DNA of 49,733 bases, from assembly GCA_002169695.1 (NCBI GenBank), contig NHJO01000009.1:11789-61521 (forward strand), read 5' to 3'. The translations under genes were made by a program, and so were the position numbers. The notes under the pieces were generated by a model that saw only the letters and a list, made by a program, of their open reading frames with translations, had not been told where the DNA came from and did no database searches. Positions within the stretch are counted from its first letter, which is position 1; the number at the start of each line of letters is the position of its first letter. Source of the DNA: a bacterium TMED217 (GTDB lineage Bacteria > Fidelibacterota > Marinisomatia > Marinisomatales > UBA1611). This document shows, in pieces, positions 1 to 49,733 of this stretch.

Positions 1-179
1 CATGGATTGCAAATGGACTGTGGGCTAGTTGGTTCTGTCTATCTTTCTTTATATTTAATGCTAAGTTTGATTGGATTAGCGTACATGCAAATACTAAATT
101 TATTCCAGCATTTTTTCTAATTGGTTTGCATTTATATAATATGAAGTATTGCCAATGTGAAGATAATGAGTGTTGTTAA
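1..179 (+). CDS. 3' end of a small membrane protein (partial)
   Basis: An open frame enters from the left edge (first full codon at base 3) and stops with TAA at 177-179, giving about 58 visible residues. It is hydrophobic, with two likely membrane segments (around WASWFCLSFFIF and FIPAFFLIGLHLY) and ends in a Cys-rich tail, KYCQCEDNECC. The family is not recognisable from this fragment. Its stop overlaps the stop of the convergent gene on the other strand by two bases (the TTAA at 176-179). A cysteine-rich tail could bind a metal, but that is a guess. The frame is open throughout and has no competing gene on the other strand until base 176, which is the main reason to believe it is real. Confidence 0.5.
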   Translation, partial: WIANGLWASWFCLSFFIFNAKFDWISVHANTKFIPAFFLIGLHLYNMKYCQCEDNECC

Positions 180-448
180 AATACTTGATTAACATATCCA
201 CCTGAAATTTGTAATGTATTATCATTATTAAAAATCAGAGTATCTACATAGTCTACATTAGTTAATATAAAAATAGATGAATCCCCTGGGCATGCATCAT
301 CAGGAGATGGTAAATATGGTGTAACTGTAAAGGTCTCTTGAATAAATTTCCATTCACCTATTAAAGGATGAATATTATCATTTGTTACTGACTCATCCTC
401 GCAACTCCAAACCCCAACCAATAAAACGATGAATAAATATTTTTTCAT
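176..448 (-). CDS. small putative lipoprotein, function unknown
   Basis: A 90-residue protein with a lipoprotein-type signal peptide: MKKYLFIVLLVGVWSC, probable lipidated Cys at 16, followed directly by acidic residues (EDES). Acidic residues right after the lipid cysteine are a surface-export cue in Bacteroidetes-type bacteria, so it may sit in or on the outer membrane. The mature part contains IGEWKF, which resembles the opening of lipocalin-like small lipoproteins (G-x-W), but 75 residues is too short to confirm a barrel. It may be a shortened member of such a family. The first 11 residues are identical to those of the gene just upstream on the same strand, and the DNA for them is nearly identical as well. 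Confidence 0.6.
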   Translation of the reverse strand: MKKYLFIVLLVGVWSCEDESVTNDNIHPLIGEWKFIQETFTVTPYLPSPDDACPGDSSIFILTNVDYVDTLIFNNDNTLQISGGYVNQVF

Positions 449-456
449 TAATTATT

Positions 457-1203
457 TTATAATAATTCTGTTAAATGTATTAAATCAAAAATATCAATTT
501 TATTATCAAAGTTTATATCAGCTATCTCAATATATCCTAAATTTTCATTGAGAATACTATTTATAAGGTCTACAATATCCAAAATACTTATCATCCCATC
601 ATCGTTTATATCTCCCATGATAATGATATTTTGAGGTTCATATGTGATTGCTAATCTTGGGGCATTAACTCCATAATTTGTGATATATCCATCATAAAAT
701 CTAAACATAAGACAAAACTGACCTCCATCATAAGAAGAGTTTATTATTTCATTAGGTATGATTTCATTAACAGGTGATGTAATGACACCTTGTCCATACA
801 ATGACCAGTCACCACCATCAATCAAGTATGATGCCATATCAATGGAAATAGAGCCTGTGTCATCAGATATACTCATAAATGATTGTATCCAATTTCCTCC
901 ACCTTGGGCCAATACATTAGCATTGATTATAATTGAATTTTCTGGAACGTCAGTCAGGTCAAAACGCCACAAAGCATATTTTGCACTTACTCCGCATTGG
1001 CTATACTGACTCCACCATTGACAATGCCTCGTATAGAGATTTGGTTCGTTATGAGATTCAAAATAGCCTGGATTACAACAACCAGCTTGACCATCTCCTG
1101 ATGCATAATACTCTGCTGATCCAGCTGAGTAGATTACAATTTCATCTGATTTTAAATTTGAAATAGAAGCAACCAATAAAACGATAAATAGATATTTTTT
1201 CAT
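457..1203 (-). CDS. secreted DNRLRE-like protein with C-terminal dockerin-type repeat pair
   Basis: 248 residues. A signal peptide (about 1-19, MKKYLFIVLLV core) is followed by a beta-rich region with KYALWRFDLTDVPENSIII (about 74-93), which resembles the DNRLRE family pattern of secreted proteins, and then a C-terminal pair of EF-hand-like segments: GDINDDGMISILDIVDLI (197-214) and ADINFDNKIDIFDLIHL (228-244). The spaced D/N residues and the repeat pair are typical of type I dockerin modules, which bind calcium. In free-living marine FCB bacteria such C-termini are common without any cellulosome and may anchor or sort secreted proteins. Several cysteines (CC at 42-43, C61, C70, C164) suggest disulfides. 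A Shine-Dalgarno-like GATGAGGATGAG precedes the ATG. The ligand is unknown. Confidence 0.75.
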   Translation of the reverse strand: MKKYLFIVLLVASISNLKSDEIVIYSAGSAEYYASGDGQAGCCNPGYFESHNEPNLYTRHCQWWSQYSQCGVSAKYALWRFDLTDVPENSIIINANVLAQGGGNWIQSFMSISDDTGSISIDMASYLIDGGDWSLYGQGVITSPVNEIIPNEIINSSYDGGQFCLMFRFYDGYITNYGVNAPRLAITYEPQNIIIMGDINDDGMISILDIVDLINSILNENLGYIEIADINFDNKIDIFDLIHLTELL

Positions 1204-1223
1204 TTACTCATCCTCATCAGTCG

Positions 1224-1385
1224 TTAGTTCTTTATTTTTTTAAGATAAGATCGAATAAAAGAAACGAGAAAAATGAGCGTTCCAATTAAATGCACCCATT
1301 GATATCCTGCTATTAAAAATCTTGATAGAAAAAATATTGCGAGGATTAAATTAATCTGCCAATCATATTTATTTAAAAACTCCAT
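1224..1385 (-). CDS. small two-helix membrane protein (53 aa)
   Basis: ATG at 1385-1383 and TAA at 1226-1224 give 53 residues starting MEFLNKYDWQINLILAIFF and ending FIRSYLKKIKN. There are two likely membrane helices (about 11-26 and 32-45) joined by a short turn (AGYQWVH), with a lysine-rich cytosolic tail. No family is recognised. It lies just upstream of the dockerin gene on the same strand (20-base gap), so the two could share a transcript. No clear Shine-Dalgarno sequence precedes it. Evidence for coding is the sensible topology and basic tail; conservation in relatives would be needed to be certain. Confidence 0.45.
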   Translation of the reverse strand: MEFLNKYDWQINLILAIFFLSRFLIAGYQWVHLIGTLIFLVSFIRSYLKKIKN

Positions 1386-1561
1386 ACTTATTAAATCTAC
1401 AAATAATTACCCTACAATGTGTGTGCCTCTTATTCATCGCACCCACCCCCCGTATATCTTGATTGGGTTAGGCTTTTTCGGTTGAGATTCCAAGATTGAA
1501 AATGTGTCCATTGTTTTTGTGGCCATTATGCGATAAAGAATGTTAGCGGATGATTATAAAT

Positions 1562-1595
1562 GAAACAAAAAACCCCCGAACTAAATCGAGGGTTT
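1562..1595 (-). terminator. rho-independent terminator after tRNA-Asp
   Basis: On the minus strand AAACCCTCGA and TTCGGGGGTTT can pair (one T-G wobble) around a short loop, and the hairpin is followed by TTTTGTTTC. It lies about 30 bases past the 3' end of tRNA-Asp and in the same direction, as expected for its terminator. From here to the 53-residue gene (1386-1561) I see nothing assignable. Confidence 0.75.
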
Positions 1596-1625
1596 CTTTG
1601 AGAGATAAGTGGTATCTTTCTCTAG

Positions 1626-1699
<74 letters not shown>

Positions 1700-1703
1700 T
1701 AAA

Positions 1704-1985
1704 TTATTTTTTTTCTCTATAAATCAAAGATGCTGGAATTAATACTAGATATCCAATCGTTAATATTATTGGTGCAAGTGATAAGCTTTGGAAGCTGTTA
1801 GTTTCACCAGTTATCATGATTATATATCCTAGAATTATCATTATAACTCCACAAATAAAAAATATATAATTTTTTTTTGTATATGACCATCCTTCGAAAA
1901 GATTGCCAGATTTATCTTCATCCTTATGAAATAGATTACTCATAGAGCATAAAATTACAATCCATCCTATACCATCCAAAGTCAT
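1704..1985 (-). CDS. DUF3098-like small membrane protein
   Basis: Up to 93 residues. The C-terminal two-thirds has the layout of the DUF3098 family of FCB bacteria: a polar stretch with KKNY, a helix (IFFICGVIMIILGYIIMITG), a short polar loop, then LSLAPIILTIGYLVLIPASLI and a basic tail. Function is unknown; it should sit in the inner membrane. The first ATG (1985) adds a hydrophobic stretch, GIGWIVILC, that family members do not need. An internal ATG at 1943 gives a 79-residue protein starting MSNLFHKDEDKSGN, which fits the family better, so the true start is probably 1943. It ends only four bases before tRNA-Asp on the same strand, so the two may be co-transcribed. Confidence 0.65.
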   Translation of the reverse strand: MTLDGIGWIVILCSMSNLFHKDEDKSGNLFEGWSYTKKNYIFFICGVIMIILGYIIMITGETNSFQSLSLAPIILTIGYLVLIPASLIYREKK

Positions 1986-2061
1986 TTTTCATCTAATTGT
2001 TAAAATTTTATATTCAAAATTGACACTGATATAATATAATACATAAGTTTTGGCCCTTCAA

Positions 2062-3096
2062 ATGAAGGTAGAAAAGAGCACAAAATTAACAATTATAAAT
2101 TTACTAATTGCTGGTCTCTTTTGTGTCACAACGATATTACTAACTATTTATTATTGGCCTCAAAACAATATAAGAAAAATTGTTAAAGTAAGTATTAATC
2201 AAGGTGAATCGTTATCTGTTATATCAAAAAAGTTAGAAATTAAAGGTGTTATTACTAATAAAAAGGTATTTGAATTGATTACTAAAATAAAAGGATTAGA
2301 TAAGTCTATACCAATCGGCACATTTAATCTCAAAAATACTAATATAAATAAAGATATTATTGAGTATTTAGTTTTTGGGGTTCCTGAAAGAAAGAAAATC
2401 ACGATTTTAGAAGGGTGGAATAGTAAACAGATTTCGAATTATTTATCAAAAGAGTTGAATTTAGATTATTTTAATTTTTTAAATGCGCTTAATGATAAAA
2501 ATTTTATTTCTAGTATAAATATTAAATCAGAGAGTCTTGAAGGTTATTTATATCCTGATACATATTATTTTTATGATGGTGTTGATAAAGAGTATGTTAT
2601 TAATAGACTTGTCAAAGAGTACAGGTCTTTTTGGAACGATTCAAATATTTCTAAAGCAAATAGTATGAACTTTACTCAACATGAGGTTTTAACTTTAGCA
2701 TCTATCATTGAAGGTGAAGCTATTTACGATTCTGAGAGGCCAACTATATCTGCAGTTTATCATAATCGTTTAAAAATAGGTATGAAGCTTCAGGCAGATC
2801 CCACTGTTCAATATATTATTAAAGATGGCCCGCGAAGGCTTTTAAATAAAGATTTAAGAATTAAATCTCCTTACAATACCTATCTGCATCAGGGCTTGCC
2901 TCCAGGACCAATTAATTCTCCAGGATATATGTCGTTGCATGCTGCGTTATACCCCGGGAAAAATGATTATTTATACTTTGTTGCAAAGGGAGACGGGTAT
3001 CATACTTTTTCTAAAAATGAAAAAGAACATGAGAAAGCTAAAAGAGCTTTTCAAAGAGTTCGCAGAAAAGTAAAGAGAGAGAAGGCGGGTTTATGA
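2062..3096 (+). CDS. mltG: endolytic murein transglycosylase MltG
   Basis: 344 residues from the ATG at 2062; an in-frame TTG at 2050 would add MALQ and seems less likely. MltG cuts nascent peptidoglycan glycan strands in the periplasm and so sets their length. An N-terminal membrane anchor (about 9-31) is followed by a LysM-like region (INQGESLSVISKKLEIKGVI) and the YceG domain. The catalytic Glu is E217 in LASIIEGEA, followed by the family signatures ERPTISAVYHNRL, MKLQADPTVQY and LPPGPINSPG. Length is normal. Its end overlaps the helicase start by four bases (ATGA), so the two are translationally coupled. Confidence 0.95.
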   Translation: MKVEKSTKLTIINLLIAGLFCVTTILLTIYYWPQNNIRKIVKVSINQGESLSVISKKLEIKGVITNKKVFELITKIKGLDKSIPIGTFNLKNTNINKDIIEYLVFGVPERKKITILEGWNSKQISNYLSKELNLDYFNFLNALNDKNFISSINIKSESLEGYLYPDTYYFYDGVDKEYVINRLVKEYRSFWNDSNISKANSMNFTQHEVLTLASIIEGEAIYDSERPTISAVYHNRLKIGMKLQADPTVQYIIKDGPRRLLNKDLRIKSPYNTYLHQGLPPGPINSPGYMSLHAALYPGKNDYLYFVAKGDGYHTFSKNEKEHEKAKRAFQRVRRKVKREKAGL

Positions 3097-5261
3097 CTTT
3101 GAGAACACTTAATTCAACCCAGAAATCTGCAGTTCAAGCAATTGATGGACCTGTATTGATTTTTGCTGGAGCTGGTAGTGGTAAGACAAGGGTGCTTACA
3201 CATAAATTATTTTATTTAGTAAATGAAGGATTATTTAAGCCTGAAGAAATTTTAGCTGTCACTTTCACAAATAAGGCTGCAAAGGAAATGAAAGACAGGG
3301 TTATGAAGTTACTGAAAACCAAAGAGCTTCCCCTATCAATCGGAACCTTTCATTCCATATGTGCGAGAATTCTTAGAGAAGATATTAAAGTTCTCGGCTT
3401 TAGTAATAATTTTGCTATTTATGATGTAAAGGATCAACTTGATCTAATTAAAGTATTATTTGAGGGAAATAAAATATCAAAAACGTTAATTACTCCTAAT
3501 CAACTTAGAAATCAAATTAGTTTATATAAAAATAAAATGATTGATTCTAAAACGGTAGAGAGAAGAGCGAGAACAATACTTGAAAAGACAGTAGCTGATA
3601 TTTTTTCACAATATCAAAAATCTCTTAAACTTAATGATGCATTAGACTTTGATGATTTATTAACATTCCCTCTTCAAATTTTTGATAAGAAGCCCACGGT
3701 TTTAAAAAAATACCAAAAAAGATGGAAATATATCTTAGTTGATGAATACCAAGATACTAACCGCGCACAATTTCAATTTTTGACAAATTTAGCTAAAGAA
3801 CATGAGAATATTTGCGTAGTTGGTGATGATGATCAATCAATATATGGTTGGCGCGGTGCAGAAGTATCAAACATTCTTGATTTTGAGAAAACTTTTTCTA
3901 GTTGTAGAGTTTTTACTTTAGAAAAAAATTACCGTTCAACTCAAGAAATTTTAAATGCAGCAACTTCTGTTGTGATGAATAATGATAAAAGAGCTAACAA
4001 AAACCTTATAGCTGCTAATGGCTCAGGCGATATGCTAGGCTTAATAGAAACAAACGATGAGCAGGAAGAAGCAAGTGCAATTATTTCATCAATTGAAAAA
4101 GAAATAAAATTAAACAAAAGAACATTTAATAAGTTTTCTGTTTTATATAGAACGAATGCTCAATCTAGGGCTCTTGAAGAAAGTTTTATTAGGCAAGGTA
4201 TACCCTATAATATTGTTGGAAGCGTTCGCTTTTATGAAAGAAAAGAGGTGAAAAATGTATTAGCCTATTTAAGGCTGGTGGTAAATCTGAAAGATACAAT
4301 TTCATTAAGAAGAATAATAAACTTTCCAGCAAGAGGTATAGGTGCAAAAACAATTGATAAATGTGTTCAACAATCAGAAAAAGACAAAATCGAATTTATA
4401 GAAGTTTTAAAAAACCCTAATAAAATGGACATTAGAGGTAAACAGGCTGACGCGCTATTTAAATTTTATAATATTATAATGAAATATAATGACCTTATAA
4501 ATAAATTAAGCGCAAGTGAATTAGTTAGAAGCTTAGTTGAAGAAATAGGTATCTTAACCTTTTTCAAGACATCAAAAGACCTTGATTCTAAAGATCGATA
4601 TGATAATATTGCAGAATTATTAACAAGTATAGAAGAATTTTCCATTAGACAACCAGAAGCAAGTCTAAGTAGCTTTCTTGAAGATGTTTCATTGCAAACA
4701 GATATCGATCATTGGAATGACTCAGATAATAGGGTAACGATGATGACTGTACACTCATCAAAAGGTTTAGAGTTTCCTGTAGTGTTTGTAGCGGGTATGG
4801 ATGAAGGTCTTTTCCCACTTTATAATTCTTTAGATGACAAAAAGGAATTAGAGGAAGAGAGAAGGCTTTTTTATGTAGCATTAACTAGAGCAGAAGAGCG
4901 TGTTTATTTGTTATATGCCACAAATAGAAGGAGGATGGGTGCTGAAACGGTAAATGGTTTACCGAGCCGATTTATTAATGAAATACCTGAAGAATCTTTA
5001 GAAAGAATTAGTTTTAGCTCTGCTGTTACAAGAAAGTTTGTAATTAGTAAACGTAGAAAAGATGGTTCAACTCAAATGGTTAGGACTGTTACAGATTTTG
5101 ATGATTTTCAAGTTGGTGATAATGTTGAACATTCAATTTTTGGAGCCGGTAAGATAATGGCTTTGAGCGGTACAGGAGAAAACCAAAGAGTGGGTGTTGT
5201 TTTTAATGATGGGACTAGAAAAAAATTAATTGTGAAATTCGCGAATTTGAAAAAAATATAA
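3093..5261 (+). CDS. pcrA: UvrD/PcrA-type superfamily 1 DNA helicase
   Basis: 722 residues, the usual size for PcrA/UvrD, a 3'-5' helicase of nucleotide excision repair, mismatch repair and RecA-filament removal. Visible motifs: Q motif LNSTQKSAV; Walker A GAGSGKT (about 26-32); motif Ia VTFTNKAAKEM; DExx box VDEYQD (D217, E218); motif III GDDDQSIYGWRGA; motif IV RNYRS-like KNYRST; motif V TVHSSKGLEF; motif VI FYVALTRAEE. The C-terminus (about 660-722) has DFDDFQVGDNVEHSIFGAGK, the Tudor-like RNA-polymerase-interacting tail of PcrA, which favours pcrA over rep. It overlaps mltG by four bases. Confidence 0.95.
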   Translation: MTLRTLNSTQKSAVQAIDGPVLIFAGAGSGKTRVLTHKLFYLVNEGLFKPEEILAVTFTNKAAKEMKDRVMKLLKTKELPLSIGTFHSICARILREDIKVLGFSNNFAIYDVKDQLDLIKVLFEGNKISKTLITPNQLRNQISLYKNKMIDSKTVERRARTILEKTVADIFSQYQKSLKLNDALDFDDLLTFPLQIFDKKPTVLKKYQKRWKYILVDEYQDTNRAQFQFLTNLAKEHENICVVGDDDQSIYGWRGAEVSNILDFEKTFSSCRVFTLEKNYRSTQEILNAATSVVMNNDKRANKNLIAANGSGDMLGLIETNDEQEEASAIISSIEKEIKLNKRTFNKFSVLYRTNAQSRALEESFIRQGIPYNIVGSVRFYERKEVKNVLAYLRLVVNLKDTISLRRIINFPARGIGAKTIDKCVQQSEKDKIEFIEVLKNPNKMDIRGKQADALFKFYNIIMKYNDLINKLSASELVRSLVEEIGILTFFKTSKDLDSKDRYDNIAELLTSIEEFSIRQPEASLSSFLEDVSLQTDIDHWNDSDNRVTMMTVHSSKGLEFPVVFVAGMDEGLFPLYNSLDDKKELEEERRLFYVALTRAEERVYLLYATNRRRMGAETVNGLPSRFINEIPEESLERISFSSAVTRKFVISKRRKDGSTQMVRTVTDFDDFQVGDNVEHSIFGAGKIMALSGTGENQRVGVVFNDGTRKKLIVKFANLKKI

Positions 5262-5324
5262 TAGTAATCTGTAATAAACGATTTTTATGGTTATTTTCAT
5301 CATTAACAACCTTTAATTAATTAT

Positions 5325-5747
5325 ATGAATCATATTGATATATTAAAAAATGTTCTTAGCAATGAAGGCCTAAGGTATACACAACAAAGACAAATAATTT
5401 GGGATGAAATAAGAACCTCATCTGAGCATAGAGATGCCGAAAAAATATATAGTCAAATAAAAATTAAAAATAAAATAAAAGTTTCAAGAGCTACTGTATA
5501 TAGAACGATTGATGTATTGGTAAAAAATGATTTGGTTAGGAAAGTGGAACTTGGCGATGGGCGGGCTTTGTATGAGCACAAATATAATGAAGAACATCAC
5601 GATCATATGATTTGTGTAGAAACTGGTAAAATTACAGAGTTCTATAATGAAAAACTTGAAGACCTACAGGAAGAAATTGTAAAAAAACATGGATATGAAC
5701 TTGTTAGGCATGTGCATCAGCTATTTGTAAAACCGATTAAAAAGTAA
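5325..5747 (+). CDS. fur: Fur-family metal-responsive transcription regulator
   Basis: 140 residues, the standard size. An N-terminal winged helix (about 10-85) contains SRATVYRTIDVLVKNDLV and is followed by the metal-binding dimerisation domain with HHDH (91-94) and a late HVHQLF. Fur proteins repress iron-uptake or related genes when metal is bound. Here the usual first CxxC zinc pair reads C97-V-E-T100, and there is no second CxxC near the C-terminus, so the structural zinc site is lost, as in some other Fur lineages. Whether it senses iron, zinc, manganese or peroxide cannot be told. It stands alone, 63 bases after the helicase, and ends against a convergent gene. Confidence 0.9.
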   Translation: MNHIDILKNVLSNEGLRYTQQRQIIWDEIRTSSEHRDAEKIYSQIKIKNKIKVSRATVYRTIDVLVKNDLVRKVELGDGRALYEHKYNEEHHDHMICVETGKITEFYNEKLEDLQEEIVKKHGYELVRHVHQLFVKPIKK

Positions 5748-5757
5748 TTGGTTCTTT

Positions 5758-6246
5758 TTAAATATTTTTTTTCATTTTTATATATCTAGTACGCTTGTTA
5801 TTTATTTCCTGATAGCCCATTGAACAGTATAGTTCTTTAGCTATCTGATTTTTTTTCACTACATTGATTTTTATATTTTTAATATTATTATCATTCTTGA
5901 GAATTTTCTCTGCATATAAGATTAATTTTTTTGCATACCCCTTTCTTAATTGATTTTGATTGATAATTAGATGAAATAAATGTGCTGAATTTTTATCTTC
6001 CTCATATTTAATACTTAGATGCCCAACAATCCAGTTGTCTATTTTTATTATTATTGTTTCAATATTAATTTCTTTGTATGATAATGAAATCCATTTTTTT
6101 ATATTAAAGGGATAAGTCATTCTAGGGTCGGTAAAATGAAGAATTTTGGGGTCCGATAGCCAATCAGATAGACAAGCATTTAGAATTCTAATATCTTCTT
6201 TTTTATAATAGGTTATTTTTGATATAAATACTTTTGATTCTTTCAT
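5758..6246 (-). CDS. GNAT-family N-acetyltransferase
   Basis: 162 residues with GNAT fold features. The acetyl-CoA pyrophosphate loop is NQNQLRKGYAKKLILYAEKI (Q-x-x-K-G-x-A form, about 97-115), and the C-terminal motif B is KKNQIAKELYCSMGYQEI (about 131-148), as in RimJ/RimL-type and sugar or amino-acid acetyltransferases. The strand before the loop (AHLFHLIINQNQ) is in place. The substrate is unknown. It is convergent with the fur gene (10-base gap, T-rich). The protein is Lys- and Ile-rich, as expected in this AT-rich genome. Confidence 0.8.
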   Translation of the reverse strand: MKESKVFISKITYYKKEDIRILNACLSDWLSDPKILHFTDPRMTYPFNIKKWISLSYKEINIETIIIKIDNWIVGHLSIKYEEDKNSAHLFHLIINQNQLRKGYAKKLILYAEKILKNDNNIKNIKINVVKKNQIAKELYCSMGYQEINNKRTRYIKMKKNI

Positions 6247-6319
6247 TTTTCTTATAACATTAATTATAGTTTCTTTCTTTTTTAATGTTATTATTTAATT
6301 ATAGATATATTTTACCTAT

Positions 6320-7909
6320 ATGATAAGAATTTTAATATTTCTTTTAATAAGTATAGCTGCGGCTCAAAATAAATTAATTATGCCTTATGATTTTTCTAAA
6401 CATCAAGGCTATGTAATTAATAATGGTAATATAGTTTGGAATAAAGATTGGAAGTCAGGAAATTTTTTCTTTGATGGAACTTTTGCAAACTTCCCTTCTA
6501 CTTTTGGTCCCTATATTGAATCTAATTATTATCAAAATATAGATACTACATTTTCTGATTCAAATTACACTTCATCATATTTTGATTATGTACAAGGAGA
6601 TTATTATTTAGATAATCTAGATATTGGGATAAAATATTTAAATGAAAATAAATTGACAATTTTACATGCTTTTAAAAAAAGGTATGCTGGTGCATATAAT
6701 CAATATGCAATGATATCTGGACCACCAAGTCCGATTCATTATACATATCTAGGTAAGTATAGTATAAAAGGTGATAAAGATTTATTAGATCTATCTATTG
6801 GTAATTTTAATTCAGATTTTGGTCTTTTAGATAGTTTAGGTACTTCTTTTGTTGACTCCAGAATAACTTCATCTAATATTTCATATAAGCGTGGATATGA
6901 TAGTCTATATTTTACTATTAGCGCGCATAATTTTTTGCAACGTCATGATAGTCAACATTCACAATTTGATATAAATGGTGTAAGATATTTGACAAGAACT
7001 AAAGTTGAAGGTTCAATTGTTTTTATGAAGAAACATAATTATGATTTATTTATTAGCGCAGATATTAATAAAAGGTCGTTACGTTCAGATCTATTTAAGT
7101 CAATTGGATGGAATTCAGTAAAGGTCGGATTTAATCATAAGAATTATTCGTTTAATCTTGGAAGGAGTAATATAGATAATAATAAAAATTTGATTGTTGA
7201 TGGAAAAATATTTTATTCAAAAGATCAATTCATGATTGGTTCAAGATTTAGTCATTATTACAAACCATTACATATTAGTCTATTGGATTCTAAATCTAAT
7301 GAGCAAAGAAATGAGTTCATATTTAATGGCGCACGGTCAATAAATAGAATAAAATTTGGTACTGAAATATTTTTTAATACAGTTATAAGAGATATAGATT
7401 TACAATCAAATAATCAGTTATATCCTGAAAAGGCATCAAATATATGGATATATGGATATATAGAGTATAAGGCTTTAGATAATCTATCACTAGAGCTTGG
7501 TTATAATAAGATAAACTCCAATGATTATATAACCGATGGAATTGATCAAAGGTTAAATTTTAAATTAAATAATCATTTTAAATTATTTTCAAATGCTATG
7601 ACTGTCCTTACATCATTTTCAGTTAGTGGCTTATTAGGTAGGGATAATGATTATGTTTTACATCCGATTGATCAATACCCTATAAAAATAGATTCAGATT
7701 ATTCTATGGATGATACTTGGTTAATGAATCTTTCTTTCTTATTTAGGATAAAAAGTCTAGACATAAAATATGAGATGAGCAATTTAACAAATATTATTTA
7801 TGATTATTTAGGTAATAACGATCAGGATAATAGCATACAGTTTAATCCTTATTTTCCAAGGATGCGAAGATTGGCTTCGTTATCAATTAAATGGGATTTC
7901 TTGGATTAA
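6320..7909 (+). CDS. putative outer-membrane beta-barrel protein
   Basis: 529 residues. A short signal peptide (MIRILIFLLISIAAA, cut near AQN) precedes a protein made of alternating aromatic/hydrophobic and polar strands with turn-rich D/N loops throughout, the pattern of a large outer-membrane barrel. The C-terminus, FNPYFPRMRRLASLSIKWDF, resembles the final strands of TonB-dependent receptors (proline/arginine turn, then a strand ending in an aromatic), but there is no plug domain or TonB box at the N-terminus. It could be a porin-like barrel or a receptor-derived plugless barrel. It converges on the B12-controlled lipoprotein, with the two stop codons overlapping at 7906-7909. The substrate is unknown. 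Confidence 0.65.
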   Translation: MIRILIFLLISIAAAQNKLIMPYDFSKHQGYVINNGNIVWNKDWKSGNFFFDGTFANFPSTFGPYIESNYYQNIDTTFSDSNYTSSYFDYVQGDYYLDNLDIGIKYLNENKLTILHAFKKRYAGAYNQYAMISGPPSPIHYTYLGKYSIKGDKDLLDLSIGNFNSDFGLLDSLGTSFVDSRITSSNISYKRGYDSLYFTISAHNFLQRHDSQHSQFDINGVRYLTRTKVEGSIVFMKKHNYDLFISADINKRSLRSDLFKSIGWNSVKVGFNHKNYSFNLGRSNIDNNKNLIVDGKIFYSKDQFMIGSRFSHYYKPLHISLLDSKSNEQRNEFIFNGARSINRIKFGTEIFFNTVIRDIDLQSNNQLYPEKASNIWIYGYIEYKALDNLSLELGYNKINSNDYITDGIDQRLNFKLNNHFKLFSNAMTVLTSFSVSGLLGRDNDYVLHPIDQYPIKIDSDYSMDDTWLMNLSFLFRIKSLDIKYEMSNLTNIIYDYLGNNDQDNSIQFNPYFPRMRRLASLSIKWDFLD

Positions 7910-9009
7910 TTAGCAGATTTCCAAATAGCGTAATCGCCTGGTGCTGCACCAACCTCAAATAATGTAAAACTATCACTTTCTTTATTTTGGATATAAACTG
8001 TATCAGGAGATTGATAATCATTCGTAACGCCCAATAGTATCTGGTTATCTATCGCATCAGAAGAATATAAGTTTGGATTATAGTAGGAGTCTTTGCTTGA
8101 GTATTCTCCTATTCTTGAAGCTAAATTAATACTTAAATCATTATGATCAATTGGTGCGATACCACCTAGGCTTGTTCTATATAATTGATCATTATAAACC
8201 ATTACATTCCCACCGCAGACTATTCCTTCGCCATATTCTTTTGAGGTGATATTGTTTGTCAGGAGATTGATTTGCGTCATCCCAAAATATGTTTGATACC
8301 AATTATCACTGTAATATGTCCGTGATACCCATAAACTATTATCATGAATAACAAGTTGTTGAGGTCCTTTGCCGACTTCATATATCTCAACAATCTCATT
8401 TATATTCGGGTCTATTTTAATAACATTAGACCCATTACCTTGGTCATACAATTCTATGTGAGGTACGCTTGCATATAAAAAAGTGCCATCGCTTATTATA
8501 TCTTCAGGCAAGCCATCAACAGATATTTGTTCTGTAATTGCATAAGTAGTAAGGTTAAGAATTTTTATGTCTTTAGAGTTCCAGTTTGTGAAATAGAGGT
8601 TTTTATTAAAAATACTCATCTCGCGTGGACTAGAGTTCTGCGTTGAAACTGTAATCCCTGGTAGGGTAAGTCCAGATTCTGAAATAGAATATCTTTTAAT
8701 TTCATTGCTGCCATTAACAATGACAAAGAGATGGTTTTCATGAACTAAAATAGATTGAACTACATCGCCGATATCTAATACTTCTTGAATTTTTTGGTCA
8801 TTATTAAAAACAGATATAGATCCATTTCCTTGACCAAAGTTTCCTTCACTGGCGACAAACAAATAGTCTGTTTCGTTATCCTCTATTGATTTATTTTTTT
8901 CATTTTCACAGCCAAATGAAATAAAAAGAGCAATAAATGAAATACTAAATAGTTTTAAAGAGATTTTTGTTGTAGTGATTTTAGAAAACAAGTTATTTAA
9001 ATGATTCAT
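7906..9009 (-). CDS. cobalamin-riboswitch-controlled beta-propeller lipoprotein (BtuG-like)
   Basis: 367 residues when started at the ATG at 9009. A longer frame to 9108 runs through the riboswitch, so its first 33 codons are not protein. The N-terminus, FSISFIALFISFGC, is a lipoprotein signal with Cys34, followed by acidic residues (ENE), a possible surface-export cue. The mature part has repeated YncE-like propeller blades: DYLFVASEGNFGQGNGSISV, later LTLPGITVSTQNSSPREM, VDGLPEDIISDGTFLY and VGKGPQQLVIHDNSLWV. The opening matches the DUF5074/YncE-type surface lipoproteins of Bacteroidetes. Known family: BtuG of Bacteroides is a surface propeller that binds B12 very tightly and hands it to BtuB. 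The riboswitch supports a corrinoid role here; direct binding is inference. No btuB lies nearby. Confidence 0.75.
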   Translation of the reverse strand: MNHLNNLFSKITTTKISLKLFSISFIALFISFGCENEKNKSIEDNETDYLFVASEGNFGQGNGSISVFNNDQKIQEVLDIGDVVQSILVHENHLFVIVNGSNEIKRYSISESGLTLPGITVSTQNSSPREMSIFNKNLYFTNWNSKDIKILNLTTYAITEQISVDGLPEDIISDGTFLYASVPHIELYDQGNGSNVIKIDPNINEIVEIYEVGKGPQQLVIHDNSLWVSRTYYSDNWYQTYFGMTQINLLTNNITSKEYGEGIVCGGNVMVYNDQLYRTSLGGIAPIDHNDLSINLASRIGEYSSKDSYYNPNLYSSDAIDNQILLGVTNDYQSPDTVYIQNKESDSFTLFEVGAAPGDYAIWKSAN

Positions 9010-9043
9010 TCCTTTTCTCCCGAAAGTAGTTATTAAGTTGATT

Positions 9044-9191
9044 CTTTTTAATAAGGTTTCCTGACTCATGTAGTGACAACTAAGTTTACCTTCTCCTTGA
9101 AAAAACAAAGATGGCTAATAAAAACTTGTATTCTACAAATACAGTAGCGGGGACTGTGTTTGATTCTAACAAACTTCCCTTTTTTAAAAAG
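9044..9191 (-). promoter_or_regulatory. cobalamin (B12) riboswitch
   Basis: Read on the minus strand, the leader carries the hallmarks of the cobalamin riboswitch: GGGAAGTTTGTTAGAATC at the 5' side, the conserved core CAGTCCCCGCTACTGTA (about 9139-9155), and the 3' B12-box region TGTCACTACATGAGTCAGG (about 9058-9076) followed by AAACC. A closing P1 stem pairs CTTTTTAA (9191-9184) with TTAAAAAG (9051-9044). It ends 34 bases before the ATG at 9009 of the propeller lipoprotein. The gap has GGGAGAAAAGGA just before the ATG and no clear terminator, so translational control is more likely than attenuation. B12 should lower expression. Confidence 0.9.
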
Positions 9192-9288
9192 AAATATTAT
9201 CTACACAGAAATTAAATAATAAATAATTATAAATAAAATATTGCAAATCATAAATTATTTTCTTAGGTAGTTTTTTGTGAAGTGTTAA

Positions 9289-10047
9289 ATGAGTAATTTT
9301 GATATAATGAGTGTATGTAATAATCAATTTGTAATTAAATCTTTAGTGGCGCCTTTATATTCTGAACCAACATTTACATCATCAAAAATTTCAGAGGCTG
9401 TTTTTGGTGAGATAGTTAATGTAAATGATGTCAATGGGAGTTGGGTCAATATCGAGCAGGATGATGGCTATCATAGTTGGATTAAGGATTTTTATGGTTC
9501 CTTTGAGAAAAAAAATGCAATTTGTGAATATATTGTTGTGGACAAATATTTTTTGCCATTTGGTTCTAGATTACAAAAAACTAACGGGAAGTATAAAACA
9601 GTAATTGGGGATGATTATACTTACAATATAGAGCCAATAAAAATTGGTGAAATAGTAAACATTGATGATTTACTAATTCATGCGAGAAACTTAATTGGCT
9701 CTCCATATAGATGGGGAGGAAAAACATCTTTTGGGTTTGACTGTTCAGGATTTGTACAATCTTTATACTTATTGACAGGTTTGCTGCTTCCTAGAGATTG
9801 TTGGCAACAATCTGAATTCTTGGAAGGTTCGCTAGTTAGCGGGAGAAATAGTAAACCTGGAGATTTACATTTTTTTGGAAAAGATAGTAAGATATCTCAT
9901 GTAGGCATCTCTACTGGAGGCTTAAATTTAATTCATTGTCAAGGATGGGTTAAGGAAGAGTCTTTTGAGAATATTAATTCAGGAAATGAAAACTTGGTAG
10001 ATATGTACATGCATAGTTGTTCAGTTGAATTAAATTCAAAGAGATGA
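9289..10047 (+). CDS. NlpC/P60 peptidase with N-terminal SH3-like domain, no signal peptide
   Basis: 252 residues. An SH3b-like region (about 15-90, LYSEPTFTSSKISEAVFGE) precedes an NlpC/P60 domain with the catalytic Cys152 in GFDCSGFVQ, His204 in SHVGIS and a third polar residue, His216, in LIHCQG; YRWGGK before the Cys is also typical. The family cleaves D-gamma-glutamyl-diamino-acid bonds in peptidoglycan peptides. No signal peptide or membrane helix is visible, so it resembles the cytosolic YkfC/dipeptidyl-peptidase VI type that recycles imported murein peptides. It overlaps the following HNH gene by four bases (ATGA). Upstream, 9192-9288 is a divergent spacer shared with the riboswitch promoter. 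Confidence 0.88.
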   Translation: MSNFDIMSVCNNQFVIKSLVAPLYSEPTFTSSKISEAVFGEIVNVNDVNGSWVNIEQDDGYHSWIKDFYGSFEKKNAICEYIVVDKYFLPFGSRLQKTNGKYKTVIGDDYTYNIEPIKIGEIVNIDDLLIHARNLIGSPYRWGGKTSFGFDCSGFVQSLYLLTGLLLPRDCWQQSEFLEGSLVSGRNSKPGDLHFFGKDSKISHVGISTGGLNLIHCQGWVKEESFENINSGNENLVDMYMHSCSVELNSKR

Positions 10048-10583
10048 AAACAAGATTTTCAAAAAAAAACCTATTAAATAGTTCCGTATTAGTATTAAAT
10101 GCTAATTATTCACCTATGACTGTTTGTACAGCAAAGCGTGCAATTTCATTGTATTTTTTAAATAAAATTGATGTTCTGTCAAATTATAATGAGAAGGTTC
10201 ATAGTCCATCAACTTCACTAAATCTTCCAAGTATTATAAAAATAAAAACATATATTAAAAATCATAGTATTGCAGTGGAAATAAGTAGGAAAAATATTTT
10301 GATACGAGATAATTATACTTGCCAATATTGTAGCCTGCAAAATAAGTCGCTTACCATTGATCATGTTATACCCAAATTTAGAGGGGGGCAAGATAATTGG
10401 GATAATCTTGTTGCTGCTTGTAAAAAATGTAATCAAAAAAAGGGTGAGCATACCCCTGAAGAAGCAAAGATGCCTCTTATTAAAAAACCAAAGCGTCCAA
10501 ATCGGATTCATTATTTTCAAAGATTAGTGAAAGAAAGGCAATCTGATTGGAGACCTTATCTATTTATGGAGCCACTGGGTTAG
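10044..10583 (+). CDS. HNH endonuclease
   Basis: 179 residues. The N-terminus (VLVLNANYSPMTVCTAKRAI) and the HNH core match the common stand-alone HNH protein of FCB and cyanobacterial genomes. Zinc ligands C93 and C96 (YTCQYC), the DH pair D106-H107 in LTIDHVIPKFRGG, Asn120-containing DNWDNLV, and C126/C129 (ACKKC) are all present, so it should be active. The C-terminus (PNRIHYFQRLVKERQSDWRPYL) is also typical. Its biological role is unsettled; no methylase partner is nearby, so a restriction system is unlikely. It overlaps the NlpC/P60 gene by four bases and lies two bases before trpS. Confidence 0.9.
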   Translation: MKTRFSKKNLLNSSVLVLNANYSPMTVCTAKRAISLYFLNKIDVLSNYNEKVHSPSTSLNLPSIIKIKTYIKNHSIAVEISRKNILIRDNYTCQYCSLQNKSLTIDHVIPKFRGGQDNWDNLVAACKKCNQKKGEHTPEEAKMPLIKKPKRPNRIHYFQRLVKERQSDWRPYLFMEPLG

Positions 10584-10585
10584 TA

Positions 10586-11566
10586 ATGAATATGAATAAA
10601 AAATCAAGAGTATTAAGTGGTATACAACCATCTGGAAAATTGCATTTAGGGAATTATTTTGGTATGATGTCTAGGATGATAGAATATCAGGAAAAAAATG
10701 ATTTGTTTTGCTTTATAGTTAACTATCATGCTTTGACCACGATACAAGATAAAAATGAATTAAAAAATAATACTATAAATGCAGTTATAGATTTTTTAGC
10801 GTTGGGTATGGATCCTAACAAATCTACTTTTTGGGTTCAGTCTGATGTACCACAAGTTACTGAGTTAACTTGGTTATTATCAAGTATGGCTGGTGTTGGT
10901 CAAATGGAAAGGTCAACGTCATATAAAGATAAGATTGATAAAGGTCTTAGCCCTCACATGGGATTATTTTCCTATCCAATCTTAATGGCTGCTGATATTT
11001 TACTTTATGGTAGTGATATTGTACCTGTTGGGAAAGATCAAAAGCAACATTTAGAAATCACAAGGGATATTGCAACTAGATTTAATAATATTTATGGAGA
11101 GATTTTAGTTATTCCGGAACCAGATATTAATTTAGAAACTATGTTGGTACCTGGAACAGATGGACAAAAAATGAGTAAGTCATATGGTAATACTATTCCA
11201 ATTTTTGCAGATGAAAATGAATTAAAAAAATCAGTTATGTCTATTGTAACAGATTCAGCCGGTATTAATGAGCCTAAAGACAAAGATACTCCTCTTTATA
11301 AGATCTACTCATTATTTTTAAATCATAAAGATAAAGAATTACTAAGTGATAGATATGATACACCTGGTCTTAGATATGGTGATGTTAAAAAAGAACTGCT
11401 AGATAAGATTTACGAGCATATTAATCCATATCGTAAAAAAAGAAAGTATTATATGGCTAATATAGATGATGTAAGACAAATACTGATTAAAGGAAAAGAA
11501 AAAGCTTCAATAGTCGCTAATGAATATATTGAAAAGATTCGTAAGGCAATGGGGATAACGTATTAG
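10586..11566 (+). CDS. trpS: tryptophanyl-tRNA synthetase
   Basis: 326 residues from the ATG at 10586; a longer frame back to 10547 would overlap the HNH gene and adds no family sequence. This is a class I synthetase charging tRNA-Trp. The HIGH-type motif is PSGKLHLGN (15-23, HLGN 20-23) and the KMSKS loop is at 195-199 (GQKMSKSYGN). Other family blocks: GMDPNKSTFWVQSD, PILMAADILLYGSDIVPVG and DQKQHLEI. Length is normal. The stop TAG is directly followed by the scpA ATG, so trpS starts a compact run with the condensin genes. Confidence 0.97.
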   Translation: MNMNKKSRVLSGIQPSGKLHLGNYFGMMSRMIEYQEKNDLFCFIVNYHALTTIQDKNELKNNTINAVIDFLALGMDPNKSTFWVQSDVPQVTELTWLLSSMAGVGQMERSTSYKDKIDKGLSPHMGLFSYPILMAADILLYGSDIVPVGKDQKQHLEITRDIATRFNNIYGEILVIPEPDINLETMLVPGTDGQKMSKSYGNTIPIFADENELKKSVMSIVTDSAGINEPKDKDTPLYKIYSLFLNHKDKELLSDRYDTPGLRYGDVKKELLDKIYEHINPYRKKRKYYMANIDDVRQILIKGKEKASIVANEYIEKIRKAMGITY

Positions 11567-12295
11567 ATGTATAGTATACAGTTAAGTAATTTTGAAGGGC
11601 CTATAGATCTTTTACTCTATTTTATTAGACGTGATGAACTAGATATATATGATATACCCATTTCAAAAATAACTAAAGAGTTTGTTGATACTGTAGAAAA
11701 ATGGGAGAAAATGCATCTCCATGTTGCTGGAGATTTCATTGTAATGGCGTCTACTTTAATGCGCATCAAGGCAAGATTATTATTGCCTAGGCCAGAGATT
11801 GATGATGATGGTGATATTATTGACCCAAGAACAGAATTAGTTCAACAATTAGTTGAGTATAAACGTTTTAAGAGTGCAGCAGAATTATTAAAAAACTTAT
11901 CTGATCAGCGAAGTCAAAAATTTTCCAGACAAATAGAACCTATAATGCAAATAGATAACTCAGATAGTGAAGAAAATATTATTTTAGATGTTACGTTATT
12001 TGATTTGGCTAGATTTTTTAAAACTGCAATGGACAATATGCCTGTAGTCTCACAGTTCGAGTTAAGTAGAGAGCCCGTAAAGTTAGAGCAACAGAAAAAG
12101 TTTATTTATAAATATTTTGATGGAGATGGTAGATTAAAATTTTCTACAATAATTAATAAATTAAATTCAAGAATGGAAATTGTGGTTACGTTTTTAGCAA
12201 TATTAGATTTGGTAAGAGAAGGTATTTGCATAATTAGCCAAGATAAAGTTTTTGGCGATTTAGAATTACAAAAAATTATACAAGTCGAAAGTTAA
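11567..12295 (+). CDS. scpA: segregation and condensation protein A
   Basis: 242 residues, the usual size. ScpA is the kleisin that links SMC heads in bacterial condensin and organises the chromosome. The diagnostic N-terminus is FEGPIDLLLYFIRRDELDIYDIPI; next comes the helix with AGDFIVMASTLMRIKARLLLP, an acidic linker (about 75-85), a middle helical region and a C-terminal winged helix (FSTIINKLNSRMEIVVTFLAILDLVREG). It starts immediately after the trpS stop and ends with TAATG, sharing one base with scpB. No smc gene is in the window. Confidence 0.96.
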   Translation: MYSIQLSNFEGPIDLLLYFIRRDELDIYDIPISKITKEFVDTVEKWEKMHLHVAGDFIVMASTLMRIKARLLLPRPEIDDDGDIIDPRTELVQQLVEYKRFKSAAELLKNLSDQRSQKFSRQIEPIMQIDNSDSEENIILDVTLFDLARFFKTAMDNMPVVSQFELSREPVKLEQQKKFIYKYFDGDGRLKFSTIINKLNSRMEIVVTFLAILDLVREGICIISQDKVFGDLELQKIIQVES

Positions 12296-12903
12296 TGAAA
12301 AAAAAAGAATCAGATCAAATAATTGAGGCTTTATTATTTGCTTATCCTTCACCTATAACTCAAGCGCAATTAAATCAAGTTTTTGATAAACCTGTTCCTA
12401 ACTTAAAAGATGCAATAGGCAGATTAAATCATTCTTACAATAAATACGAAAAACCTTATTTAATTAATAGTATTGCTGGAGGTTTCCAACTTATTACAAA
12501 TCCAGATTATGACATTTGGATCCGTCGTCTCCTTGGTAAATCTAACAAACTCACGTTGTCGAATGCTGCGTTAGATACTCTAGCCATTATTGCATATAAA
12601 CAACCCATTGGCAGATATGATATAGAGGCTATTCGAGGTGTAGATTCATCAGGTGTTATAAAAACATTATTAACTAGAAATCTAATTATAATTAAAGGTA
12701 GAGGCGATGGTCCAGGTAGACCATTATTGTATTCGACAACAAAAAGTTTTTTAGAATATTTTGGATTAAATCGTCTTTCAGATATGCCCAAGCTAAAGGA
12801 AGTTTCAGAGCTAATAGAATCTGACCCTAGCCTTGGTGAACAGATAACTGTTTTTGAAAATGATGAAATAGTAGGTGAAGATAAAAAGAAAGCAAGAGAA
12901 TAA
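12295..12903 (+). CDS. scpB: segregation and condensation protein B
   Basis: 202 residues. ScpB is a dimer of tandem winged helices that binds ScpA in condensin. Signatures: IIEALLFAYPSPIT at the N-terminus, NKLTLSNAALDTLAIIAYKQPIGRYDIEAIRGVDSSG (about 83-120), and GRGDGPGRPLLYSTTKSFLEYFGL near the end of the second domain. A short charged tail follows (about 180-202). It shares one base with scpA, so the pair is translationally coupled, and the pseudouridine synthase follows after five bases. This order (scpA, scpB, rluB, cmk, rpsA) is a common bacterial arrangement. Confidence 0.96.
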   Translation: MKKKESDQIIEALLFAYPSPITQAQLNQVFDKPVPNLKDAIGRLNHSYNKYEKPYLINSIAGGFQLITNPDYDIWIRRLLGKSNKLTLSNAALDTLAIIAYKQPIGRYDIEAIRGVDSSGVIKTLLTRNLIIIKGRGDGPGRPLLYSTTKSFLEYFGLNRLSDMPKLKEVSELIESDPSLGEQITVFENDEIVGEDKKKARE

Positions 12904-12908
12904 GATAT

Positions 12909-13622
12909 ATGCGATTGAATAAATATCTTGCTAAATCAGGCGTTGCATCAAGAAGAAAATCAGATGAGTTAATTAAGATGGCTACGACAACTGTTAATAA
13001 TGAAATAATTTTAGACCCAGCTTATAAAGTTAACGAAATAGATCAAGTAAGGTTTGATGGTAAGTTATTAAAAATTGACAATGAAAAGATTGTTATTATG
13101 CTTAATAAACCAGAAGGTGTTATTACATCTGTTAATGATCCATTTAATCGAAAAACTGTGATGAACTATATAAATTATAAAAAGAGGTTAGTTCCAATAG
13201 GTCGGCTAGATAAAGATTCTACAGGTTTATTATTGCTGACAAATGATGGAGATTTACATTATTTTTTAACTCATCCAAAAAATCAAATTATTAGAGAATA
13301 TGATGTCCTTATTGAAAGTGTAATTAGTCCTGAAAAAATAAAACGTATGGCAAGAGGGATAAATATTGGTGATGGAGAAATTGGTAAAGCGAAAGTAACT
13401 AAACAAAATATTATTAAAGGTCGAAATCAGGTTAGGCTTAATCTTAGGCAAGGGAAAAAAAGAGAAATAAGGAGGATATTTAGGTCTTTAAAAATTAAGT
13501 TATTTAAGTTGCATAGAATTAATTTTGGTGGGGTACATATTGGTACATTAAAAGAAAGTGAATCTAGATTACTTAATGAAAAAGAAATTAATCGATTAAA
13601 AATGGGAATTACATCTAATTGA
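12909..13622 (+). CDS. rluB: 23S rRNA pseudouridine synthase, RsuA/RluB family
   Basis: 237 residues. An N-terminal S4 RNA-binding domain (MRLNKYLAKSGVASRRKSDE) is followed by the catalytic domain with the family signature GRLDKDSTGLLLLTNDGDL, in which the Asp of RLD is the nucleophile; other blocks are MLNKPEGVITSVNDP and RQGKKREIRRIFRSL. The position after scpB favours RluB (23S rRNA, helix 89 region) over RsuA or RluE, but sequence alone does not fix the target base. It lacks the long C-terminal tail of proteobacterial RluB. Confidence 0.9.
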   Translation: MRLNKYLAKSGVASRRKSDELIKMATTTVNNEIILDPAYKVNEIDQVRFDGKLLKIDNEKIVIMLNKPEGVITSVNDPFNRKTVMNYINYKKRLVPIGRLDKDSTGLLLLTNDGDLHYFLTHPKNQIIREYDVLIESVISPEKIKRMARGINIGDGEIGKAKVTKQNIIKGRNQVRLNLRQGKKREIRRIFRSLKIKLFKLHRINFGGVHIGTLKESESRLLNEKEINRLKMGITSN

Positions 13623-13694
13623 AAATTTTCTTTTCATTTTTGCCTATTTTTATTATTTCTTGTAAGTTCGCCGGCTTATTGAGAGTTAAATAAT

Positions 13695-14369
13695 ATGATA
13701 GTTGCTATAGATGGGCCTGCTGCTTCTGGTAAAAGTACAACTGCAATTGGCGTTGCTAAGAGTCTCGGGATAACTTATTTAGATACCGGTGCAATGTATA
13801 GAGCAGTTACTCTAGGTTTGATTGAAAATAATATCAAATTTGAAGATTCTCTAGAATTGAAAAATTATTTAATTCAAATAAAATTAGAATTTGCTGAAGA
13901 TAAATCTGGTACCTTGCTATTTTTAAATGGTAGTAATGTAACAAAAAAAATACGAACTAGTTTAGTTACCAAAAATGTAAGTGAGGTTAGTGCTTTAAAA
14001 ATTGTAAGAAAATTTATGGTTGATATTCAAAGAGAGATTGCAAAAAATTATGACTGTGTGCTTGAGGGTAGAGATATTGGAACAGTAGTATTCCCTAATG
14101 CAGATTTTAAGTTTTTTTTAGTCGCAAACGAAAAATCTAGAGCAAAGCGTCGATTTGATGACTTATCTAAAAGTGGTCTTTTAGATTCTATTGGTTTAGA
14201 TGATGTTTTGAAAGATTTAAATAAACGTGATTATAAAGATTCAACAAGGAGAAATTCACCATTAAAAAAAGCTTATGATGCCAAAACTATTGACAGCACA
14301 AATTTAACTATCAATGAGGTGATTGATAAAATCGTAAACATAATAAACAAAAAAAGGACATTAGATTAA
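13695..14369 (+). CDS. cmk: cytidylate kinase
   Basis: 224 residues, normal length. It phosphorylates CMP and dCMP with ATP in the cytoplasm. The P-loop is GPAASGKST (7-15); other family blocks are YLDTGAMYRAVTL, VLEGRDIGTVVFPNADFKFF and the lid region RAKRRFDDL; RDYKDSTRRNSPL near the end matches the conserved R-D-x-x-D-x-x-R segment. Its last base is the first base of rpsA (TAATG), so the two are coupled, the classic cmk-rpsA pair. Confidence 0.97.
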   Translation: MIVAIDGPAASGKSTTAIGVAKSLGITYLDTGAMYRAVTLGLIENNIKFEDSLELKNYLIQIKLEFAEDKSGTLLFLNGSNVTKKIRTSLVTKNVSEVSALKIVRKFMVDIQREIAKNYDCVLEGRDIGTVVFPNADFKFFLVANEKSRAKRRFDDLSKSGLLDSIGLDDVLKDLNKRDYKDSTRRNSPLKKAYDAKTIDSTNLTINEVIDKIVNIINKKRTLD

Positions 14370-16270
14370 TGTTAAATGAAATAGTAGAAAATAATTCAGT
14401 TGAAGAGGTTGAAAATTCAGATATAATTGAGAATGATACCAGTGGGAATGAAACACCTTCTGATTTAGTTAAAGAAATAAAAGATTACTTAAGCCCTTCT
14501 CTTTTTAGCGACGTGAAAACAGTAACATTAGATGAACTTGAATCTACAGATGAAAAGCAAATAGACTCTGAGGATATAGGCAAGGCATATAATAGTACTT
14601 TGGTTGATATTTCAGAAAATCAATTAATTAAGGGGCGAGTCGTTGGAATGAATGATAGAGATGTGCTCATTGATATTGGTTTTAAATCTGAAGGACTAAT
14701 TGATAGAAGTGAATTTACAGATGATAGCTTGCCAGCGATAGGTGATCAGGTAGAGGTTTATCTAGAATATCTTGAGGATTCAAGTGGGAATACTATTTTA
14801 TCTAAAGAAAAAGCCGATTTTATGTTGCGATGGCAAAAGCTTCGTGAAGCGTATGATAATGAGGAAATAATTACAGGCAAAATTATAAAAAGAATAAAAG
14901 GGGGGATGATAGTTGACTTAGGTTCAGTACAAGCGTTTCTTCCTGGGTCACAGTTGGATGTTAGGCCAATTACTGATTTTGACATATATGTTGATAAAGA
15001 CATTGATTTAAGGATAGTAAAGCTTAGCGAATCAAGAAAAAATATAGTTGTATCTCATAAAATGATTATTGAGGAGAGCCTAATTGAACAAAGAGAAGCG
15101 TTATTTCAAGAAATTGAAATAGGCTCTATTATGGATGGGAGAGTAAAAAATATAACTGATTTTGGAGTGTTTGTTGATTTAGGGGGTATTGATGGTTTAT
15201 TACATATTACCGATCTATCATGGGGTAGAGTAAATCACCCTTCTGAAATGATTTCTCTTAATGATGAAATAACAGTAAAAGTTATCGAGTATGATGCTGA
15301 AAGAAAGAGAGTCTCTTTAGGTTTAAAGCAGCTCACACCGCATCCATGGGATGAGGTTGAAATTAAATATCCAATAGGTGATATAGTCAAAGGTAAGATA
15401 GTAAGTTTAACTAATTATGGTGCTTTTATTGAAATTGAACCTGGAGTAGAAGGTTTAATTCATGTTTCTGAAATTTCATGGACACGACATATAAAAAATC
15501 CATCAGAGGAATATTCTATGGGTGATAATGTTGAGGCTAAAGTTATATCAATAGATACTGATGAAAGAAAAATAAGTTTAGGCGTTAAGCAATTAACACC
15601 TGATCCGTGGGGAGAAATTGAGAAAGAATTTGAAATAGGGAAAAAATATTCAGGGAAAATTCAAAACTTAACTCAATTTGGTGCTTTTGTCGAGTTAAAA
15701 GAAGGCATTGATGGATTGATTCATATTTCAGATTTATCATGGACTAAAGTTGTTAGGCATGCTAAGAATGAATTAGAAAAAGATCAAATAGTTGAAGTTG
15801 TCATTTTAGATATCTCAAGGGAAAACAGAAAAATTTCGTTAGGCTTAAAACAAGCACAAGATGATCCCTGGCCAGAGATAATTGATTTTTTCGAATCTGG
15901 GAAAGAGGTAAGCGGTGCAATAGTAAGAGTGCTTGATAAAGGTATAATTATACAGCTTGAAATGGATGTTGAAGGGATAATCCCTTTTGGAAAAATGTCA
16001 AAAAAAGATCGTCGTTCATTAGCAAGTCAATATGAAGTAGGTGCTAATCTTTCAGGTATTGTTATGAAGGTATCACCTGAAGATAAAAAGATAATATTAT
16101 TTAAAGAAGAATTAGCAGGTGGTGGGAGTACACAATCAGCTTCAGATGAGGTTAAAGATTATTTAAAAAACCAAAAAGTTGATACTGGTGATAAAATTGA
16201 TATACCACAAGAATTGTTGGATAATGCAAAAGATGCAGAAAAAGAAGAAAAACCATCTGAATCTGATTAA
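14369..16270 (+). CDS. rpsA: 30S ribosomal protein S1
   Basis: 633 residues with six S1 (OB-fold) repeats at roughly 85-155, 170-235, 250-320, 335-405, 420-495 and 505-575; examples are GRVKNITDFGVFVDL, GKIVSLTNYGAFIEI and GKIQNLTQFGAFVEL. S1 binds mRNA leaders and helps the ribosome start on weak Shine-Dalgarno messages, which fits this genome, where most starts lack a good Shine-Dalgarno sequence. An acidic, low-complexity N-terminal extension of about 80 residues (VEEVENSDIIENDTSGNE) and an acidic tail are typical of FCB S1 proteins. It is coupled to cmk through a one-base overlap. Confidence 0.97.
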   Translation: MLNEIVENNSVEEVENSDIIENDTSGNETPSDLVKEIKDYLSPSLFSDVKTVTLDELESTDEKQIDSEDIGKAYNSTLVDISENQLIKGRVVGMNDRDVLIDIGFKSEGLIDRSEFTDDSLPAIGDQVEVYLEYLEDSSGNTILSKEKADFMLRWQKLREAYDNEEIITGKIIKRIKGGMIVDLGSVQAFLPGSQLDVRPITDFDIYVDKDIDLRIVKLSESRKNIVVSHKMIIEESLIEQREALFQEIEIGSIMDGRVKNITDFGVFVDLGGIDGLLHITDLSWGRVNHPSEMISLNDEITVKVIEYDAERKRVSLGLKQLTPHPWDEVEIKYPIGDIVKGKIVSLTNYGAFIEIEPGVEGLIHVSEISWTRHIKNPSEEYSMGDNVEAKVISIDTDERKISLGVKQLTPDPWGEIEKEFEIGKKYSGKIQNLTQFGAFVELKEGIDGLIHISDLSWTKVVRHAKNELEKDQIVEVVILDISRENRKISLGLKQAQDDPWPEIIDFFESGKEVSGAIVRVLDKGIIIQLEMDVEGIIPFGKMSKKDRRSLASQYEVGANLSGIVMKVSPEDKKIILFKEELAGGGSTQSASDEVKDYLKNQKVDTGDKIDIPQELLDNAKDAEKEEKPSESD

Positions 16271-16313
16271 ATCATAGAATTAATTTTTGATTTAATATTG
16301 CTTAAATGGAATA

Positions 16314-17288
16314 ATGTTTCAAGTTCCTATCTATAATACATTTTTCCGTAATTTATTTTTTCCAATTGGTGCTTTTATCCTAGCAATTCTATTGTGGTTA
16401 TTTGTTATAAGTGGTGATCAATATACAATAATTTTAGATATTCCTATTGAAGCGAGGAATCTAAATGCTCAAAAAACTTATCTTAGGGAGGTCCCGAAAT
16501 TTGCATCAGTCATGTTGAAAGGTAAGGGTAGAGATTTATTCAAAGCATATCTTCTTCAAAATTTTTCTGGTTTTAAATTGGTTTTAGACCTAGAGGGTAT
16601 ATCTCAAGAATATGAATTTTTACTTAATAAATACTTTGAAGAAAACCCAAAGAAAGTAGTCCTTCCGGCTTCATATAATTTAACTTTTATAGAAGTTGTT
16701 TATCCGAATCGAATTAAAATAAGTTTAGATGAAATAGTTCAAAAAACTGTCCCTGTTAGGTCTAAGATTGTTAGTTTATTAAAAGATGGATATACGCAGA
16801 TTGGGTCAGTTAAGCTTAATCCAGATAGTGTCAATATAGTGGGCCCTAAAGCCGAATTAGATAAAATTGATAATATATATACTATAAGAGATACACTTCT
16901 CCAGATATCCAATTTTATAGAAGGTTCAATTAATTTAATTTCACCTAGTAAATTGATTAATTGTTCGCATAGTGAGGTTGATTTTATATTAGATATACAG
17001 CAAATTAGTGAAAGGATAATTGTTGATATACCTGTTAGTGTAATAAATAAGAGAAAAGGAATTAGAGTGTTCCCTTCACCCCAGACAGTTTCATTGACTG
17101 TAATTGGTGGTGCTATGCAAATAGCTAGTATAAAGCCCAGTGATATATCGGTCTTTTTAGATTTTGATTCTTGGTCAATAGATCAAAGTTTTTACAAACC
17201 AAAAGTTTTAATTCCATTTGATATTTTAAATTGGAGAGATTTATCCCCTAGAAAAATAGAATTAGGTGTCGCTAGAGAGGCTAAATGA
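16314..17288 (+). CDS. YbbR-domain membrane protein (CdaR-like)
   Basis: 324 residues: one N-terminal membrane helix (about 12-32, FFPIGAFILAILLWLFVI) followed by extracytoplasmic YbbR-like repeats, for example VPKFASVMLKGKGRDLF and TVPVRSKIVSLLKDGYTQIGSVKLNPDSVNIVGP. In Firmicutes such proteins (CdaR) regulate the diadenylate cyclase CdaA, but no dac gene lies next to it here, so that role is not supported by context. It overlaps tsaD by four bases (ATGA). Confidence 0.8.
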   Translation: MFQVPIYNTFFRNLFFPIGAFILAILLWLFVISGDQYTIILDIPIEARNLNAQKTYLREVPKFASVMLKGKGRDLFKAYLLQNFSGFKLVLDLEGISQEYEFLLNKYFEENPKKVVLPASYNLTFIEVVYPNRIKISLDEIVQKTVPVRSKIVSLLKDGYTQIGSVKLNPDSVNIVGPKAELDKIDNIYTIRDTLLQISNFIEGSINLISPSKLINCSHSEVDFILDIQQISERIIVDIPVSVINKRKGIRVFPSPQTVSLTVIGGAMQIASIKPSDISVFLDFDSWSIDQSFYKPKVLIPFDILNWRDLSPRKIELGVAREAK

Positions 17289-18271
17289 TAGTTCTAGGTA
17301 TTGAAACATCTTGTGATGAAACAGCAGTATCTATATGTAGTAATGGTGAAATATTATCTAATATTATTAGTTCTCAAATCATACATTCTGAATATGGAGG
17401 AGTAGTACCTGAAATTGCTTCTAGAGAACATGAAAAAATGTTAAATACTATAGCTGATAAGGCTGTATTTGATTCAAAAATAAAAAAAAAGGATATTGAA
17501 GGTATTGCTGTAACAAATGGGCCAGGATTGGCAGGTGCATTATTAACGGGTGTAAGTTTTGCTAAAGGATTAGCATTAGGTTTGGAAGTAAAAATTATTT
17601 CAATAAATCATTTAGAAGCACACATAGTAGCTAATCTTTTAGGTAGATCTGATATTGATTTTCCTTTTTTATGTTTGCTTGTTTCTGGCGGCCATACTCA
17701 GATTTGGTTAATTAATAAGTTGGAAGATTATTATTTATTAGGAGAAACAAGAGATGATGCAGCAGGAGAAGCTTTTGATAAGGGGGCTAGGATACTTGGC
17801 CTAGGTTATCCTGGTGGGCCAGAAATTGAAAAATATGCTATTGGAGGCAATCATGAGCTTATTAATTTTCCTAGGGCATTAAGTGGTAGTAAAAAAATAG
17901 AATTTAGTTTTAGCGGTCTTAAAACCTCATTGTTGTATTTTATGGATTCATTTGAAGAATCTTCAAGTATTAGTTTTGCAGATGTAGTTGCAAGTTATCA
18001 AAGAGCAATAATTGATAGTTTAATCAATAAAATCAAATTAGCAATTAAAATTACAGGAGTAAATACTATAGCTATTGCTGGTGGAGTTGCAAAAAATTCA
18101 GAATTAAGAGAGCAATTAAAGACAATTAGCGCTGCAAAAAAAATAATATTTCCTGATTTAAGTTATTGTACTGATAATGCTGCAATGATTAGTTATTTAG
18201 GAGAGATAAAATTTAATTTAGGTAAAAAATCAAATATAGATTTTGGTGTTATGCCTAATTTCCAGATATAG
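17285..18271 (+). CDS. tsaD: tRNA N6-threonylcarbamoyladenosine synthase subunit TsaD
   Basis: 328 residues, standard length. TsaD transfers the threonylcarbamoyl group to A37 of ANN-decoding tRNAs, with TsaB and TsaE. Visible signatures: GIETSCDETAVSI at the N-terminus, the metal-binding His109 and His113 in INHLEAHIVANL, SGGHTQIW, the DDAAGEAFDKGARILGLGYPGG block, FSFSGLKTS, and AGGVAKNSELR near the end, with the late metal Asp in CTDNAAMI. It is coupled to the YbbR gene by a four-base overlap; tsaB and tsaE are not in the window. Confidence 0.97.
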   Translation: MIVLGIETSCDETAVSICSNGEILSNIISSQIIHSEYGGVVPEIASREHEKMLNTIADKAVFDSKIKKKDIEGIAVTNGPGLAGALLTGVSFAKGLALGLEVKIISINHLEAHIVANLLGRSDIDFPFLCLLVSGGHTQIWLINKLEDYYLLGETRDDAAGEAFDKGARILGLGYPGGPEIEKYAIGGNHELINFPRALSGSKKIEFSFSGLKTSLLYFMDSFEESSSISFADVVASYQRAIIDSLINKIKLAIKITGVNTIAIAGGVAKNSELREQLKTISAAKKIIFPDLSYCTDNAAMISYLGEIKFNLGKKSNIDFGVMPNFQI

Positions 18272-18276
18272 TTAAA

Positions 18277-20394
18277 TTGAGTTTATCTATAAACCCATCA
18301 TATAATATTATCGGAATATTAATATTATTTTCGATTATAATATTAACTGCATCGTATTATAAAGTCTTAAAAGAAAATATATATAATTATTTAATAATTT
18401 TCAGAATTTTAATTATAGGATGTTTTACATTATTATTTTTGAATCCAACGATTTTAGTAAAACAAAATAAAAATAAAAAATTATCATGGAACATATACAT
18501 TGATAATTCATTAAGCCTAAATTATTATAAACAACCTTCTTATGATTCATATATAAAAGGTATATCTAGTTTTATCCAAATGATTAAAAATAAAAACATA
18601 GATTACAAAGTTAATACTTTTGGGTCTGCTTTAGATACTTCTGTTGAAATCTCAAAAATAAAAATTGATGAGCATTCTACTAATATTGGCTTAGTATTTG
18701 ATGATTTAAATGATGGTTATGAAAAGAATATTGCCGGCGCAATAATATTTACTGACGGTCAAATTAATCAAGGACCATTATTATCTAAATTTGCTAATTA
18801 TAATGAAATGCCGATTCATATAGTAGGTATAGGAGATACTATTCCTATGCTAGATGTATCAATAAAATCTGTAGATATCCCGCCTATAAGTGTTAAAGGA
18901 GATGATGTTAATGTAGAAGCAATAATAACAAGTGTCGGCAGCTTAAAGGAAAGAGTAAATGTTACTTTATTTGATGATAATAATAAACTTGTTGGTTCTA
19001 AAATAATAAATATTAGTGGTGGAGAATCTCAAGAAAAAGTTCGTTTTCAAATAAAACCTAATAAAATCGGGAAAAATTATTATATAATAAAATGTAGTGC
19101 TTTATCTGATGAAATAAATATTCAGAATAATCAACAGAAAGTTGTTTTGCATGTAATGAAGAACCAATACAACATTGCTTTAATCACAGGTGCGCCAAAC
19201 TTTAATACTAAATTGATAAAAAGTTATTTAAATAAAGGAAATAATAAAATAGATCATTTTCTTTATAGAAATAATAAGTTTAATCCAAATATTAAGAGAT
19301 TTTGGGAAAAAAAATATGAAGTTGTAATATTTGATAATAATCCAATTAGTTCAAATTCTGATACTTGGAATTCTTTAGTAAGAATTTTTACTAAAAAATT
19401 AATTTCACATAATTCTAGTTTTTTTATTATTCCTGGTTCTGAAACTGACGTTAATTCACTTAATAATTATTTAAATATAATTAACTTAGAAGCTGTTGAA
19501 TTGACTCCTGAAAATAATAAGCTTAGTAAATGGGAGTTTTCTGAAAATTGGTATAAGGGTTTTTCAGCAAGTACTTCAAAAATGAATACAAACCATTATC
19601 AATCTTTACCGCCACAATATCCTGCTTTTAAATTATTGCAAAACTCAAATAGTAATAATCTTAGTTTTGCTAATTATAATGAAATCAGCAATATAAATCC
19701 GTTATTAATTTTAGGAGAAAAAAAATCTGTAAGGTATGCTTTTTGGAATTCAATAGATTTAGCGTCTGTAAAGTATAAATTAGTTAATACAAAAAATTCT
19801 TTTGTTTTTGAAGGTATAGTAAGTAAGATTTTTAATTGGATGATGAAAAAAGGTGGTAGCCAAGAATTTATTTTTAGAACAGATAAAAATTCTTACCAGC
19901 AAGGAGAAGAAGTTTTATTATCAGGGAGATCTTTAGATCATGATAATAACATTATTAACGATGGTACTGTTGAGTTATTTTTTAATGATAAATTATTAGC
20001 CTCAAGGCCATTATTTTTGGACATGAACAAGAATGAATATAAATCGCGCTTCTGGGCACCTAAGCCAGGGAAAATAGAATATATTGTAAAGATTAATCGA
20101 GGACTTGAAAGTTATGAAATAAGTAAAGGTTCATTCGAAGTTCAAGAAAGTCATATAGAGTTAAATAGAATTTATTTAAATCAGGAAAAGTTAAAAAATA
20201 TTTCTAGTACTTCAGGAGGAGAATTTATTTACTGGTCTGATTTAGACAAATTATTAGAACATATAATTGTTATAAATAAAAAAGATAATTTTGTCTTAAA
20301 GTATACACTCAGATATAATTACTTTTTTATTAGCATTCTCTTAATATTAATGACAATTGAATGGTTATTAAGAAGACGGTTAAGTTTAATATAA
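18277..20394 (+). CDS. vWA-like membrane protein, function unknown
   Basis: 705 residues from a TTG start five bases after tsaD; no in-frame ATG exists nearby. Two N-terminal membrane helices (about 12-27 and 40-58) and one near the C-terminus (about 680-697) frame a large extracytoplasmic part. A von Willebrand A-like domain is suggested by the MIDAS-type DNSLS in YIDNSLSLNYY, IIFTDGQINQGPL and a conserved-looking IHIVGIGDT. Next come a beta-sandwich-like region (ADVPPISVKGDD-type, residues 200-290), a glutamine-amidotransferase-like Rossmann part (NIALITGAPNFNTKL, VVIFDNNP) and a second beta-sandwich. This layout occurs in FCB proteins of unknown role, sometimes near BatA/MoxR-type genes, which are absent here. 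Confidence 0.65.
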   Translation: MSLSINPSYNIIGILILFSIIILTASYYKVLKENIYNYLIIFRILIIGCFTLLFLNPTILVKQNKNKKLSWNIYIDNSLSLNYYKQPSYDSYIKGISSFIQMIKNKNIDYKVNTFGSALDTSVEISKIKIDEHSTNIGLVFDDLNDGYEKNIAGAIIFTDGQINQGPLLSKFANYNEMPIHIVGIGDTIPMLDVSIKSVDIPPISVKGDDVNVEAIITSVGSLKERVNVTLFDDNNKLVGSKIINISGGESQEKVRFQIKPNKIGKNYYIIKCSALSDEINIQNNQQKVVLHVMKNQYNIALITGAPNFNTKLIKSYLNKGNNKIDHFLYRNNKFNPNIKRFWEKKYEVVIFDNNPISSNSDTWNSLVRIFTKKLISHNSSFFIIPGSETDVNSLNNYLNIINLEAVELTPENNKLSKWEFSENWYKGFSASTSKMNTNHYQSLPPQYPAFKLLQNSNSNNLSFANYNEISNINPLLILGEKKSVRYAFWNSIDLASVKYKLVNTKNSFVFEGIVSKIFNWMMKKGGSQEFIFRTDKNSYQQGEEVLLSGRSLDHDNNIINDGTVELFFNDKLLASRPLFLDMNKNEYKSRFWAPKPGKIEYIVKINRGLESYEISKGSFEVQESHIELNRIYLNQEKLKNISSTSGGEFIYWSDLDKLLEHIIVINKKDNFVLKYTLRYNYFFISILLILMTIEWLLRRRLSLI

Positions 20395-20436
20395 TATTAT
20401 GGAACAATTCATAAGCTTAATTGATTTACATATAGT

Positions 20437-21750
20437 ATGAAAAATATTACAATTATTGGTACTGGCTATGTCGGTTTAGTCACTGGTGCTGGTATGTCTG
20501 AGTTCGGAAATAAAGTAATCTGCGCCGATATTGACTCAAGAAAGATAGGAAAGCTTAATTCTGGTTTAATTCCTATATACGAACCTGGACTAGAAGAGAT
20601 TATTAAAAAAAACTTTGAAAACAGCAGATTGTTTTTTAGTTCAGATATAGAATCCTCGATAAAGAAAGCAGAAGTAGTTGTAATTGCTGTAGGTACACCG
20701 CAAGGAGAAAATGGAATGGCAGATTTGAGATTTGTTGATTCAGTAGTTAATACTATTTCAAGAAATTTAAATTCTTATAAAGTTATATGCACAAAAAGCA
20801 CTGTTCCTATTGGAACGGGGAAAGATATAATAAAAATAATAAATAATAATATTCATGATAAGAAAATGTTTGATTATGTTTCTAACCCAGAATTTTTAAG
20901 AGAAGGCTCTGCAGTAAAAGATTTTCTTTGGCCTGATAGGGTAATAATTGGTACAGATAGCGATAAAGCTTATAAAATAATGTGCGATATATATAGGCCG
21001 TTATATATAAATAAAAACCCTATAGCTTATACTTCAGTAGAAACTGCAGAAATGATTAAATATGCATCGAATTCATTTTTAGCACTAAAAATTAGTTATA
21101 TAAATGAAATAGCGAATTTATGTGAATTATTAGGTGCGGATGTTCATGATGTTGCAAATGCTATGGGAAAAGATGGTAGAATAAGCGATAAATTTTTGCA
21201 TCCAGGACCTGGTTTTGGAGGGTCTTGTTTTCCAAAAGATTTAGAAGCATTATTAGCTGTTTCAAAAAATAATGAATTAAAAATGGAAACGGTGAAAGCA
21301 GCTATTATAGCAAATAAGAATCAGAAAAAAAGAATGACCAGAAAATTATTAGATTTATTTAATAATAATCTAAATAAGTGTACAATATCTATTTTGGGAT
21401 TAGCTTTTAAAGCTAATACAAATGATATCAGGGAATCTGCTTCAATAGATATGATAAATTTTATAATAGAGCATGGTGGCATTGTAAACGCATATGATCC
21501 AATTGCAAATAGTGAAATGTATAAAATATTTGATGCTATAGAATATTATGATAATGTTTATGATTCTATAAAAGACACAGATGGAATTGTTATTATGACA
21601 GAATGGAATGAATTTAGATCTCTAGATTTTAAAAGAATTAAAAAATATATGAGAGGTAATATTATTTTAGATACTAGAAATATTTTAAATATGGATGAAT
21701 TATCAGAGTTTGGTTTTACTTATGATAATGTTGGGAGAATAAAAAAATAG
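20437..21750 (+). CDS. ugd: UDP-glucose 6-dehydrogenase
   Basis: 437 residues. It oxidises UDP-glucose twice with NAD to UDP-glucuronate in the cytoplasm, a precursor for acidic surface polysaccharide. The N-terminal NAD fold has GTGYVGLVTGAG (8-19); the catalytic Cys264 sits in GPGFGGSCFPKD; other blocks are SNPEFLREGSAV, WPDRVIIG, ETAEMIKYASN and LGLAFKANTNDIRES. It opens the polysaccharide locus, one base before rfbC, and its product is the natural substrate of the UDP-glucuronate 4-epimerase at the far end of the locus. Confidence 0.95.
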   Translation: MKNITIIGTGYVGLVTGAGMSEFGNKVICADIDSRKIGKLNSGLIPIYEPGLEEIIKKNFENSRLFFSSDIESSIKKAEVVVIAVGTPQGENGMADLRFVDSVVNTISRNLNSYKVICTKSTVPIGTGKDIIKIINNNIHDKKMFDYVSNPEFLREGSAVKDFLWPDRVIIGTDSDKAYKIMCDIYRPLYINKNPIAYTSVETAEMIKYASNSFLALKISYINEIANLCELLGADVHDVANAMGKDGRISDKFLHPGPGFGGSCFPKDLEALLAVSKNNELKMETVKAAIIANKNQKKRMTRKLLDLFNNNLNKCTISILGLAFKANTNDIRESASIDMINFIIEHGGIVNAYDPIANSEMYKIFDAIEYYDNVYDSIKDTDGIVIMTEWNEFRSLDFKRIKKYMRGNIILDTRNILNMDELSEFGFTYDNVGRIKK

Positions 21751-21751
21751 T

Positions 21752-22300
21752 TTGATTATTGAAGAGCAAAGTCTAGAAAATGTATTATTAATATCTCCTG
21801 ATATATTTAAAGATGATAGAGGATATTTTTTTGAGTCATATAGAGACTCAATTTTCAAAGAAAAGAATCTCAATATAAAATTCGTTCAAGATAATGAGGT
21901 TTTTTCAAAGAGTAAAAATGTTATCCGGGGATTACATTATCAACTAAATAATCCGCAGGGTAAGTTGATACATGTAATTAATGGCGCAATTATTGATGTT
22001 ATCGTTGATGTACGGGATGGCTCTCCAGACTTTGGTAAGAGCATTATGCTGAGTATTAACAGTGATACACATGATATGGTATATGTCCCTGAAGGATTCG
22101 CGCATGGTTATTTGGTCCTAGAAAAAAACACTATAGTCCAATATAAATGTACAAATTATTATGATCCAACTTCTGAGTTTGGTATTAGGTGGGATGATAA
22201 CGATTTAAATATTTCTTGGGGTGTAGCCAATCCAATAATCTCTGATAAAGATAGAAATTTGCCAACATTGAAAGAGCAGTCTAATTTACCAGTATATTGA
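21752..22300 (+). CDS. rfbC: dTDP-4-dehydrorhamnose 3,5-epimerase (RmlC type)
   Basis: 182 residues, cupin fold, normal length. It epimerises dTDP-4-keto-6-deoxy-glucose at C3 and C5 on the way to dTDP-L-rhamnose. Signatures: [35 protein letters not shown] (with the catalytic His in GLHYQ), [25 protein letters not shown] and the late Tyr in CTNYYDP. It starts with TTG one base after the ugd stop; no better start exists. It is followed by rfbB with a one-base overlap (TGATG). Confidence 0.93.
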
Positions 22301-23340
22301 TGAAGAATGTTTTAATTACCGGCGGCTGTGGATTTATAGGCTCAAATTTTGTAAAAAATTTATCAGTGCATAACGAATATTATCCTATAGTTCTAGATAG
22401 TTTAACATATGCGGGTAATAAGAGTAATCTAGATGCTTTAAAAAGTAACGGTTATCATTTTGTGGAAGGGAATATTTGTGACGAATCTTTAGTCAATAAC
22501 CTTTTCAAGGAATATGATTTCCAAGGTGTTTTTCATTTTGCTGCAGAAAGCCATGTAGATAGATCTATTGATAATTCAAAAGAATTTATTAATACAAATA
22601 TTTTTGGTACTTATAATTTACTAGAACAATCAAGAAAATATTTTAGTAAGCATAGTCACAATTTCAGGTTCATTCATGTATCGACAGATGAGGTTTATGG
22701 AGACCTCGATGATGAGGGGTTTTTTACTGAAAAAACACCATATAACCCAAGTTCTCCTTATTCAGCGTCTAAAGCTTCATCAGATCATTTAGCAAGAGCA
22801 TGGCACCGTACTTATGGATTGCCTGTAATTATTACAAATTGCTCTAATAATTATGGCGCTTTTCAATTTCCTGAAAAGCTAATCCCATTAATGATACTTA
22901 ACTGTTTAGAATGGAAGTCATTGCCAGTATATGGAGACGGATCTAATGTTAGAGATTGGTTGTATGTTAATGATCACTGTATTGCAATTAAAGCCATATT
23001 TGAAAATGGTAAGCTAGGTGAGACTTACAATATTGGAGGAAATAATGAAATAAAAAATATTGATATTGTATATACGATTTGTGATGTTCTAGATGATTTA
23101 AAACCTTCTAATAAAGGAAGTTATAGTGACCTTATAACGTTTGTTAAGGATAGGCCTGGTCATGATTTTAGATATGCAATTAATGCAGAAAAAATACAAA
23201 AAGAACTTGGGTGGTACCCTTCTGAATCATTTGAAAGTGGAATAAAAAAAACTATTCAGTGGTATCTTGAAAATGAAAGTTGGTGGAGAAAAATACAGGA
23301 TAAAAAATATAACCAAGAGCGATTAGGAGAAAACGTATAA
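22300..23340 (+). CDS. rfbB: dTDP-glucose 4,6-dehydratase
   Basis: 346 residues from the ATG at 22300, which shares one base with the rfbC stop; a TTG three bases earlier is possible. An extended short-chain dehydrogenase that makes dTDP-4-keto-6-deoxy-glucose. Signatures: [14 protein letters not shown] site at the N-terminus, [36 protein letters not shown] (catalytic Tyr-x3-Lys), [28 protein letters not shown] and [12 protein letters not shown]. It belongs to the rfbC-rfbB-rfbA run; rfbD is absent from the window. Confidence 0.96.
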
Positions 23341-24213
23341 ATGAAAGGAATAATATTAGCAGGTGGGAGTGGCACAAGACTATATCCATTAACAAAGGTT
23401 ATATCAAAACAATTATTGCCAGTATATGATAAGCCTATGATATATTATCCTTTGTCTACCTTGATGTTATCGGGGATACGAGACATATTGGTTATTTCTA
23501 CGCCGTCAGATATCTCATTATATGAAAGATTATTAAATGATGGTAGTCAATTTGGTATAAAAATATCTTATAAGGTACAGCCTAGCCCAGATGGTTTAGC
23601 ACAGGCATTTATTTTGGGAGAAGATTTTATAGGAGATGATAATGTAGCGCTAGTTCTAGGTGACAATATATTTTATGGAACTGGATTTTCTGATTTATTA
23701 AAAAATAGTGTTTTAACAGTCTCAGATGAAAAAAAAGCTGTCGTTTTTGGATATGAAGTAAAAGACCCTAGTAGATATGGAGTTGTAGAATTTAATGATG
23801 ATAATAGAGTTATTAGCGTTGAAGAAAAGCCGAATAATCCAAAATCAAATTTTGCAGTTGTTGGATTATATTTTTATCCTAATAATGTTATTAAAATAGC
23901 AAAAAATGTAAAACCGTCAGATCGGGGAGAGCTAGAAATAACTTCTGTTAATAATAGCTATTTAGAAAATGGTGATTTAAAAGTAAACTTGATGGGCAGA
24001 GGTTTTGCTTGGTTAGATACGGGCACTATTGATGCGATTAATAATGCTTCAAATTTTATTAGGACAATAGAAGAAAGACAGGGACTAAAAGTGTCTTGTT
24101 TAGAAGAAATTGCTTATTCTAATAATTTTATAAATAAAAATAAATTAGAGGAATTAATTAAAAAATTACCTAATGATTATGCAAATTATTTATGTAGATT
24201 AATAGATAATTAA
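23341..24213 (+). CDS. rfbA: glucose-1-phosphate thymidylyltransferase
   Basis: 290 residues, the usual RmlA size. It joins glucose-1-phosphate and dTTP to dTDP-glucose. Signatures: [87 protein letters not shown] and [14 protein letters not shown]. It starts directly after the rfbB stop and supplies the substrate for that enzyme. The run of rfbC, rfbB and rfbA gives dTDP-4-keto-L-rhamnose; the last reductase must come from elsewhere, or another sugar is made. Confidence 0.97.
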
Positions 24214-24225
24214 TCTTACTTTTGC

Positions 24226-25245
24226 ATGAATAAAATTTTTATTAATATATTATACATTGTTTTAATAATGGGCGTTGCCCGGGCGCAAAATACTGAGACA
24301 TATGGTCAAACTGATACTAGGGTACAGGCCAAAACCTTCCAGGATAAGAATGAAGAAGCATTGAACCTTGTTAGGCCTACAATAATTTTAGAAAGTTCAG
24401 TGGATCCCGACAACTATATTATAGGATCAGGTGATATTTTCGGGATAAATATTAATACTATTGAAAAGTTATTTTTTTCTATACCAGTTGGACCTGGAGG
24501 CAATTTACTTATTCCTGGTGTTGGATCTGTATCTATTTCAGGTCTTAACCTTAAAACCTCAATTAACATTGTCAACGAACGTATCTCGCAAACATATGGA
24601 AATGCTGAAGTTGATGTCGCATTGTTAGATTTAAAAACTTTTAAAATTCAAATTTATGGAGCTGTTATTAATCCTGGTTTTGCTGAAGTTAAAGCTACAT
24701 CGCGACTTGATGCAGCTATTGATTTTCTCGGGGGTTTGCATAGGTATGCTGATGAAGAGAATATAATTATTATCAGAGACAGTGGTGAAAAACTTAATGT
24801 ATCTTTAAAAAAATATCTTAGTGAAGGCGATTTAGAAAATAATCCAATGCTTAAAGAAAAAGATAAAATTAAAATACCATTTATAGGTATACATCAAAAT
24901 CAGATGAATAAAAATATAACGTATAAAAAAGTCCCAGTTTTAGTCACTGGATTTGTGAAAAAACCTGGTGCTATAAATTATTTCCCCGGATATAATGCTA
25001 AAGACTATATCGGATTAGCTGGTGGCGTTAGTGAAATGGGAAACGTTAAAAAAGCTTATCTAATTAGAGATCAAGTAAAATCAAAAGTTATAGATAATCA
25101 AATTATAATACCTGGTGATCATATAATCATACCAGAAGGAACTTTTGCTGTGTTATTTGGTAAAAATAGTTTTCTACAAAACCTTACTGCATTGTTTTCT
25201 ATCATATCTACTTATACAATTATTTCAGATAGATTGGATAATTAA
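24226..25245 (+). CDS. polysaccharide export protein, Wza/SLBB type
   Basis: 339 residues. A signal peptide (about 1-20, ending GVARA-QN) is followed by the poly-export domain (VDPDNYIIGSGDIFGININ, PVGPGGNLLIPGVGSVSISG) and two SLBB-like domains (FKIQIYGAVINPGFAEVKA and VPVLVTGFVKKPGAINYFPG). These proteins form the outer-membrane or periplasmic channel for capsule or exopolysaccharide. There is no lipobox, and the C-terminus ends with a hydrophobic helix (LTALFSIISTYTII) that could span the outer membrane as in Wza or sit in the inner membrane. The HTH-Wzz gene follows after two bases. Confidence 0.9.
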   Translation: MNKIFINILYIVLIMGVARAQNTETYGQTDTRVQAKTFQDKNEEALNLVRPTIILESSVDPDNYIIGSGDIFGININTIEKLFFSIPVGPGGNLLIPGVGSVSISGLNLKTSINIVNERISQTYGNAEVDVALLDLKTFKIQIYGAVINPGFAEVKATSRLDAAIDFLGGLHRYADEENIIIIRDSGEKLNVSLKKYLSEGDLENNPMLKEKDKIKIPFIGIHQNQMNKNITYKKVPVLVTGFVKKPGAINYFPGYNAKDYIGLAGGVSEMGNVKKAYLIRDQVKSKVIDNQIIIPGDHIIIPEGTFAVLFGKNSFLQNLTALFSIISTYTIISDRLDN

Positions 25246-25247
25246 CC

Positions 25248-26594
25248 TTGAAATTAACATCTCACGAGAAAACAATACTCGACCTCATATCAAAACATCC
25301 TGATATAGTCGATAGCCCTAGTGCTAGAAAATTAATAGCTAAACAATATGGTTTTTCAGAGAAAACATTGAGAAATAGAATAGGTGATCTAAAGAAATAT
25401 GGTATAATAAAAAATAGTGACCGTTCTAATCCGGGTGGCCAAAATATTTACTCTGAAGAGACTAATCTTATAGATATTACATCATTGCTGTGGAGTATGC
25501 GTAAATCAATAATTAAAAACCAATTAATTATCATTCTCATTACAATCCTATTTGTGTTCATAATTCCTAAAACATATACCTCGAGTGCGCTATTGATGCC
25601 CCCGATATCAGAGACTGGAGGTATGGGCAGTATAATGGGAGCACTATCAAGTCTACCATTCGGTGGATTAATGTCGCAAACTAATGATGAATCTTTAAGT
25701 ACTATTGCTATATTAAAAAGTCGTACTCTATCTGAGAAAGTAATTAAAAAATTTAATCTTATTGATTTTTATGGAGTAAAAAATTTAGACAAAGCACTTA
25801 TGGCTCTTTCTGATAATACAAATTTTGAGGTTGAAGATGAAGGGACAATAAGAATTTCAGTTGATGTAGAAACAGAATGGTTGCATTTATTTGAAAGTGA
25901 AGAAACAGCAAAAAATCAATGTACCAACATGGCTATTTATTTTGTTGAACAATTAGATTTAATTAATAAATCATTAAAGACAGAGGAGGCTTCATTTCAC
26001 AGGGAGTTTATAGGTGAGAGATATAGGCAAAACTTAATTGATTTAAAAAAAGCTGAAGATGCTTTAAAGTTATTTCAGGAAAAACATAAAATGGTTGCAC
26101 TACCAGAACAAACTTTAGCTGCTATTGAGGCCGGTGCCGCTATAAAAGCTCAAATGTTATCGAATGAAGTAAAGCTTGGTGTAATGTTAGGAGCACTAAA
26201 TACTAACCATCCTAAAATTGAAAATATAAAAAAAGAAAATAGTGAGCTAAATAAAAAAATGAACGAATTAGAGTATGGTTCAAATGTTATTGGATATAAA
26301 AAGAGCAATCTTTTTCCAGTTCTGGCTGATGTACCAGAATTGGGAGTAGAGCTAGTTCGTCTTAAGAGAGAAGTCGAAATTCAGAATACCTTATTTGTAT
26401 TTTTAACTCAACAGTATGAAGAAGCAAAAATAAAAGAAGCCAAAGACACACCTACAGTTCAGATTTTAGATTATCCTCAAATTCCTCAACTTAAAAGTGC
26501 TCCAAAAAGAGTGTTGATATTAATTTTCTGTATAATAGTCACGTTTCTTGTAAATATACTTTTTATTCTATATAAATCTGAAAATAGAATATAA
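25248..26594 (+). CDS. Wzz-type polysaccharide co-polymerase with N-terminal winged-HTH domain
   Basis: 448 residues from a TTG start two bases after the exporter gene. Residues 1-60 look like a winged helix-turn-helix: SHEKTILDLISKHPDIV, then GFSEKTLRNRIGDLKKYGII as recognition helix and GGQNIYSEE as wing. Residues 73-448 are a Wzz/chain-length protein: IDITSLLWSMRKSIIKNQ before helix 1 (about 91-107), a periplasmic helical region with a coiled coil (about 245-310), the Pro-rich PQIPQLKSAPKRV and helix 2 (422-441). No kinase Walker motif is present. Wzz proteins set glycan chain length; the HTH would lie in the cytosol. A DNA-binding role is inference from the fold pattern. Confidence 0.85.
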   Translation: MKLTSHEKTILDLISKHPDIVDSPSARKLIAKQYGFSEKTLRNRIGDLKKYGIIKNSDRSNPGGQNIYSEETNLIDITSLLWSMRKSIIKNQLIIILITILFVFIIPKTYTSSALLMPPISETGGMGSIMGALSSLPFGGLMSQTNDESLSTIAILKSRTLSEKVIKKFNLIDFYGVKNLDKALMALSDNTNFEVEDEGTIRISVDVETEWLHLFESEETAKNQCTNMAIYFVEQLDLINKSLKTEEASFHREFIGERYRQNLIDLKKAEDALKLFQEKHKMVALPEQTLAAIEAGAAIKAQMLSNEVKLGVMLGALNTNHPKIENIKKENSELNKKMNELEYGSNVIGYKKSNLFPVLADVPELGVELVRLKREVEIQNTLFVFLTQQYEEAKIKEAKDTPTVQILDYPQIPQLKSAPKRVLILIFCIIVTFLVNILFILYKSENRI

Positions 26595-26675
26595 ATAACA
26601 CATCATGTAGCTACTTTTTGATAATAAAAAATTATAACTATCAGTATAATTTTGTTTTATTAAATAATAAACATA

Positions 26676-27887
26676 TTGTATGGTATTCATTTGATAAAAA
26701 AATATTTAGTTAATTACCGAAACGTAACTGTACTAATCATTTTTTCTGTGATTTTTGGTTTTGCCAAAAATGTTGTCCTTGGGAGGCTGCTGTCAATAAG
26801 TGATTTTGGAGTTTATTCTCTTTCTCTTTCTATAATAGGTATATTTTCAGCATTACTTTTATTTGGTCAGCAAAAGGGGATTATTAGGTTTTTTATAAAA
26901 AAAAATGTAAAAGACTATGATTGGAAAACACCAATTTTAATTCAATTATTTATTTCAATTCCAATTACCTTTATTTTATTACCAATAATTTCTAATTACT
27001 ATAATGTTGAATTTGCTTTTACTTATTTTTGTGTATGCGTTATTGTTTCTACAGTAATTACTGATTTGCTTATAAATATTGTTAGAGCATCTGGGAAATT
27101 TGAGTTGGCCCTAATATTGCAAAGAATGATTAGAATCATTGTAGCTATAACCGCCATAATATTTCTTATTAGCGATATCTTAAAATTAGCATTTATTTTC
27201 TATTTCTTTGGTAGTCTTCACTTTTTTTATGGTGTCTTTGTTTATAATTATGTAATAAGAAAAATAAATTTTGGATCTAATACAATACCTCTCAGTTCAC
27301 AGAAAGAAGGTCTTTATTTTTCTGCGTTAGATATTATATCACTTATTAATATGTATGGAATAAACTTGATAATCGCTGAGATTTTATCCATTGATTATTT
27401 AGGCATATTCTTTGCTTTTAATATAATTCTAAGGATATATGAAATTTTTGCTCAATCCACAGATTTTGTCACTATGCCATCATCAAAAGAAATAGACAGG
27501 CCTGGTTTAATAATTATCATTATGAAAAATCTAATAATTGGGTCTGGAATTTCTTTATTTTTTCTGGTCTTTGGAGACTACATCGTGTCTCTAATATATC
27601 TCAAAAAATATGATGAATATCTTAACCTTATTCCATTAATATGTTTAATCGGTCAAGTCAAGATGATGGATAGTATTCCTTCGAGTATAGTAAGTGGAAT
27701 TTCAAATAAAATTATATTAAAAGGGTACGTCCTATATAATTCGATTTTTACAATAATTTTTATTCCTGTATCAATTTTATTAATCCATTATTACGGTCTT
27801 ATTGGAGTACCCTACGCTTTGATTATTTTACATTTTCTAAGATCTATATATGGGTTTAGAATTTTGTATGAAAGATATAAATATTAA
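26676..27887 (+). CDS. oligosaccharide flippase (Wzx-like)
   Basis: 403 residues, nearly all membrane helices (about 12). The opening FGFAKNVVLGRLLSISDFGVYSLSLSIIGIF (in its shorter parts) is typical of polysaccharide biosynthesis/MATE-like flippases that move lipid-linked repeat units across the inner membrane. The start is uncertain: TTG at 26676 or TTG at 26691 (MIKKYLVNYRNV); both lack a clear Shine-Dalgarno sequence. It follows the Wzz gene after 81 bases and precedes the polymerase/ligase gene, the usual Wzx-Wzy-Wzz grouping. The sugar specificity cannot be read. Confidence 0.85.
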   Translation: MYGIHLIKKYLVNYRNVTVLIIFSVIFGFAKNVVLGRLLSISDFGVYSLSLSIIGIFSALLLFGQQKGIIRFFIKKNVKDYDWKTPILIQLFISIPITFILLPIISNYYNVEFAFTYFCVCVIVSTVITDLLINIVRASGKFELALILQRMIRIIVAITAIIFLISDILKLAFIFYFFGSLHFFYGVFVYNYVIRKINFGSNTIPLSSQKEGLYFSALDIISLINMYGINLIIAEILSIDYLGIFFAFNIILRIYEIFAQSTDFVTMPSSKEIDRPGLIIIIMKNLIIGSGISLFFLVFGDYIVSLIYLKKYDEYLNLIPLICLIGQVKMMDSIPSSIVSGISNKIILKGYVLYNSIFTIIFIPVSILLIHYYGLIGVPYALIILHFLRSIYGFRILYERYKY

Positions 27888-27906
27888 TAGTAAGGATTAA
27901 ACTAAC

Positions 27907-29268
27907 TTGTTTTTATTAAAGTCAGTTATTAATGATTATACAATGATTTCAAAAGATAAGATTAAATTGTTTTTTCTTCAGCTTATTTTGATATTAGGTA
28001 TTATTTTAATCAATGAAGAGCAATCATATTTATTCCTTTTCTTTTATGTTATTGCTTCTATCCTTTGCATTATAAATCCAAAATATATTCTTTACATATT
28101 CTATAGTTCAATTTGGATTAGTCTAATGTTGCATTTTAAAATAGATAACATTGTAATTAGACTGAGCGATATTATATTTATCTTCCTTTTTTCTTCTTGG
28201 CTAATTAATTCATTTTATAATAAAAAGTTTATGTTAAATACTCCGAAGAAGAATGACTATGTGATAATTGGATTCGTTCTGTTAAGCTGTTTTAGTTTAA
28301 TAACTAGTTTGAATAGACTTAACACTATGGTTGAGATAATCCAGATTTTCCAATTGATATTTCTCTATTACTTGTTAAAAAGTATTATTAGCAATGAAAG
28401 AGATATGAAATATTTTATGATTGCTACAATAATATTTGGAATTATTGATTCTTTTTATATCTTTAACACAGTAATCGAAAAGGGAGTAGGAGGCAGGTAT
28501 ATTGGAATTTTAGAAAAGACACCTGATGAAATTCCATATGCATTATTATTTCTATATCTTTTATTTTTATCAGAAAAGAATATATTTATAAAGGCATTAA
28601 AATTAGTATTTCTATTAATTTTAACTGTGGCTCTTTTTCTAACAATGGGAAGAGGACTACTTATTATCGCTGGTGCAATGTTTGTTATATCAACAATTCT
28701 TTATTACGGTGCAAGAGGGAAATATATAAACATAATTACAACCTTTACAGCTGCGACAATTATTTCTATCTTTTTAATTTTTTCTAGTCAAAATGCTAGT
28801 AAGAGATATGGCTCAATTGTAAAAGGTGGAGAAAATATAGATTTAAGACTTTATAATTATTATTCATCTATCATGATATTGAAAAAATATCCTTTTACAG
28901 GTGTAGGCTTAGGTAATGATTATGAACATTTTAAAGCTAATTTACCAGATTTTTCTCCAGAATTAGTTAGAAAATGGGGTGGCGATACTCCGCATAATGA
29001 ATTACTTCATTTTGGAATTCAATCAGGGGTTCTAGGTATGGTCTTTGCAATGTTTTTTTATTTTAGCTTGATAAGGAGAGCATATAAAAATCTAATTGAA
29101 AAAAGATTCCAGTCTCAAACTTTAGCAATTGGATTATTCTCATTCAGTATTGGAATTTTTCTTTGGAGCCTTGCGAATGACGTAATATTAGCAGGACATG
29201 GGTCATTAGCAATATTAATTACTGCTTTCACAGACAAAATATATGGAAGCAATAAAGTAAAATATTAA
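27907..29268 (+). CDS. O-antigen ligase/polymerase family membrane protein
   Basis: 453 residues from TTG at 27907, or 441 from the ATG at 27943 (MISKDKIKLFF), which is equally plausible. About 12 membrane helices with a large extracytoplasmic loop late in the protein. The Wzy_C/WaaL-type signatures are YPFTGVGLGNDYEHF and GGDTPHNELLHFGIQSGVLG (with the H and E that mark the family), preceded by the MGRGLLIIAGAMFV helix. It either polymerises repeat units or ligates glycan to an acceptor; position next to flippase and co-polymerase favours polymerase. Confidence 0.85.
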   Translation: MFLLKSVINDYTMISKDKIKLFFLQLILILGIILINEEQSYLFLFFYVIASILCIINPKYILYIFYSSIWISLMLHFKIDNIVIRLSDIIFIFLFSSWLINSFYNKKFMLNTPKKNDYVIIGFVLLSCFSLITSLNRLNTMVEIIQIFQLIFLYYLLKSIISNERDMKYFMIATIIFGIIDSFYIFNTVIEKGVGGRYIGILEKTPDEIPYALLFLYLLFLSEKNIFIKALKLVFLLILTVALFLTMGRGLLIIAGAMFVISTILYYGARGKYINIITTFTAATIISIFLIFSSQNASKRYGSIVKGGENIDLRLYNYYSSIMILKKYPFTGVGLGNDYEHFKANLPDFSPELVRKWGGDTPHNELLHFGIQSGVLGMVFAMFFYFSLIRRAYKNLIEKRFQSQTLAIGLFSFSIGIFLWSLANDVILAGHGSLAILITAFTDKIYGSNKVKY

Positions 29269-29293
29269 TATCATATATTTGAATAGAATTGTG

Positions 29294-30055
29294 TTATTTA
29301 ATTTTGTATAATGTTGATCGTATTATACCATCAGCTCCCACTATTTTTTTATTTATTTGGCAAATTATACTTTTCGATTTGTATTCTAATAAGAATGGTT
29401 TTTTGTGTAATTCTACTCCGCTGTTAAGTAGAAAACGTGTATCTGAACCAGAGGGTTTATCTATATTTGGGTTAAATCCTTTTTTAAATGGGAGACCTTC
29501 AGTAATCAATAAATGTTTATAAGGTTTTACTTTATTAAGGTAATCAGCAAATTTTTTAATTTCACGATTACTTAAATGTTGGAGAACTTGTCGAACAAAG
29601 GCTAAGTCTCCTTTTGGTAATTTATCTTCGGCAATATTTATTTGGTTGTATTCTATGTTATTGTACTGGTGGTTTTGTTTATTTCGTTCAAGAATGATAC
29701 TTGAAATATCGCAAGCAACATACTTATTACAGTCATCAATAAAGTTTTTTCCTACGTTAAAATCACCGCAGCCCAAATCTACAATTGTAGCGCAATTAAG
29801 TGTCTTAATCTCATTTTTGACAGCTTCTACATAAGGTTTTACTACATCGAAGCTATGAGAGCCACTACCGCTTGTAGACCTACCAATCTCATCTTTTCCC
29901 CAAATTCCATCATAATATATTTTATTAAAAATATCAGATGTGTTCATTCCTTTAAACGTTGATTCAATTCCAAATATTTTGTATCGGATTTTGTGGTAGG
30001 CTTGACGAAATATAGGAGGCAGAATTCTTTTCAGTATATTTTTGACAACCTTCAT
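29294..30055 (-). CDS. class I SAM-dependent methyltransferase
   Basis: 253 residues. Motif I VDLGCGDFNVGKNF (about 92-105), a motif II-like acidic end in YVACDISSIILER, and motif III-like LAFVRQVLQHLSN identify a Rossmann-fold methyltransferase. It could methylate a sugar of the surface glycan, but the substrate is not shown. An odd N-terminal extension (about 1-55) is rich in K/R and aromatics (KNILKRILPPIFRQAYHKIR), as in some glycan-modifying methyltransferases, and could contact the membrane. It lies opposite to its neighbours; its upstream gap (30056-30305) is a divergent, AT-rich promoter region where I see no other feature. Confidence 0.85.
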   Translation of the reverse strand: MKVVKNILKRILPPIFRQAYHKIRYKIFGIESTFKGMNTSDIFNKIYYDGIWGKDEIGRSTSGSGSHSFDVVKPYVEAVKNEIKTLNCATIVDLGCGDFNVGKNFIDDCNKYVACDISSIILERNKQNHQYNNIEYNQINIAEDKLPKGDLAFVRQVLQHLSNREIKKFADYLNKVKPYKHLLITEGLPFKKGFNPNIDKPSGSDTRFLLNSGVELHKKPFLLEYKSKSIICQINKKIVGADGIIRSTLYKIK

Positions 30056-30305
30056 TTTTCCTTTCTTGTTTAAGTTTATTTAATAATTGGGGTTATAGAA
30101 TTAAAACACGAATTGTTTGCACGACTCTTTCAATTTTTTCAATGCTATGCCTTGTAATTATATGATGAATTTTCATTTAAAATTTATACTAATATTATAA
30201 TTCGTATTTTTTAATGAAATTCAGAAACAAATAAATAAATTTTATTGAAAATATAAATTAATTACCATAGTGAATATCGCGGTTTAATTATTGTATCCAT
30301 AGATA

Positions 30306-31445
30306 ATGAAAAATAAAATAAAGATAATACATGTCATTACGCATCTTCCAATAGGTGGAGCCCAAGATAATACACTTTATACTGTTGAGTTATTAGATAA
30401 AGAAAAATATGATATCTCTCTATGCTGCAATCTTGATGGTGAATTAGTAGAAAGAGCCGAGAATATTAGAGGTATCAAAATTTTCGACATACCTTTTTTA
30501 TGTAGAGAGGTTAACCCATATAAAGATATAAAGGCATTTATATTATTATATAAATTATTTAAAAAAGAAAATTATACTATCATCCATACTCATAGTTCAA
30601 AGGCTGGTCTATTAGGTAGATTTGCAGCTATGTTAAATAAAACACCGGTAATAATTCATACTATACATGGATTTGCATTTAATGATTTTATGAATGTGTT
30701 TAAAAAGAGTTTTTTCATAAATGTAGAAAAGCTTTTAGCGAAATGGACAAATGTTTTAATAACAGTTTCTAACTTAAATAAAAAAAAGATTATTGATTTA
30801 AATATTGCTAAGGAAACCAAATTAAAAAATATTTATAGTGGTATTGATTTAAAGTTGTTTACTAATAAAAATAATATTGAATTTCGAAAAGAATTAAATC
30901 TAAAAAGCCACCATATTTTATTGGGTTCTGTTGGTAGATTATCTTTCCAGAAAGATCCTATTACAATGATCAATGCTTTTGATATTGTAGCTAAACGCTT
31001 TTCCAATGCTCATCTTGTTTTAGTGGGTGATGGAGAACTTAGGAGTATTATTGTAGATAGAATTGATCAATTACATTTAAATGATAGAGTCCATTTAACT
31101 GGCAATAAAAATAATCCTTGGAAAATCTATCATAGTTTGGATTTGTTTATTATGAGTTCGATTTATGAAGGATTAGGGAGGTCAATAACTGAGGCTCTAT
31201 CCTGCGGTGTTCCTGTGGTTTGTACAAGTGTAGAAGGTGTACCAGAAATTGTTAGAGATAATAAAACAGGTATTTTGGTCCCTCCAAAAGATGCTAGTGC
31301 ATTAGCAGAGGGAGTGATAAAATCTTTAAGTAATATGGAAGTTGCAAAAAAAATGGCGAGCAAAGGTCACAAATTTGTAAATGATAATTTTGATGTGAAT
31401 AAAATGGTGGATGATATTGATGCGCTTTATGATAGGCAATTATAA
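30306..31445 (+). CDS. glycosyltransferase family 4
   Basis: 379 residues with a GT-B fold. The N-terminal domain has VITHLPIGGAQDNTLYTVELL, with the Gly-Gly loop of GT4 enzymes, then HTHSSKAGLLGRFAAML and IIHTIHGFAF. The C-terminal domain has GSVGRLSFQKDPITMINAF, LVLVGDGELR, and the catalytic E-x7-E motif in IYEGLGRSITEALSCGVPVV. It transfers a nucleotide-sugar sugar to the growing lipid-linked oligosaccharide on the cytosolic side. Only one glycosyltransferase is visible in this locus, so others must lie elsewhere. Confidence 0.93.
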   Translation: MKNKIKIIHVITHLPIGGAQDNTLYTVELLDKEKYDISLCCNLDGELVERAENIRGIKIFDIPFLCREVNPYKDIKAFILLYKLFKKENYTIIHTHSSKAGLLGRFAAMLNKTPVIIHTIHGFAFNDFMNVFKKSFFINVEKLLAKWTNVLITVSNLNKKKIIDLNIAKETKLKNIYSGIDLKLFTNKNNIEFRKELNLKSHHILLGSVGRLSFQKDPITMINAFDIVAKRFSNAHLVLVGDGELRSIIVDRIDQLHLNDRVHLTGNKNNPWKIYHSLDLFIMSSIYEGLGRSITEALSCGVPVVCTSVEGVPEIVRDNKTGILVPPKDASALAEGVIKSLSNMEVAKKMASKGHKFVNDNFDVNKMVDDIDALYDRQL

Positions 31446-31456
31446 TTATATATTTA

Positions 31457-33076
31457 TCACCATTTAAATTCTAAACCTAGAATAAGTTTTTCCTCTCTAT
31501 ATTTTTGGCTTTCTGAATACAAATTTGGATTGAAAGTTTCCGATATAGAAATTGTTGACCTTAATCTTAATAGGTCAGAAAAGATATAGTTAAAGCTAAT
31601 ATTTAGTTTAGAAATTTTTTCTTTACCGTCTAAAAAGAATTTTGTATTCCAGTCATAATCTTTGTCTCTATTGTCATAGTTATTTAAGATATTTGATCCA
31701 TTTCCTATGCCTTTTAAGACATATTCAAAAGATGATTCAATTGTAATTTTTGGTTTAGGAAAATAAAACGATTCTATATGTATTGCTTTGCTATTAGGGC
31801 CATATGGTGAGCCTAAAAAATTTTCTCTGTTCGTGTAAGAAAAATCAGGATGTGTATAGGTCCATGGTCTTGTTACATTATATTCTAGTCTGAGATCTGG
31901 GAAGAACATATTTGATGATGTTAAAAATACTCCGACTTGGTAAGAGTACTTATTGCCCCACCAGTCTGACATTAGATCTTGCCAGGATAATTCATCAATG
32001 ATAAATGCACTATAAAATATAATCCCAGGTTTAACTCTATATCCTAAGTCAAGGGCAATTAATATATTATCAAGATCACCAAGGTTATGCTCTTTCGCCC
32101 AAAAAAATGATATAGGATTAAGATACCCTATTTCTGGAGATCGATTACCATATATAACTAACTCAGATACAGAAGCCTGTATATTATTATTTAGTTTGAT
32201 TTGTGCTCTGTGTCCTGCAATATATTTTTCTTTCTTTACATTTGAAGAGTGGATATTTTTTATAGATGCTGATAGAAGAGAACCGTGGAAGTATTCTAGT
32301 TGTAATGATCCAATATTTTTATATAGAGCAATGCGATTAAAAGGGATCGCATCTGCAGCTATTATTGGTGATCTTCCAGATGACCAACCCCATGAAAATG
32401 GGTTATTTGTTATCTCTATATCGATGACAGAATTTTTAATGAATAATGAACTTTGGTTGGTGTACCAAAAATTCATATCAATAGCAGGAAAATATTTTAC
32501 CCATTCATTGTTATAGTCATTTGATATCCAAATAAATTTTCCGCTATGTCGATACATAGAAAACTTAGACGAAATAAAAATAGTATTGTTTAAAATACCT
32601 TTGAGTGAGAATTCATCCAAAGATTGAAGGTCTGGTTTTTTTGAATTATTTCTTTCATTGAATGGATCGGATATTATTTTTTCTCTCCAGTTAAGCCAAA
32701 AGGATGCTACTTCAGATACAGATTGATATAAATGCTCTTTCGGTTTATTAAAATTAGTTGTAGTTAATCCTTTGGTAAGGTAATTCATTTTATTTTTTAA
32801 GTTTAAAGTAATTCCAGCGGTATCTTTAAGAGCTGGTTGTATATCCCATTTATGAATTTTTATTATGTCATTTTTATATTGGTTTAAATAATCATTAGTT
32901 TTGATCGTACTAAAATCATTCTTACCAAAATATTTAAATGGTATATCACCTAATGCAGAATATCTTTTTATTAAAATTTGGGATGGGTGATCATTGGCAA
33001 TAGGAATTTGGGATAGAACCTGGCAAAGTATTATCATTCCAGCTATTGGTAATATTTTTATATAACTTCTTATCAT
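31457..33076 (-). CDS. capsule-assembly Wzi-like outer-membrane barrel
   Basis: 539 residues. A signal peptide or anchor (about 1-24) is followed by a helical part and then a barrel. Features like Wzi: AHRAQIKL and VSELVIYGNRSPEIGYLNPI strand pairs, the DELSWQDLMSDWWGNKYSY region, LRLEYNVTRPWTYTHPD and a C-terminal strand LILGLEFKW ending in an aromatic. Wzi is a surface lectin that attaches capsule to the cell. It lies opposite to the other locus genes, directly after the GT4 gene (convergent), and faces the sugar transferase across 33077-33269. The Wzi assignment rests on strand pattern and context. Confidence 0.75.
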   Translation of the reverse strand: MIRSYIKILPIAGMIILCQVLSQIPIANDHPSQILIKRYSALGDIPFKYFGKNDFSTIKTNDYLNQYKNDIIKIHKWDIQPALKDTAGITLNLKNKMNYLTKGLTTTNFNKPKEHLYQSVSEVASFWLNWREKIISDPFNERNNSKKPDLQSLDEFSLKGILNNTIFISSKFSMYRHSGKFIWISNDYNNEWVKYFPAIDMNFWYTNQSSLFIKNSVIDIEITNNPFSWGWSSGRSPIIAADAIPFNRIALYKNIGSLQLEYFHGSLLSASIKNIHSSNVKKEKYIAGHRAQIKLNNNIQASVSELVIYGNRSPEIGYLNPISFFWAKEHNLGDLDNILIALDLGYRVKPGIIFYSAFIIDELSWQDLMSDWWGNKYSYQVGVFLTSSNMFFPDLRLEYNVTRPWTYTHPDFSYTNRENFLGSPYGPNSKAIHIESFYFPKPKITIESSFEYVLKGIGNGSNILNNYDNRDKDYDWNTKFFLDGKEKISKLNISFNYIFSDLLRLRSTISISETFNPNLYSESQKYREEKLILGLEFKW

Positions 33077-33269
33077 ATTTTATTGCTTTTACATTACTCA
33101 AATGCTAAGTTTATGTTTCAATTTAAGGAATCCTATCGAATAAAAACGCTATCAGTTTGTCAAAAATAAATAGAAGTTATTATTCTTCGCTTGACAAGCC
33201 TGGAGCTTTCACTCCATAGTTATTATTGACGTTTAATATCTTAATAGATAATTAACAAATCAATATTAG

Positions 33270-34670
33270 ATGGAAATATTAAACCAAATATTAGTTCGTT
33301 TTCCAAAGTGGATTGTATCCTGGGTTTTGGTTGTTATAGATGCGATGATTGGATATTATGTTATTAATTTTATAATTATTGATACTTATAATATCCCCAC
33401 TGGGCACTCATTTTTTTCTATATTTATAGTTTTGCAAATTTTTTGGTGCTGTTTTTTCTGGGCTACTAATTTATATAATGGTGATGCTGAAGTTTCTAGG
33501 TTTGCTGAAACAGAAACTCTTATCAAATTAACATTTTTTATTATGACCGTTGGGATATTTTTATTGGGTGTAGATGTCAACCTTGGTCCTATTAAATCAC
33601 AATATATAATTAGGTATTGGATTTCATTCTCATTATTAACAGTTTTAAATAGATGGATTATTCGATCAATACAAAAGCTTTTATTAAAAAAAGGTTTTGG
33701 TCAGCATAATGTTGTAATAATTGGTTCTGGTGAAAGGTCAGCCTATGTAATTGATAAACTTTTAGGTCATCGCCAACAATTATATCGAGTAATTGGTTTT
33801 ATTAAAACTTATAATGAAGTTAAAAATGAAACAAAAAAGTTAAAATACCTTGGCGACGAAAAGAATTTAAAAGACATAATTGCTAAAAACCCAGTCTCTG
33901 ATATTGTTATTGCGCTTGACAATATGGATCATCAGCATATTATGAGATTAATATCAATAATAAATGGTGCTCCTGTCTCTATAAAAATTGTTCCAGACCT
34001 TTATGAAGTTATTAGTGGATTAGCAAGGACTGAACAAATTTCTGGTTTGCCGTTAATTGAGGTTAATTTTCAAGAAAGTACATGGTCAAGTTCGGGTATG
34101 AAGAGGCTATTGGATTTCATAATAAGCTTAGTTGCAATTATATCGCTAGTTCCTTTTTCTATTTTAATTGGTATTATTATCAAATTAACATCTAAAGGTC
34201 CAATCATTTATAGTCAAGAAAGATTAGGTTATAATGGGCTACCTTATAAAATATATAAATTCAGATCAATGGTAGTTGATGCTGAAGATGAAAGTGGGCC
34301 AGTTTGGGCACTCGATAATGACCCTAGAATAACACCAGTTGGTAAAATATTAAGGAAATATAGAATAGATGAACTTCCTCAATTAATAAATGTTTTTCTT
34401 GGTCAGATGAGCTTAATTGGCCCGAGGCCTGAAAGGCCATATTTTATTGAAAAATTAAAAGAGAAATTTCCGCTATACGAAAGACGTTTTAGAGTTAGAC
34501 CAGGTATTACAGGTTGGTCTCAGATTAAACATCCATCAGATTTAGAAGAAGAGGATGTAAGACAAAAATTAAGATATGATTTTTATTATATTGAGAATTT
34601 AAGTTTTAATCTTGACCTCAAGATATTAATAAGCACTATAGTCGTGGTTTTATCAGGAAAGGGTCGTTAA
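33270..34670 (+). CDS. polyprenyl-phosphate sugar-1-phosphate transferase (WcaJ/WbaP type)
   Basis: 466 residues. Four N-terminal helices (about 12-120) and a Rossmann-like CoA-binding_3 domain (NVVIIGSGERSAYVIDKL) are followed by the catalytic bacterial sugar transferase domain: KRLLDFIISLVAIISLVPF, GPIIYSQERLGYNG, YKFRSMVVDAED, DPRITPVGKILRKYRIDELP, GQMSLIGPRPERP and RFRVRPGITGWSQI. It starts the repeat unit by moving sugar-1-phosphate from a UDP-sugar to undecaprenyl phosphate at the cytosolic face. It probably drives expression of the unit synthesis together with ugd. Confidence 0.95.
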   Translation: MEILNQILVRFPKWIVSWVLVVIDAMIGYYVINFIIIDTYNIPTGHSFFSIFIVLQIFWCCFFWATNLYNGDAEVSRFAETETLIKLTFFIMTVGIFLLGVDVNLGPIKSQYIIRYWISFSLLTVLNRWIIRSIQKLLLKKGFGQHNVVIIGSGERSAYVIDKLLGHRQQLYRVIGFIKTYNEVKNETKKLKYLGDEKNLKDIIAKNPVSDIVIALDNMDHQHIMRLISIINGAPVSIKIVPDLYEVISGLARTEQISGLPLIEVNFQESTWSSSGMKRLLDFIISLVAIISLVPFSILIGIIIKLTSKGPIIYSQERLGYNGLPYKIYKFRSMVVDAEDESGPVWALDNDPRITPVGKILRKYRIDELPQLINVFLGQMSLIGPRPERPYFIEKLKEKFPLYERRFRVRPGITGWSQIKHPSDLEEEDVRQKLRYDFYYIENLSFNLDLKILISTIVVVLSGKGR

Positions 34671-34681
34671 ATAATACTATT

Positions 34682-35662
34682 CTATGCTATATGATAATAT
34701 ACTTTATACCAATCAATAAACTTTTTTATACCTTTTTCAATATTCGTCTGTGGTTTATAACCAGTTATTTTTTCTAATTTAATGATATTTGCATTTGTTT
34801 CTTTTACATCGCCTTGTTGCATTGGTTTCAATATTATTTTAGCTTTTTTATTAAGGTGGTTTTCGATTATATCAACAAAACGAAGGAGCCCAACTGGTTT
34901 TGCGCCACCAATATTTAATATTTCATGATTTTTTAAGATATTTGAATTCTGTTCGTTAATATTAATTAGTCTTCTTATAGGCTCAATTATATCGGTAATA
35001 TATGTGAAACTTCTTTTATGGTCACCTTTATTAAATAAGTTGATATCTTTATTTTCTATAATAGATTTAGTAAAAATATAAAGTGCCATATCTGGTCTTC
35101 CCCAAGGTCCATATACGGTAAAAAACCTTAGACCAATCGTTCGTAATCCGTATAGGTTTGAATAAGAATGAGCCATTAATTCATTTGTTTTTTTTGTGAC
35201 TCCGTACATAGATATTTGTTTTTCTGTATTGTCTTCTTCAGAAAAAGGTTGTTGTTGATTTATGCCATATATAGAACTAGAAGAGGCATAAATAATAGTT
35301 TTAATATTGTGTTTTTTGCAATTTTCAAGAATATTTAAAAATCCAGTAATATTAGTATCGATATAAAATTGAGGATTTGTAATCGAATACCTTACACCTG
35401 CTTGGGCTCCAAGATGAATAACTTGATCAAATTTATTTTCATTAAATAGCGGATCTAGTTCATTGTTATTGGTGAAATCAATTTTTTGAAATGCAAAGTT
35501 TTTTAATTTTTTTAAGTTATTTAGCCTTGCAATTTTTAATGTAGTATCATAGTAGTCATTAAGATTATCAATGCCAACGATAAGGTAATTATTATTTAGT
35601 AGCTTTTCCGCTAAATGATAGCCTATAAAACCTGCAACGCCAGTTATAAGTATTTTTTTCAT
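34682..35662 (-). CDS. UDP-glucuronate 4-epimerase
   Basis: 326 residues from the ATG at 35662 (a TTG six bases earlier is possible). The short-chain epimerase has ITGVAGFIGYHLAEKL, the GAQAGVRYSITNPQFYIDTN block typical of GlcA epimerases, ASSSSIYG, the catalytic YGVTKKTNELMAHSY, and LRFFTVYGPWGRPDMALYIF. The last block separates UDP-GlcA 4-epimerases (CapI/LpsL) from GalE. It converts UDP-glucuronate, made by ugd, to UDP-galacturonate. It lies opposite to the rest of the locus, converging on the sugar transferase, and closes the locus. Confidence 0.9.
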   Translation of the reverse strand: MKKILITGVAGFIGYHLAEKLLNNNYLIVGIDNLNDYYDTTLKIARLNNLKKLKNFAFQKIDFTNNNELDPLFNENKFDQVIHLGAQAGVRYSITNPQFYIDTNITGFLNILENCKKHNIKTIIYASSSSIYGINQQQPFSEEDNTEKQISMYGVTKKTNELMAHSYSNLYGLRTIGLRFFTVYGPWGRPDMALYIFTKSIIENKDINLFNKGDHKRSFTYITDIIEPIRRLININEQNSNILKNHEILNIGGAKPVGLLRFVDIIENHLNKKAKIILKPMQQGDVKETNANIIKLEKITGYKPQTNIEKGIKKFIDWYKVYYHIA

Positions 35663-35728
35663 AATCAAAATTTATTTAATTTTTATTAATATATGATATG
35701 TCAATTCTTAATTATTAAAAGATAAAAT

Positions 35729-36997
35729 ATGATTTCAATAAATGCTATTCGTAATGCTCCAAAAAAAGTTGAAGAATCTCTAAGGGCTAAGGGTTATACT
35801 GGATCGATAAATGATATTGTTTCTATAGATAAAAATTTTAGAAAAAAAACTCAAAATATTGAGATATCTCGTGCAAAGAAAAATTTAGTTTCTGAAGAAG
35901 TTGCAAGAGCTAAGCGTAGTGGTAAACAGTCTGAAATTAAGATTAAAGAAATGAGGGTATTAGGAGAAGAGATAAAATTATTAGAAAAAGAACTAAGTAA
36001 ATTAAAAGTAAAATTATCATCAAAGCTTGAAGAAATTCCTAATTTACCTGATAAATCGGTACCAATTGGTGTAGATGAAAAAGATAATGTTATAGTCAGA
36101 GAGTGGGGTAAAAAATCTATTTTTGATTTTGAAGAAAAACCCCATTTAGAATTAGGAAAATCACTTAATCTTTTCGATTTAGAGCGAGGTGCTAAAATTT
36201 CAGGTAGTGGATTTCCATTATATGTTGGAAAAGGAGCAGAGCTCGAGAGGAAGTTGATAAATAGTATGATTGAACATCATGTGAAAAATTACAATTTTAT
36301 TGAAATGTTTCCCCCAGTGTTAATACTTGAAGAATCAATGAAAACGACAGGGCAATTACCAAAATTTAAGGAGGATATGTATTTATCAGATTTGGATGAA
36401 CTTTATTTAGCTCCTACCGCAGAGGTTCCAATTACAAACATTCATAGAAATGAAATAATCCCTGAATCAGAGTTGCCAATAAGTTATGTAGCATATTCTC
36501 CATGTTTTCGTAGAGAATCAGGATCTTATGGTAAGGATACACGTGGGCTTTTGAGACTTCACCAATTTAATAAAGTTGAAATGGTGAAATTTGTTAAACC
36601 TGTAGATTCTTATTCTAGCTTGGAGGATTTGACACTTCAAGCTGAGTCAATACTTCAAAAACTTGGCATTACATATAGAGTAGTAGAATTATGTACTGGA
36701 GATTTAAGTTTTGCGGCCGCTAAATGTTACGATATTGAGATATGGTCTCCAGGGGAGAGACAATGGCTTGAGGTCTCATCTTGCAGTAACTTTGAAGACT
36801 TTCAATCAAGAAGAGGAAAAATAAGATATAGGAGAGATGAAGATAAAAAAGTTGATCTTTTGCATACATTGAATGGTTCAGGATTAGCAACCCCCAGGCT
36901 TATGGTGGCATTGTTAGAGACTTATCAAACTCAAGATGGTCGGATAGAGTTTTCTGATAGTGCTGCTGAATTTATTGGAATAAAAGAAATATCGTAA
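35729..36997 (+). CDS. serS: seryl-tRNA synthetase
   Basis: 422 residues, normal length. A class II synthetase charging tRNA-Ser. The N-terminal tRNA-binding coiled coil (about 28-100, charged heptads around [20 protein letters not shown]) is followed by the catalytic core: [11 protein letters not shown], motif 2 [47 protein letters not shown], and motif 3 [17 protein letters not shown]. It is followed directly by plsC with a TTG start. Confidence 0.97.
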   Translation: [422 protein letters not shown]

Positions 36998-37714
36998 TTG
37001 CATTTTTTCTGGTTATTATTTGTAACTGTTTTTTGGACCATTTTTTTTGGGATTATTACAATTCTTATTTCCCCCTTTGATTTTACTAAAGGTAAAATAC
37101 TTCATAGAGTCGTAAGATATTGGGCTAGGACAATTTTCTTTTCAGCTAGAGTAAAGATAAAAATAAAGGGCCTTGATAATTTAGACACTCAAAAGAATTA
37201 TATTTTTGCAGCTAATCATTCTTCTAGTCTAGATATACCATTAATGCTTGGATTTATTCCTTTCTGGATAGTCCCAGTTTCAAAAATTGAGTTAAAATGG
37301 ATTCCATTTTTAGGTTGGGCAATGCAAATGGCTGGCCATATATTTGTTGATAGAAGAGATCATGAAAGAGCTATGTCTTCTATCTCTAAAACAAAAGAAT
37401 CGTTATTAAAAACGCCGCGATCTATTTTATTGTTCCCTGAAGGGTCTAGAACAAATAATGGCAAAATTCAACCATTTAAATCTGGTGGTCTTAGTTTAGG
37501 AATATCAACGGGTATTCCAATAGCTCCTGTAGCTCTAATTGGGACATTTGAATCGTTGGGTAAAAAATCCAATACTTTTAAAAATAAGTTGCTTACGATT
37601 AGTATTGGTACTTCTATTGATACAAAACACTATGAAGAAGCTGACCGTAAAGTTTTATCAAGATTAGTATATAAAAGAGTAAAAGAATTGAAAAATAATT
37701 ATTCTGGAAATTAA
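36998..37714 (+). CDS. plsC: 1-acyl-sn-glycerol-3-phosphate acyltransferase
   Basis: 238 residues, started by a TTG directly after the serS stop (no ATG is available). One N-terminal membrane helix (about 4-24) precedes the acyltransferase domain with NHSSSLDIP (H74-x4-D79, catalytic) and the glycerophosphate-binding FPEGSRTNNGKI-FKSGG, plus VPVSKIELKWIPFLGW. It makes phosphatidic acid at the inner membrane. The rfaE2-like gene follows after eight bases. Confidence 0.94.
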   Translation: MHFFWLLFVTVFWTIFFGIITILISPFDFTKGKILHRVVRYWARTIFFSARVKIKIKGLDNLDTQKNYIFAANHSSSLDIPLMLGFIPFWIVPVSKIELKWIPFLGWAMQMAGHIFVDRRDHERAMSSISKTKESLLKTPRSILLFPEGSRTNNGKIQPFKSGGLSLGISTGIPIAPVALIGTFESLGKKSNTFKNKLLTISIGTSIDTKHYEEADRKVLSRLVYKRVKELKNNYSGN

Positions 37715-37722
37715 TTTTTCTA

Positions 37723-38187
37723 ATGAGTTTATTAAAAAAAAATACAATTAATGTTAGGCTAAATGAGTGGCGAAAAAATAATAAGGTAGTTGTTTTTACA
37801 AATGGTTGTTTCGATTTATTACATCAAGGCCACCGTAATTTATTAAATGAAGCCTCTACTTATGGTGATATCCTTATTGTAGGATTGAACTCAGATTCGT
37901 CAGTAAGAAAATTAAAAGGGGAAGATAGACCTGTTGAAAATGAAATTATTAGATCTAAAAATTTACTAAACCTTGAATTTGTTGATTATGTAATTATTTT
38001 CAATAGTGAAACACCGCAAGATTTAGTTAAGACTATTATGCCAGATGTATTAGTGAAAGGCGGCGACTATACTATTAATAATACTATTGGTTCAAACGAA
38101 GTTATCTCAAATGGTGGGAGGGTAGAAATAATACCTTTAACTGATGGCTATAGTACGAGCTCAATAATAAAATCACGTAATGGATAA
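37723..38187 (+). CDS. rfaE2: D-glycero-beta-D-manno-heptose 1-phosphate adenylyltransferase (RfaE2-like)
   Basis: 154 residues, a stand-alone nucleotidyltransferase. The HxGH motif is in TNGCFDLLHQGHRNLL (26-41), with GLNSDSSVRKLKGEDRP and VKGGDYT, the usual HldE C-terminal domain signatures. It would make ADP-heptose for lipopolysaccharide core. The kinase part (HldE N-terminal domain/RfaE1) is not in the window. An alternative is another cytidylyltransferase of similar fold, but the KLKGEDRP and GGDYT blocks favour RfaE2. Confidence 0.9.
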   Translation: MSLLKKNTINVRLNEWRKNNKVVVFTNGCFDLLHQGHRNLLNEASTYGDILIVGLNSDSSVRKLKGEDRPVENEIIRSKNLLNLEFVDYVIIFNSETPQDLVKTIMPDVLVKGGDYTINNTIGSNEVISNGGRVEIIPLTDGYSTSSIIKSRNG

Positions 38188-38247
38188 TACCTTGTTCATG
38201 CTAAATTAGTATCATAATTTTAGATATTAAAAATTCCACAAACCTAT

Positions 38248-39882
38248 ATGTTGCAGATATTTACAGCTATTTTTCGTCTAATAATATTATTATTAATTTT
38301 TCATTATTATCTATTTCCACAGAATAATCAGTTTACAGATGGTGTGAATAACGCTAATAATGAAGAGAAAGTAACTATTGATGATAGCCGAAACAGATTC
38401 CCTGAAATTTTACATGATGTCAAAATATTATTATCTGAAGTTTTGATTGCCGATCATCATCTTGATACATTAGAGGTTATATACAACCTTAGTAGGATTT
38501 ATGATTTATTAATGGAAGCAGATCAGATAGGAGATATGAATCAAGAGGACCAAGAAGAATTTGAAAGGTTTGAAAAGTCATTTCTTGATATATATACACA
38601 TAAATTAGGTACAATACGATCTTCTGATGCGCCTGTTACAGCAGAAAGATTCCGCCGTGATATTACTGAAGCGTTAGAACCATTAGAAATAGAAATGGGG
38701 AAGACTAAATATATTGTAGTTGATGATAGAGATGGGCATATACCTTTAGTTAGAAACAAACAAGTAGATCAATTTATTACATACTTTACAACTAAAAAAG
38801 GGAGGAAACAGTTCTCTATATGGATGAAGAGATATGAGGAATACAAAAATTTAATTTTGCCTATTCTAAAGCAACATGAAATGCCTGAAGAACTGATGAT
38901 TCTTGCTATGATAGAATCTGGACTGAATCCAAAAGCATATAGCCGAGCGAATGCATCCGGAATGTGGCAATTTATTTATACAACTGGAAAGAATTATGGC
39001 CTCAAAAGGGATTGGTATATTGATGAGAGGCGTGATCCTATTAAAGCTACACATGCTGCTTGTGAATATTTAAAAGATTTAAATGAACAGTTTGACAATT
39101 GGTACTTGGCGCTCGCTGCATACAATTGTGGTGCAGGGAGAATCTCTAGAGCATCCAGGCTACATCAAACATATGATTTTTGGCAAATGCATTCCCTTCC
39201 TCGTGAATCAAGAAATTATATTCCTTATTATCTTGCTGCAGCTATAATCGCAAAAGATCCAGAAGAATATGGCTTTACAGTACCGAGTGTAAAACCATTC
39301 ATTTTTGAAGAAGTTGTATTAGAGAATAGTGCAGATCTTGCGGTCTTAGCAAGGGTCGCAGATATTAAAGTTAAAACCCTACGAAAGTATAATCCTGAAC
39401 TAAGACAATCTGCAACTCCTGCGGATAGTCCATATCTTTTAAAGCTCCCAGAAGGGAAAAAAGAACAATTTTTAGCAAGGTGGAATTCTATTCCTGAGTC
39501 AGAAAGGTTTGCGCCTCAGTTTATTGTTCATCGAGTTAGATATGGTGAAAGTTTATGGACAATATCAAAAAAATATGGGGCGTCGATTCATGATATAGCA
39601 GCAGTAAATAAATTGAGGAATCGTCATAAAATTAAAGTAGGTAATAAACTGAAAGTCCCAATGAAGGGTGGTGCGCTAAGGACTTGGGGAACAAAAGATA
39701 ATGGCGGACCAGCAGGTCATTACAAGGTGATTTATAAGGTCAAAAGAGGAGACACCTTAGGCCAAATTGCCGAAGATTATAAAACGAATACTAGCAAAGT
39801 TAGAAGGTGGAATGGGTTAAAATATGGTTCTAGCCTAATCTATCCTGGTCAAAAACTCAAAATATGGGTCAAGGAAGGATAA
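38248..39882 (+). CDS. mltD: MltD-like lytic transglycosylase with two LysM domains
   Basis: 544 residues. An N-terminal signal or anchor (about 6-24, LFRLIILLLIFHYYLF-like) is followed by a helical linker (about 45-200), the SLT catalytic domain (about 205-330: EELMILAMIESGLNPKAYS with catalytic Glu223, ASGMWQFIYTTGKNYGL, AYNCGAGRI) and two C-terminal LysM peptidoglycan-binding repeats (about 427-471 with VRYGESLWTISKKYG; about 497-541 with VKRGDTLGQIAEDYK). It cuts murein glycan strands in the periplasm. There is no lipobox, unlike E. coli MltD. HU follows after four bases. Confidence 0.9.
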   Translation: MLQIFTAIFRLIILLLIFHYYLFPQNNQFTDGVNNANNEEKVTIDDSRNRFPEILHDVKILLSEVLIADHHLDTLEVIYNLSRIYDLLMEADQIGDMNQEDQEEFERFEKSFLDIYTHKLGTIRSSDAPVTAERFRRDITEALEPLEIEMGKTKYIVVDDRDGHIPLVRNKQVDQFITYFTTKKGRKQFSIWMKRYEEYKNLILPILKQHEMPEELMILAMIESGLNPKAYSRANASGMWQFIYTTGKNYGLKRDWYIDERRDPIKATHAACEYLKDLNEQFDNWYLALAAYNCGAGRISRASRLHQTYDFWQMHSLPRESRNYIPYYLAAAIIAKDPEEYGFTVPSVKPFIFEEVVLENSADLAVLARVADIKVKTLRKYNPELRQSATPADSPYLLKLPEGKKEQFLARWNSIPESERFAPQFIVHRVRYGESLWTISKKYGASIHDIAAVNKLRNRHKIKVGNKLKVPMKGGALRTWGTKDNGGPAGHYKVIYKVKRGDTLGQIAEDYKTNTSKVRRWNGLKYGSSLIYPGQKLKIWVKEG

Positions 39883-39886
39883 AAAA

Positions 39887-40174
39887 ATGACAAAACAAAA
39901 TATTATAGATATTGTTTCAAAAGCAACTGGACTTACAAAAGTTGAAACAGAGGTTACAATGAATGGTGTAATGAAAACAATAATTGACTCTTTAGCAAAT
40001 AATGAAAGAGTTGAATTAAGAGGTTTTGGTACATTTGGAATAAAGCATCGAATGCCTAAAAAAGCTAGGAATCCTGGTACAGGTGATGCAATATATCTAC
40101 CTGAAAGGTTTGTGCCTACATTCAAGCCAAGTAAGCTGATGAAAAAGCGTGTTAATGAATTAACAAAAAAATAA
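39887..40174 (+). CDS. HU/IHF-family DNA-binding protein
   Basis: 95 residues. It has the HU fold: MTKQNIIDIVSKATGLTK helices, VELRGFGTFGIKHR and the beta-arm signature KKARNPGTGDAIYLPERFVPTFKPS, in which the conserved Pro intercalates into DNA (RNP motif). HU and IHF bend and compact DNA. A GGAAGGA Shine-Dalgarno sequence precedes the ATG. The C-terminal tail is longer than in E. coli HU. It is followed by the COX24-type mini-protein after 11 bases, a pairing I treat as an operon. Confidence 0.95.
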   Translation: MTKQNIIDIVSKATGLTKVETEVTMNGVMKTIIDSLANNERVELRGFGTFGIKHRMPKKARNPGTGDAIYLPERFVPTFKPSKLMKKRVNELTKK

Positions 40175-40185
40175 AAGAGGAAATT

Positions 40186-40281
40186 ATGCCCTGTGGTAAA
40201 AAACGTAAAAAACGTAAAATGAATACGCACAAGCGTAAAAAACGTTTACGTGCAAATAGACATAAAAAGAAAAATATATAA
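40186..40281 (+). CDS. COX24/AURKAIP1-type mini ribosomal protein (31 aa)
   Basis: ATG at 40186 with a good Shine-Dalgarno AGAGGAA upstream; TAA at 40279-40281. The 31-residue product begins MPCGKKRKKRKMNTHKRKKR and ends RANRHKKKNI. It is almost all Lys, Arg and His, and matches the C-terminal COX24/AURKAIP1 pattern (K-M-x-x-H-K-x-K-K) seen in the mitochondrial ribosomal protein mS38 and in small proteins beside HU in FCB genomes. mS38 and its actinobacterial counterpart bS22 sit in the small subunit near the decoding region. A ribosomal role here is inferred from the family. It is short enough to be missed by gene callers. Confidence 0.85.
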   Translation: MPCGKKRKKRKMNTHKRKKRLRANRHKKKNI

Positions 40282-40345
40282 TAATCTATAGGCTATCCTC
40301 TAGTTAATTATCTTAAATATCTTTTAGTATACAACTCCTAATTGT

Positions 40346-41536
40346 GTGAGAAATTTACACTATACTGTATCAGAACTGATTTCTAAAACTAGGAGGGTTT
40401 TAGAAATATCATTCAAAGATATTTGGGTTGATGGCGAAATTTCTAATGTCCACTATCACTCTTCTGGGCATATATATTTTACTTTAAAAGATGGTTCATC
40501 AGAGCTTAGGTGTGCTATGTTTAAAAGTACTAATAGGGTTTTAAGATTCCAGTTAGAAGATGGAATGCGTATAATGATTTATGGTTCATTATCTATCTTT
40601 GAATCTCGGGGCCAAATTCAGTTTATTATAGAAAAATTAGAAGTCTCTGGTGTTGGAGCATTATATCAGGCATATGAGACATTGAAAAATAAACTCGAAA
40701 GTGAAGGACTTTTTTCTATAGACGATAAAAAGACTATTAAATCAATCCCAAAAATGGTCGGGATTATTACATCTAATCAAGGCGCGGCATTAAAAGATAT
40801 TCTTAATGTATTAGAAAGAAGAGCGCCATTTTTGAATATTATAGTTTGCCCAACGCGCGTTCAAGGAGACGGTGCAGCTGAAGAAATTTCTAGTGCTATA
40901 ATAGAATTATCAAATAACCGTAATATTGATACAATAATTATAGGTAGAGGTGGTGGTTCTATCGAAGATTTATGGGCTTTCAATGAAGAGGTCTTAGCGA
41001 GGACAATTTATGATTGTAATATTCCTATCATTTCGGCTGTTGGCCATGAAACTGATTTTACGATCGCGGATTTTGTTTCAGATATGAGGGCTGCAACGCC
41101 TTCAGTTGCTGCAGAATTAGTTTGTTTGAGCAAATATGAAATATTGCAAAAAATGGAAAGTTCTTATAATGAATTAATAACTATTGTAAATGGACTTATA
41201 AACTCAAAAAATTTCATTTTAAAAAATATAAGTAATCAGCTTAGTGCTTTGCAGCCTTTAAATAAGATTTCTGCTAATAAAAAATCACTTAATCATATTT
41301 ACAATACAATTACAAAGCTTATTAGATATAAATTAAATAATAATAATTATGATTTAGACGGATATGAGAAGCAACTTAATAATTTAGGTCCAAAGCAGGT
41401 TTTAGATAGAGGTTATTCGATAGCGACATCTAAGGAAACAAATAAAATAATCCGTTCAGCAAAATCAATAATGACAGGTGATTTATTTTCATTGCAAACT
41501 AGGGAAGGGATACTAGAAGCTGAAAAAATATCATAA
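40346..41536 (+). CDS. xseA: exodeoxyribonuclease VII large subunit
   Basis: 396 residues with a GTG start. The N-terminal OB-fold (tRNA_anti-like) has VSELISKTRRVLEISFKDIWV and GHIYFTLKDGSSELRCAMF; the catalytic part has GVGALYQAYETLKNKLESEGLF, GIITSNQGAALKDIL, DGAAEEISSAI, IIIGRGGGSIEDLWAFNEE and SAVGHETDFTIADFVSDMRAATPSVAAEL. Exonuclease VII degrades single-stranded DNA from both ends. Its coiled-coil C-terminal half is shorter than in E. coli. xseB follows after 21 bases. Confidence 0.96.
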   Translation: MRNLHYTVSELISKTRRVLEISFKDIWVDGEISNVHYHSSGHIYFTLKDGSSELRCAMFKSTNRVLRFQLEDGMRIMIYGSLSIFESRGQIQFIIEKLEVSGVGALYQAYETLKNKLESEGLFSIDDKKTIKSIPKMVGIITSNQGAALKDILNVLERRAPFLNIIVCPTRVQGDGAAEEISSAIIELSNNRNIDTIIIGRGGGSIEDLWAFNEEVLARTIYDCNIPIISAVGHETDFTIADFVSDMRAATPSVAAELVCLSKYEILQKMESSYNELITIVNGLINSKNFILKNISNQLSALQPLNKISANKKSLNHIYNTITKLIRYKLNNNNYDLDGYEKQLNNLGPKQVLDRGYSIATSKETNKIIRSAKSIMTGDLFSLQTREGILEAEKIS

Positions 41537-41557
41537 AAATTTGGATAAAGGATAATT

Positions 41558-41779
41558 ATGAAGAAAAACAAAACATCAGATTCATATGAAAAATTATTTA
41601 TTGAGTTAGAAAATATTGTTGAAAAAATGGATTCCGGCTCAATTTCATTAGAAAGAAGTTTAGAGCTTTTTGAAAAAGGGATGGGTTTAATCAAGGATGG
41701 TAAAAATAAATTAACTGAGGCTGAAATAAAGGTTAAAACGATTATGAAAGCTTCAGACGATCAAATTTTAAAAGAATAA
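41558..41779 (+). CDS. xseB: exodeoxyribonuclease VII small subunit
   Basis: 73 residues, the usual size. XseB is a helical hairpin that binds the coiled coil of XseA. The conserved stretch is SYEKLFIELENIVEKMDSGSISLERSLELFEKGMGLI (in parts), with the E-x-G-L/I spacing of the family, followed by AEIKVKTIM. An AAGGATAATT Shine-Dalgarno sequence precedes its ATG. It lies between xseA and nadK, five bases before nadK, in a typical compact order. Confidence 0.95.
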   Translation: MKKNKTSDSYEKLFIELENIVEKMDSGSISLERSLELFEKGMGLIKDGKNKLTEAEIKVKTIMKASDDQILKE

Positions 41780-41784
41780 AAAAA

Positions 41785-42669
41785 ATGAAAATACCAAAAA
41801 ATTTTGGAGTCTGGGGCAATATTGAAAAAGATGCTTTTTGGAAAATACTTCCAAAAATTATAAAATGGGCTAAAGAAAAGAATATTGAATTATTTCTAAC
41901 AGAAAAAATATTATTTGATAGTAGGTCAACTGATTTTCAGCAACCAGTTATTGATTCGGTAGAAAAAATTTCTGAAATGGATTTTATGCTGGTTCTTGGA
42001 GGAGATGGGACTTTTTTGAGCTGTGCTAGGGCTATAGAATATAGATCTACTCCTATCTTAGGTATTCATCTAGGTGATCTTGGTTTTTTAGCAAAGGTGA
42101 CTCTTGAAAATATTTTTCAACGATTGGATCAAGTTGCTAGTGGAAAATATTTAATAGAAAAAAGAAGTATGGTCAAAGCAGTTGTAGAAAAAAATGGTTC
42201 TTCACTAACGCAATATGGCCTTAATGATTTTGTCGTTAGCAACGGTGAGTCACATCGTATGCTTATTGCTGAAGTATACGTTGATCAGAAACGTGTTTCG
42301 GAATACAAATCTGATGGATTGATTATAGCTACACCAACTGGCTCAACTGCTTACTCATTATCATCTGGCGGTCCAATTATTTCGCCTGATGTTGATAGTT
42401 TTGTGATTACTCCTATATCGGCGCATACCCTTAATTCAAGGCCATTAGTGGTCTCAGATAAGTCAAAGATTAAAATTAAATTTTCCTCTTATAATCAGAA
42501 TATTACTTTGATAACTGACGGTCAATTACATAAAACATTGAATTATAAAGATACAGTTATTATTACAAATTCAGATTTTGAAATAGGCTTAATTGATTTT
42601 AAAGATAGTGACTATTTTCAAACGCTTAGAACAAAAATGGGATGGGGTACAAGAGGGAACCAAAGTTAG
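41785..42669 (+). CDS. nadK: NAD kinase
   Basis: 294 residues. It phosphorylates NAD to NADP using ATP or polyphosphate. The catalytic GGDGTFL is at 72-78, with LGIHLGDLGFLAKV, LNDFVVSNGESHRMLIA-type NAD-binding segment, SDGLIIATPTGSTAYSLSSGGPI and ISAHTLNSRPLV. Length is normal. It converges on the proline dehydrogenase gene with overlapping stops at 42666-42669. Confidence 0.96.
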   Translation: MKIPKNFGVWGNIEKDAFWKILPKIIKWAKEKNIELFLTEKILFDSRSTDFQQPVIDSVEKISEMDFMLVLGGDGTFLSCARAIEYRSTPILGIHLGDLGFLAKVTLENIFQRLDQVASGKYLIEKRSMVKAVVEKNGSSLTQYGLNDFVVSNGESHRMLIAEVYVDQKRVSEYKSDGLIIATPTGSTAYSLSSGGPIISPDVDSFVITPISAHTLNSRPLVVSDKSKIKIKFSSYNQNITLITDGQLHKTLNYKDTVIITNSDFEIGLIDFKDSDYFQTLRTKMGWGTRGNQS

Positions 42670-43571
42670 TAACTATTATTTGAAAATAAATTTTTAATAA
42701 TATATCCTACGATATTAGGGTTTTCTTTAAGCCTTCTTAATGAATACTCGTACCACTCAGATCCAAAAGGAACATATACTCTAACCTTATAGCCTTTTTT
42801 TATTAATTCTTCTAGTCGCCCGTCCATGGGCACTCCATATAGTACCTGAAATTCAAACTGGTTGGGTTTTAATTTCCTTTTTAATATTATTTCAATGATT
42901 TTATCAATCAAGTATTGGTCATGAGTTGCATAACAGGCATATGCTTTTTTTTGTATCATTATTTCTACAAGTTTAAGAAAATTATCTCTTATTTCATTCT
43001 GGTCATGATATGCAATTTTTGAACTTTCTTTATAAATGCCTTTACATATTCTAGCACTAAAACCTCTTCTAGCAAGTTTTTTGGCGTCGTCAGCACTCCT
43101 TTTTAAATATGCTTGCAAGACAACTCCAACATTATGGTGTATGTTTTTACAGTGATTATAAATTTTAAAAGTATTATCAGTGTGTGGTGAGTTTTCCATA
43201 TCAAGACGAAGAAAATTTGAACATTCTTTCGCTTTATTAATTATAGTCTCAAAGTTTTTTAAAGCAGTATCTAGAGATAGTTCTAGTCCTAGATGAGTTG
43301 GTTTTACTGATAAATTGCAATCAAGAGATTCTTGATTTATTTTGTCATATAATTCACAATAGTTAGTCGTTATTAAACGAGAAGTTTCCTTATCCGAAAC
43401 GTGCTCTCCTAAAATATCAACGGTAGCCGAGAATCCTTTCTGATTAATAGTTTTTATATGCTGTAAGACATCGTCTATCGTTTCTCCAGCCACGTAAGGA
43501 TTGGAAAATAATTTAATAAACCACTTTGGCAGTATTGGTATTGACGATGCTATTAGTTTATTTATTATCAA
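42666..43571 (-). CDS. proline dehydrogenase (monofunctional)
   Basis: 301 residues, a single-domain FAD enzyme that oxidises proline to pyrroline-5-carboxylate and passes electrons to the quinone pool. The TIM-barrel signatures are FSATVDILGEHVSD, LSVKPTHLGLELSLD, FLRLDMENSPHTD, VGVVLQAYLKRSADDAKKL, RICKGIYKES, CYATHDQYLI, FEFQVLYGVPMDG and VRVYVPFGSEWYEYSLRRL-ENP. The P5C dehydrogenase domain of PutA is missing, so this is the short form found in many FCB bacteria. It lies opposite to its neighbours, with the start facing nuoA across 43572-43724. Confidence 0.95.
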   Translation of the reverse strand: MIINKLIASSIPILPKWFIKLFSNPYVAGETIDDVLQHIKTINQKGFSATVDILGEHVSDKETSRLITTNYCELYDKINQESLDCNLSVKPTHLGLELSLDTALKNFETIINKAKECSNFLRLDMENSPHTDNTFKIYNHCKNIHHNVGVVLQAYLKRSADDAKKLARRGFSARICKGIYKESSKIAYHDQNEIRDNFLKLVEIMIQKKAYACYATHDQYLIDKIIEIILKRKLKPNQFEFQVLYGVPMDGRLEELIKKGYKVRVYVPFGSEWYEYSLRRLKENPNIVGYIIKNLFSNNSY

Positions 43572-43662
43572 GGTAAAATAAATTATTTATGATATAAAAA
43601 TTAACCTCATAAAATTCAAATTGTGATTATTAATAAATCATTATTTAATTACCAAGTTTAGA

Positions 43663-43692
43663 TTGACTAAAGAAAGCACAACCTTCTAAATT
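43663..43692 (+). promoter_or_regulatory. possible sigma70-type promoter of the nuo operon
   Basis: TTGACT (43663-43668) and TAAATT (43687-43692) are separated by 18 bases and lie about 32 bases before the nuoA ATG. Both differ from the E. coli consensus, and promoter preferences in this lineage are not known, so this is only a candidate for the start of the complex I transcript. Confidence 0.3.
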
Positions 43693-43724
43693 AAGAGCCT
43701 GTATAAGAAAACTTATTTATAAAA

Positions 43725-44141
43725 ATGTATAGAGATTTCGGAACCGTCTTTTTTGCAGTAATGCTTGGTATTGTCATGGTGGCAATACCACTTTTTATTA
43801 GCTGGCTCATTGCTCCATCCAATAAAACGAAAGATAAATTAGACACTTATGAATGTGGTGAAGAAGCAGAAGGTTCAGCATGGTTACAGTTTAATATTAG
43901 ATTTTACATCATTGCCTTAATATTCCTTATTTTTGATGTCGAGGTTGTTTTCTTATTTCCTTGGGCAGTAGTGTTTAAAGAAATGGGATTACTGGCGTTA
44001 GTTGAGATGGGAATATTTTTACTCATTCTTATTAGTGGTTTGGCTTATGTTTGGGTTAAATCAGATTTGGAATGGGTTAGAAGAAGAGTTAAATATGGTG
44101 GTGGCAGATATAAGCCAATTGCAAGTCAAGTAGAGGAATAA
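43725..44141 (+). CDS. nuoA: NADH-quinone oxidoreductase subunit A
   Basis: 138 residues, three membrane helices. It belongs to the membrane arm of complex I, at the joint with the quinone site. Signatures: [20 protein letters not shown] (the conserved Y-E-C-G loop), [23 protein letters not shown] (in its shorter parts, with the conserved D-V-E), and [20 protein letters not shown]. It opens a tightly packed run A-B-C-D-H-I-J-K-L with its stop adjoining the nuoB ATG. Confidence 0.96.
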
Positions 44142-44633
44142 ATGGGGTTATTAGAAAATAGATTTGATGATAATATAGTTGTTGAAAAATTAGATAAATT
44201 GCTTAGTTGGGCAAGGTCTACTTCTCCATGGTTTTTTCAGTTTGGTACTGCTTGCTGTGCTATCGAAATGATGGCGGCAGCCGCGAGTAGGCATGATTTG
44301 ATGCGTATTGGTATAATACCTCGATCTTCTCCTAGGCAAGCTGATGTAATGATTGTTGCTGGTACTGTTACTATGAAAATGGCTCTGCGAGTTAAAAAGT
44401 TATACGAGCAGATGGCAGATCCTAAATATGTTGTCGCTATGGGATCATGCGCTACAAGTGGAGGACCTTACTGGCAGCATGGATATCATGTTTTAAAAGG
44501 AGTTGATCTTGTTATTCCTGTAGATGTTTATGTACCTGGCTGCCCTCCTAGGCCAGAAGCATTGATTGAGGGTTTGTTGAAATTACAAGAGCAAATCTTA
44601 GAGGGAAGGCCATTGACAAGGAAAACAGGTTGA
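44142..44633 (+). CDS. nuoB: NADH-quinone oxidoreductase subunit B
   Basis: 163 residues. NuoB carries the terminal N2 [4Fe-4S] cluster that reduces quinone. The ligands are the adjacent C38-C39 in [11 protein letters not shown], the Cys of [13 protein letters not shown] and the Cys of [19 protein letters not shown]. The conserved [20 protein letters not shown] is present. It starts right after the nuoA stop and overlaps the TTG start of nuoC by four bases (TTGA). Confidence 0.97.
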
Positions 44634-45469
44634 GTGACGAAAAACAAAAATTAATAGATGAAGCTGTAAACAACGCTTTGGCTGGGGATGAAGATGCAAT
44701 TAATAATATTGAAGATCGAGTAACCAGAGCGAAAGCAAAAGCGGCTTTAGTTAAAGCAAAGCGTTCTGGTGTCCCCGTTGATAAAGACGAGTCTATTGCG
44801 AATGACCCTATTGCTATAGCGGTAGAAAAAGCTTTGGCTGGGGATGAAGATGCAATTAATAATATTGAAGATCGAGTAACCAGAGCAAAAGCAAAAGCGG
44901 CTCTAGTAAAGGCAAAAAGAGAAAAGCCAAATAATGAATCATCTAGTGTAAAAGATGATTTACCAAGCCCTGAAGAAACTTTAAATTTTAACCAGCTATT
45001 GTGCCAAAAAATAGCTGAAAAGTTCCCAGAATCAATTGATGTTGTACAAAATAAAGATTGGATTCAATTGAAACCGGAGAATTGGCTCGAAATTGCTACG
45101 TGGTTAAAAACTGATAAGGATTTAATTTTTGATTCTTTGCAGTGTAATACTGGTATGGACCTGGGAGAAGGCGTTTTGGAATCGCGATATAATTTGCATT
45201 CAATGAAACATTTACACTCGACAGAAATAAGAATAAAAGTCAATATTGAAAACCCAGATATTCCATCTGTGGAAAAAGTTTGGAGAGTTGCAGACTGGTT
45301 CGAAAGAGAAACGTATGATATGTTTGGAATAAACTTTACTGGTCATAGAGATTTAAGGCGTATTTTATTACCAGATGATTGGCAAGGTTGGCCTTTAAGA
45401 AAAGATTATGAAGAACAAGAAACATATCACGGAATTGTGGTTCCGAAGGTGAAAGAAGGATGGGAGTAG
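44630..45469 (+). CDS. nuoC: NADH-quinone oxidoreductase subunit C with duplicated N-terminal extension
   Basis: 279 residues from a TTG that overlaps the nuoB stop. The conserved 30 kDa-subunit domain occupies roughly 118-279: [60 protein letters not shown]. NuoC belongs to the hydrophilic arm and helps hold NuoB and NuoD. The first ~110 residues are an extension not needed by the family. It holds two near-identical copies of [20 protein letters not shown] plus [10 protein letters not shown], at about residues 16-45 and 68-97, charged and probably helical. The DNA repeat shows that the copies arose recently. nuoD starts 10 bases before its end. Confidence 0.94.
44675..44920 (+). repeat. tandem duplication (156-base period) in nuoC
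   Basis: A segment of about 88 bases starting GCTTTGGCTGGGGATGAAGA at 44675 recurs at 44831, exactly 156 bases (52 codons) later. The first 56 bases of the copies are identical and only a few, mostly synonymous, changes follow. The spacer between copies is much less similar. Being in frame, the repeat adds 52 residues to the protein. Confidence 0.95.
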
Positions 45470-46581
45470 TACACGGGCAAGAAATGGTCCTAAATATTGG
45501 GCCTCAGCACCCCGCTACCCATGGTGTGCTTCGATTACAGGTAAAAACAGATGGAGAGATTATATCTGAGATTACTCCTTATTTGGGATATCTGCATCGA
45601 TGTTTTGAAAAACATTGTGAAAATGTTTCGTATGAACAAGTCATACCATTTACAGATCGCTGTGATTATTTAGCATCTATGACAATGAACTTTGGATATG
45701 TTGTAGCAATGGAACAACTTATGGAAATTAAAGTCAATGATAGAGTGCAATACATAAGGGTAATAATGGCAGAATTACAACGTATCGCAAGTCATCTCCT
45801 AGCAACAGGAGTTTTTGGCTTGGATTTGGGTGCTTTTACTCCTTTTCTTCATATGCTTAGAGATAGAGAGCGTATCATCGATCTATTTGAAATGACTTGC
45901 GGAGCAAGGTTATTATATAATTATATGTGGGTTGGAGGATTGAGCCATGATTTGCCAGCAGGCTTCGTTGAAGAGACCTTGCGGTTTTTAGATTATTTTG
46001 AGCCAAAGATTGATGAATTTGAAAATTTATTAGGTCACAATAAAATTTTTGTTGAGCGTACTGCAGACATAGGAATCATGCCTGCAGAGGTTGCAATTAA
46101 TTTTGGAGTTACAGGTCCAAACTTAAGAGCATCTGGTGTTAAATGGGATTTGAGAAAAGATGATCCTTACTCTGTTTATGATAGACTTGATTTTGATATT
46201 CCAACAGGACAGGGTATTAAGGGCTCGGTAGGTGATTCTTGGGATAGGTTTTATGTTAGGGTACAAGAAATTCGTGAGAGTGTAAAAATTGTTAGGCAAG
46301 CAATAGATCAGCTACCAAAAGAAGGTGATGTCCATCAGTCGATGCCTAAAAAAATCAGGCCGCCAAAGGGTTCTATATATAGCAGGACAGAATCTCCAAG
46401 AGGTGATTTGGGTTATTATATAGAAAGCGATGGTTCAGACACTCCGTATAGATTGAAAATGAGGTCTCCAGCATTTACTGCTTTAGGTGTATTAGATGAG
46501 ATTGCTGGTGGATGGTTAATGTCCGATGTCCTCGCAATTCTTGGGAGTCTTGATATAGTTCTTGGTGAGATTGATAGATGA
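45460..46581 (+). CDS. nuoD: NADH-quinone oxidoreductase subunit D
   Basis: 373 residues. NuoD is the 49 kDa-type subunit that forms the quinone pocket with NuoB. Signatures: MVLNIGPQHPATHGVLRL at the N-terminus (conserved His pair), YLGYLHRCFEKHCE, YEQVIPFTDRCDYLASM, ERIASHLL-like LQRIASHLLATGVF, FFEMTCGARLLYNY-type stretch, GPNLRASGVKWDLRKDDPY, and the C-terminal SDVLAILGSLDIVLGEIDR. It overlaps nuoC by 10 bases and nuoH by four. Confidence 0.97.
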   Translation: MGVVHGQEMVLNIGPQHPATHGVLRLQVKTDGEIISEITPYLGYLHRCFEKHCENVSYEQVIPFTDRCDYLASMTMNFGYVVAMEQLMEIKVNDRVQYIRVIMAELQRIASHLLATGVFGLDLGAFTPFLHMLRDRERIIDLFEMTCGARLLYNYMWVGGLSHDLPAGFVEETLRFLDYFEPKIDEFENLLGHNKIFVERTADIGIMPAEVAINFGVTGPNLRASGVKWDLRKDDPYSVYDRLDFDIPTGQGIKGSVGDSWDRFYVRVQEIRESVKIVRQAIDQLPKEGDVHQSMPKKIRPPKGSIYSRTESPRGDLGYYIESDGSDTPYRLKMRSPAFTALGVLDEIAGGWLMSDVLAILGSLDIVLGEIDR

Positions 46582-47651
46582 CAGTCGATTTTATCTTTGA
46601 TTTTTTAACAAGCCTATTAGATGGTTTTATAGGCTCTGACTATTTATTGATATTATCAATGCTAATACCGTGTTTGGCTATTTTTGGTTTTATCACTATT
46701 TATGCGCTTATAGTTATCTATGCAGAATTAAAAGTTTCTTCATTTATTCAAGACAAAGTTGGCCCAATGGGACAAGGGGTCGGGTTGCATGCTGGTAAAT
46801 GGGGATTGTTACAACCAATAGCTGACGCATTAAAACTATTATTAAAAGAAGATATAATACCATCAAGCGCTGATAAGCCTCTTTTTATTTTAGCTCCATT
46901 TATGATTTTCATTGGTGCTTTTATTAGTTTTATTGCTATTCCATTCGGTGAGTCAATTATTGTTGCGGATTTAAATATTGGTCTATTTTATATTCTTGGT
47001 GTTGGGTCAATCGCAGTTTTGTCTTTGATATTAGCTGGATGGGCATCTAATAATAAATGGTCATTATATGGTGGGATGAGATCAGCCGCTCAGATTGTAA
47101 GTTATGAGATTCCAGCTGGACTTTCATTAATTGTTGTCATTATGCTTGCTGGTACTTTAAATATGCAAGAGATAATTAGGTATCAGGCTGGAGGAATATT
47201 TAACTGGATTTTATTTGACAACCCTTTTGTTCCCATTGTTTTTATCATCTATTTTATTAGTGCACTAGCTGAAACAAATAGGACTCCTTTCGACCTACCA
47301 GAATCAGAGTCAGAATTAGTCGCTGGGTTTGCTACAGAATATTCAGGCATGCGTTATGCTTTTTTCTTCCTCAGTGAATATGCAAATATGTTTGTTGTAA
47401 GTGCTGTTGCAGCTGCTGGTTTTCTTGGTGGCTGGCATAGTCCAATATCTGGCTTTATGGATTCGCCTTCATGGGGTGTTTTTTGGATGATAGGTAAAAC
47501 TTTTTTCTTGATTTTTGTTATGATATGGCTTCGTTGGACTCTTCCTAGGCTTAGGGTTGATCAATTAATGAATGTATGTTGGAAAGTATTCCTTCCTATC
47601 TCTCTTATTAATATTTTTGGAGTCGCAATATGGACAGTCGTTTTTAATTAA
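46578..47651 (+). CDS. nuoH: NADH-quinone oxidoreductase subunit H
   Basis: 357 residues, eight membrane helices. NuoH connects the quinone tunnel to the proton-pumping arm. Signatures: YAELKVSSFIQDKVGPMGQG (the E/R-x-x-x-x-Q-x-R-x-GP region), GLLQPIADALKLLLKEDIIP, SAAQIVSYEIPAGLSLI, and ETNRTPFDLPESESELVAGF with the charged quinone-site loop. In the first motif the usual R-x-GP is K-V-GP, a mild substitution. nuoI follows after 11 bases, directly after nuoD, with no nuoE/F/G in between. Confidence 0.97.
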   Translation: MTVDFIFDFLTSLLDGFIGSDYLLILSMLIPCLAIFGFITIYALIVIYAELKVSSFIQDKVGPMGQGVGLHAGKWGLLQPIADALKLLLKEDIIPSSADKPLFILAPFMIFIGAFISFIAIPFGESIIVADLNIGLFYILGVGSIAVLSLILAGWASNNKWSLYGGMRSAAQIVSYEIPAGLSLIVVIMLAGTLNMQEIIRYQAGGIFNWILFDNPFVPIVFIIYFISALAETNRTPFDLPESESELVAGFATEYSGMRYAFFFLSEYANMFVVSAVAAAGFLGGWHSPISGFMDSPSWGVFWMIGKTFFLIFVMIWLRWTLPRLRVDQLMNVCWKVFLPISLINIFGVAIWTVVFN

Positions 47652-47662
47652 AAAGGTAGATT

Positions 47663-48244
47663 ATGAAAAGATACTTTACAGATATATTTGATAGTGTAAC
47701 TTCCATCGTGGGCGGTATGGGAATCACAATTATGCATTTATTTAAAGCAAGGAATGATAATGTAACGCTACAATACCCTGAGGAAAAATGGCCAAGACCT
47801 GAGAGGAATATTGGTTTTGAGCATAGCAGTTATAATGTAATTCGTTCTAGGCTTCATGTCGATATGGATGATTGCATTGGTTGTTTGAAATGTGAAAGGG
47901 CTTGTCCTGTTGATTGTATTAAAATTGAAACAGAAAAAGCGCCATTAAGAGGTGAGGACTTAAAGCAAATCAAACACAAAGGTATTACATCTAATGGAAC
48001 TAGGAAAGCATTAGTTGTTACAAGGTTTGATATTGATATGTCTGAATGTTGTTACTGTAACTTGTGTACTTATCCTTGTCCAGAGGAATGCATATTTATG
48101 ACTGGCGGCCCTAACGCTAAAAAGCATCCAATTGATTATGAGTTTTCTGAGCCTGATCGAAGTGATTTGATCTATCGGTTCGCAAAAAAGGGAGCCAAAG
48201 AAGGTTTAGAAAAAATGAACTCTGAAAATGAGGCTAAGGCATAG
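47663..48244 (+). CDS. nuoI: NADH-quinone oxidoreductase subunit I (2x[4Fe-4S] ferredoxin type)
   Basis: 193 residues. NuoI holds clusters N6a and N6b that pass electrons to NuoB. The two motifs are CIGCLKCERACPVDC and CCYCNLCTYPCPEEC, both complete (C-x2-C-x2-C-x3-C). An N-terminal amphipathic region (SIVGGMGITIMHLFKA) anchors it to the membrane arm, and YPEEKWPRPERNIGFEH matches the family. A 30-residue insertion (APLRGEDLKQIKHKGITS) separates the two motifs, longer than in many NuoI. Confidence 0.96.
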   Translation: MKRYFTDIFDSVTSIVGGMGITIMHLFKARNDNVTLQYPEEKWPRPERNIGFEHSSYNVIRSRLHVDMDDCIGCLKCERACPVDCIKIETEKAPLRGEDLKQIKHKGITSNGTRKALVVTRFDIDMSECCYCNLCTYPCPEECIFMTGGPNAKKHPIDYEFSEPDRSDLIYRFAKKGAKEGLEKMNSENEAKA

Positions 48245-48248
48245 TTAA

Positions 48249-48737
48249 ATGGCAGAATTTGTATTCTGGTTTATTGCGGCTTTAACGGTAATGTCTGCCG
48301 CTTTTGTTGTTTTAAATAATCAACTAATTTATTCTGCTGTTGCCCTTTTGTTCACGTTGTTTGGTATTGCTGGTCTATATGTTTTTTTATGGGCTGATTT
48401 TATTGCAGGTATTCAGATTCTTGTTTATGTAGGTGGTATTTTAGTATTAGTTATCTTTGGTATTATGTTAACAAATAAAATTAGATCAGTTAGAATATCT
48501 CATAAAAGTATTCAACAAGGAGTGGGTGGTGTTATTGCATTCTGGCTTTTTATATTCTTGTTTATCGCATTATCAAAAGCACCTTGGCTATTAAATGATT
48601 CAGTTGAGCCGAGCAGCACAGTTAGAGAGATAGGCATACTGTTACTTACAGATTTTTTACTTCCTTTTGAAATTATTTCAGTTTTATTGTTAGGTGCTCT
48701 TATTGGGGCAGCTGTTTTATCTAGAGGTAAGGCGTAG
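48249..48737 (+). CDS. nuoJ: NADH-quinone oxidoreductase subunit J
   Basis: 162 residues with five predicted membrane helices. NuoJ is part of the antiporter-like membrane arm next to NuoK. Conserved pattern: [53 protein letters not shown], in which A-D-F-I-A-G-x-Q-I-x-x-Y-V-G is diagnostic. The C-terminal helix carries [17 protein letters not shown]. It overlaps nuoK by one base through the TAGTG junction. Confidence 0.94.
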
Positions 48738-49042
48738 TGAATAGTCTTGATTCTTATTTATTCGTATCTGCAATGCTTTTTTGTTTAGGTATTTTTGGTG
48801 TAATTACAAGGCGTAATGCTATTGCGGTATTGATGGGCGTAGAACTAATACTTAATGCTGCGAACATTAATTTTATAGCATTTTCAAAATTTAATGGAAT
48901 GAATTTAGATGGTCATATTTTTGGGTTATTGGTAATCGTCTTGGCAGCTGCAGAAGCTGCTGTCGCTTTAGCGATAATAATTAATATTTATAATAATATG
49001 AACACTATAAATGTGGATGATGCCGCGGAGCTTAAACAATGA
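48737..49042 (+). CDS. nuoK: NADH-quinone oxidoreductase subunit K
   Basis: 101 residues, three membrane helices, with a GTG start. NuoK has the conserved acidic residues for proton transfer in [19 protein letters not shown] (Glu within helix 2) and [16 protein letters not shown] (Glu within helix 3). [15 protein letters not shown] is also typical. Its stop overlaps the nuoL ATG by four bases. Confidence 0.96.
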
Positions 49043-49733
49043 TGGATAATATGATGATTGCTCTGCCATTATTGATTCTATTTTTACCGTTAGTTTCATT
49101 TATTATCCTAATATTTTTTGGAAAAAAACTGCCAAGACAGGGAGATTGGATAGCAGTAGGCTCTATTGTAACAACATTTTTCTTTGCTGTCTATTTATTC
49201 ATTCAAATGATTTTAGCATATGACCCTGGATTTAGCCATGGTGTTAGTTTTTCATGGATTGATCTAGATGCATTTAAGATTGAACTTGGTATTCTTGTTG
49301 ACAATTTAACAATTATCATGCTTTTGATTGTTACATTGGTCTCAAGTTGTACACATATATTTTCTCTTGAATATATGAAAGACGATATTCGTTATAATCG
49401 TTATTATGCATATTTAGGATTATTTACTTTTTCTATGAATGGGATCGTTTTAGCTGATAATCTTATTTCTATGTACATGTCGTGGGAGCTAGTTGGTGTT
49501 AGTTCATATTTACTTATTGGCCATTGGTTTGAAAAAGATAGTGCTGCTAACGCAAGCAAAAAAGCATTTCTAACAAATAGGGTGGGTGATATTGGCTTTT
49601 TCATAGGAATTATGTTATTATATACTGCAGTGGGTTCGTTTGCTTTTGGACCAATATTTGAATCTATAGGGGGTGGTAGTTCAATAGCTGGTCTTACATT
49701 GACTTTGGCTGGTTTAGGAATATTTATGGGTGC
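49039..49733 (+). CDS. nuoL: NADH-quinone oxidoreductase subunit L (5' part)
   Basis: Starts at the ATG overlapping the nuoK stop and runs off the right edge after about 231 residues, with no stop. It is a proton-pumping antiporter-like subunit. Visible family blocks: [42 protein letters not shown] (in its parts), [40 protein letters not shown] with the conserved Glu, and [16 protein letters not shown] full NuoL is over 600 residues, so most of the gene lies outside; nuoM and nuoN probably follow. Confidence 0.95.

Follow-up and report, generated by a model that had tools for sequence, protein, structure and literature searches.

The window, the whole 49,733-nucleotide stretch of DNA that was analysed, carries a locus that is probably a one-gene, riboswitch-controlled B12-acquisition unit, in which a lipid-anchored BtuG would capture corrinoids and hand them over to a transporter other than btuB. 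The locus consists of a cobalamin riboswitch and a single gene encoding a BtuG-type lipoprotein, referred to here as solo BtuG. Close orthologs of this lipoprotein come from Candidatus Marinimicrobia / Neomarinimicrobiota (SAR406), a marine phylum, in agreement with an earlier sequence-only reading that had placed the DNA in a marine FCB bacterium. Among the Neomarinimicrobiota sampled, solo BtuG is never found together with btuB. The features of the locus and of its borders are as follows.

9037-9216, minus strand: cobalamin riboswitch aptamer (RF00174), identified with cmscan
9011-9036, minus strand: short leader that links the aptamer to the start codon and contains the purine-rich ribosome-binding site GGAGAAAAGG, from the sequence
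7906-9009, minus strand: solo BtuG-type lipoprotein of 367 aa, a predicted seven-bladed propeller, from the open reading frame, the profile and the model
8908-9009, minus strand: signal peptide with lipobox, from the sequence; the predicted lipidation site is Cys34 (8910-8908), followed by acidic residues
9289-10047, plus strand: divergent NlpC/P60 protein, conserved border of the slot on the opposite side, from domain match and synteny
6320-7909, plus strand: 529-aa outer-membrane protein, convergent neighbour and conserved border of the slot, outside riboswitch control, from synteny and model

The sequence-only reading had proposed a cobalamin riboswitch in front of the lipoprotein gene and named 9030-9210 as the interval to search. 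The riboswitch was recovered by cmscan at 9216-9037 of the minus strand with 72.1 bits (E 6.2e-16; the gathering score of RF00174 is 31.5 bits), as a full-length match covering model positions 1-189, its 5' end lying 25 nt upstream of 9191, the end coordinate given in that reading for the whole locus. It is the only cobalamin riboswitch in the window's own genome assembly (1.1 Mb, 64% complete). As a separate observation, a single genome among 101 related ones, G055, has two cobalamin riboswitches (C128:1038-1161 and C72:18594-18817), each ahead of its own btuB. The best start of the lipoprotein frame is the ATG at 9009, 27 nt from the aptamer and with GGAGAAAAGG just 5' of it. Because this leader lacks a terminator-like hairpin (0 terminator-like sites), control is likely exerted at translation start. 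Folding of the leader RNA with ViennaRNA was uninformative (z -0.09), and promoter-like sites are no commoner than expected by chance. The stop of solo btuG at 7906 overlaps the 3' end of the convergent gene by 4 bp, and the riboswitch therefore serves a single gene. Riboswitches of the cobalamin class shut down the downstream gene when the ligand is bound at high cobalamin.

The kinship of the lipoprotein with BtuG is supported at the level of both sequence and predicted fold. Searched against the PDB, the single protein of the window reaches BtuG chains with E 9e-11; with a profile built from 35 clade orthologs, the E-value for the solved BtuG chains falls to 3e-20. The YncE/DUF5074-type propeller of the earlier reading stands as regards BtuG, by profile, while the match to the Pfam family is weak, the single sequence scoring 14.1 bits against DUF5074, under the cut-off of 27.2. 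The AlphaFold2 model of the lipoprotein (pLDDT 87, pTM 0.83) was compared with known structures using Foldseek. Bacteroides BtuG chains take the first 16 places among the PDB matches, led by BtuG3 with cyanocobalamin (E 6e-19, TM 0.72/0.79); the best non-BtuG match has E 2e-11. Ten residues, among them E55, G56, G81, D82, N99, P128, R129, and E169, do not differ between any of the aligned sequences, whether solo, btuB-linked, or BtuG2/3 of B. theta. The Cys34 column is invariant across the 35 orthologs, and Cys34 is followed by the acidic stretch CENEKNKSIEDNE, as had been noted before. This stretch indicates that the protein is probably located on the cell surface. Solo BtuG thus shares with BtuG the predicted seven-bladed fold, the sequence kinship, and the nature of a lipoprotein with an acidic signal, but not the place next to btuB as lid of BtuB, no btuB having been detected in the operon or the genome. 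Corrinoid binding by solo BtuG would be in keeping with this kinship.

Across the order, the locus corresponds to one syntenic slot with one riboswitch, behind which stands btuB, btuB-btuG, or solo btuG. The slot is bordered by an NlpC/P60, HNH, and TrpS block on one side and, on the other, by the convergent gene of the 529-aa barrel, beyond which lie GNAT, Fur, and UvrD genes. In slot genomes, solo btuG lies directly behind the riboswitch on the same contig; in some other Neomarinimicrobiota it lies outside the slot, again with a cobalamin riboswitch in front. Since the solo clade replaces btuB or btuB-btuG behind the riboswitch, hand-over would have to be to an outer-membrane transporter other than a btuB ortholog. 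The 529-aa neighbour, which has no Pfam match and no PDB sequence match, is predicted to form a barrel of 22 strands, similar to TonB-dependent receptors (E. coli BtuB included) but lacking the plug domain. Its gene is the conserved convergent neighbour of the slot throughout the order, and because genomes with btuB have it too, this predicted barrel is at most a candidate for the partner transporter of solo BtuG.

None of the 151 phylum genomes has cbiC above cut-off, and on this account the corrin ring does not appear to be made in the phylum, which bears out the earlier suggestion of a likely B12 auxotroph. Full-length B12-dependent MetH (1182-1191 aa) is encoded in four solo-type genomes (G004, G051, G092, and G094), and judging from these relatives the window's own organism would need B12 as well. 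The search for B12-dependent enzymes that the sequence-only reading had advised was thus positive in solo-type relatives but gave no B12-binding-domain protein in the window's own genome, a missing match that counts against the B12-capture explanation and that, at 64% completeness, says little.

The solo clade differs from other BtuG proteins around the cavity for the upper ligand, which in BtuG2 is narrowed by Trp194, Trp272, and Tyr316 (PMC10404256). Two codons of the window are concerned.

8215-8217, minus strand: codon of Cys265, invariant in 35 of 35 solo-type sequences, at the alignment position of Trp272, a residue of the upper-ligand cavity in BtuG2
8065-8067, minus strand: codon of Tyr315, the counterpart of BtuG2 Tyr316 in the alignment, without variation in solo or btuB-linked BtuG

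At the alignment position of Trp272, 13 of 18 btuB-linked BtuG have Phe or Tyr, B. theta BtuG3 has Ala, and all 35 solo sequences have Cys. The equivalent of Trp194 is Trp in 18/18 btuB-linked BtuG, whereas it is lost and variable in the solo clade, and this loss counts against corrinoid capture. According to the hmmsearch profile alignment, the strand order of the AlphaFold2 model, and the spacing (44 residues between Trp272 and Tyr316, against 43 between Cys265 and Tyr315 in 22 of the 35 solo sequences), Cys265 probably sits at the Trp272 position of BtuG2; when blades 5-7 were aligned to BtuG2 by MAFFT, however, Trp272 fell in a gap, and neither the Trp272 nor the Tyr316 mapping was reproduced. 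Apart from the lipidated cysteine, Cys265 is the only cysteine of the window protein (P0001). Cobalt-thiolate capture by Cys265 is chemically reasonable because in BtuM a cysteine ligates cobalt and cyanide is removed (PMC6072759), and by analogy the invariant, unpaired Cys265 suggests a capture of this kind. More speculatively, this clade-specific cysteine may ligate cobalt from the upper face. If so, release would have to proceed by a different step from that of BtuG, for which the BtuB loop EL8 has been described.

Orthologs of solo BtuG with about 37-46% identity are found in marine Flavobacteriales and Cryomorphaceae. Directly 5' of the ortholog, four of them carry a SAM-II riboswitch (68-75 bits), located as follows.

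L161, 5973-6032: SAM-II riboswitch before the solo BtuG ortholog
L162, 3236-3295: the same
L164, 5879-5938: the same
L167, 5864-5923: the same

At L163, the ortholog is divergent from a split metH. Together, the SAM-II riboswitches and the split metH tie solo BtuG to B12-dependent methionine synthesis, and such a pairing of cobalamin control in one phylum with SAM control in the other would be expected of a protein that feeds B12 to this pathway. Several Flavobacteriales genomes with the ortholog also carry a BtuB-like receptor elsewhere, which matches the btuB model distantly and shows no riboswitch in the stretch examined. An arrangement of a different kind was seen at L166, where a cobalamin riboswitch (5104-5230) is followed by the gene of a 122-aa cupredoxin-like lipoprotein (5267-5635) and then by a solo BtuG (5698-6924) that is cysteine-rich and extended at its N-terminus.

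The same features could signal a change of ligand, the solo protein binding, for instance, a nutrient of the methionine pathway as a riboswitch-controlled alternative to the use of B12. The loss of the Trp194 equivalent and the clade-specific Cys265 are compatible with this, as are SAM-II control in Flavobacteriales and the lack of btuB in solo-type Neomarinimicrobiota. However, the best structural matches are BtuG-corrinoid complexes, the face residues common to BtuG2/3 are kept, and solo btuG occupies the btuB slot behind a single riboswitch in a setting where MetH is kept and cbiC is missing. With a new ligand, no component of B12 entry would be under riboswitch control, and we consider this explanation unlikely.

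A second alternative accepts B12 as the ligand but turns the lipoprotein towards the periplasm, where it would act as a BtuF-like carrier of B12, the vitamin entering through a porin of the outer membrane that is either non-specific or unrelated. In its favour are an operon without outer-membrane partner and the absence of FecCD (BtuC family) from every one of the order's 42 high-quality genomes, in which B12-dependent enzymes are present. That absence led us to reject BtuCD as inner-membrane partner; because of it, the inner-membrane route is unusual anyway. On the other hand, the acidic stretch behind the lipid cysteine is similar to the signal described for surface export of BtuG (PMC6143338), and some BtuG of the sister clade have a type IX secretion tail, implying secretion to the surface. 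A periplasmic carrier appears somewhat less probable still than a changed ligand.

The preferred reading is surface capture by a BtuG that has no BtuB. The name btuB is used here for the TonB-dependent receptor that is linked to the riboswitch and that, among NCBIfam models, best matches TIGR01779, the TonB-B12 receptor model; for btuB of related genomes (c11), which stands behind a cobalamin riboswitch, the matches have E 1.5e-27 and 3e-20, under the curated cut-off. Searches with the receptor model found no btuB in the window or in the rest of its 64%-complete genome. Among the 101 related genomes, a btuB ortholog was found at E <= 1e-130 in 70 of the 83 non-solo genomes and in none of the 18 solo-type genomes, in which the best match (3e-47) came from other receptors. 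In a sample of the phylum (151 genomes, at least 85% complete except the window's own, G000), btuB was present at E <= 1e-50 in 116 of 125 genomes without solo BtuG and in 0 of 26 with it; it was also absent from twelve further solo-type Neomarinimicrobiota genomes. The earlier statement that no btuB lies nearby was therefore too modest, as btuB is absent wherever the solo version occurs in the phylum.

Could btuB be present but missed, through incomplete genomes or a diverged receptor? Most genomes are MAGs or single-cell assemblies, and the BtuB-like receptors of Flavobacteriales are matched only distantly by the btuB model. Such an artefact is nevertheless very unlikely given the contrast of 0/26 with 116/125 at the completeness of these genomes; moreover, the slot gene lies directly behind the riboswitch on the same contig, and the model still detects the distant flavobacterial receptors. 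The nearest btuB-model matches in G004 and G009, considered as candidates, follow a TetR gene, with an HmuY-like gene next in G004, and were set aside as probable haem receptors. A row of TetR, TonB-dependent receptor, and HmuY-like genes is also seen at L212:434-3107 on the plus strand, probably a haem uptake locus, and receptors of this type are among the nearest btuB-model matches in solo-type genomes. A very divergent BtuB substitute is expected in solo-type genomes. Clustering of 102 receptor sequences from ten genomes, which cover part of their receptors, gave no TonB-dependent receptor family present in all solo-type genomes and absent from btuB genomes among these incomplete lists.

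In the gene tree, one branch separates solo from btuB-linked BtuG with an SH-aLRT of 100, and identity between solo and btuB-linked proteins ('type B', for example in G058 and G014) is 27-36%. The tree of flanking genes, by contrast, requires six changes for the solo state, at least five of them on well-supported branches: in the window's genus, G002 with btuB-btuG is surrounded by solo members, and G100, with solo btuG, stands beside btuB-btuG members of another genus. One clade of solo proteins together with at least five changes of state is most simply read as repeated entry of solo BtuG into the slot, displacing btuB or btuBG. The independent pairs number five, too few for a claim of significance on that count alone, and the sequence identities of the riboswitches do not clearly distinguish a riboswitch that stayed in place from one that travelled with the gene. 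Some btuB-linked BtuG lack a lipobox and have a C-terminal domain for type IX secretion, which offers a different way to the surface; besides the three listed below, G010, G026, and G054 have the same type of tail by alignment or length.

L071, 4591-5883, minus strand: BtuG with type IX secretion tail
L075, 2954-4252, minus strand: the same
L072, 10251-11534, plus strand: the same

That solo btuG is a mere vestige of a btuB-btuG operon in a lineage losing B12 uptake, as the missing btuB and the small size of some phylum genomes might suggest, is scarcely credible when the solo protein belongs to a different clade from the BtuG of the operon, recurs at the slot and elsewhere with its own riboswitch, and has intact frames and invariant residues in lineages that retain MetH.

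The preferred reading, a riboswitch-controlled B12-acquisition unit, can be laid out as a sequence of steps. At high cobalamin the riboswitch would bind its ligand and switch off translation of solo btuG; at low cobalamin the gene would be on and the protein made. The product would be exported and lipid-anchored, probably at the surface, where it would capture corrinoids from seawater. The cargo would then be passed to an outer-membrane transporter that is neither a btuB ortholog nor encoded in the operon. Kinship, the acidic stretch, and the gene exchange at the slot favour corrinoid binding, surface position, and hand-over, respectively, and these steps are proposed on that footing. A bolder version combines cobalt-thiolate capture by an invariant surface cysteine, delivery to another outer-membrane channel, and an inter-lineage substitute for btuB wired to either cobalamin or SAM; such a BtuB-independent system is conceivable, though we hold it to be doubtful as a whole.

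BtuG has been described as exclusive to Bacteroidetes, and of 112 BtuG homologs in gut genomes, 106 are encoded within btuB operons (PMC6143338). Our search of the open-access literature found no BtuG described without BtuB and no DUF5074 protein in this role. The locus thus points to a separate BtuG clade without BtuB, outside Bacteroidetes, in an abundant and uncultured ocean phylum, and amounts to a natural gene-replacement experiment, in which something besides btuB must carry B12 across the outer membrane. It gives a handle on the competition of B12-auxotrophic marine bacteria for a scarce vitamin, and the invariant cysteine allows a specific chemical mechanism to be put to the test. One protein family under two riboswitches, cobalamin and SAM, would be an unusual regulatory convergence.

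Several known systems can be compared with solo BtuG. E. coli BtuB shares with it the control by a cobalamin riboswitch and the same role in the pathway slot, but is a TonB-dependent barrel that moves B12 through the membrane, whereas solo BtuG is a soluble-type propeller and cannot be a pore. BtuH (DUF4465) of Bacteroides likewise serves surface capture of B12 and forms no stable association with BtuB (PMC10404256); its fold is different, however, and it accompanies a complete BtuBG system. In BtuM, a small inner-membrane B12 transporter, an invariant cysteine has been shown to be an axial ligand of cobalt (PMC6072759), a role that is proposed for solo BtuG; fold and membrane are unrelated, and the cysteine lies on the lower (alpha) face in BtuM as against the proposed upper (beta) face. 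Type B BtuG of the same phylum is a homologous propeller from the same riboswitch slot, but forms a separate clade and stands behind btuB, and in some members a type IX secretion tail takes the place of the lipobox. A further parallel is with BtuG1-3 of Bacteroides thetaiotaomicron (PDB 3dsm, 8bai, 8okv, 8bmx, 8p97), which are also seven-bladed propeller lipoproteins with an acidic stretch, under cobalamin-riboswitch control, and which share E55, D82, N99, R129, and E169. At about 20-22% identity to them, the solo clade has no Trp194 equivalent and has Cys at the Trp272-aligned position, and whereas B. theta BtuG is encoded with btuB and caps BtuB as a lid, the solo clade is encoded alone.
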